A stretch of DNA of 34,799 nt from Candidatus Methanoperedens sp. (GTDB taxonomy: Archaea; Halobacteriota; Methanosarcinia; Methanosarcinales; Methanoperedenaceae). The position numbers and the translations under genes are program-made. The stretch spans positions 1 through 34,799 of the forward strand of contig JAUSDC010000108.1 in assembly GCA_030650845.1 (NCBI GenBank), written 5' to 3'. The notes under the pieces were generated by a model, which saw only the letters and a program-made list of their open reading frames with translations, had not been told where the DNA came from and did not search any database. Of this stretch, positions 1 through 34,799 are shown piece after piece (positions within the stretch are counted from its first letter, which is position 1; the number at the start of each line of letters is the position of its first letter).

Positions 1-7
1 AAACTAT

Positions 8-301
8 TCAGGATATCAGTTTCATGCAGCCATCATGCTCTATAAAACCATATCTGGAATAGAGCGATCGCAACCAGTTCTCATCGACCTCATTACTGCC
101 AACACTCAAGGCCATGACCGGAATACCGATTTCTTCTGCGACTTTCTTTATTTCAACCATCAAGAGTTTGAAGTACCCACGTCCACGATATTCAGGATAT
201 ATTTTGAATTGATGGATGAAAAGGATCTTTGGGTGTGTATCCCAAAAATCATAAACCACGTGACCTACCTGATCATCTCCTACATTTACCTCTTTTATCA
301 T
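8..301 (-). CDS. GNAT-type acetyltransferase-like protein, short
   Basis: This 97-residue protein carries the acetyl-CoA-binding signature of GNAT acetyltransferases: YPEYRGRGYFKLL (R/Q-x-x-G-x-G) followed by a helix, and a later SLYSRYGF segment typical of the last GNAT strand. The family transfers an acetyl group from acetyl-CoA to an amine; the substrate cannot be told here. A full GNAT domain is about 140-150 residues, so this copy lacks most of the N-terminal strands. It is either a minimal version or a truncated gene. It lies 43 bases downstream of the membrane oxidoreductase gene on the same strand and could be the last cistron of that operon. I see no strong ribosome site in front of its ATG. 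Confidence 0.6.
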   Translation of the reverse strand: MIKEVNVGDDQVGHVVYDFWDTHPKILFIHQFKIYPEYRGRGYFKLLMVEIKKVAEEIGIPVMALSVGSNEVDENWLRSLYSRYGFIEHDGCMKLIS

Positions 302-344
302 TTACGCTCATACGGCCAGGATATGATAAGTCTATTGTCACGTT

Positions 345-2315
345 CTATTTCAATGCCCCACTTACCATCTCGGCCAGATCCAGTACCTGCACCCTGGCAT
401 CTGCTTTTTTGGCTTTTAAGCCATCCTCGAACATAGTCAGGCAGTAAGGGCAGCATACGCAGATCGTTCCCGGATCTTTCTTCAAAGCCTCCTCGACACG
501 TTCCACATTGATACGTTTCCCGGTGTTTTCCTCCATCCACATTCGTCCGCCGCCCGCACCGCAGCAAAAAGATCTATCATTGCGACGCTCCATCTCGATT
601 GGTGCATGGCCTGTAACCGAAGCAATAACATTGCGCGGGGCATCATATATCCCATTATAGCGTCCCAGGTAGCAGGAATCATGAAACACCACATTGCCTG
701 AGTCTTTAGCATTCAGCTTGAGCTTTCCAGCTTTTATCATATTACTGATAAACTCGGTGTGATGGATAACTTCCAGTTCCAGACCATACTGACGATAATC
801 ATTTTTCAGGGTATTATAGCAGTGTGGGCACTCGGTAATAATTTTTGTTATACCTTTTTCCTTAAAGATCCTGATATTTTCCAGAGCCATGCGATCGAAT
901 ACGAATTCATTGCCCAGGCGGCGCATGCTGTCACCGCAACACAACTCATCTTTTCCCAGGATACCCCAGGAAATACCAGCGGCATTCAGTATCCTGGAAA
1001 TAGCTACAGATACTTTTCTGCTTCGTGCATCAAAAGCACCAAAACAGCCAACGTAAAATAAATATTCGGTCTTGCCAGTCTCAAAAGGTTTAACATCAGC
1101 TTCTGCTGCCCATTTCGCACGATCCCCCGGCACGATGCCCCAGGGATTGCTGCGCTGTTCCATATTTTCGAACATTGAAACTAATTCATCAGGAACTTTC
1201 GCGTTCATCTCTACCAGGTTTCGGCGCATATCAACGATCCTTGGCACATGCTCAATGAACACAGGACATACTTCCATGCATGCCCCGCAGGTTGTGCATG
1301 CCCAGAGAACCTCATCTGAAACACTACCTTCGCCTCCACCTATCAATGGTAATACCATATCCTTCTTTTTAGCGATCAGAGGGCCATTTTTTAGCAGGTT
1401 GACCTTTATATCATGGATTACCAGCCGCGGATTTAACAGCTTGCCGGTTGCAGTAGCAGGACAATTATCCGAGCAGCGGCCACATTCTGTACAGGAATAA
1501 GAGTCAATTAAGCCTTTCCAGGTGAACTGGTCTATTTTCCCGACACCGAATGAATTGCCCTTTTTGAACTCTTCCCTGGGCTGGGTGTTGACTTTCACAA
1601 GACTCCTGAAAAACACATTTGGAATGCCTGTCAGGATATGCATGTGTTTGCTATAGGGCAGATAATTCAAGAAACCCAGCAGCACAATGGCATGGAGCCA
1701 CCAGAAAGCGCTTATATATCCACCCATGTTTTCAGAAGGAACATACGAAAAAACAGTTGAAGCTATAAATTTTGATATGGGCATATAAGAAGCGGCTTCC
1801 TCGCTACCCTGTGCTATCTCACTTGCATGCAAACCGAAAAAGGCGACCATAAGCAAAGCTATCAGACCCAGGATAATAAATGCGTCCCTGCTTCGCGCTT
1901 CAATGTAGGAAGGCGGGAATGCCAGCCGGCGGATCATCGCAATGCACACTGCCAGAAGTGCAAGAACTGATGCTATCTCAATTAAGACTGCCAATGGATG
2001 GTACACGCTCACCGGAAGAAGCGAGAAGCTTATGAAATCCGGAAACAGGCCTTCAAGCAGGAATTCTGTATTGGCTATCAATAATATCATAAATGACCAG
2101 AAAAGAACAAGATGGTTCCAGCCAAAACGGTATCCGTGGGAAACAGTACATCTCTGCCCAAAAGCGTAATATATCATTCCACGGATACGCTTTCCGACAT
2201 CGTTGAAGCGGTTTTCAGGTCTGCCAAGCAACAGGAGGCGAAAGCGCCCGTAGCAACTCCAGCAAAAAAGAGTGATAGAGGCTGCAAAAACAATTGTACT
2301 GATATTAAGTAACAT
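345..2315 (-). CDS. Membrane-bound ETF:menaquinone-type iron-sulfur oxidoreductase (HdrD-like)
   Basis: The N-terminal ~230 residues hold five or six hydrophobic segments with several histidines near or in them (SHG, WNH, LHA, WWLH), resembling the heme b NarI-type anchor. Two [4Fe-4S] motifs follow, CTECGRCSDNCP (about residue 275) and CTTCGACMEVCP (about 340). Two cysteine-rich CCG domains follow (CCGDSM with CPHCYN; CCGAGGGRMW with CCPYC), as in heterodisulfide reductase HdrD. This NarI + ferredoxin + CCG fusion next to etfAB is the architecture of the proposed ETF:(mena)quinone oxidoreductase EMO, which passes electrons from reduced ETF to membrane quinone. The role is inferred from architecture and position after etfB-etfA. 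I chose the ATG at 2315; an in-frame GTG two codons upstream lies inside the GGGGGTGA ribosome site. Confidence 0.85.
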   Translation of the reverse strand: MLLNISTIVFAASITLFCWSCYGRFRLLLLGRPENRFNDVGKRIRGMIYYAFGQRCTVSHGYRFGWNHLVLFWSFMILLIANTEFLLEGLFPDFISFSLLPVSVYHPLAVLIEIASVLALLAVCIAMIRRLAFPPSYIEARSRDAFIILGLIALLMVAFFGLHASEIAQGSEEAASYMPISKFIASTVFSYVPSENMGGYISAFWWLHAIVLLGFLNYLPYSKHMHILTGIPNVFFRSLVKVNTQPREEFKKGNSFGVGKIDQFTWKGLIDSYSCTECGRCSDNCPATATGKLLNPRLVIHDIKVNLLKNGPLIAKKKDMVLPLIGGGEGSVSDEVLWACTTCGACMEVCPVFIEHVPRIVDMRRNLVEMNAKVPDELVSMFENMEQRSNPWGIVPGDRAKWAAEADVKPFETGKTEYLFYVGCFGAFDARSRKVSVAISRILNAAGISWGILGKDELCCGDSMRRLGNEFVFDRMALENIRIFKEKGITKIITECPHCYNTLKNDYRQYGLELEVIHHTEFISNMIKAGKLKLNAKDSGNVVFHDSCYLGRYNGIYDAPRNVIASVTGHAPIEMERRNDRSFCCGAGGGRMWMEENTGKRINVERVEEALKKDPGTICVCCPYCLTMFEDGLKAKKADARVQVLDLAEMVSGALK

Positions 2316-2340
2316 GCTCACCCCCTATGAAAATTAGCAG

Positions 2341-2397
2341 CGAACTCGTACGAACTCCATACGAACTCATGCCACAGGAGTTCGTTTCAGTTCGTTT
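2341..2397. repeat. CGAACT-rich hairpin between etfA and the oxidoreductase gene
   Basis: Three CGAACT units on the left face two AGTTCG units on the right around a short centre (ATGCCACAG), so the transcript can fold into a long imperfect hairpin. It fills the 102-base gap between two cistrons. A clearly related copy sits in the next intercistronic gap (3778-3841). It may be an mRNA processing or stability element, or a small mobile repeat. Function is not shown by the sequence. Confidence 0.75.
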
Positions 2398-2417
2398 AAC
2401 CCGCAGGGTTTCGGTAT

Positions 2418-3719
2418 TCATTTGTCCACCTTCCTTTCGCGCAACTCCCTTATGTTATTGATAATAGCCGGTACTACTTGGAAAACATCGCCAACTATTC
2501 CATATGTAGCAACCTCAAATATCGGCGCTTTGTTATCCTGGTTGATAGCGATAATGACATCCGAACCTTGCATGCCGACAAGATGCTGGATAGCGCCGCT
2601 GATGCCGCAGGCGATATATATTTTAGGCCTCACGGTCTTGCCAGTTTGTCCGACCTGGCGTTCTGCAGGCATCCAGCCCGCCTCCACTGCTGCGCGAGAA
2701 CACGCTACAGCCCCGCCCAGTTCGTCAGCAAGCTCCTGCAAAATCGTGAAGTTCTCTGAGCCGCACATTCCCCTGCCCCCTGAGACAATGATCTCAGCAC
2801 CCGCAAGGTCTAATTGCTCTCCTGTTGCATCTTCTATCACTTCAATGACCCTGGTAGGAAGATCTTCTTCTTTGATGTCCATGGATTCCCGGACTATAGT
2901 GCCAGTGCGTGATTCATCCTTTTTCGCAAGTGCCATCACATGCGGCCTTACCGTGGACATCTGGGGTCTGGTCTTTTCGGTTAAGATGGTAGCCATGATA
3001 TTGCCCCCAAAAGCCGGACGGGTCTGGAGTAAGTATCCTTTTTCGTCAATGTCAAGCCCGGTACAATCCGCAGTAAGGCCAGTTTTGATTTTTGTTGCCA
3101 CTGCCCCCGCCAGATCCCTTCCCATGCCAGTTGCTCCCATCAATAATATCTCAGGTTTATACTTTTCCACCAAGTAACATATCGCCCTGAAATAAGTTTC
3201 GGTTCGATAATGTTGAAATACGGGGGCATCAATCAGATAGACCTTTGAAGCGCCATAAGCGAACGACTCCTGGCAAAGGTGTTCCACTTTCTCACCAATG
3301 ACGAGAGAGCATAACTCTACACCCAGGGTTTTTGCAAGCTTTGCGCCTTCACCCAGCAGTTCCCATGAAACAGTTGCAGGCTTACCTTCGGTATGCTCAA
3401 CAAATATCCAGACACCCCTGTATTCTTTTATTCCCGGTTCAACAGTGGTGACCACTTCTGGTACCGTTGCAGCCAATCCTGCAATTATCTTCAATTCCTC
3501 AGGTGTGAAATACATCTCAAGGGCCTGTGCGGGACATATCTTTACGCACCTTCGGCAGCCAATGCACTTTGCGGTATTTATGACAGGCTCACCCTTTTCA
3601 TTCATCTCAATAGCATCTTCGGGGCAGTCACTCTGGCATCGGGCTCCGCATGCTATGCATTTTCCAGGAATAAGCCGGGCTACACCGCGGGGTTTCCTTA
3701 TCTTCTTCTCTTCTTCCAT
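2418..3719 (-). CDS. etfA: Electron transfer flavoprotein alpha subunit with N-terminal ferredoxin domain
   Basis: Residues ~15-70 form a two-cluster ferredoxin domain. The first Cys group is C21-C24-C28-C32, one residue longer than the usual CxxCxxCxxxC; the second, C52-C55-C58-C62, is standard. The rest is EtfA: an N-terminal Rossmann-like domain and a C-terminal FAD domain with the signature around SGGRGMCGSENF and PKIYIACGISGAIQH. EtfA pairs with EtfB to carry electrons from acyl-CoA dehydrogenases. The ferredoxin-fused form is known from CarE of Acetobacterium and related anaerobic ETFs, where the clusters give an extra electron route. The start ATG follows a weak GAGGC site. It lies between etfB and the membrane oxidoreductase, separated from each by a CGAACT hairpin. 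No acyl-CoA dehydrogenase is in the window, so its electron donor is unknown. Confidence 0.93.
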   Translation of the reverse strand: MEEEKKIRKPRGVARLIPGKCIACGARCQSDCPEDAIEMNEKGEPVINTAKCIGCRRCVKICPAQALEMYFTPEELKIIAGLAATVPEVVTTVEPGIKEYRGVWIFVEHTEGKPATVSWELLGEGAKLAKTLGVELCSLVIGEKVEHLCQESFAYGASKVYLIDAPVFQHYRTETYFRAICYLVEKYKPEILLMGATGMGRDLAGAVATKIKTGLTADCTGLDIDEKGYLLQTRPAFGGNIMATILTEKTRPQMSTVRPHVMALAKKDESRTGTIVRESMDIKEEDLPTRVIEVIEDATGEQLDLAGAEIIVSGGRGMCGSENFTILQELADELGGAVACSRAAVEAGWMPAERQVGQTGKTVRPKIYIACGISGAIQHLVGMQGSDVIIAINQDNKAPIFEVATYGIVGDVFQVVPAIINNIRELRERKVDK

Positions 3720-3777
3720 TCGTTTGTGCCTCTATTGATTTCAAATATTCTATGCGAGATTTATTGAAAATCAGCAT

Positions 3778-3841
3778 CGAACTGGTACGAACTAATACGA
3801 ACTCACGCCACCGGAGTTCGTTTCGAGTTCGTTTAGTTCGT
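3778..3841. repeat. CGAACT-rich hairpin between etfB and etfA
   Basis: The same design as the element at 2341-2397: CGAACT units repeated on one side, AGTTCG units on the other, around a CACGCCACCG centre. The two copies agree closely apart from the spacer bases. Both occupy gaps within one co-directional gene series, which argues for a transcript-level role such as processing or ratio setting, though a mobile repeat is also possible. Confidence 0.75.
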
Positions 3842-3850
3842 TGTTGATGT

Positions 3851-4663
3851 TCATATACTCAATGCCCGTTTTTCTATCAGTCTCTCGATCAATAACCGTG
3901 AAGCTTCCTTTGGATCCTTGATTCCATCACCGATTATTTCCCCGCTTGTTCTCTGGGGTGAAAAGATCTTTCGAACCTGTGTAGCAGAACCTTTAAGCCC
4001 GATCGTGTTTTCATTTAATCCCATTATTTTGTTATCCCACAATGTCGCTTTTGAATCCTCTGCCATTAATCGCATAGGCACTGTCGGATATCTCAGGCTG
4101 TTTATTTCTTTCACGACCGCGATCATTGCAGGCAATTTCGCTTCCACTATTTCGTGCCTTCCTTCCAGCCTGCGCCTGACCCTTATTTTTTTTGCCTTCA
4201 GGTCAACACTTTCAATGCGGTCAACAAGTGTCAACTGTGAATATCCAAGGCGAGTGGCGATACCCGGCCCCACCTGTGCCGTGTCACCATCGATGGTCTG
4301 CCTGCCGCAAATTACGATAGCCACTTCCTCCTTCTGGCCAAGTCTCCTTATGGCTTCGGATAGAACCTGGCTTGTAGCCAGGGTGTCAGCTCCTCCGAAG
4401 GCGCGGTCGCTTAGAAGTACAGCTTCATCTGCTCCAAGGGCGATCGCTTTTTTCAGCGTGATCTCGGTATTTGGCGGCCCCATTGAAATTACTGCTACGC
4501 GAAAGCCATATTTTTCTTTTAACCTTAACCCTTCTTCTAATGCGTGGGTATCATACGGATTAATAATAAAAGGGACACCTTCACGGATCAAAGTACCAGT
4601 AACCGGGTCAACTCTAACCTGAGTAGTATCCGGGACCTGTTTGATACACGTGACAATTAGCAT
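3851..4663 (-). CDS. etfB: Electron transfer flavoprotein beta subunit
   Basis: A full-length EtfB of 270 residues. It has the N-terminal CIKQVPDT, the NPYDTHALEEGLRLKE segment and the nucleotide-binding stretch CGRQTIDGDTAQVGP. The last is the form usual in anaerobic or bifurcating-type ETFs, which bind a second FAD where mammalian EtfB binds AMP; assigning bifurcation from this motif is inference. EtfB forms a dimer with EtfA, encoded just downstream. Its start ATG overlaps the stop of the upstream short-chain reductase (TAATG), so translation is probably coupled and the ETF belongs to the same operon as the PHA genes. Confidence 0.93.
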   Translation of the reverse strand: MLIVTCIKQVPDTTQVRVDPVTGTLIREGVPFIINPYDTHALEEGLRLKEKYGFRVAVISMGPPNTEITLKKAIALGADEAVLLSDRAFGGADTLATSQVLSEAIRRLGQKEEVAIVICGRQTIDGDTAQVGPGIATRLGYSQLTLVDRIESVDLKAKKIRVRRRLEGRHEIVEAKLPAMIAVVKEINSLRYPTVPMRLMAEDSKATLWDNKIMGLNENTIGLKGSATQVRKIFSPQRTSGEIIGDGIKDPKEASRLLIERLIEKRALSI

Positions 4664-5514
4664 TAAATATAGAGCCCACCATTAATATCTATGACCTGGC
4701 CTGTTATATAATTCCCATCTTCTGAGACCAGATATGCCACAGCTCCTGCCACCTCGGATGGCTTACCGAGCCTTCCCAGCGGTATCTGGGCAAGGATCTT
4801 ATCCATAATCTCTTTAGGGACCGATCTTAGCATATCAGTTTCAATAAAACCAGGTGCAACAGCGTTTACGGTTATACCTTTGCCTGCAAATTCTTTTGCC
4901 AGCGTTTGCGAGAGGGCAATTAATCCTGCCTTTGAAGCTGCATAATTTGCCTGTCCGCGGTTACCCATTCTCCCGATAACCGAGGATATATTCACGATCC
5001 TGCCGTACTTCCTTTCAAGCATTCCTTCTATGACAGCTTTGGTGCAGTAGAATGCTCCATCCAGGTTCACGGATAAGACTTCACTCCACATCTGGGGAGT
5101 CATTTTTACAAAAGATTTATCCCTTACAATTCCAGCGTTATTGACCAGAATATCTATTTTACCAAACTGCTTTATAATCTCTTCCCGCATCCTGTTCACC
5201 TGCGCAAAGTCATTGACATTTGCCTGGCATATGATAGAATGCTTGCCCATAGAATCTATTAGATCTGAGACTTCCTTCGCGTTCTCCTTTGTCTCCATCA
5301 GGTCTATCTTCAGGGATAATTTATCGAATTCGTCTAACATACCCATCTGATCTATTATCTTTGATAACTTCTCAGCCTGTTCTTTTGTTGACTGATAATT
5401 AATTGCAACATCTGCGCCATCTTCAGCCAGACGCAAGGCGATCGCCTGACCTATACCTCTTGATCCTCCGGTGACCAGTGCGACTTTACCTTCCAAATCT
5501 CCCTTCTTTCCCAT
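4663..5514 (-). CDS. Short-chain dehydrogenase (FabG/PhaB-like) with an internal 32-residue duplication
   Basis: A classical SDR with the cofactor motif TGGSRGIG (residues 15-22), NNAG, the SSV serine strand, YAASK for the catalytic Tyr and Lys, and the PG-x-I-x-TDM region of FabG-type 3-oxoacyl reductases. By context it likely reduces acetoacetyl-CoA or a related 3-oxoacyl-CoA. At 283 residues it is about 35 longer than phaB nearby. The excess lies before the third strand and looks like a tandem duplication: residues 44-58 (KEQAEKLSKIIDQMG) and 76-90 (KENAKEVSDLIDSMG) match at 8 of 15 positions. The start follows GAGGT, which overlaps the end of the thiolase gene. A second reductase beside phaB suggests either different cofactor preference or use in the oxidative direction. 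Confidence 0.85.
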   Translation of the reverse strand: MGKKGDLEGKVALVTGGSRGIGQAIALRLAEDGADVAINYQSTKEQAEKLSKIIDQMGMLDEFDKLSLKIDLMETKENAKEVSDLIDSMGKHSIICQANVNDFAQVNRMREEIIKQFGKIDILVNNAGIVRDKSFVKMTPQMWSEVLSVNLDGAFYCTKAVIEGMLERKYGRIVNISSVIGRMGNRGQANYAASKAGLIALSQTLAKEFAGKGITVNAVAPGFIETDMLRSVPKEIMDKILAQIPLGRLGKPSEVAGAVAYLVSEDGNYITGQVIDINGGLYI

Positions 5515-5519
5515 ATTAT

Positions 5520-6698
5520 CTACCTCTTTACAACCATGGCAATACCCTGACCCCCCCCTATACAGAGGGTTGCAAGACCATAAGTACCTTTCCTTCGCTG
5601 CAATTCATGTAGAAGCGTGACCAGTATCCTGGTGCCGCTCGCTCCTATGGGATGCCCGAGTGCAATGGCGCCGCCATTAACATTGACGTTGTCAGGATTC
5701 AAACCCAGTTCATTTTTAACTGCTATGCTCTGTGATGCAAAGGCTTCGTTGAGTTCTATTACGTCCAGTTCATCTGCTGAAATACCAGCACGATCTATGG
5801 CTTTTCTGGTCGCGCCAATTGGACCAAGACCCATCAGTTCAGGAGGAACTCCACATAACCCATAACTCTGGATCGTTGCCAGGGGGGTAAGTCCTGATTC
5901 GTTTGCCTTTTCTTCGGACATAAGAAGAACACAGGCAGCTCCATCGTTAATTCCTGAAGCATTGCCTGCAGTCACTGTCCCGTCCTTTTTAAATGCAGGT
6001 CTTAGTTTTGCCAGGGTCTCTTTTGTGGTGCCGAACCTTGGGAATTCATCCGTATCAAAGAGCACTGGTTCGCTTTTTGGCTGAGGAATTCCCACTGGAA
6101 CAATTTCATCCTTGAACTTACCAGCCTTAATTGCAGCTTCTGCTTTATTCTGGCTGATCGCTGAGAACTCGTCCTGCTCTTCCCGTGTGATCTTGTATTT
6201 TTCTGCTACGTTCTCTGCAGTTATTCCCATGTGGTAATTTCCAAAAACATCCCACAGCCCATCATATATCATCAGATCCACTACTTCATCGTTGCCCATT
6301 TTTGCTCCCCAGCGGTTCTTTTTCAGTGCATACGGAGCCATGGACATGGACTCCATGCCGCCAGCAAGCACAACATCTGCATCACCCAGCAATATAGCCT
6401 GAGCACCCAACACGATCGATTTCAATCCCGAGCCGCACACTTTGTTCACAGAAAAGGAAGGAACTTCGTTTGGAATTCCCGCCCCGATCGCAGCCTGCCT
6501 TGCCACATTCTGGCCATGACCTGCTGATAGAACATTCCCCATGATGACTTCTTCAACTTCGCTTTGTTCAACATTTACCCTTTTCAGGGCATCTTTCAGA
6601 ACAACAGAACCAAGTTGTCCGGGACTGAAATCCTTAAGACTTCCCCCGAATTTCCCGACAGCAGTTCTTGTTGCAGATACAATAACTACATTCTTCAT
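5520..6698 (-). CDS. phaA: Acetyl-CoA acetyltransferase (thiolase)
   Basis: A full-length thiolase (392 residues) with the acyl-accepting Cys88 in [11 protein letters not shown], the NEAFASQ segment, the GHPIGASG histidine loop, and the second active Cys in LCIGGGQG near the C-terminus. It condenses two acetyl-CoA to acetoacetyl-CoA, the first step of polyhydroxybutyrate synthesis, or runs in reverse during its breakdown. The gene lies 28 bases after phaB and 5 before the next reductase, with GGGTGA five bases ahead of its ATG. Its first ~20 codons recur in the broken gene at 23655-23906, which marks the second, decayed PHA locus. Confidence 0.95.
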
Positions 6699-6726
6699 AT
6701 ATTCACCCGATTTTTATATATAACTC

Positions 6727-7464
6727 TCAAATTATTAATCCGCCATCCACGCTAAGCACAGCCCCATTAACAAAGTTTGCTTCATCTGAAGCAAGATACA
6801 AATATGCATTTGCAATATCCTTTGGCTCACCCAGCCTGCGTAATGGAGTTTTCTCCTTCATCATTTCAAGGATCTTTTCAGGGACATTTGAGGTCATTGG
6901 AGTCGCAATAAACCCTGGAGCCACAGCATTTACACGAATCCCCCTTTTCCCGAGTTCCTTGGCCAGGGTCTTTGTCATGCCGATCAGACCGGCTTTGGTT
7001 GCAGCATAATTGACCTGCCCGACATTGCCGTTGAGTCCAACGATCGATGATGTATTGATAATTACGCCACTCCCCTGGTTCATCATTACTTCAACCACAG
7101 CCTGGCTGCAGTTAAAAACTCCTTTAAGATTGACGTCGATAACCTTATCCCACTGCTCCTCAGTCATTTTTGATAAAAATGCATCCTGAACAATTCCTGC
7201 ATTATTTATTAACACGTCTATTTTACCATATTTTTCAAGAGTTATCTTAACCATCTGTTTTGCCTGTTCTCTGTTGGAAACATTCAATTTAAAAAAAAAT
7301 CCCTCTCCATTTGTCTTGATCTGTGCTACTGTTTCTTCCCCAGCCGTTTCATTCATATCAGCGACAACGACTTTGGCTCCTTCTTTGGCGAACAGGAGTG
7401 CAGTCTCTTTGCCAATACCGCTTCCTGCTCCTGTAATAATTACGACCTTGTTTTCAAGTCTCAT
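6727..7464 (-). CDS. phaB: Acetoacetyl-CoA reductase (PhaB/FabG family), copy 1
   Basis: This 245-residue SDR has TGAGSGIG for NAD(P) binding, NNAG, SS at the catalytic serine and YAATK for the Tyr-Lys pair. In this operon it should reduce acetoacetyl-CoA to 3-hydroxybutyryl-CoA, the monomer for PhaC. Its ATG overlaps the phaC stop as ATGA, so the two are translationally coupled; a GGTGA site sits in the phaC tail. A paralog at 27248-27985 matches it at about 88 % of residues by hand count. FabG and PhaB cannot be separated by sequence alone, so the assignment rests on the neighbours. Confidence 0.9.
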   Translation of the reverse strand: MRLENKVVIITGAGSGIGKETALLFAKEGAKVVVADMNETAGEETVAQIKTNGEGFFFKLNVSNREQAKQMVKITLEKYGKIDVLINNAGIVQDAFLSKMTEEQWDKVIDVNLKGVFNCSQAVVEVMMNQGSGVIINTSSIVGLNGNVGQVNYAATKAGLIGMTKTLAKELGKRGIRVNAVAPGFIATPMTSNVPEKILEMMKEKTPLRRLGEPKDIANAYLYLASDEANFVNGAVLSVDGGLII

Positions 7465-8651
7465 TTCTTATTCACCTTTGATCTGCGATTCTTTCTTTTT
7501 TGTTCAATCTTCTTTTCCTTAGCCGGTTCAGGCAACTCTATGTTAGCTGATGCCGTCTTTTCTTCTGCTTTTCCATTCAGGAGAGACCTGGGCTTTAACC
7601 ACGCTGAGATCTTGGGACAAACTTCTTTCTGGGATTTTGAGCCCACAAATATTCCTATATGACCGGTCGGGAAAACCAGGGTTTCTTTATCAGTGCTCGA
7701 TACCGCATTTGATAACGGTTTACTTGAATCGTTCGGAACCAGGTGGTCGAATTCTGCCATGACATTGAGCAAAGGCATCGTAATATTTTTTAAATTGATC
7801 TTCGTACCATTGAGCTTCATCTCATTCTTGATGAGAAGGTTCTTCTGGTAGCAGTCTTTCATGAACTGCCTGAAGGTTTCTCCGGCCTGGTCAGGACTAT
7901 CAAAAATCCATTTTTCCATTCTCAGGAAATTCTTGACATACTCTTCATTTCGAATCTGGCATGTTGTATCATCAGGTTTGCATTCGATCCGATCAAACAT
8001 TCCTACATACTTATCGATCATTAGCCTGAATGGATCAAGGAGCAAGAACCCTGAATTCAGGAAATCTCCAGGCACTATTCCATAGAAGTCCACGATCTTG
8101 TCCACGTCCAGGCTTTTTGCCCATAGATTAAGAATTCCTTTATCAGTATCAAAGTCCACGGGAGCCACCAGAGTCACCAGATTTTGAACATTTTCAGGGT
8201 GCTGTGCGGCATACATCACAGAAAAAGTCCCGCCCTGGCATACTCCGAGGAGAGTGATCTTATCCAATCCAGACCTCTCTTTAATATTATCCACAGCATT
8301 ATTAATATAACCGTTCACATAATCATCAAGTGTGAGATATCTGTCTGCACCTGATGGATATCCCCAGTCAATGACATAAACATCAAAACCTTCTTCCAGA
8401 AGCTTCTTTATTACACTCTTATCAGGCTGGAGATCCAGAATATAGTACCTGTTCACGAGTGCATACACTATGAGTATTGGAACTTGATGTGGTTTTTCCA
8501 CTGTGGGGATATAATGGAGAAGTTTCATCTTATCTTCGGTATAAATGATCTCCGAAGGTGTTGTTCCAACAGAAAATTCGGGTGGTTTCAGGAATAATTC
8601 CATTCCATATTTGATTTTATCAAAATCTTCAATTAAATTAAGTCCGTTCAT
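7461..8651 (-). CDS. phaC: Class III PHA synthase catalytic subunit, copy 1
   Basis: A 396-residue alpha/beta hydrolase of the PhaC class III type. The lipase-like box is GVCQGG with Cys138 as nucleophile; Asp302 (AEFDHLVP) and His331 (PTGHIG) complete the triad. YVIDWGYPSGADR upstream is typical of PhaC. The enzyme polymerises 3-hydroxyacyl-CoA into PHA at the granule surface, with PhaE as partner; phaE is the preceding gene. Length fits class III (~360) plus a C-terminal tail of about 30 residues rich in Lys and Arg (KEKKIEQKRKNRRSKVNKK) not needed for the fold. The tail is also present in copy 2. The gene is expressed between phaE and phaB. Confidence 0.95.
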   Translation of the reverse strand: MNGLNLIEDFDKIKYGMELFLKPPEFSVGTTPSEIIYTEDKMKLLHYIPTVEKPHQVPILIVYALVNRYYILDLQPDKSVIKKLLEEGFDVYVIDWGYPSGADRYLTLDDYVNGYINNAVDNIKERSGLDKITLLGVCQGGTFSVMYAAQHPENVQNLVTLVAPVDFDTDKGILNLWAKSLDVDKIVDFYGIVPGDFLNSGFLLLDPFRLMIDKYVGMFDRIECKPDDTTCQIRNEEYVKNFLRMEKWIFDSPDQAGETFRQFMKDCYQKNLLIKNEMKLNGTKINLKNITMPLLNVMAEFDHLVPNDSSKPLSNAVSSTDKETLVFPTGHIGIFVGSKSQKEVCPKISAWLKPRSLLNGKAEEKTASANIELPEPAKEKKIEQKRKNRRSKVNKK

Positions 8652-8672
8652 GTCGTCTCCTTACCCAAAACC

Positions 8673-9245
8673 CTATTTTTTCTCTTTTAGTTCTTTTATC
8701 TGGCTTTTCAGTTCTTTTACTGTTTTTTTAAGAGAATACAACTCTTTATTGATCTCGTCGATTTCCGTCTTTGTAGGGAGATTCATGGGTTTCAGATAAT
8801 TCTCTTCAAGCATTTGCCTGTTGTATATTTGAAAATCCATTAAACACGAATTCAATTTCCCCATGTCAGACACAAAGTGACCTGATTTCGAAAAGTCCTT
8901 AAAGGTTTCGCTATATGTCTCGATCCATGTATTGTAAAATTCCTTGTATTTCTCAGGACTTATCTCACCTTTCATATCTGGTGCTGTCTTTTCCTGAACT
9001 TTGCGCATTGCTTCCATGAATACAGTCTGAAAATTAGAACTGGTATCCAAACCGGCTGCATAAAGGTTAGCAAAAGTGGAGAAACCCTTCATCATTTTTT
9101 CAGATTTCTCACGTGCCGGACCCACAGAAGGCATCTCGACGAGTTTGCCCATTGTGGCTTTGTACGTATTTAACCACTGGTCAAAAAATTCCTGTGTGGA
9201 TTCAAAATTGGATTTTTCCATATTTAAACCGTCTGATTCGCTCAT
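8673..9245 (-). CDS. phaE: PHA synthase subunit PhaE-like, copy 1
   Basis: This 190-residue protein directly precedes phaC. It ends in a predicted coiled coil (ELYSLKKTVKELKSQIKELKEKK) and contains the module SPEKYKEFYNTWIETYSETF, also found in the larger upstream proteins. This matches PhaE, the non-catalytic subunit of class III PHA synthases, with a conserved region before the coiled coil (LEENYLKPMNLPTKTEIDEI). I start it at the ATG at 9245, which overlaps the upstream gene's stop as ATGA, rather than at an in-frame ATG 18 codons earlier that lies inside that gene. PhaE is thought to activate and stabilise PhaC on the granule. The copy 2 counterpart is damaged. Confidence 0.85.
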   Translation of the reverse strand: MSESDGLNMEKSNFESTQEFFDQWLNTYKATMGKLVEMPSVGPAREKSEKMMKGFSTFANLYAAGLDTSSNFQTVFMEAMRKVQEKTAPDMKGEISPEKYKEFYNTWIETYSETFKDFSKSGHFVSDMGKLNSCLMDFQIYNRQMLEENYLKPMNLPTKTEIDEINKELYSLKKTVKELKSQIKELKEKK

Positions 9246-10273
9246 GTTGCTGACTTTCCCGGATAAGCTGACGCTGAACGAACACCTGATTTCACCCACA
9301 TCTTTGACATATTGGTAAACGTGTCAGCGTACATCTTAGCCATGACCTTTACAGGTTTCATGATATCTTTCATAGGGCCTCCTACTGTCGGCATGTCATC
9401 AAAAAAGCCATCAAAAGCCTTTTCAGACGTCGTTACCCAGAGATTATTAAATTCTTTATATGCCTCAGGATCAAAGGATTGTTTCGACATCTCCTCAGCC
9501 TTTTCTGACATTTTTTCAAGTGCTGCTATCCAGGACTTGTACATACTCAGATAAATATTGGAACTCTTTACAAAATGCTCAAACATTTCACCAGTTGGCT
9601 CCATGGACTTGACATATTTTCCATAGATCTCTTTATTTGTATCCACCAATAAGGTATAAAATTCCTTATAGGCTTCCGGGCCTGCATCTCCCCGGGAGAT
9701 CTCTGCCATTTTCTCGGAAAGTTTCAGCATGGATTCATTCAATGGCTCGCAAAGCTGTGTGTATGATTTCTTCCATAGTTTTGACATCTGCAAAAAGCTT
9801 CCTAAGTATATCTCTGGTATGCCCATGTAATTCCCAAACATCTCTTTGGTACAATCTTTCGCAGGCAGTTCTATTAGCTCATCGAATATTTTTTTGTAAG
9901 ACGTCATCCACATATCATAGCATTCTTTATGTTTTGCAGGATCTGGTTCGCCCTGGAGTATCTCTTTTGTCTTGCGGGAATTCCCTTCTAACCGGGCAAT
10001 CCATGATCTGTAGAGTTTATTGGATTCCTCAGCGCCTGATAGGAATTTTTCAAGTGTTTCTTTATCGGATTTCAGTGTTGGGATCGGATACAATTTGCCA
10101 AATGTATTCTGGTATGTTTTGATCCATTCATCATAGAATTCCCTGTATTTCTGTGGTGTTGCTTCTTTTGAGAGAAGAGATGTCTTTTCGAGCATTTCTC
10201 CTGTGGATTCAGTCCATGTCTTGAAAATCTTCTCTTCGTTCACGTCTTTTTTTTCTTCAGTTCTCTTGACCAT
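9242..10273 (-). CDS. Repeat-built PhaE/phasin-like protein A1
   Basis: A 343-residue, helix-rich protein made of about four diverged units of 70-80 residues. Each unit is headed by a motif like (D)PEAYKEFYxxWxxTYxxxF: ATPQKYREFYDEW, PDPAKHKECYDMW, AGPEAYKEFYTLL, FDPEAYKEFNNLW. The same module occurs in PhaE, so it is probably a granule-associated, phasin-like or PhaE-like scaffold; function is inferred from this and from operon position. No signal peptide or membrane segment is seen. The ATGA overlap with phaE implies coupled translation. A close paralog lies at 29658-30719 in the second locus, where it likewise overlaps a phaE start. Confidence 0.75.
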   Translation of the reverse strand: MVKRTEEKKDVNEEKIFKTWTESTGEMLEKTSLLSKEATPQKYREFYDEWIKTYQNTFGKLYPIPTLKSDKETLEKFLSGAEESNKLYRSWIARLEGNSRKTKEILQGEPDPAKHKECYDMWMTSYKKIFDELIELPAKDCTKEMFGNYMGIPEIYLGSFLQMSKLWKKSYTQLCEPLNESMLKLSEKMAEISRGDAGPEAYKEFYTLLVDTNKEIYGKYVKSMEPTGEMFEHFVKSSNIYLSMYKSWIAALEKMSEKAEEMSKQSFDPEAYKEFNNLWVTTSEKAFDGFFDDMPTVGGPMKDIMKPVKVMAKMYADTFTNMSKMWVKSGVRSASAYPGKSAT

Positions 10274-10299
10274 AAATAACTCACTTTTTCTTAATTAGT

Positions 10300-10319
10300 C
10301 CCCGTATTTAAATACGGGG
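10300..10319. repeat. Perfect palindrome between two phasin-like genes
   Basis: A perfect 20-base palindrome, CCCCGTATTT/AAATACGGGG, in the 67-base gap between two phasin-like genes. It is the first of a family: related palindromes of the form CCCcg...AATTA...cgGGGG occur at 11494-11510, 11527-11547 and 11926-11945. As all lie between cistrons, they may be processing or attenuation hairpins rather than operators. Confidence 0.7.
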
Positions 10320-10340
10320 TATTTTATCCGTCTGGTTCTC

Positions 10341-11468
10341 TTATGTTGTATGCATTCCCTTTCCCGGATATGATGACGTTGAATGAACACCCGAATTCAT
10401 CCACGTATTGGATATGCTGGTAAAAGTATCTGCGTATATCTTGGCAGCATTCTTCACAGGCTCCATGATCTCCTTGAACGGGCTGAACGTTGGTGTGTTC
10501 TCAAAGAAGTTATCAAATGCCTTTCCATACATTTTTGCCCAGAGATTATAAAGTTCTTTATTTGCCTCCGGATCGGCGCTCTGCTTAGATAGTTCCTCAG
10601 CCTTCTGTGACATTTTTCCAAGGGTTGCTATCCAGGATTTGTATAGGTTCTGATTGACGTTTGCGCTGCGCTCAAATTGCTCTAATATTTCCTTTGAAGG
10701 TCTCATGGACTGGGTATCAAATAACCTGCCATAGAGCTCCTGATATGTATTCATCCATAAGGCATGAAATTCCTTATAGGCTTCAGGGCTTGCATTCCCA
10801 CGGGAGATCTCTGCTGATTTCAAGGAAAGATTCAGCATGGAGTCAGCATATGGCATGTATAGTTTTGCGTATGAATCTTTCCATATTTTTGACATCTGCT
10901 CAAAGGCTTCTGAATATATATCAGGTGTTCCTGTGATATTCTCAAAGATCTCCTTCATATTTTTCTGCAATGGCAGTGTAAGAAGCTCGTTGAGCATTTT
11001 TCCATATGATTTGATCCACATTTCATAGACTTCTTTATATTTTGCAGGATCTGCTTCGACCTGGAGTACTTCGCGGGTCGCTCTTGAATTCTCATCTAAT
11101 TCTGCGATCCATGAACCATAGATCTTACTTGATTCCTCTGCGCTAACTAAAAGATTCTCAAATGTTTTCTTATTGGATTCCAGGGTCGGGATCTGATAAA
11201 ATTTACCGAAGCTATTCTGGGAGGTCTTTACCCATTCACTATAAAATTCCTTATATGTTTCAGGTGTAGCATCCTTTGAGAGTTCGAACGCTTTCCCGAA
11301 AAGTGCTTCCGTGGATTCGAACATGGGCTTGTATAACTTTAAGTAGGAATCTTCCCACATTTTTGAAACTGCTGTGTAGCTGTCTTCGCATGTCTTGAAA
11401 TTATTCTTTGTTTCTGTTTTGATATCTTCTTTGTGGATATCTCTTCTTTCTTCTGATTTTTTAACCAT
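10341..11468 (-). CDS. Repeat-built PhaE/phasin-like protein B
   Basis: A 375-residue relative of the neighbouring phasin-like protein, with four modules: ATPETYKEFYSEW, ADPAKYKEVYEMW, ASPEAYKEFHALW and ADPEANKELYNLW. Each is followed by a region predicted to be helical with aromatic and Met residues. It is soluble with no signal peptide. It stands first in the PHA gene series and is the member with no counterpart in the second locus. A role on PHA granules is likely from context. Its C-terminus (SSYPGKGMHTT) resembles that of its paralogs (SAYPGK), so these genes arose by duplication. Confidence 0.72.
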   Translation of the reverse strand: MVKKSEERRDIHKEDIKTETKNNFKTCEDSYTAVSKMWEDSYLKLYKPMFESTEALFGKAFELSKDATPETYKEFYSEWVKTSQNSFGKFYQIPTLESNKKTFENLLVSAEESSKIYGSWIAELDENSRATREVLQVEADPAKYKEVYEMWIKSYGKMLNELLTLPLQKNMKEIFENITGTPDIYSEAFEQMSKIWKDSYAKLYMPYADSMLNLSLKSAEISRGNASPEAYKEFHALWMNTYQELYGRLFDTQSMRPSKEILEQFERSANVNQNLYKSWIATLGKMSQKAEELSKQSADPEANKELYNLWAKMYGKAFDNFFENTPTFSPFKEIMEPVKNAAKIYADTFTSISNTWMNSGVHSTSSYPGKGMHTT

Positions 11469-11493
11469 ATTTATTCACATCTATTATTTATTT

Positions 11494-11547
11494 CCCGTAT
11501 TAAATACGGGGTCTTTATTTCCCGGGCCCCCTGAATTAATCACGGGG
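11494..11547. repeat. Two CCCG...CGGG palindromes upstream of the PHA operon
   Basis: Two adjacent inverted repeats: CCCGTATT-A-AATACGGG (11494-11510) and CCCCcTGAATTAATCAcGGGG (11527-11547). They lie in the gap between the first phasin-like gene and the upstream small gene, close to where the operon leader should be. They belong to the same family as 10300-10319 and 11926-11945. Leader hairpins or regulator sites are both possible. Confidence 0.6.
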
Positions 11548-11636
11548 TCATTCTCCATTCTCTCTTCTCAATCAGTCAACTGGAAATGAATCTCACGCCC
11601 AACAACTTTTTGATATCAAGCAACGTCTTTCATAAT

Positions 11637-11906
11637 CTATTTGCATGAATGCCATTCTTCGAACAATTCGTCTGTATTTAGAAGATATCTTGATCTTTCC
11701 AGGTTCATTTCCTCAACCATCTTCACCGAAGACCAGTTATGGATGAGTCCTTTTTTGGGAAGCGTATCTTCATATGACACATCAAGATTGACATTGGAAT
11801 AGATATGATCTCTATTTCCCACATCAACTGCGATGTCAGCAAATGGTCCTTCTGGATTAATTTGCTGGATTATACCCTCAGGTATACTTATTTCTGTAAT
11901 TTCCAT
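11637..11906 (-). CDS. Small protein with LERSRYLLNTDELFEE motif
   Basis: An 89-residue acidic protein of unknown function. I start it at the ATG at 11906, six bases after GAGGTG. Near the C-terminus it carries LERSRYLLNTDELFEE, found word for word in an otherwise different small protein at 31114-31386 beside the suf genes. The first two thirds (IPEGIIQQINPEGPFADIAVDVG) match nothing I recognise. It is the only gene between the PHA operon and thermosome 1. Confidence 0.65.
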   Translation of the reverse strand: MEITEISIPEGIIQQINPEGPFADIAVDVGNRDHIYSNVNLDVSYEDTLPKKGLIHNWSSVKMVEEMNLERSRYLLNTDELFEEWHSCK

Positions 11907-11925
11907 ATATTTCACCTCGATTCGT

Positions 11926-11945
11926 CCCCAGAAATTATTTCGGGG
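11926..11945. repeat. CCCC-GAAAT-ATTTC-GGGG palindrome
   Basis: Inverted repeat CCCCaGAAATtATTTCGGGG just upstream of the 89-residue gene, and the fourth member of the local palindrome family. Its position in the 5' region of that gene could make it a leader hairpin. Confidence 0.6.
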
Positions 11946-12079
11946 TATTATTCTGTACCCTGTAGTCCCTTTTCTGCCAGGTTTCCTTTACAACCCCTCA
12001 ACCTTAACACATTGGGAAATATAGTGATGGATGCTCTCATACTTATAGTTATACTTTCATATATATTTTTTTTTAATAT

Positions 12080-12118
12080 TAATCATTTAATTTATGATTA
12101 ATCATTATATTAAAAATA
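12080..12118 (-). terminator. Probable thermosome 1 terminator region
   Basis: Directly after the thermosome stop, the minus strand reads a run of five T (12112-12116), then a hairpin TAATCAT/ATGATTA with a 7-base loop, then a second long T-rich stretch (12066-12074 region). The 223-base stretch 11907-12129 otherwise holds only AT-rich sequence and the palindrome at 11926. Confidence 0.45.
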
Positions 12119-12129
12119 GATGCGGGGGC

Positions 12130-13764
12130 TTAATCCATTCCGCCCATCCCACCACCCATGCCTCCGGGTGGCATTGCAGGTGCGGATTTGCTTGAAAGCA
12201 CATCGTCAATGCGCAGTATCATCGTAGCTGCTTCTGTGGCAGAATCGATTGCCTGTGTCTTTACTCTGAGTGGCTCGACCACGCCTTCTTTCCACATGTC
12301 CACAACTTTTCCTGTGAACACATTAAGACCGGCGGTATTTTTGCCTTTCTCGTGCTGGCTTCGCATCTCCACAAGGATATCAATTGGGTCAAGACCTGCA
12401 TTGTCAGCCAGGGTTCTTGGGATGACTTCAAGCGCATCTGCAAATTTTGCGACTGCCAGCTGTTCCCTGCCTATCAATGTGGTTGAGTATTCTCGAAGGC
12501 GTAGAGCCAGTTCAACTTCAGGTGAGCCGCCTCCGGCTACAAGAGTCTCATCCTCTATTGCAACTCCAACAACACGTAATGCATCATGAAGCGCACGTTC
12601 GGCTTCATCCACAACGTGCTCGGTCCCTCCTCGAAGAATAATGGAGACTGCTTTGGGGTTATGGCACCCTGTAACAAATGTCATTGCCTCATCACTGATC
12701 TTTTTCTCTTCTACAAGATCAGCTTTTCCAAGATCGGATTTGCTGATCTCCTTTAGACCTGTCTGGATCTTTGCACCGGTTGCGCGTGCCAGTTTTTCCA
12801 TGTCGCTTTTCTTTACGCGCCTTGCTGCATATATACCTGCTTTTGCAAGATAATGCTGTGCAATGTCATCTATTCCCTTTTCAACAAAAACCACATTCGC
12901 ACCGCTATTGATCACTTTGCTGACCATGTCATGTAACATCTGTTCTTCCTGGTCAAGGAATAACTGGAGCTGGTCAGGTGTTTTTATTGAGATCTCGGAT
13001 TTCACTTCTGTCTTTTTGAGCTCGAGAGCTTCGGAAAGCAGAAGTATTCTGGCATCATGGACATTCTTTGGCATATTGATATGAACTCTTTCTTTATCGA
13101 TTACCATGCCTTCGATCAGCTCTGATGCTTCTACACTGGCGCCCACTTTCTTCTCAATTTTGATATCTTCAATATCTGCTTTATATTTGCCATCCTCTTT
13201 ATCAACCACAGCTAATATGGCATTTACCGCAAGGCTTGCGAAAACATCCTTGGATGCTTCAGCTCCTTTTCCTGTGATCGCTGTCACTGCGATCTTCAAT
13301 AATAGATCCTTATCATCGAAGGTCACTGGTTTTGCCAGGGTTTTCAGGATCTCTTTGGCTTTTGCCGATGCAAGCCTGTATCCACTGACGATGATCGTAG
13401 GATGCACACCCAGTTCTAATAGTTCTTCAGCATTCTTCAGGAATTCACCTGCAAGCACTGCTGCAGTTGTCGTGCCATCTCCGACCTCATCATCCTGGGT
13501 CTTTGCGACTTCCACGATCATCTTAGCTGCAGGATGCTGGATGTCCATTGTCTGAAGAATTGTGGCACCATCATTCGTGATAACGATATCTCCCATTGAG
13601 TCCACGAGCATTTTATCCATGCCCTTAGGTCCAAGGGTCGTCCTGACCGCTGCTGCTACCGCCTTTGCTGCCATTATATTATTGTTCTGCGCTTCTCTTC
13701 CTTTTGTTCTCTGACTGCCTTCTCTTAAAATAAAAATTTGTTGTCCTGCTAATTGTCCTGACAT
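12130..13764 (-). CDS. thsA: Thermosome subunit (group II chaperonin), copy 1
   Basis: Full-length (544 residues) archaeal chaperonin. The ATP site motifs are present: [36 protein letters not shown] and [18 protein letters not shown]. The flexible C-terminal tail is [11 protein letters not shown]. Sixteen such subunits form a double ring that folds proteins with ATP, without a GroES lid. A second, very similar subunit is at 15826-17475; Methanosarcina-like archaea often carry several. The start ATG lies six bases after GGAGG. The upstream region shares the sequence ATTTTAACGGAGGTTA with the other thermosome gene, so the two likely have a common control region. Confidence 0.97.
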
Positions 13765-13824
13765 AATAACCTCCGTTAAAATGTTATTTTCCGATCAAAT
13801 CTACAAAGGCATGCGTAAGTAAGT

Positions 13825-13841
13825 CTGTTAAAAATACAAAG
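13825..13841 (-). promoter_or_regulatory. Candidate thermosome 1 promoter
   Basis: On the minus strand CTTTGTATTTTTAACAG is a TATA-like box about 60 bases before the thermosome ATG. The downstream leader keeps TAGATTTGA and ATTTTAACGGAGGTTA in common with the leader of thermosome 2. Confidence 0.4.
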
Positions 13842-14100
13842 CTTTTCACGGAAAACCCCCTGATTTAATATAAGCATTTATTGGTGTAAGTCATATATAA
13901 GGCAGGGGTAAAATCGAGAACGTTGCAATTCGTGTTGGTAATAAGGCCAAAGTGCAACACAAAAATCTTTTTTATGGGGTTATGGTAAATTGCAGTTCAT
14001 TGGTCGTCGGTTAAGGAGTTTGACAGAGTCGGCATGTATTAGTTTCCAAAATATCAATGCTTTCATACGATTATAAAATTTAATTTAAATCGAAGACGGA

Positions 14101-14208
14101 TGACGCGGATTACACGGATTTTCACTGATCCGCGCGTATCCGCGTCAACCGTTGCGCCAGTTGACGTCGCCCACACGTATGGCTCTCGCCATACGTGGAG
14201 ATCCGTGT
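14101..14208. repeat. Intergenic inverted-repeat cluster
   Basis: TGACGCGGAT (14101-14110) pairs with ATCCGCGTCA (14138-14147). CACGTATGGC-TCTC-GCCATACGTG (14174-14197) is a perfect 10 bp hairpin. ACACGGAT (14112-14119) can pair with ATCCGTGT (14201-14208), enclosing both. The ACGCGGATTACACGGATTTTCAC wording is like dispersed GC-rich intergenic repeats in many genomes. It sits in the 811-base gene-free stretch 13765-14575, which also holds the thermosome 1 promoter and the repeat at 14316-14478; I see no convincing gene in it. Confidence 0.65.
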
Positions 14209-14315
14209 CCTATCGTCGGTTTTTCTCTTTACCGATGACCAATGAATTAGAATTAGAAGAAATCATTTCCTTTAGCTACGATGAAAAAGATAGGCGCAAA
14301 AAATATTATTATCTT

Positions 14316-14478
14316 ACAGAAATCACAAAGCCCTGGATGTTCAAAAGGGATTCAAGCCCGGGCGGGAACTAAATCCATAGTTATTCCGCACACAGTTTTA
14401 CCTGTGTTTGGCATTCTATATCATTTAAGCCATGGGGTTTCCATGAGCCCAAATAATGATCACCCGGTTTACTCTCCA
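14316..14478. repeat. 165-bp dispersed repeat, copy A
   Basis: Almost identical to 22389-22554, in the same orientation, with about five substitutions and two small indels. It contains the stem ACACAG/CTGTGT, the stem CATGG/CCATG and a GGATT...AATCC hairpin around CCCGggCGGG. It lies about 100 bases downstream of the ATC-hydrolase-like gene, as copy B lies downstream of hsp20. Reading frames through it are broken by the indels, so it is likely a structured non-coding element or a remnant of a mobile element. Confidence 0.85.
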
Positions 14479-14575
14479 AGTTATTAGTTTAACATTACTG
14501 GCATTTATATCTTTTTGTTATCAGACCTGATAACTCATATAACCCTTCCTTCAATAGGACTGTTCTGGAACTCAC

Positions 14576-15073
14576 CTATGTTTGGCGCTCGATGATCATC
14601 TCACAGTATCGACTGCCGCTGCACATGTTCGCATTTAATCGGTGGGTGTACTTGGGATTGAGGTTCTCGACAGCCGATCTATTGAAGGTCATGCACGTTT
14701 TGAGAGCAACGGTTTCCGGATGTAAACCCATCTCTCTTGCCCTATTCAGTATGGGACATTCAATCACCTTCTCCACTACTCTATCTTTTGTCTCTTCTAC
14801 TATTTCGAACCTGAACTCCGGTCCGAAGAGTATCGTTCCAATGACTCCAAAGGCCTCGTTGACTTCAATGGCATTATCTGAAGGCAAACCCAGTGCTGTT
14901 GCAAGGTTCTTTACTTCCTTTCCACCTTCAGTCCAGATAGACCTCTCGATCTCATCATACTTATCTCCAAGGACATTCCTGAAATGCATGTCATATATTA
15001 ATGGCATGGCACTAGCTGATTTAGCTGCAATCTCCCATCTCTTCTCTGCTGTAATATCTTCTATATTTACCAT
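14576..15073 (-). CDS. ATC-hydrolase-like / DUF6125-like protein
   Basis: A 165-residue protein with the pattern CPILNRAREMG ... LNPKYTHRLNANMCSGSRYCEMIIE. This CP...LNPK...GSxxCE spacing recalls L-2-amino-thiazoline-4-carboxylic acid hydrolase-like and DUF6125 proteins, small cysteine-containing sensors or hydrolases whose substrates are mostly unknown. I start it at the ATG at 15073, seven bases after GGAGGT; the GTG five codons earlier is inside that site. Its leader (15071-15126) is nearly the same as that of hsp20 at 23061-23117. It follows flavodoxin by 57 bases. Function is unknown. Confidence 0.6.
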   Translation of the reverse strand: MVNIEDITAEKRWEIAAKSASAMPLIYDMHFRNVLGDKYDEIERSIWTEGGKEVKNLATALGLPSDNAIEVNEAFGVIGTILFGPEFRFEIVEETKDRVVEKVIECPILNRAREMGLHPETVALKTCMTFNRSAVENLNPKYTHRLNANMCSGSRYCEMIIERQT

Positions 15074-15126
15074 CTTTCTAACCTCCACTTGTTAAGGCTC
15101 TTCTTAGCTTCAATAGTATATGATTT
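15071..15126 (-). promoter_or_regulatory. Leader shared with hsp20, copy A
   Basis: Reads from AATCATATACTATTG through a short GC hairpin to AAGTGGAGGTTAGAAAGATG. The final 21 bases are identical to the hsp20 leader and most of the rest agrees. It includes a CATATAC TATA-like box and the ribosome site, so both genes may respond to the same signal. Confidence 0.6.
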
Positions 15127-15130
15127 TTAT

Positions 15131-15586
15131 TTATTTTGCTTTTTTCTTTACAGCCTCTGCCAGTTTTTTGCCCATCTCTCTAGCTTTTGCTTTATCAGCC
15201 TCTTTAGGCGCTCCCTCAACAGCTACACCCGGTTTGACCCAGTTAGGATTGAATACGCCCACTACCTTGTCTATTGATTCAAGAGCCGATACCTGCCCTC
15301 CTTTTCCAGTAGTAAAGATCAGCACAGGTTTGCCTGCCAATTTATCCCTTACATGATAAAAATCTTCAAATACGGTTTTAAGCTCGCCTGCCATGTATTC
15401 GAAAGCTGAATTCGAACCAAAGGCGAATGCATCGGCACCCGCATCTAGCGGTTTGGTATCCTTAGCTCTTTTCAGCTCTACATCGACTCCGCCAGCGCTT
15501 CTTGCTCCCTCAGCAATCGCCTGTGCGAGTTTTTCCGTATTACCTGTTCTCGATGCATACACTATTAATATTTTTGCTTCAACCAT
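15131..15586 (-). CDS. Flavodoxin
   Basis: A 151-residue flavodoxin. The FMN phosphate loop is YASRTGNTEKLAQ near the N-terminus. DAFAFGSNSAFEYMAGELK and VLIFTTGKGGQ supply the later FMN-contact loops. Flavodoxins carry one or two electrons between redox enzymes in place of ferredoxin. I start it at the ATG at 15586, seven bases after GGGAGGT, rather than seven codons upstream. It follows the small helical gene by 17 bases and thermosome 2, so it may be in one transcript. Its partner enzyme is not evident in the window. Confidence 0.88.
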   Translation of the reverse strand: MVEAKILIVYASRTGNTEKLAQAIAEGARSAGGVDVELKRAKDTKPLDAGADAFAFGSNSAFEYMAGELKTVFEDFYHVRDKLAGKPVLIFTTGKGGQVSALESIDKVVGVFNPNWVKPGVAVEGAPKEADKAKAREMGKKLAEAVKKKAK

Positions 15587-15603
15587 ATATTTTACCTCCC
15601 GAA

Positions 15604-15795
15604 TCAATCTTTTTCTGTGAGCACGTCTACACGCGTGTGAAGTTCAGCCATACTTTCTGCAAGGTTTTTGATTAATTCAGCGCATCTGTCAGCAAAACTT
15701 GCAGCCAGTTTAGCATCAATATTCTCTTTTGAATCTGCAATATCTTTCATCAAAAGGTTAGCCATTTCCACAATTTCTTCCGGATATACAACCAT
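15604..15795 (-). CDS. Small helical protein, unknown function
   Basis: A 63-residue protein, probably all helix with heptad-like spacing (EMANLLMKDIADSKENI ... ELIKNLAESMAELHTRVDVL). A strong GGAGGTG site five bases before its ATG shows it is translated. It lies 30 bases after thermosome 2 and 17 before flavodoxin. I do not recognise a family. It could be a small partner of either neighbour, but nothing in the sequence proves that. Confidence 0.65.
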   Translation of the reverse strand: MVVYPEEIVEMANLLMKDIADSKENIDAKLAASFADRCAELIKNLAESMAELHTRVDVLTEKD

Positions 15796-15825
15796 TTTAA
15801 CACCTCCTCCCTTCTTATAACATGC

Positions 15826-17475
15826 TTAATCCATTCCTTCCATTCCGCCCATTCCACCACCCATACCTCCGGGTGGCATGCCTCCTGCATGCGCGGCTTT
15901 GCTTGAAAGCACATCATCTATCCTCAGGATCATGGTGGCTGCTTCCGTAGCAGAACTGATAGCCTGTGTCTTTACTCTGAGGGGCTCAACCACGCCTTCT
16001 TTCCACATATCCACGACTTTTCCAGTGAACACGTTGAGCCCCGCTGTCTTATTGCCCCTCTCATGCTGGCTTCGCATCTCCGCAAGGATATCAATGGGGT
16101 CAAGACCAGCATTTTCAGCCAGAGTCCTGGGGATGATTTCAAGCGCCTCGGCAAATTTTGCGACGGCTAGCTGTTCCCTGCCTATTAATGTGGTTGAGTA
16201 TTCTCGCAGGCGCAGCGCCAGTTCAACTTCAGGTGAGCCGCCTCCGGCTACAAGTGTCTCATCCTCGATCGCTACTCCAACAACACGCAATGCATCATGA
16301 AGCGCACGCTCGGCTTCATCCACAACGTGCTCGATCCCTCCGCGAAGAATAATGGAGACTGCTTTAGGGTTGTGGCAGCCGGTGACATATGTCATTGCAT
16401 CCACACCGATCTTTTTCTCTTCTACAAGATCCGCTTTTCCAAGATCAGATCCGCTGATTTCCTTTAGACCAGTCTGTATCTTTGCCCCGGTTGCACGTGC
16501 CAGTTTTTCCATATCGCTTTTCTTTACGCGCCTTGCAGCGTATATACCTGCTTTTGCAAGATAATGCTGTGCAATGTCATCTATTCCCTTCTCAACAAAG
16601 ACCACATTCGCGCCGCTATCGATCACTTTGCTGACCATGTCATGCAACATCTGTTCTTCCTGGTCAAGGAATAACTGGAGCTGGTCAGGTGTTTTTATTG
16701 AGATCTCGGCATTCACTTCTGTTTTTTTGATCTCGAGGGCTTCGGTGAGCAGAAGTATTCTGGCATCATGGACATTCTTTGGCATGTTCGTATGGACTCT
16801 TTCATTATCGATTACCATGCCTTCGATCAGCTCAGATGCTTCAACACTGCCACCCACTTTCTTCTCAACTTTGATATCTTCAACATCTGCTGTATATTTG
16901 CCATCCTCTTTATTAACCACCGCTAATATGGCATTTACCGCAAGGCTGGCGAAAACATCCTTTGACGCTTCAGATCCTTTTCCGGTAATCGCTGTCACAG
17001 CGATTTTCAATAATAAATCCTTATCTTCCAAGGTCACTGGTTTTGCAAGGGTTTTAAGGATCTCTTTTGCTTTTGCCGCTGCAAGCCTGTATCCGCTGGC
17101 GATGACCGTGGGATGCACACCCTGCTCTAAGAGTTCTTCAGCATTCTTCAGGAATTCACCTGCAAGCACTGCTGCCGTTGTTGTGCCATCTCCAACCTCA
17201 TCATCCTGGGTCTTTGCGACTTCCACGATCATCTTAGCTGCCGGATGCCCGATGTCCATTGTCTGGAGAATGGTCGCACCATCATTTGTGATCACGATAT
17301 CCCCCAGCGCGTCCACGAGCATTTTATCCATACCCTGTGGTCCTAGAGTTGTTCTGACCGCCGTTGCTACTGCCCTGGCAGCCATGATATTGTTATGCTG
17401 CGCTTCTCTTCCTTTTGTTCTTTGACTGCCTTCTCTTAGAATATAGATTGGCTGTCCTGCTAATTGTCCTGCCAT
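15826..17475 (-). CDS. thsB: Thermosome subunit (group II chaperonin), copy 2
   Basis: Full-length chaperonin of 549 residues with the same ATPase motifs as copy 1 ([53 protein letters not shown]) and a GGM-rich tail ([14 protein letters not shown]). Identity to copy 1 is very high along the whole length, so this is a recent paralog able to form mixed rings. The start follows GGAGGTTAGTT. A clear TATA box lies at 17524-17537. The small helical gene and flavodoxin follow closely on the same strand. Confidence 0.97.
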
Positions 17476-17523
17476 AACTAACCTCCGTTAAAATTTTATT
17501 TTATTCAAATCTATACAAGTAAA

Positions 17524-17537
17524 TCTTTTATAAATAA
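17524..17537 (-). promoter_or_regulatory. Thermosome 2 TATA box
   Basis: Minus-strand TTATTTATAAAAGA is a good archaeal TATA box, 50-60 bases before the ATG. The leader between it and the start shares TAGATTTGA and ATTTTAACGGAGGTTA with thermosome 1. The remnant at 17536-17682 abuts the box. Confidence 0.6.
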
Positions 17538-17682
17538 CTACATTTTCAAAATAAGTTCCATTATAAACCAAAACCGTATCCCCAGCGCTCGCATTTTCTA
17601 TCGCCCCCTGTATCCTCGTAAAATTCTCGCCGCCATAAAAGTTATACGACATCATATCCACTCCATATCTCCAGGGAAACAC
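17536..17682 (-). pseudogene. Fragment of a NosD/parallel beta-helix surface protein
   Basis: About 49 residues read as YNFYGGENFTRIQGAIENAS then AGDTVLVYNGTYFENVVI. This is the opening of NosD-type beta-helix repeat proteins common on methanoarchaeal surfaces. The frame then runs into the thermosome promoter and stops, with no signal peptide or further repeats. It is therefore a fragment of a protein normally several hundred residues long, left next to thermosome 2 by rearrangement. Together with the ade promoter it accounts for the 335-base stretch 17476-17810. Confidence 0.65.
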
Positions 17683-17810
17683 TCCTATTTGTTTTTGAGC
17701 AGAACCCCTACTTATTAATAAATAAGTCTATAAGGTATAAATAATTAGCTGAATTGATCAATGATTTTGCAGGCGAACAATTTTTACCAATAAAAGAATA
17801 ACCTTATATT

Positions 17811-19535
17811 ATGTTTTTGAGAGAGAAGATCTTTGCAGGGATGGGCAGGATTAAGGCTGATACTGTACTTAAGAATTGCAGAATTTTGAACGTCAACACG
17901 AAAGAGATCACAAAAGGTGACATAGCAATAAGCTCAGGATTCATCTCAGGGATGGGGGATGTGGATGAACTGATAGGCTCAAAAACAGAGATTCTTGATA
18001 TAAGAAACGCCCATGTATGCCCGGGATTGATAGATGGGCATGTGCATTTTGAGTCGAGCATGGTAACACTTACGCAATTCGCAAAACAATCAATTCTCCA
18101 TGGGACAACCGGTATCGTGATCGATCCTCACGAGATTGCGAATATCCTGGGGGCAAGAGGAATCAGGTTGATTATGCGTGAAGCAAAAAGTCTGCCAATC
18201 GATGTTTTTATCATGATCTCATCATGTGTACCTTCCAGTCCTCTTGAAACATCGGGTGCGAAGCTGGATCTTCCTGAGATTAAAAAGTTCCTGGATGAAG
18301 AATGTGTGATAGGCCTTGGCGAGGTTATGGATTACCCTGCGTTGTTGCATGGCAGCCCAGATATCCTCGGCAAGATTGCAGCAGCTCTTGAAAAAAAACT
18401 TGTGGTGGACGGTCACTGCCCTGGCATGCGGGGCAGTTATTTGTTCGGATACATGTGTGCAGGCATATCAAGCGATCACGAGTCTGTGACCTACCACGAA
18501 GCACTTGAAAAGGCGCGCCTGGGTATGAAGATCATGATTCGTGAGGGCTCGGCTGCAAAGAGCCTTGAGGAATTCATACCTGAATTGCTTAGCGATAGAA
18601 TATCCCTTGAAAACTTCTTTTTCGTTACTGATGACAAAAATCCGGGGGACCTTATAGAAGGATATATGGATGCAGTGGTGAGAAAAGCAATCCAACTTGG
18701 AATAGAGCCCATTCAGGCGATTTCAATGGCTACCATCAACACGGCACGATATTACAGGATAGATCCGTTCGTGGGCTCGATAAGCATAGGTCGAAGAGCG
18801 AATCTGGTAATACTTGATGATTTACAAGCTTTCAAGATTAATAATGTGGTCATACGCGGCAAAATTAACCCTAAAATAGAAGCAACCGGGTATCCAGGAT
18901 ATGTATTGCGGACAGTTAAATATAAAAAAATAGAATCAAGTGACCTGAAACTCAAATCTAAGAAAAACATGGTATTGGCCCATATAATAGAAATAACGCC
19001 GGGTCAGCTTATCACAAAAAGAAGCATTGAGGAGTTGAAAACAGAGGAACAAGTCGTCCTGCCTGACATAGAACACGACATTCTCGCCGCAGCTGTGATT
19101 GAACGCCATGGAAAATCGGGAAACATAGGCCGTGGTTTTGTCCGTGGGTTTGGTTTGAAAGAAGGAGCAATCGGGCAGAGTGTTGCACATGACTCACATA
19201 ATGTCATTCTTCTAGGCACAAATTTTGAGGATATGGCACTCTGTGCGAATAAAATTAAAGAATTGCAGGGAGGAATAGTAATAGCTGATGGTAGCGTGAT
19301 CGATTACCTGCATCTTCCTTTTGCAGGTATTCTGAGCACCGAAAGTGCGTACGAAGTGAATAAAAAACAAAAGGAACTTCATAGCATAGTCAAAAAGATG
19401 GGATGCGAACTTGATGCGCCTTTTATCCAGATTTCATTCCTATCGCTACCTGTTATCCCGTCACTTAAGATTACGGATAAAGGGCTGGTTGATGTAGATG
19501 CGTTTAAAATAATTCCAGCCGTGATTCGAAATTAA
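17811..19535 (+). CDS. ade: Adenine deaminase
   Basis: A 574-residue amidohydrolase. The metal-binding HxH is GLIDGHVHFESSM (His77, His79). The sequence goes on through GTTGIVIDPHEIANILG, GLGEVMD, DGHCPG and SSDHESVTYHEAL, then a C-terminal region with SVAHDSHNVILLG, all typical of Ade. It converts adenine to hypoxanthine and ammonia in purine salvage. The phosphoribosyltransferase two genes on could use the hypoxanthine. TTTTTACCAATAAAAG some 20-30 bases before the ATG looks like a promoter element, so the message may be nearly leaderless. An ATG ten codons in is an alternative start. Confidence 0.95.
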   Translation: MFLREKIFAGMGRIKADTVLKNCRILNVNTKEITKGDIAISSGFISGMGDVDELIGSKTEILDIRNAHVCPGLIDGHVHFESSMVTLTQFAKQSILHGTTGIVIDPHEIANILGARGIRLIMREAKSLPIDVFIMISSCVPSSPLETSGAKLDLPEIKKFLDEECVIGLGEVMDYPALLHGSPDILGKIAAALEKKLVVDGHCPGMRGSYLFGYMCAGISSDHESVTYHEALEKARLGMKIMIREGSAAKSLEEFIPELLSDRISLENFFFVTDDKNPGDLIEGYMDAVVRKAIQLGIEPIQAISMATINTARYYRIDPFVGSISIGRRANLVILDDLQAFKINNVVIRGKINPKIEATGYPGYVLRTVKYKKIESSDLKLKSKKNMVLAHIIEITPGQLITKRSIEELKTEEQVVLPDIEHDILAAAVIERHGKSGNIGRGFVRGFGLKEGAIGQSVAHDSHNVILLGTNFEDMALCANKIKELQGGIVIADGSVIDYLHLPFAGILSTESAYEVNKKQKELHSIVKKMGCELDAPFIQISFLSLPVIPSLKITDKGLVDVDAFKIIPAVIRN

Positions 19536-19594
19536 CCAATATGCAGTTCTTCCTCACAGGAGGCGCTTTTTCTAAATATCACCATTCTGCGAGC

Positions 19595-19602
19595 TTTATA
19601 AG
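19595..19602 (+). promoter_or_regulatory. TATA box for the peptide-deformylase-like gene
   Basis: TTTATAAG about 28 bases before the ATG at 19630, with no obvious ribosome site between, suggests a leaderless or near-leaderless transcript. Confidence 0.45.
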
Positions 19603-19629
19603 AACCGAACAAACTAATATAGAAGATAC

Positions 19630-20154
19630 ATGTCAATAGAAAATCTCAAAAAGGCAATAGACTTTACAAGCGCAGAGAAAAAACTGATTTCAAGTTTTGA
19701 CATGCCTGCCGACGCATTTATCCCTCTTTTGCTCTCATTAAGAGATGGCGGTGACTGGAGTTATTCGGCAGAAAACATAAAGACTATAGCAGTGATAGAC
19801 AAGACTACCGTTTACGATGACGAAAAGAAATTAGGATATTCCTTTGAGGAAATATATCTGTTTGTGAATCCGGTTCTTAAAGATGAAGAGGGAACAGTCC
19901 ACAGGCTTGAAAAATGTGGGGAAGAGACGATAAGATTACTTGTCAGGCGTTCTTATAGAGTCAGAGTCGTATGCGACCGTATCATAAAAGCGACAGTTCA
20001 TCCTCTTAAAAAAGAGATAAAGGTGGAAGAACTCGCAGAAAGAGAACTTGTTTTTGAAGGTTCGACAGCGTTTGATATAGCCCATGAGATAGAACATTTA
20101 AAGAAAAAAGAAATCAAGGGCGAAAGTTTGTGGGGATTTAAGTTCCTTAAATGA
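19630..20154 (+). CDS. Peptide deformylase-like protein, divergent
   Basis: A 174-residue protein with the layout of peptide deformylase. IYLFVNPVLK matches the conserved INP strand. EKCGEE (Cys96) sits where EGCLS should be. AFDIAHEIEHLKKKEIKG (His152, Glu153, His156) matches the HExxH zinc helix followed by the DHL-x-G segment. The three metal ligands Cys-His-His and the Glu are thus kept, while the glycine-rich motif I and the LS of motif II are lost. Deformylases remove formyl groups from new bacterial and organellar proteins; archaea do not start with formyl-Met, so the substrate here must differ. It converges on the phosphoribosyltransferase with a 4-base gap. The family call is by eye. 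Confidence 0.6.
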   Translation: MSIENLKKAIDFTSAEKKLISSFDMPADAFIPLLLSLRDGGDWSYSAENIKTIAVIDKTTVYDDEKKLGYSFEEIYLFVNPVLKDEEGTVHRLEKCGEETIRLLVRRSYRVRVVCDRIIKATVHPLKKEIKVEELAERELVFEGSTAFDIAHEIEHLKKKEIKGESLWGFKFLK

Positions 20155-20158
20155 ATCT

Positions 20159-20836
20159 TTATTCCGGGAGTCTAATGATTTTTTTCATAAGTGCTGATTT
20201 TTCCATTTTCTGGATATTTCCTGCCGCATTCATATCATTTAACATCTCCGCAAGGTCTTTTTTTGAGATGCTTATGTCGAAATTGCTCTTTAGAGCTTTT
20301 CTTATCTCTTCATGCGTCATAGGCTTGATCAACACCCTTTCAATAAAACCTGTCAGATCCTCATAAACAGCCCATGGATATATTATCCACTTCCATTCAT
20401 CTTGCTTTTCTGCCCAGTAATCGGGGACAAAGGCTGAACAGGTCTTATAATGCAGCACTGAGCTCTTAACTTCTAAAGGATTCTTTCCCTTTACATAATC
20501 CATGGCCACAGTAAAGGTGTCTCCAGTATCCACAACATCATCCACGATCAGGATCTTCTTTCCGGAAATGTCTATAGGAAGAGGGAACTTTATTTCAGCT
20601 TTCCCGAGGGCAATTGCAGCGATTCCCCAGTGTTCAACTTTTATTACTGCAAGGTCTTTTTGAATAAGAAAATCGCACACGATACGCGCCGGCACAAGTC
20701 CTCCTCTTGCTATACCTATAACAAGGTCCGGCTTAAACCCTGAATTTTTAATTTTAAATGATAACATTTTTGCCAGCATGGATACTTCATCCCAGCTTAC
20801 AAGGTAGCATTTGAATGTATCAGTAGGCTTTAACAT
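20159..20836 (-). CDS. Purine (hypoxanthine/xanthine-type) phosphoribosyltransferase
   Basis: A 225-residue type I phosphoribosyltransferase. The PRPP-binding motif is ILIVDDVVDTGDT (residues 95-107) and the PPi loop lies at GIARGGLVPAR (41-51). This COG2236-like group joins a purine base to PRPP to give the nucleotide. With adenine deaminase nearby, hypoxanthine is a likely substrate, but xanthine or guanine cannot be excluded. The C-terminal ~70 residues, from about PMTHEEIRKALKS, form a small helical domain that may aid assembly. It is convergent with the deformylase-like gene. Confidence 0.85.
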   Translation of the reverse strand: MLKPTDTFKCYLVSWDEVSMLAKMLSFKIKNSGFKPDLVIGIARGGLVPARIVCDFLIQKDLAVIKVEHWGIAAIALGKAEIKFPLPIDISGKKILIVDDVVDTGDTFTVAMDYVKGKNPLEVKSSVLHYKTCSAFVPDYWAEKQDEWKWIIYPWAVYEDLTGFIERVLIKPMTHEEIRKALKSNFDISISKKDLAEMLNDMNAAGNIQKMEKSALMKKIIRLPE

Positions 20837-21010
20837 CGTATTGTAGATAGGTTATTATAATTGATATTCTTTCCTGAGTGGAAAACAGTTGATGCTGCAT
20901 CTGTGAATATGCGGATTTTCTACTGAGCCATGAGCATGATGCTTTAGGTTAAAATTGCCACAATAAGTATCGTTCCACACCAAACTTTTTTACTGCCCCA
21001 TATAAAGCAA

Positions 21011-21049
21011 ACATTTATATTATGTGATATAGAATTTTCTATTGGGGCT
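21011..21049 (+). promoter_or_regulatory. Promoter region of the SDR gene, with CTATTGGGGCT motif
   Basis: ACATTTATATTATG is a TATA-like box. Downstream, CTATTGGGGCT (21039-21049) also occurs, in the leader of hsp20 (minus strand, 23097-23107) at a comparable place. The 281-base gap 20837-21117 holds only this and the upstream region of the phosphoribosyltransferase. Confidence 0.4.
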
Positions 21050-21117
21050 TATATGAAATTTGGTTACATATACACAAAATACCTGGAAGGAATATATACT
21101 GTTCAAGGAGGCATTCT

Positions 21118-21873
21118 ATGAGGCTGAAAGGTAAGGTCGCAGTAGTTACCGGAGCGGGGACGGGGATTGGTCAGGCAATAGCTGCATATTTTGCGGCAGA
21201 AGGTGCCTCTGTCACGGTCAACTGCCACGAACGAAAGGCACAGGAGACAGTGGATAGGATCAAGAAGGTTGGGGGAATGTATATCGTAGTGCAGGCTGAT
21301 GTCTCAAAAGCGGATGATGTTGATCGACTTATCAGCAGGACCATTGAAAAATTCGGGAGGCTTGACATACTCGTAAACAATGCGGGAATTTACAGATCAC
21401 ATCTTGCCCATGAGACGAGCGAGGAAGAATGGGACGCGGTAATCGATGTAAATCTGAAGGGGGCTTTTCTCTGCTCAAAGCGTGCCATACCCGCGATGCT
21501 AGAAAACGAAAATGATGTAATAAAGGGCAGGATTATCAACATAGCCTCTATCGCCGGTATCGTGGGCTTCGCAGCGAGTCCCGCCTATTGCGCATCAAAA
21601 GGAGGATTGATACTCCTGACAAAAGAGATGGCGCTGGATTACGCCCCTCATATCAATATCAATGCTATTTGCCCCGGAGTGATCGAGACCCCTATGACCT
21701 CGGAGCTTCTCAGAGACCAGGATGCAAGAAAGGAACTCATGTCTGCGACTCCGGCAGGAAGAGCAGGAAGACCTGAGGAAATCGCAGGTGCAGCAGTGTT
21801 TCTTGCCTCTCCTGATGCAGATTTCATTACCGGGGCATCGCTTGTCGTAGATGGAGGATGGACGATAAAATAA
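21118..21873 (+). CDS. Short-chain dehydrogenase (glucose 1-dehydrogenase-like)
   Basis: A 251-residue SDR with TGAGTGIG (cofactor), NNAG, the IASIAG serine strand, YCASKGG (Tyr-Lys) and PGVIETPM, ending VVDGGWTIK. It is closest in style to the glucose 1-dehydrogenase/3-oxoacyl reductase group; substrate specificity cannot be read from sequence. It differs clearly from the PHA-locus reductases and stands alone on the plus strand. The start ATG follows GGAGG at six bases. A TATA box and the shared CTATTGGGGCT element lie upstream. Confidence 0.85.
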   Translation: MRLKGKVAVVTGAGTGIGQAIAAYFAAEGASVTVNCHERKAQETVDRIKKVGGMYIVVQADVSKADDVDRLISRTIEKFGRLDILVNNAGIYRSHLAHETSEEEWDAVIDVNLKGAFLCSKRAIPAMLENENDVIKGRIINIASIAGIVGFAASPAYCASKGGLILLTKEMALDYAPHININAICPGVIETPMTSELLRDQDARKELMSATPAGRAGRPEEIAGAAVFLASPDADFITGASLVVDGGWTIK

Positions 21874-21995
21874 TCGCTTTCTTTTGATTTATCTAAATCT
21901 TTTTTCGATGGAAGCAACGTGACCTTGAAATCCCTCAGCCTCAGCAAGCTGATAATCTTAATGGAATAGCTGTTGAAAATAGCTTCATGCAGTTG

Positions 21996-22292
21996 TTAAA
22001 CAATCTCATGATCCTGGAGCATATACATTATAATTTCTCCATGGTTAAAAAGAAGGCGATATATCTGCGGGAACTGTTTATAGATTTCTTTTATTGCAAC
22101 ATTTTCGCCAAAAAATTCATCAAAATCCCTGGCTTTACCTATCATTAACACATCTCTCCACCCTTCCTTTCTCTTACATTTATTTGCCTTCACCACATAA
22201 CCAGCAGTTTCAATTCTTTCCAAATATGCTGATAGATTGTTATTTTTTATTTTTATCTTTCTTTTACCATCGATGAAGGAAATCTCTTTCAT
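21996..22292 (-). CDS. Conserved-looking 98-residue protein, unknown function
   Basis: A 98-residue basic protein beginning MKEISFIDGKRKIKIKNNNL and including an acidic DFDEFFGENVAIKEIY segment. No family is recognised and there are no membrane segments. The GAGGAG site four bases before the ATG supports translation. It lies alone between a plus-strand SDR and the repeat region. An antisense frame over its 3' end is not convincing. Confidence 0.55.
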   Translation of the reverse strand: MKEISFIDGKRKIKIKNNNLSAYLERIETAGYVVKANKCKRKEGWRDVLMIGKARDFDEFFGENVAIKEIYKQFPQIYRLLFNHGEIIMYMLQDHEIV

Positions 22293-22312
22293 TTACTCCT
22301 CACTTACCCCAT

Positions 22313-22411
22313 TCAAGGGTTGCGATCACGATTCCTCATGTCCCGCTCAATCTCGACTATGACCTGGTCTCCGACTTTTGTGCAGGGCACAGAAATCACA
22401 AAGCTCTGGAT
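22313..22411 (-). pseudogene. Possible TRAM-domain remnant
   Basis: Minus-strand frame reads IQSFVISVPCTKVGDQVIVE then IERDMRNRDRNP and a stop. It resembles the core of TRAM RNA-binding domains (dGFVIfVPgtkvGdkV.V.I..v). There is no start or first half, and the 5' part runs into repeat copy B. Copy A also carries IQGFVISV then stops. The similarity is short and judged by eye. With repeat copy B it accounts for the 306-base stretch 22293-22598. Confidence 0.35.
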
Positions 22412-22554
22412 GCTTAAAATGGATTCAAGCCCGGGCGGGAACCAAATCCATAGTTATTCCGCACACAGTTTTACCTGTGTTTGGCATTTCTATATCATTT
22501 AAGCCATGGGGTTTCCATGAGCCCAAAAATGATGATCACCCGGTTTACTCTCCA
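22389..22554. repeat. 165-bp dispersed repeat, copy B
   Basis: Near-identical partner of 14316-14478. The substitutions are clustered in the first 60 bases and the indels are one and two bases long. It lies about 45 bases downstream of the hsp20 stop. Hairpins ACACAG/CTGTGT and CATGG/CCATG are conserved in both copies. Confidence 0.85.
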
Positions 22555-22598
22555 TTTTAATTTGGGCATATACTCTATACCATAATTTTATCTTAAAT

Positions 22599-23063
22599 TT
22601 ACTCAACCTTTACTGGTGTCTTCTTCTTAATTTCTGTCTTTGGCATCTTTATCTCAAGAACTCCATTATTATATGAAGCCTTGGAATTGTCAGAATCTAC
22701 TGGAGATGGTAGAGATATTGCACGAAAATAGCTTCCGCTTCTTCTCTCTTTATATACATAACCTTTCTCTTGTTTTTCTTCAACATGTCTCGTCTCAGCT
22801 GAGATCTCAAGCTTATCTTCAGTGATATTGATTTTGATATCTTCTTTCTCCAGACCCGGCATTTCTGCCGTAGCTATAATTTCTTTATCTGTCTCAACCA
22901 TATCGACAAATGGTTTCCTGATGGTAGCAAAAGGTCTTTCATATTTTTCAATTGCTCTTTCGCCTGGTGGTAGCAACAGCCTGCCTGGTGCTGGTACGCC
23001 CCATAGTTCTTCAAACATTCGGTCCATGGTATCTTGAAATCTTCTAAATTCGTCACTTATCAT
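22599..23063 (-). CDS. hsp20: Small heat shock protein Hsp20
   Basis: A 154-residue alpha-crystallin-type chaperone. The N-terminal region is FRRFQDTMDRMFEELWG. The crystallin domain runs from about DMVETDKEIIATAEMPG to the signature SYNNGVLEIKMPK, followed by a short KTPVKVE tail. Hsp20 oligomers hold unfolding proteins until ATP-driven chaperones, such as the thermosomes nearby, can act. I start it at the ATG at 23063, seven bases after GGAGGT. Leader and downstream repeat are shared with the ATC-hydrolase-like gene at 14576-15073. Confidence 0.95.
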   Translation of the reverse strand: MISDEFRRFQDTMDRMFEELWGVPAPGRLLLPPGERAIEKYERPFATIRKPFVDMVETDKEIIATAEMPGLEKEDIKINITEDKLEISAETRHVEEKQEKGYVYKERRSGSYFRAISLPSPVDSDNSKASYNNGVLEIKMPKTEIKKKTPVKVE

Positions 23064-23117
23064 CTTTCTAACCTCCACTTGCTCAAGGCTCTTTTTAGCC
23101 CCAATAGTATATGATTC
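23061..23117 (-). promoter_or_regulatory. Leader shared with the ATC-hydrolase-like gene, copy B
   Basis: Minus strand AATCATATACTATTGGGGCT, then a short hairpin (GGCT/AGCC) and AAGTGGAGGTTAGAAAG before the ATG. It matches 15071-15126 with few differences, including the TATA-like CATATAC and the ribosome site. Confidence 0.6.
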
Positions 23118-23206
23118 TTAATCATACAAGTAGCTTATGGTATCATCATTCTGCGACAGCTATTTATTCGTAGAACTCTAAATTCACTTATTTGGGAGGT
23201 AAAGTT

Positions 23207-23614
23207 TTGAAAAAGAAAGTCAAGTTACTCAAGGACGTGATGACTAAGAGGGTGGTAACCATCCCATCAACGCTCTCAATCAGGGAGATTTCTAAGATCA
23301 TGGCCAGGGAAGAGGTATCCGGAGTTGCTGTAATAGGTCCGGAGAGAGGGGTAATGGGAATAGTCTCCGAGTGTGATGTGCTGCGTCACTTTGGTAAACA
23401 GAACTGGGAGCTTCTAACAGCCGAGGAGATAATGACCCCTTATGTGGAGTTTATCAGGCCGGAGACGACTCTTGAGAAGGCCGCAGATGTAATGCAGAAG
23501 AAACATATCCACAGGCTACTGGTAATGGACAGGGATCTAAGCGAACCCCAGATGCCTGTTGGCATTGTAAGCGCCAGCGATATTGTTAGAGAGATTGGGA
23601 GGGATAATTCTTAG
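23207..23614 (+). CDS. CBS-domain protein
   Basis: A 135-residue protein made of two CBS motifs: VMTKRVVTIPSTLSIREISKIM...VSGVAVIG..GVMGIVSECDVLR, and IMTPYVEFIRPETTLEKAADVM...HRLLVMD...PVGIVSASDIVR. A pair of CBS motifs forms a Bateman domain that binds adenine nucleotides and often regulates a partner. No effector domain is fused. GGAGGT at 23195-23200 is six bases before the TTG at 23207, which I take as the start in preference to a TTG five codons upstream that precedes the site. It is divergent from hsp20. Confidence 0.9.
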   Translation: MKKKVKLLKDVMTKRVVTIPSTLSIREISKIMAREEVSGVAVIGPERGVMGIVSECDVLRHFGKQNWELLTAEEIMTPYVEFIRPETTLEKAADVMQKKHIHRLLVMDRDLSEPQMPVGIVSASDIVREIGRDNS

Positions 23615-23654
23615 CAACTTTTGATGGTTCCAATCCTTGGTATTACCAAATCAT

Positions 23655-23906
23655 TTACTCGGTCCGCACTACCCATTCACGCACTTTCGGCCATAGGTTC
23701 AGATGTGCTTCCCTGCTCACCGAAAGACCAATATGAGATGAAGGGATGACGATTTCTTCATAACTCTTCCCTGAATAAACATCTTTTAACGCTTTACCTG
23801 CTGCTAAAGGAACAATATGGTCATATTTAGCCAGTATGTTAATCAGACGTCCCCCGAATTTTCCGACGGCTGTTCTGGTCGCAGATACAATAACTACATT
23901 ATTCAT
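23655..23906 (-). pseudogene. Chimeric remnant: start of thiolase (phaA) fused to end of a PHA synthase (phaC)
   Basis: The first ~20 residues ([19 protein letters not shown]) are the N-terminus of PhaA as at 6698. The remainder, ILAKYDHIVPLAAGKALK through IVIPSSHIGLSVSREA to KVREWVVRTE, is the C-terminal Asp-His part of a PhaC. The Asp (KYDH) and His (SSHIG) of the triad are kept; the Cys half and nearly all of the thiolase are absent. The PhaC part differs clearly from both PhaC copies in the window. Upstream, TATAAAAAGGTGAA resembles the spacer before phaA. A deletion between phaA2 and another phaC best explains it. The frame is open for 83 codons but cannot make either enzyme. Confidence 0.85.
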
Positions 23907-24070
23907 TGTTTTCACCTTTTTATACGTTGGGGTCAAGGGGTAGAGAACACTGTGCCCTTCGAGGGCGCAGATGAATCGGCGTGCCTTGAAGCACAGGAAA
24001 GAGAGAACAACAAAAAGGATATCAAACATGAATGTAACGGCACTATATCCACCGGGGTTAAAATCCCACC

Positions 24071-24090
24071 GTACAGGTCTGTTCCTGTAC
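24071..24090 (+). other. Stem-loop just before the group II intron
   Basis: GTACAGG-TCTGTT-CCTGTAC is a perfect 7 bp stem with a 6-base loop, 14 bases before the proposed intron 5' end. Some group II introns (class C) prefer to insert after hairpins. The segment 23907-24104 otherwise shows no gene. Confidence 0.5.
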
Positions 24091-24701
24091 GAAGAGAAAG
24101 GGAAGTGCGACGCTGCGAAGCGTGGTGCGGAGTTCCCCAGTATCGGAAACCACAGCCCTGAACAACATGTAAACCAGAAGTGGCCTTAGCATGATGCGAC
24201 ATTCCCGATTCAAATGGAAGCTTGAGCAGAATAATGATTGCTGGGGTGATCATGGCAGGGATGGCTTCGAAAGCTCTCCTGTGCGACCGAGGGAGGTCTT
24301 GCAGAGTCCTCCCTGAAGCTGAGTTAATACCCTACACACGTTTCTGGGTCACTGAACTCAACTGAAGGGATAGAGGTAATGGAGGTATAACCTTACGGGA
24401 AAACCAAAGTGATGCTCTGCAAGAAGTCGGACGAACTCATAGTAGCAATGAAAGTCAAACCGACGACAAACCGAACCTGTGCCGCAGGGTGCAGGGGGCG
24501 ACGGTTCGAGGAGAAAACTTGACTCAGCGAAGGGGTTCTAGTCTGGATAGAGTAGAGGTGAACAGCATGATAACACCAATCGGATTAAAAGAAGATACCA
24601 GAAAGGTAAGCACCACTGAAATGGTAGTGAAACGCTCTCTGGTGACAGTATGTGAAGATAGTGGAACAACTGCTGGAAGCCGAAACCGATGGAGACAGTA
24701 A

Positions 24702-25952
24702 ATGAAGAAATGGAATCAGCAATACCATGACAAATTCAAGGCATTTGCTCTGATACATAAAGTATGGGATCAAAAGAACCTTGAAAAGGCATGGAAAAGC
24801 GTAAAAGCAAATAGAGGAAGTGCCGGAATCGACAACATAACCATTGAACAATTCGAACAAAATCTATCACAGAATTTAGCCGAAATACAGAGACTACTTA
24901 AAGAGAAACGCTATGAACCAAGCCCGGTCTTAAGAATATTGATCCCAAAAGATAACGGGAAGATGAGGAAACTTGGGATTCCTACAGTGAGAGACAGAGT
25001 AGTCCAGCAGGCATTAAAGAACGTACTTGAACCCATCTTTGAAGAAATATTCCTGCCCCAGAGCCATGGTTACAGACCCAACACTAATGCCCATGCGGCA
25101 ATAAGGAAGGGTGAAGCATTCCTTGAAAGAGGCTACCACTGGGTAGTGGATGCCGATATTGAAGGATTCTTCGATCATGTTGACCATCAAATAATGATGG
25201 ATCTTGTATGTGAAAAGATCGCAGACGGCAGAGTTCTTTCTCTCATAGAATCGTTCCTGAAAAGCGGAATAATGAATGAAGGCATATTCGAGGAGAGCAT
25301 AGAAGGCACTCCTCAGGGCGGAAACCTCAGCCCGCTGCTGTCGAATATTTATCTGAATCACTTCGATAGGAGAATGGGCGATTATGGTTACCTGCTGCTT
25401 AGATACGCAGATGACATCGTTATTTTCTGCAAGTTCGAATCAGATGCAGAAGATGCACTGAAACGAGCAAAGGAGATTCTGGAGGGAGAGTTAAAATTGA
25501 AACTCAGTCCTGAAAAGACAAAGGTCGTCCATGCAAGAAAGAAAGGGGTTGAGTTCCTTGGTTTTCACTTCAATGGAAGATGGAGAAGACCAAGGGATAA
25601 AGCAAGGAAGAAGTTCAAAGAAGATATAAAATACAGGACAAGACGGAATCAGCCTGTAAACATTGAAACTGTAATACGACTTCTCAATCCCGTAATTCGG
25701 GGTTGGGGAAACTATTTTAAAGGCGGTACTGTGAAGAAATTGTACGGAGAACTCGATGGTTATATTCGGGGACGTTTGAGAAGCTTCAAGGCTAAAAGGC
25801 GTACCCAGAAGACTATTTTATATACGCTTCCTCAATCAGAGCTTAAAGAAAAGGGGCTGATTTCTCTTTCTTCGTTGCTGAATGAATCCATCTCCTGCAA
25901 AGGGAAAAGCCAGACGAAAGCCGTGTACGGGAAATCCGTTTGCACGGTTTGA
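24702..25952 (+). CDS. ltrA: Group II intron reverse transcriptase/maturase
   Basis: 416 residues. Reverse transcriptase blocks run from GIPTVRDRVVQQALKNVLEP through SHGYRPN, VVDADIEGFFDHVDH and GTPQGGNLSPLLSNIYL to YADD (235-238) and LKLSPEKTKVVH. The maturase (X) domain includes VIRGWGNYFKGG (about 325-340). There is no HNH endonuclease domain, in line with its short length. The protein helps splice the intron and copies it into new sites. The reading frame runs through intron domain V and its TGA is the last three bases of that domain, so the C-terminal dozen residues are dictated by ribozyme structure. Active-site residues are intact and the protein may be functional. Confidence 0.93.
   Translation: MKKWNQQYHDKFKAFALIHKVWDQKNLEKAWKSVKANRGSAGIDNITIEQFEQNLSQNLAEIQRLLKEKRYEPSPVLRILIPKDNGKMRKLGIPTVRDRVVQQALKNVLEPIFEEIFLPQSHGYRPNTNAHAAIRKGEAFLERGYHWVVDADIEGFFDHVDHQIMMDLVCEKIADGRVLSLIESFLKSGIMNEGIFEESIEGTPQGGNLSPLLSNIYLNHFDRRMGDYGYLLLRYADDIVIFCKFESDAEDALKRAKEILEGELKLKLSPEKTKVVHARKKGVEFLGFHFNGRWRRPRDKARKKFKEDIKYRTRRNQPVNIETVIRLLNPVIRGWGNYFKGGTVKKLYGELDGYIRGRLRSFKAKRRTQKTILYTLPQSELKEKGLISLSSLLNESISCKGKSQTKAVYGKSVCTV
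25919..25952 (+). ncRNA. Group II intron domain V
   Basis: 34 bases beginning AGCCGTG and ending CACGGTTTGA. The outer stem AGCCGUG/CACGGUU includes the catalytic AGC triad at 25919-25921. The inner stem ACGG/CCGU is capped by a GAAA-type loop. Domain VI follows directly. Confidence 0.8.
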
Positions 25953-26063
25953 TGAGGAGGTGGAGGTTGAAAGACCTCTGCTTTACTCTACTACCCCTTG
26001 GAATAAACACTTTCACCCCACTATCATAAGCGACATATACTCTAAAAATAATGTCGATAGCGC

Positions 26064-27233
26064 ATGAGAACAACATATCAGTTCAGAGCATATCCAAACA
26101 AGAATTCTGAGGTCAATTCTATTAGAACCCTCTCCACATGCAGATGTCTCTATAACGATTCTCTTGCTGAAAGAAAACGACAGGCAGAGCTTAATCGATT
26201 AAAAAAAATATTTGATGTATTCCCGTGGGGAAAACCTGAATGGATAAACTATTATGATCAGGCAAACGAACTATCAGGATCAAAAACCGATTTTCAAAAC
26301 GAAGTTCACTCTCAGGTACTCCAAAACGTCTTGAAAAGAGTGGATATAAGTTTCAAGAATTTCTTTAATGGCTTCGGTTATCCCCGGTTTCAGGGGCGGG
26401 ATAGGTATAATAGTTTCACATATCCACAATCGGGTTTTGAACTGAAAGATGGAAAACTTATTCTTTCGAAAATAGGAACTTTCAAGATCATCCTTCATCG
26501 AAAGATCGAAGGTAAAATCAAGACCTGTACCATCAAAAAAGATATCGATCAATGGTACGTTTCCTTTTCATGTGAAATCGAAGAACCTGTCCCGGTCGAG
26601 ATCAAGACCAAAACTGGAATCGATGTTGGCTTAATCGATTTGATAACCTTGAGCAACGGGGAACAGATCAAACCTCCAAAGTTCTTGCGAGGATCTGAGG
26701 ATAAACTAACGCAGGAACAGAAGCGGTTAAGCCGGAAAAAGCTCGGTTCAAAGAACCGGAATAAGCAACGGGTGATAGTATCAAAAGTACATCGAAGGAT
26801 CAGGAATCAGAGAAAAGATTTTGCTCATAAACTATCAAAAGATCTTGTAGATACCTATGACCTCATCAAATTCGAGGATTTGCAGATAAAGAACATGGTG
26901 CAGAACCATCGTCTTGCTAAATCCATATCAGATGCAGGGTGGTATCAGTTAATGAATTTCACGAAATCCAAGGCAGAATGTGCCGGGAAGAGAGTTGAAT
27001 TCGTTAATCCATCAGGAACATCACAGACCTGTATATGTGGTTTAAGTGTCCCTAAAGACCTTTCAGTGAGGGTACATATTTGTCCTTCCTGTGGTCTTGT
27101 GATGGGAAGAGATCAAGTGTCTGCGATATTGATAGAGAATATACCAAGCTGTACCGTAGGAACTACGGGAATTCAAGACCGTCAAGGACTCTCAAGCAGA
27201 GAGCCGATGCAGCGGTACGCCCAAGCCCTTTAG
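26064..27233 (+). CDS. tnpB: TnpB, RNA-guided nuclease of an IS200/IS605-family element
   Basis: A 389-residue TnpB with an OrfB N-terminus (YQFRAYPNK ... CRCLYNDSLAERK). RuvC residues are Asp187 (GIDVG), Glu271 (FEDLQ) and Asp350 (GRDQVSA, where DRDxNAA is usual). The zinc ribbon reads C323-x-C325 ... C340-PSC343; the first pair is one residue shorter than the usual CxxC. TnpB cuts DNA guided by an RNA from the element's right end and helps retain the element. No tnpA is present, so it would depend on a transposase elsewhere. It lies between the group II intron and the stop codon of phaB2. The changed zinc pair may mean reduced activity. Confidence 0.92.
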   Translation: MRTTYQFRAYPNKNSEVNSIRTLSTCRCLYNDSLAERKRQAELNRLKKIFDVFPWGKPEWINYYDQANELSGSKTDFQNEVHSQVLQNVLKRVDISFKNFFNGFGYPRFQGRDRYNSFTYPQSGFELKDGKLILSKIGTFKIILHRKIEGKIKTCTIKKDIDQWYVSFSCEIEEPVPVEIKTKTGIDVGLIDLITLSNGEQIKPPKFLRGSEDKLTQEQKRLSRKKLGSKNRNKQRVIVSKVHRRIRNQRKDFAHKLSKDLVDTYDLIKFEDLQIKNMVQNHRLAKSISDAGWYQLMNFTKSKAECAGKRVEFVNPSGTSQTCICGLSVPKDLSVRVHICPSCGLVMGRDQVSAILIENIPSCTVGTTGIQDRQGLSSREPMQRYAQAL

Positions 27234-27248
27234 GGTTGGGTAGTTCAC
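27220..27248 (+). mobile_element. Right end of the TnpB element
   Basis: CCCAA-g-CCC-TTTA-GGG-TTGGG (27220-27240) is a hairpin overlapping the tnpB stop, as is typical of IS605-type right ends and of the guide RNA 3' part. TAGTTCAC follows and likely marks the end of the element at about 27248. Bases beyond it belong to phaB2 and would act as the guide. Confidence 0.65.
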
Positions 27249-27985
27249 TATATTACTAACCCCCCATCCACACAAAGTACTGCTCCATTAACAAAGTTTG
27301 CCTCGTCTGAAGCAAGATACAAATATGCATTCGCAACATCTTTTGGTTCGCCAAGTCTGCGCAATGGAGTTTTTTCTTTCATCATTTCAAGGATTTTATC
27401 AGGCACGCTTGAGGTCATCGGAGTCTGTATGAATCCAGGCGCTACTGAATTAACACGAATCCCTTTTCTCCCCAATTCCTTAGCCAGGGTCTTTGTCATA
27501 CCGATAAGACCGGCTTTAGTTGCAGCATAATTGACCTGCCCAACATTGCCATTTAATCCTACAATAGAGGATGTGTTAATGATCACGCCATTCCCCTGGT
27601 TTATCATAACCTCAACCACTGCCTGAGTACAATTAAAAACTCCTTTGAGGTTTATATCAATGACCCTATCCCACTGTTCTTCTGTCATCTTAAATATAAG
27701 TGCATCCTGGACAATGCCTGCATTATTTATCAAAACATCTATTTTACCATATTTTTCCATAGTAGTTTTAACCATCTGTTTTGATTGTTCTCTATTGGTT
27801 ACATCCAATTTTACGAAAAATCCCTCCCCATTTTTCTTGATCTCAACAACTGTCTCCTCCCCAGCCTTTTCATTCACATCGGCGACAACTACTTTAGCTC
27901 CTTCTCTTGCAAACAGGAGTGCAGTTTCTTTACCAATACCGCTTCCCGCTCCTGTAATAATTACGACCTTGTTTTCAAGTCTCAT
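27248..27985 (-). CDS. phaB: Acetoacetyl-CoA reductase (PhaB/FabG family), copy 2
   Basis: A 245-residue SDR, about 88 % like copy 1 by hand count, with TGAGSGIG, NNAG, SS and YAATK all intact. It should also reduce acetoacetyl-CoA. It overlaps the phaC2 stop by ATGA. Its last codons (LVI then TAG) reach the edge of the TnpB element, so part of the stop codon may come from the insertion. The phaA expected next is absent; only its first ~20 codons survive, at 23887-23906 and before, beyond the mobile elements. Confidence 0.9.
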   Translation of the reverse strand: MRLENKVVIITGAGSGIGKETALLFAREGAKVVVADVNEKAGEETVVEIKKNGEGFFVKLDVTNREQSKQMVKTTMEKYGKIDVLINNAGIVQDALIFKMTEEQWDRVIDINLKGVFNCTQAVVEVMINQGNGVIINTSSIVGLNGNVGQVNYAATKAGLIGMTKTLAKELGRKGIRVNSVAPGFIQTPMTSSVPDKILEMMKEKTPLRRLGEPKDVANAYLYLASDEANFVNGAVLCVDGGLVI

Positions 27986-29172
27986 TTTTTGTTCACCTTT
28001 GATTTGCGCTTCTTTCTGTTTTGTTCAACCGTCTTTTCTTTGGCTAATTCAGGCAACTCTTCATTTCCGGATTCAGTCTTTTCGTCTCCTTTTCCATCGA
28101 GAAGAGACCTGGGCTTCAACCACGCTGCGATCTTTGGGCAGACCTCTTTCTGGGATTTTGAGCCCACAAAGATGCCGATGTGCCCGGTCGGGAAAACAAG
28201 CATCTGTTTATCCGCACTTGATACGGCATCGTTAAGGGGAATGCTCGCAGCGTTGGGAACCAGGTGATCCGTTTCGGCCATGACGTTAAGAAGGGGCATT
28301 GTGATATTTTTCAAATTGATCTTCTTTCCATCGAGTATCATCTCGTTCTTGATGAGGAGGTTCTTCTGGTAGCAGTCTTTCATGAACTGCCTGAAGGTTT
28401 CTCCGGCCTGGTCAGGACTGTCAAATATCCATTTTTCCATCCTGAGGAAATTCTTGATATAATCTTCATTTCGAATTGCACATGTTGTATCATCCGGATT
28501 GCATTCGATCCGATCGAACATACCTACATACTTATCGATCATAAGCCTGAATGGGTCAAGTAGCAAGAACCCTGAATTCAGAAAATCTCCGGGTACTATT
28601 CCATAGTAGTCCACGATTTTATCCACGTCTAAGCTTTTTGCCCAGAGATGAAGAAGTCCTTTATCAGTATCGAAGTTCACAGGAGTCACTAGCGTAACCA
28701 GGTTTTTCACCTTTTCAGGATGCATTGCGGCATACATCACAGAAAAAGTTCCGCCCTGACATACTCCGAGCAGGGTGATCTTATCCAATCCAGACCGCTC
28801 CCTGATCTTATCCACAGCATTATTTATATAACCGTTCACATAATCATCAAGTGTGAGATATCTGTCTGCACCTGATGGATATCCCCAGTCAATGACATAA
28901 ACATCAAAACCTTCCTCCAAAAGCTTCTTTATCACACTCTTATCAGGTTGGAGATCCAGAATGTAGTATCGGTTCACGAGTGCATACACTATGAGTATTG
29001 GAACCAGATGTGGTTTTTCCACTATTGGGATATAATGGATAAGTTTCATCTTATCTTCACTAAATATTAACTCAGAAGGCGTTGTTCCAACCGAAAATTC
29101 GGGTGGTTTCAGGAATAATTCCATTCCACATTTGAATTTCTCAAAATCTTCAATTAAATTAAGTATGTTCAT
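27982..29172 (-). CDS. phaC: Class III PHA synthase catalytic subunit, copy 2
   Basis: A 396-residue PhaC closely matching copy 1, with GVCQGG (Cys138), AETDHLVP (Asp302) and PTGHIG (His331), plus the same basic tail (VEQNRKKRKSKVNKK). All catalytic residues are present, so it could be active if a PhaE partner is supplied, for example from locus 1, since its own phaE is damaged. Its ATG overlaps the end of the phaE2 frame. Confidence 0.94.
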   Translation of the reverse strand: MNILNLIEDFEKFKCGMELFLKPPEFSVGTTPSELIFSEDKMKLIHYIPIVEKPHLVPILIVYALVNRYYILDLQPDKSVIKKLLEEGFDVYVIDWGYPSGADRYLTLDDYVNGYINNAVDKIRERSGLDKITLLGVCQGGTFSVMYAAMHPEKVKNLVTLVTPVNFDTDKGLLHLWAKSLDVDKIVDYYGIVPGDFLNSGFLLLDPFRLMIDKYVGMFDRIECNPDDTTCAIRNEDYIKNFLRMEKWIFDSPDQAGETFRQFMKDCYQKNLLIKNEMILDGKKINLKNITMPLLNVMAETDHLVPNAASIPLNDAVSSADKQMLVFPTGHIGIFVGSKSQKEVCPKIAAWLKPRSLLDGKGDEKTESGNEELPELAKEKTVEQNRKKRKSKVNKK

Positions 29173-29661
29173 GTCATATCCTTACAACCCTCTTTTTTCT
29201 CTTTTAGTTCTTTGATCTGGATGGTCAGTTCCTTTACTGTTTTCTTGAGAGAATATAACTCTTTATTGATCTCGTCGATTTCCGTCTTTGTGGGGAGATT
29301 CATGGGTTTCAGATAATTCTCTTCAAGCATTTCCCTATTGTATTTTTGAAAATCCATTAAATACGAATTCAATTTCCCTATGTCAGACACAAAGTGACCT
29401 GATTTCGAGAATTCCTTGAAGGTCTCGCTATACGTCTCCATCCAGACATTGTAAAAATGCTTATATTTGTCGGGACTGATTTCCCCTTCCATATAGGTTG
29501 CAGTCTTTTCCTGCACTTTGCGCATTGCTTCCATGAATAAACTCTGTAAATTGGAACTGGTTTCCATCCCTGCCATATAAAGGTTAACAAATGTAGAGAA
29601 AACCTTCATCATTAATGGATTTTTCCATACTTTTACCTTTTTTTAGATCCGAAGAACTCAT
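29169..29661 (-). pseudogene. phaE: PhaE-like gene, copy 2, damaged by an internal deletion
   Basis: The ATG at 29661 overlaps the upstream stop as ATGA, as in copy 1, and starts MSSSDLKKGKSMEKS. Compared with copy 1 (MSESDGLNMEKS...EKMMKG), about 38 codons are missing and 4 stray bases remain, a net loss of about 110 bases. The frame then ends after 10 more codons. Downstream, from the ATG at 29612, 147 codons matching the rest of PhaE are open, including the KYKHFYNVWMETYSETF module and the coiled coil, with a 7-residue longer end (GCKDMT). A shortened PhaE from 29612 could be made by reinitiation, but the N-terminal module is lost. Confidence 0.8.
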
Positions 29662-30719
29662 TTTTTATTCTTTCCAGGATACGCAGAGGCTGAACCGATA
29701 TCTGATCTCACCCACATCTTTGACATCTTGGTAAATGTGTCAGCGTACATCTTAGCCATGACCTTTACAGGCTCCATTATATCTTTCATAGGGCCTCCAA
29801 CTGTGGGCATATCCTCAAAAAAGCTATCAAAGGCCTTTTCATACATCTTTACCCATAGATTATAGAATTCTTCATACTCCTCTGGATCAGAGGTTTGTTT
29901 GGACATTTCCTTAGCCTTTTCGGACATTTTTTCAAGCGCTGCTATCCAGGATTTGTACACACCCAGATAAATGTCGGAACTCTTTACAAAATGCTCGAAC
30001 ATTTCACCCGTTGGCTCCATGGACTTGACATATTTGTCATATATCTCATTATATGTATCCACCCATAAGGTATAATATTCCTTATAGGCTTCCGGGTCTG
30101 CATCTCCCCGAGAGATTTCTGCCGTTTTCTCGGAAAGTTTCAGCATGGATTCATTCAGTGGCTCCCAAAGCTGTGAGTATGATTTCTTCCATAGTTTTGA
30201 CATCTGCAAAAAGCTCCCTGAGTAGATGTCTGGTATGCCCATATAATTCCCAAATATCTCTTTTGTACTTTCTTTAGCCGACAGTTCTAAAAACTCATCG
30301 AATATTTTTTCATAAGACTTCATCCAGATATCATAGCATTCTTTAAATTTTGCAGGATCTGGTTCGCCCTGGAGTATCTCTTTTGTCTTCCTGGAATTCT
30401 CTTCCAACTCGGAAGTCCACGACTTGTAAAGTTTATTGGATTCCTCTGCACTTGATATAAATTTTTCAAGTGTTTCTTTATTTGATTTCGGTGTTGGGAT
30501 CGGATAAAATTTACCAAACGAATTCTGGTATGTTTTTATCCATTCATCATAGAATTCCCTGTATTTCTGTGGTGTCGCTTCTTTTGAGAGAAGAGACATC
30601 TTTTCTAACATATCTCCTGTGGATTCTATCCAGGGCTTGTATAGTTTCAAGTAGGAATCCTCCCACATTTTTGAAACTTCTCTTAATTCTTCTTTTCTTC
30701 CTTGGCTTTTCTTGACCAT
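29658..30719 (-). CDS. Repeat-built PhaE/phasin-like protein A2
   Basis: 353 residues, a close paralog of the protein at 9242-10273 with four modules (ATPQKYREFYDEW, PDPAKFKECYDIW, ADPEAYKEYYTLW, SDPEEYEEFYNLW) and the SAYPGK C-terminus. Its N-terminus (REVSKMWEDSYLKLYKPWIEST) is instead like that of the 375-residue protein at 10341-11468 (KMWEDSYLKLYKP), so it combines features of both. It is helical with no signal peptide. It begins the second PHA locus and its stop overlaps the phaE2 start. A granule-scaffold role is inferred from position. Confidence 0.75.
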   Translation of the reverse strand: MVKKSQGRKEELREVSKMWEDSYLKLYKPWIESTGDMLEKMSLLSKEATPQKYREFYDEWIKTYQNSFGKFYPIPTPKSNKETLEKFISSAEESNKLYKSWTSELEENSRKTKEILQGEPDPAKFKECYDIWMKSYEKIFDEFLELSAKESTKEIFGNYMGIPDIYSGSFLQMSKLWKKSYSQLWEPLNESMLKLSEKTAEISRGDADPEAYKEYYTLWVDTYNEIYDKYVKSMEPTGEMFEHFVKSSDIYLGVYKSWIAALEKMSEKAKEMSKQTSDPEEYEEFYNLWVKMYEKAFDSFFEDMPTVGGPMKDIMEPVKVMAKMYADTFTKMSKMWVRSDIGSASAYPGKNKK

Positions 30720-30777
30720 ATTATCTCACTCCATAATTTTTAATACTGTAGGCTATCGAAACGTTTTTATTTGGAAA

Positions 30778-31062
30778 TCACTTAAGTGATTCGATGAACT
30801 CGTCGATGGGTATCGCTTTATATGTCGCTGTTTTGATGCTGCCGCGAGATAAAATTTCAACAATTGCTTTGCCGACCGTGGCTTCATCATCCGCTTCCAC
30901 GATGGTCAAAAAGTCAAAATTTCCTAAGACCGCATACTGATCCAGCACTTTTACACCCATGTCTTTGAGCTCAGCATTTACTTCTTTCACTCTGCCAGGA
31001 TTCTTCTTGAGAGTCTTAGCACCTTCATCTGTCAGGTTAGAGATTATTATATATATTGCCAT
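30778..31062 (-). CDS. GYD-domain protein
   Basis: A 94-residue protein matching the GYD family, small ferredoxin-fold-like proteins: YIIISNLTDEGAKTLKKNPGR, then VLDQYAVLGNFDFLTIVEADDE where GxYD is common (here GNFD). The function of the family is poorly known. GGGAGGT lies seven bases before the ATG. It is downstream of the small cysteine protein and the suf genes on the same strand and may share their transcript. Confidence 0.85.
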   Translation of the reverse strand: MAIYIIISNLTDEGAKTLKKNPGRVKEVNAELKDMGVKVLDQYAVLGNFDFLTIVEADDEATVGKAIVEILSRGSIKTATYKAIPIDEFIESLK

Positions 31063-31113
31063 ATTTTATACCTCCCATTCCCTTAATTATAATCGCGCAA
31101 ACCTTGTCTACTT

Positions 31114-31386
31114 TTAAGAATTTGCCATTTCAATAAATTTTCTGCAATTATTACTGCATACAAGGAATTGTTCACTTGTTTTCATTTTAGCCCCGTGGGC
31201 TTCATCTGTATCAACCAATGTCCCGCAACATACTGTCCCTTCATTACTGCCAAATTCGACATTGATATTATCGGTTATCTCATACTCGGATTTTCCATAT
31301 ATTTCTTCAAACAATTCATCGGTATTTAATAGATACCTTGATCGTTCCAGATATATCTCCCCAAGCATATCTGCATATTCTTCCAT
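31114..31386 (-). CDS. Small cysteine-containing protein with LERSRYLLNTDELFEE motif
   Basis: About 90 residues. After LERSRYLLNTDELFEE, identical to the motif in the 89-residue protein at 11637-11906, comes an acidic stretch. Then follows a cysteine pattern (VCCGTLV ... FLVCSNNCRKF) that could bind zinc or an iron-sulfur cluster. It lies just downstream of sufB. GGAGGT is 11 bases before the ATG at 31386 and 2 before an in-frame GTG three codons earlier; both are imperfect. Function is unknown. Confidence 0.6.
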   Translation of the reverse strand: MEEYADMLGEIYLERSRYLLNTDELFEEIYGKSEYEITDNINVEFGSNEGTVCCGTLVDTDEAHGAKMKTSEQFLVCSNNCRKFIEMANS

Positions 31387-31519
31387 TGCTATCACTTACC
31401 TCCCGTTTTCCATAATTGGATACGCTTTCTTCTACAATAAAACTTTCGGTGAGAGCCGGTGCATTGGTGATTTGTTTTAGATATCCCGCCACCTTTAATA
31501 GTCTGATATCCTTGCTCAC
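31316..31519 (-). CDS. Possible small overlapping ORF after sufB
   Basis: A 67-codon frame whose GTG overlaps the sufB stop (GTGA). The first ~40 residues (KDIRLLKVAGYLKQITNAPA ... VEESVSNYGKREV) look protein-like; the rest overlaps the next gene in another frame. It may be a real coupled gene, or the area may hold a frameshifted, formerly longer version of the next gene. Confidence 0.3.
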   Translation of the reverse strand: MSKDIRLLKVAGYLKQITNAPALTESFIVEESVSNYGKREVSDSNGRICRYAWGDISGTIKVSIKYR

Positions 31520-32736
31520 ATAAGGGGCTCATCTCCCATCCTGACCGCCTTTTTTATTTCCCTTTTCAAGTGTTCAGGGATGCCCTTTATTTCGATATCC
31601 AGAAAACCTCCGACTATTACGGAGGTTGCCTCCTCACTATTCAATCCTCTTGCCATCAAATACTGAATTTCTTCCTCCGCAATCTTACCGACCGCTGCCT
31701 CGTGGGACATATCAATATTATTTACCCTTCCTTCAAGTTCAGGAATTGCATGAATACTTCCCTTTTCTGAGAGTATAAGTCCTCTACACTCTAGATGTCC
31801 CCTAATTCCTGGAACTTCACCTATAAGATGCCCCCTCGTAATAATATCACCTCCTCTGGTTATGGCTCTTGTGACAAGCTCAGCCCTGCTGCCCTTTGCT
31901 CTTAAGAAGACCCTTCCGCCTACATCCATTTTCGAACCTTCTCTTGCGAATAAAATGGTATTGAACCTCACAGTAGCATTCTCACCAACGCAGTATGCAG
32001 TCGGATACATCTGCAGAGTTTTTACAGGCTTCATGCAAACGTAATTGCTCATGAATATGCCGTTATCTTCCACAATTGCTCCTGTTCTTGGTCTTACCTC
32101 TACGTCCTCCGCCCAATTGTGGATCATTGTAAAAGTAACCATGGCGTTCTTCTTAATATAAAACTCTGAAACACCTATATGGAGACCTGTTCTCACCCTT
32201 GGGGCTGTTGTGCAGCCGGTTATGATATGAAGCTCAGAGCCCTCTTCAGCGATTATTATATTATGGACATTCTGCGCCAGACCGTCCTGGGTCATGTAGA
32301 GACATGCCTGTAGAGGAAACTCTACCTTTGCCCCGGGGAGTGCTCTTAAAAAATAGCCATGGTTTTGTTTTAGCTCAGCTTGAGCAGTGTATTTGTCCGC
32401 ATCCACGTTTACAGCCTTCCACCAGTAGTCCGGGAGCCAGTCGTATTTCTTAAGCGCCTCTGTGCTACTCATTACCTCCAGTCCACTTTTATAGGCGGAG
32501 GATAATATAACTGAATGATCCATTTGAAAAAATGACCCCGACCTACACGCCTCTTCTGCATCAACACCCACATGTATGGCTTTTTCCTTAACCTCACCGG
32601 ATAAATCCTTTAGCCTTTGAATCTTACCATGCTCCTTGGCTTCCACGGAATAAGCGTTAAGATCAATATCTGGACCAATAGCTGAGGGCTTTTTCTCGGC
32701 TTTCTTAGCCATCTCCCTGGGACTTACTTTAGACAT
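31516..32736 (-). CDS. sufB: SufB/SufD-family Fe-S cluster assembly scaffold
   Basis: A 406-residue protein of the SufBD fold. The central beta-helix region includes AQNVHNIIIAEEGSELHIITGC, FTMIHNWAEDVEVRPRTG and the C-terminal VNNIDMSHEAAVGKIAEEEIQYLMARGL, where the conserved His lies. With SufC it forms the ATP-dependent scaffold on which Fe-S clusters are built. Methanogen-type archaea use just these two genes. The start ATG at 32736 follows GAGGAG by eight bases and overlaps the sufC end by 13 bases. The many Fe-S proteins in region 1 would be clients. Confidence 0.93.
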   Translation of the reverse strand: MSKVSPREMAKKAEKKPSAIGPDIDLNAYSVEAKEHGKIQRLKDLSGEVKEKAIHVGVDAEEACRSGSFFQMDHSVILSSAYKSGLEVMSSTEALKKYDWLPDYWWKAVNVDADKYTAQAELKQNHGYFLRALPGAKVEFPLQACLYMTQDGLAQNVHNIIIAEEGSELHIITGCTTAPRVRTGLHIGVSEFYIKKNAMVTFTMIHNWAEDVEVRPRTGAIVEDNGIFMSNYVCMKPVKTLQMYPTAYCVGENATVRFNTILFAREGSKMDVGGRVFLRAKGSRAELVTRAITRGGDIITRGHLIGEVPGIRGHLECRGLILSEKGSIHAIPELEGRVNNIDMSHEAAVGKIAEEEIQYLMARGLNSEEATSVIVGGFLDIEIKGIPEHLKREIKKAVRMGDEPLM

Positions 32737-33464
32737 CTTACACACTCCTCATAACCTTTGGTTCTTATATCCTCTAAAAGGTCTCTGGGATTCCCAGAGC
32801 AAATAATAGTCCCGTTCAGCATGATACAACCCCTGTCGGCATTAACATAGTCCAGGATATACCCGGCATGGGTTATGATCAGTCCTGCTTTGGTCCTCTT
32901 GCTTGCCAATTTCTCCTTTTCAAGGAGCTCATTTATTACCTTGCCCACTAAATGTATGCTCACCAGATCTACACCAGAATCGGGTTCATCAAACATTATA
33001 AACTTGGGATTCTGGGCCAATAACTGGAGGAGTTCTGAACGTTTGATCTCCCCACCAGAAAAGCCCAGGTTGATATCCCGGTCCAAACAATTGTGAAGGT
33101 TTAATTTATGGGCAAATTCATTGATTTTATCCTCATTGAAAATTCCTCTTTTCTCCATACAGATACGAAGCATAGTTTTCAGCTTCACGCCTCTGACCGC
33201 TGGTGGACGTTGAAATGCGATGCCAATTCCAAGCTTTGCACGTTCATCCATGGTGAGTTCAGTAATGTCAGCGCCATCAAAGAAAATCCTGCCTGATTCT
33301 ACCCTGTAAGCTGGAATTCCTATAATCGTTTTCAAGAGCGAGGTCTTTCCAGAACCGTTGGGGCCGAATAAAGCGATGGTTTCGCCATGTGCAATGTGTA
33401 GATTCACATCCTTAAGTATCATTTTGTCTTCGATTCTAACAGTTAAATTCTTTAATTCGATCAT
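32724..33464 (-). CDS. sufC: SufC ATPase
   Basis: A 246-residue ABC ATPase. Walker A is GPNGSGKT (34-41), the signature is LGFSGGEIKRSELLQ, Walker B is FIMFDEPDSGVD (the DSGVD wording is typical of SufC), and the H-loop is LIITHAG. It binds SufB and couples ATP hydrolysis to cluster assembly in the cytoplasm. It is first in the suf pair and is transcribed away from aIF1A. Confidence 0.95.
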   Translation of the reverse strand: MIELKNLTVRIEDKMILKDVNLHIAHGETIALFGPNGSGKTSLLKTIIGIPAYRVESGRIFFDGADITELTMDERAKLGIGIAFQRPPAVRGVKLKTMLRICMEKRGIFNEDKINEFAHKLNLHNCLDRDINLGFSGGEIKRSELLQLLAQNPKFIMFDEPDSGVDLVSIHLVGKVINELLEKEKLASKRTKAGLIITHAGYILDYVNADRGCIMLNGTIICSGNPRDLLEDIRTKGYEECVRCLK

Positions 33465-33522
33465 GTCTAACCCTTAAAGATGGATTCACCTCCATTATTT
33501 AATCCATATAAGTTGTTATATT

Positions 33523-33670
33523 TGGTTGAGACCTATTATAAATAGTGTCATTGGGTGTAAAAATGAAAAAATAGTTCAAATAGATGGGAATTTTTTTCAG
33601 AGTTCCGTGATAGACGATGCTGCCGAACAATCAGTTACTTATACATATGATTGAGACCCTATATACAATA
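33523..33670. promoter_or_regulatory. Divergent sufC / aIF1A control region
   Basis: The 220-base gap holds the repeated wording TTGAGACCTATTATAAATAG (33524-33543) and TTGAGACCCTATATACAATA (about 33651-33670). The second has a TATA-like CTATATAC about 25-30 bases before the aIF1A start. The first may be an ancestral or second promoter. No gene is evident between. Confidence 0.45.
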
Positions 33671-33684
33671 ATCATGAGGTATAA

Positions 33685-33999
33685 TTGAATAGACAAAGAA
33701 ATAGTAATCAGCAGCCAGAAGAATTTTCCAGGGTTCGCATTCCGCAAAAAAGCGCGAACGAGATACTGGGAACAGTTGAAAGTCTCTTGGGAGCAAATAA
33801 ACTGCGTGTAAGGTGTATGGATGGCATTGTAAGGCTCACCCGTATTCCTGGTAAAATGAAAAAAAGGATATGGATCCGTGAAGGGGATGTAATTATTCTT
33901 GTTCCATGGTCTTTTCAGAATGATAAAGCTGATATAATCTGGAAATACAGCCCTCCTCAGGTCAACTGGCTTGAGCGCAAGGGATTTTTGCAAAGCTGA
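33685..33999 (+). CDS. Translation initiation factor aIF1A
   Basis: 104 residues with an S1-like OB fold: [47 protein letters not shown], and the KADIIWKY that follows the barrel. aIF1A binds the 30S A site during initiation. The start is a TTG at 33685, four bases after GAGGT; no ATG fits. The C-terminal [12 protein letters not shown] is normal for the family. Confidence 0.93.
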
Positions 34000-34051
34000 G
34001 CCTGAGGCTATTAAATTCTTTTTTTTGTAAAGTTATTATTAAAAAAAGTAA

Positions 34052-34074
34052 AGAAGATGAATTGTTCATCTTCT
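34052..34074. terminator. Convergent bidirectional hairpin
   Basis: AGAAGATGAA-TTG-TTCATCTTCT, a perfect 10 bp stem with a 3-base loop, between the ends of aIF1A and the surface protein gene and overlapping the latter's stop. T-rich and A-rich runs lie on the aIF1A side (34018-34026, 34041-34047). Confidence 0.6.
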
Positions 34075-34799
34075 ATTTCTACTGAACATATACACCGAGT
34101 ATAGTGCTGCTGCGACAAACACTAACTCAAATCCAGGAGCCGGCTTTGATGTCGCTGGTGCCGGAGTACCCGTACCTGCTGGCTTAGCCGTTGTTACTGT
34201 TGCCGCACCTGTGGTTGTGCTCGTTACTGTCGGGGTGTTTGACGATGCTGGCGTCTGAGTAGCCGTAACTGTTGGCTTTGCCGTAGTTGCTGTTACCGTA
34301 CCTGAACCTGAACCTGAGCTTGTTTTCGTTGCTGTCGGGGTGGGGCTAACGCTGGAAGACGGGGCTGTGATTGCATTTGCGTCTAATGTAACAGCTGTTT
34401 GCGCCAGTGCTCTGCCGTTCAATGTTGCGCCAGTGTTCATTGAGATCAGTGTTTTGGACAGGATGATTCCCTTGAAGTTAGCCGTGGTTCCAAGTGTGGT
34501 TTGACCCGCGACCTGCCAGAAGATGTTCTTTGCCTGTGCGCCGCCGCTCAGAGTAACAATAGCACCATTGTCCACGGTGAGATCCTGCGCGATCTGGAAG
34601 ATCCAGATATCATTTGCGCCGCCAGATAGAGTGACGCCACCAGCAGATATCAGGACCCCGGTCCCCCATTTGTAGAGACCTGGTGTGATGGTCTTCCCGG
34701 TAATATCTCCGGCGTACAGTTCAGTATCAGTAGGATTTGTCCTTCCAGCGGCATCAGTGTACGCTGTTTCCATGTCGCTTATAGCCGCGGTCATTGTAG
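34066..34799 (-). CDS. DUF3494 ice-binding-like surface protein with PGF-CTERM tail, N-terminus outside the window
   Basis: The visible ~243 residues start inside the DUF3494 domain (AISDMETAYTDAAGR ... ELYAGDITGKTITPGLYKWG ... VTLSGGANDIWIFQIA ... NIFWQVAGQTTLG). They continue through a Thr/Ser/Pro-rich linker of about 70 residues and end in APGFELVFVAAALYSVYMFSRNRR-type PGF-CTERM: PGF, a hydrophobic helix and a basic end. That tail is the archaeosortase A signal for cell-surface anchoring. DUF3494 proteins bind ice in some microbes and otherwise act as adhesins. The frame is open to the window edge; the ATG at 34794 is internal to the domain. Confidence 0.85.
   Translation of the reverse strand, partial: TMTAAISDMETAYTDAAGRTNPTDTELYAGDITGKTITPGLYKWGTGVLISAGGVTLSGGANDIWIFQIAQDLTVDNGAIVTLSGGAQAKNIFWQVAGQTTLGTTANFKGIILSKTLISMNTGATLNGRALAQTAVTLDANAITAPSSSVSPTPTATKTSSGSGSGTVTATTAKPTVTATQTPASSNTPTVTSTTTGAATVTTAKPAGTGTPAPATSKPAPGFELVFVAAALYSVYMFSRNRR

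Follow-up and report, generated by a model that had tools for sequence, protein, structure and literature searches.

The large proteins encoded next to phaE in Candidatus Methanoperedens are built from four helical hairpin units that they share with PhaE, the partner subunit that class III PhaC requires. We lean towards regarding them as ancient, coil-less paralogues of PhaE for which we infer a place at the surface of the granule or synthase, beside PhaE-PhaC. The window, i.e., the whole stretch of 34,799 nucleotides analysed here, makes up contig C110 in a genome of 3.4 Mb from the Methanoperedenaceae (ANME-2d); among named records, the nearest to its PhaC are from Candidatus Methanoperedens and Methanoperedenaceae, whose operon it matches. 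Its first operon lies on the minus strand in the order A1, B1, phaE, phaC, phaB-like SDR, thiolase and SDR. A1 (10341..11468, 375 aa; unit HMM 1.5e-116) and B1 (9242..10273, 343 aa; 3.1e-116) are the large proteins. They are followed by phaE (probable extent 8673..9221, 182 aa; PF09712 91.6 bits, profile positions 150-311), with two units and a C-terminal coil (LPTKTEIDEINKELYSLKKTVKELKSQ..., 8679..8774, recognised by a coil HMM), and by a class III PHA synthase gene, phaC (7461..8651, 396 aa; TIGR01836 477 bits, cut-off 365). The phaE start is probably the ATG at 9221 (MEKSNFESTQ, matching homologues) and not the opening of the reading frame at 9299. The phaB-like SDR reductase (6727..7464) was named from 3-oxoacyl-ACP/acetoacetyl-CoA reductase models, the thiolase (5520..6698) from a reading of its sequence, and the second SDR gene (4663..5514) completes the operon; the order large-phaE-phaC-phaB-thiolase-SDR is conserved in the genus.

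The repeats had been noticed in a sequence-only reading, which described a module (D)PEAYKEFYxxWxxTY present about four times in each of three proteins of 343-375 residues and once or twice in PhaE. Those counts hold, with exactly four units in each of A1, B1 and B2 (the large protein of the second operon), and the motif is there, but the true repeat is longer: the unit is a helical hairpin of ~63-87 residues consisting of a short helix with the motif P-E-A-Y-K-E-F-Y-x-x-W and a long helix that bears another W motif. An HMM derived from all eight A1 and B1 units placed the four units at residues 66-359 of A1 (66-136, 138-224, 225-296 and 297-359, with a half unit before the first), 37-329 of B1 (37-108, 109-195, 196-265 and 266-329) and 47-339 of B2 (47-118, 119-205, 206-275 and 277-339), with unit E-values from 1e-22 to 1e-33. 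The large proteins can be described as an A-B-A-B series behind a half unit, with a superperiod of ~158 residues, and because the units alternate, the strongest self-offset is found at this distance. Alignment of one half against the other gave scores of 189-316 (z 26-41) for A1, B1, B2 and three homologues encoded on contig C79, compared with a mean of 34-39 and no score above 79 among 500 shuffles of each; for the PhaE of the first operon (E1) and a PhaE of C79 the same procedure reached z 4-5 only. Chance or composition as the source of the repeat likeness was ruled out by these shuffles together with a reversed-profile control.

Two units were found in the PhaE reading frame 8673-9299, at residues 35-106 (E 2e-7) and, at the motif, 113-138 (E 7e-7), and only one in the second PhaE, because its 5' part is missing. 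Across the genus, the unit HMM recovered four units in nearly all full-length large proteins (~75 proteins), the few exceptions being cases in which a unit was reported in two pieces, the half unit was counted or one unit was weak; most PhaE of the genus have two. The A-B blocks within one large protein are 36% identical (35% between different proteins), whereas like blocks across large proteins are 55-57% identical, so the duplication is older than the spread of the family, and homogenisation was not seen. Judged by these identities, the sole recognisable duplication, in which a two-unit block was doubled, happened long ago, and the unit count has remained four ever since.

Structure prediction, which had been proposed as a check of the shared module, agrees with this map at the level of secondary structure. 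The AlphaFold2 model of B1 has ten helices in a short-long pattern that make up four helix pairs (pLDDT 66.7, pTM 0.39, i.e., low confidence), and that of PhaE two hairpins of short-long pairs plus the coil helix (pLDDT 77.1, pTM 0.54). The predicted short-long order is thus common to both models and fits the unit borders, and the tertiary arrangement of the models is not reliable. Neither the large nor the PhaE model matched a solved fold at E<=0.001, and searches of PDB sequences with both profiles returned no meaningful match and no solved relative of PhaE.

A second operon copy lies at 27248-30719 of the window and a third, with three large genes, on contig C79 (L006), giving six large genes in this genome versus three phaE and three phaC. 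In the second copy, also on the minus strand, B2 (29658..30719, 353 aa; unit HMM 4e-110) is 78% identical to B1, and phaC (27982..29172, 396 aa) is intact and 88% identical to the first phaC. Its phaE (29169..29612, 147 aa; PF09712 positions 185-310) is 5'-truncated and retains one unit motif and the coil; residues 1-68 are absent in the aligned frame, a remnant MEKS start persists in another frame, and part of the 5' region has gone through an out-of-frame deletion. More broadly, this second copy (23655-31395) is partly decayed, with its phaC, phaB and large gene intact. A 124-aa reading frame at 23655-24029 begins like a thiolase and ends like PhaC. It is separated from the remainder of the operon by a reverse transcriptase (24702-25952, read as group II intron type) and by a transposon gene of the TnpB-like kind (26064-27233). 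Immediately upstream of the large gene is a GYD-domain protein (30778-31062; PF08734, 94.8 bits). Two small reading frames, 11637-11915 and 31114-31395, have LERSRYLLNTDELFEE in common, and relatives of them recur near large genes at many Methanoperedens loci; 31114-31395 had no Pfam match and 11637-11915 no NCBIfam match.

That PhaE and the large proteins are built on one common module, as the sequence-only reading had it, is borne out by family models, the unit HMM and profile-profile comparison. Against the PF09712 (PHA_synth_III_E) gathering cut-off of 25.7 bits, B1 (32.7) and B2 (35.4) score above and A1 (22.1) just below; a search for PF09712 kinship, which had been suggested as a check, gave matches at E<=0.01 in 57/60 large proteins. 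The narrower TIGR01834 cut-off (154.95 bits) is not reached by B1 (15.5), B2 (19.9) or the PhaE of the first operon (78.5). In profile-profile comparison, the large proteins align with bacterial class III PhaE over 280 collinear columns (probability 99.6, E 3.6e-24; 13% for the reversed large profile as a control), covering about the first 310 residues of the bacterial protein and stopping before the coil. The short archaeal PhaE aligns, coil included, to residues 176-359 of the bacterial protein (99.9, E 1.3e-31), and by this alignment it is the counterpart of the bacterial C-terminal half. The HMM made from the window units alone recovered the full set of four in PhaE of Chloroflexota and clostridia (in the bacterial PhaE L234 at 92-142, 154-226, 229-304 and 311-336), which means that the archaeal proteins are not alone in having this layout. 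The bacterial blocks themselves barely recognise one another (E 9e-5, probability 60%). Gammaproteobacterial PhaE are clear kin of other bacterial PhaE and resemble the large proteins weakly (72%), so the claim of four units stands on clostridial, Chloroflexota and similar PhaE. Read through the large proteins, PhaE itself is, as far as sequence comparison can tell, an old repeat protein of hairpin units.

The large proteins thus share with the long bacterial PhaE (PF09712/TIGR01834) an identically ordered set of four hairpin units, spanning ~280-310 residues, and the neighbourhood of a class III phaC, which in the window is one gene away within the conserved operon (about 14 solitary paralogues of the genus are not adjacent to it). 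They differ in having clearer internal repeats, in falling far under the TIGR01834 cut-off, in occurring in several copies per genome alongside a separate short PhaE, and in the absence of the C-terminal coil. A coil HMM (consensus LPxxxEIDExxKxxYxLKKxVKxL) matched 50/50 short PhaE, 53/55 bacterial PhaE and 0/77 large proteins at E<1e-3; since it was made from short and bacterial members, their matches are expected, and the informative part is that the large proteins lack it. Judged on this defining feature, they are not PhaE, but coil-less paralogues. The short archaeal PhaE has the hairpin unit and the predicted short-long helix order in common with them, but consists of two units plus the coil and is nearer to the bacterial C-terminal half than to either large block.

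In a tree of blocks, short PhaE groups with the bacterial C-terminal block (support 99/96), and the two large-protein blocks pair with one another (88/73, unstarred). The AU test rejects trees that unite short PhaE and the C block of the large proteins (S+LC, p 0.007) and marginally rejects its union with their N block (S+LN, p 0.041) or with both (LN+LC+S, p 0.046); growth of the large proteins from the local short PhaE is therefore disfavoured. Trees of collinear descent, in which the large N block goes with the bacterial N block and the large C block with the bacterial C block and short PhaE, were not rejected (AU 0.25 and 0.35), although the best tree instead joins both large blocks. Throughout these trees the branches are long, and the AU test is a modest one. 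Profile scores were higher for LN-BN than for LN-BC and for LC-BC than for LC-BN. On this evidence the large proteins may have come either by collinear descent from a four-unit PhaE or by separate duplication of an N-terminal-type block.

The sequence-only reading had gone further, regarding the large proteins as a scaffold grown from PhaE by multiplication of the module, perhaps with several synthases recruited per chain. We think this very improbable: each chain does have four units and the family is common with PhaE, but the four units are old and already present in bacterial PhaE, their number is fixed and not variable, the trees that would join short PhaE to the large blocks are those rejected by the AU test, and recruitment of several synthases per chain is unsupported: the coil, retained in nearly every PhaE, is absent from all 77 large proteins. 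Convergence between helix-rich, K/E-rich sequences, in place of homology, is scarcely conceivable; both families are indeed helix-rich and charged, and several unrelated helical Pfam families give weak matches, but the shuffled and reversed controls fall far lower and the conservation of motif, order and spacing extends across 280 columns.

Kinship with phasins (PF09361 or PF05597), which like the large proteins are all-helical and PHA-linked, was considered as well. Single-sequence searches with hmmscan matched Phasin_2 (PF09361) in 13/60 large proteins, L084 alone passing the Pfam cut-off among the matches listed, but the large profile compared with a profile of 26 phasins reached a probability of at most 4.9%, so that homology to Phasin_2 is not supported, the phasin check raised earlier comes out negative, and 'phasin-like' is applicable to a possible function only. 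For PF05597, the large proteins are not among its listed matches. This genome encodes no Phasin_2 protein above cut-off and one small PF05597 protein. Within the PhaE alignment (99 sequences), PF05597 matched 11/99 (best 3.6e-6), in the PhaE of the first operon via the C-terminal coil, and weak BAR-domain matches appeared in 19/99.

Among the fetched loci of the genus, a large gene lies upstream on the same strand for 48/50 short phaE genes, and in 46 of those 48 it overlaps phaE or lies <=45 nt from it (342 nt away in the remaining two); where the overlap is 40-85 nt, the start codon was probably misassigned. A single large gene is present in forty operons, two in seven and three in one. Because the large genes are directly upstream and often overlap or abut phaE, they are probably translated together with it. 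All members of the family in the window sit in PHA operons, as the sequence-only reading had noted, but about 14 large genes elsewhere in the genus have no phaE-phaC nearby; four of these adjoin a phaB-like SDR and the others unrelated genes. Five solitary large genes (L085, L088, L090, L093 and L096) encode N-terminal extensions of 100-200 residues with a repeated TPSSWWEERKxIERPxPEDQERxYREEQERYEQERQ, a feature of solitary copies that most operon copies do not have; these extensions are probably disordered.

The family had also been called archaeal, which is too broad, as the large type is nearly confined to the Methanoperedenaceae: it was found in 30/238 genomes of the class (the source genome of the window possibly among the 30), nearly all of the same genus, the exceptions being one genome from another genus of the family and three further genomes within the order. 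Elsewhere in the phylum, a genome of a different family (G115) also has the large type (L209), in a complete large-phaE-phaC-thiolase-SDR set between two acetyl-CoA synthetase-like genes with a PhaC 78% identical to that of the window; going by this similarity, horizontal transfer out of or into Methanoperedens is possible. The same operon type occurs on a 41 kb contig from another family of the order (L210, G173), as a result of either transfer or misbinning of the contig. The other archaeal PF09712 matches of the phylum are mostly to the C-terminal part, many in frames of ~180-205 aa that recall the haloarchaeal-type PhaE (Haloferax; PMC12863089), and the same search found no large-type match, i.e., no large partner, in those genomes, which suggests that the N-terminal part may be dispensable. 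The plasmids and viral contigs searched gave no large-type match, so carriage by mobile elements (e.g., Borgs) could not be shown.

In Methanoperedens, PHA is a widespread carbon store (PMC8561730); cells stain for PHA, phaC and phaE transcripts are in the top 3% and PhaE is in the proteome (PMC11337218), and PHA is consumed when the cells face salt or sulfide stress (PMC11337218, PMC12138975). In a published pangenome, PhaC forms one gene cluster and PhaE does not (PMC8561730), and this split might come from a mixing of short and large PF09712 proteins. If the large proteins are coil-less PhaE paralogues acting at the granule or synthase surface, they would work with short PhaE and PhaC on the nascent PHA granule's surface. 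There, their hairpins may build an extended amphipathic layer or platform, packed on the polymer and against the hairpins of PhaE, while the link to PhaC would be carried by the coil-bearing PhaE alone. The large proteins would then correspond to the N-terminal helical part that bacterial PhaE has in cis, supplied as separate chains and in excess, and would be partly phasin-like in role. The solitary large genes outside phaE-phaC loci do not require a role bound to the operon and in that respect count against one.

A more specific version, in which the ancestral repeat region of PhaE has come apart from its coil, the four-hairpin proteins are platforms on the granule in a three-component class III synthase or granule machine and the short coil-bearing PhaE links them to PhaC, is put forward tentatively. 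We find it unlikely that they are purely granule-coat proteins of PhaE descent, the functional phasins of the genus, with no part in the synthase complex. Their copies outnumber PhaC and PhaE, they have solitary paralogues, the coil is lost, the genome lacks a Phasin_2 protein above cut-off, and a Methanoperedens gene named only as 'a phasin' is among the more highly expressed genes of one metatranscriptome (PMC11208441); but the small PF05597 protein could be that phasin, the large genes are tightly coupled to phaE, and the comparison with Phasin_2 profiles was negative. Distinctly doubtful, too, is a split synthase, in which the large protein would be an obligate third subunit that provides the N-terminal half of bacterial PhaE in trans, so that the active enzyme is PhaC-PhaE-large. 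The collinearity of the large protein with the bacterial N-terminal part, the correspondence of short PhaE to the C-terminal half and the near-universal adjacency of the two genes would suit such an enzyme, but the large proteins span all four units, including the part retained in short PhaE, haloarchaeal class III synthases function with PhaE and PhaC (PMC12863089), and no large partner turned up in other lineages of the phylum in the search described above.

No paper on the large proteins, or on a repeat structure of PhaE, turned up in a literature whose coverage was thin on subscription journals. The clear repeats of the large proteins expose a hairpin-unit build of PhaE, whose internal repeat has become hard to recognise in bacteria through divergence. 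With unit borders now available for the design of constructs, a division of labour between hairpins and coil becomes testable, in a setting of uncultured archaea that use PHA as a carbon store.
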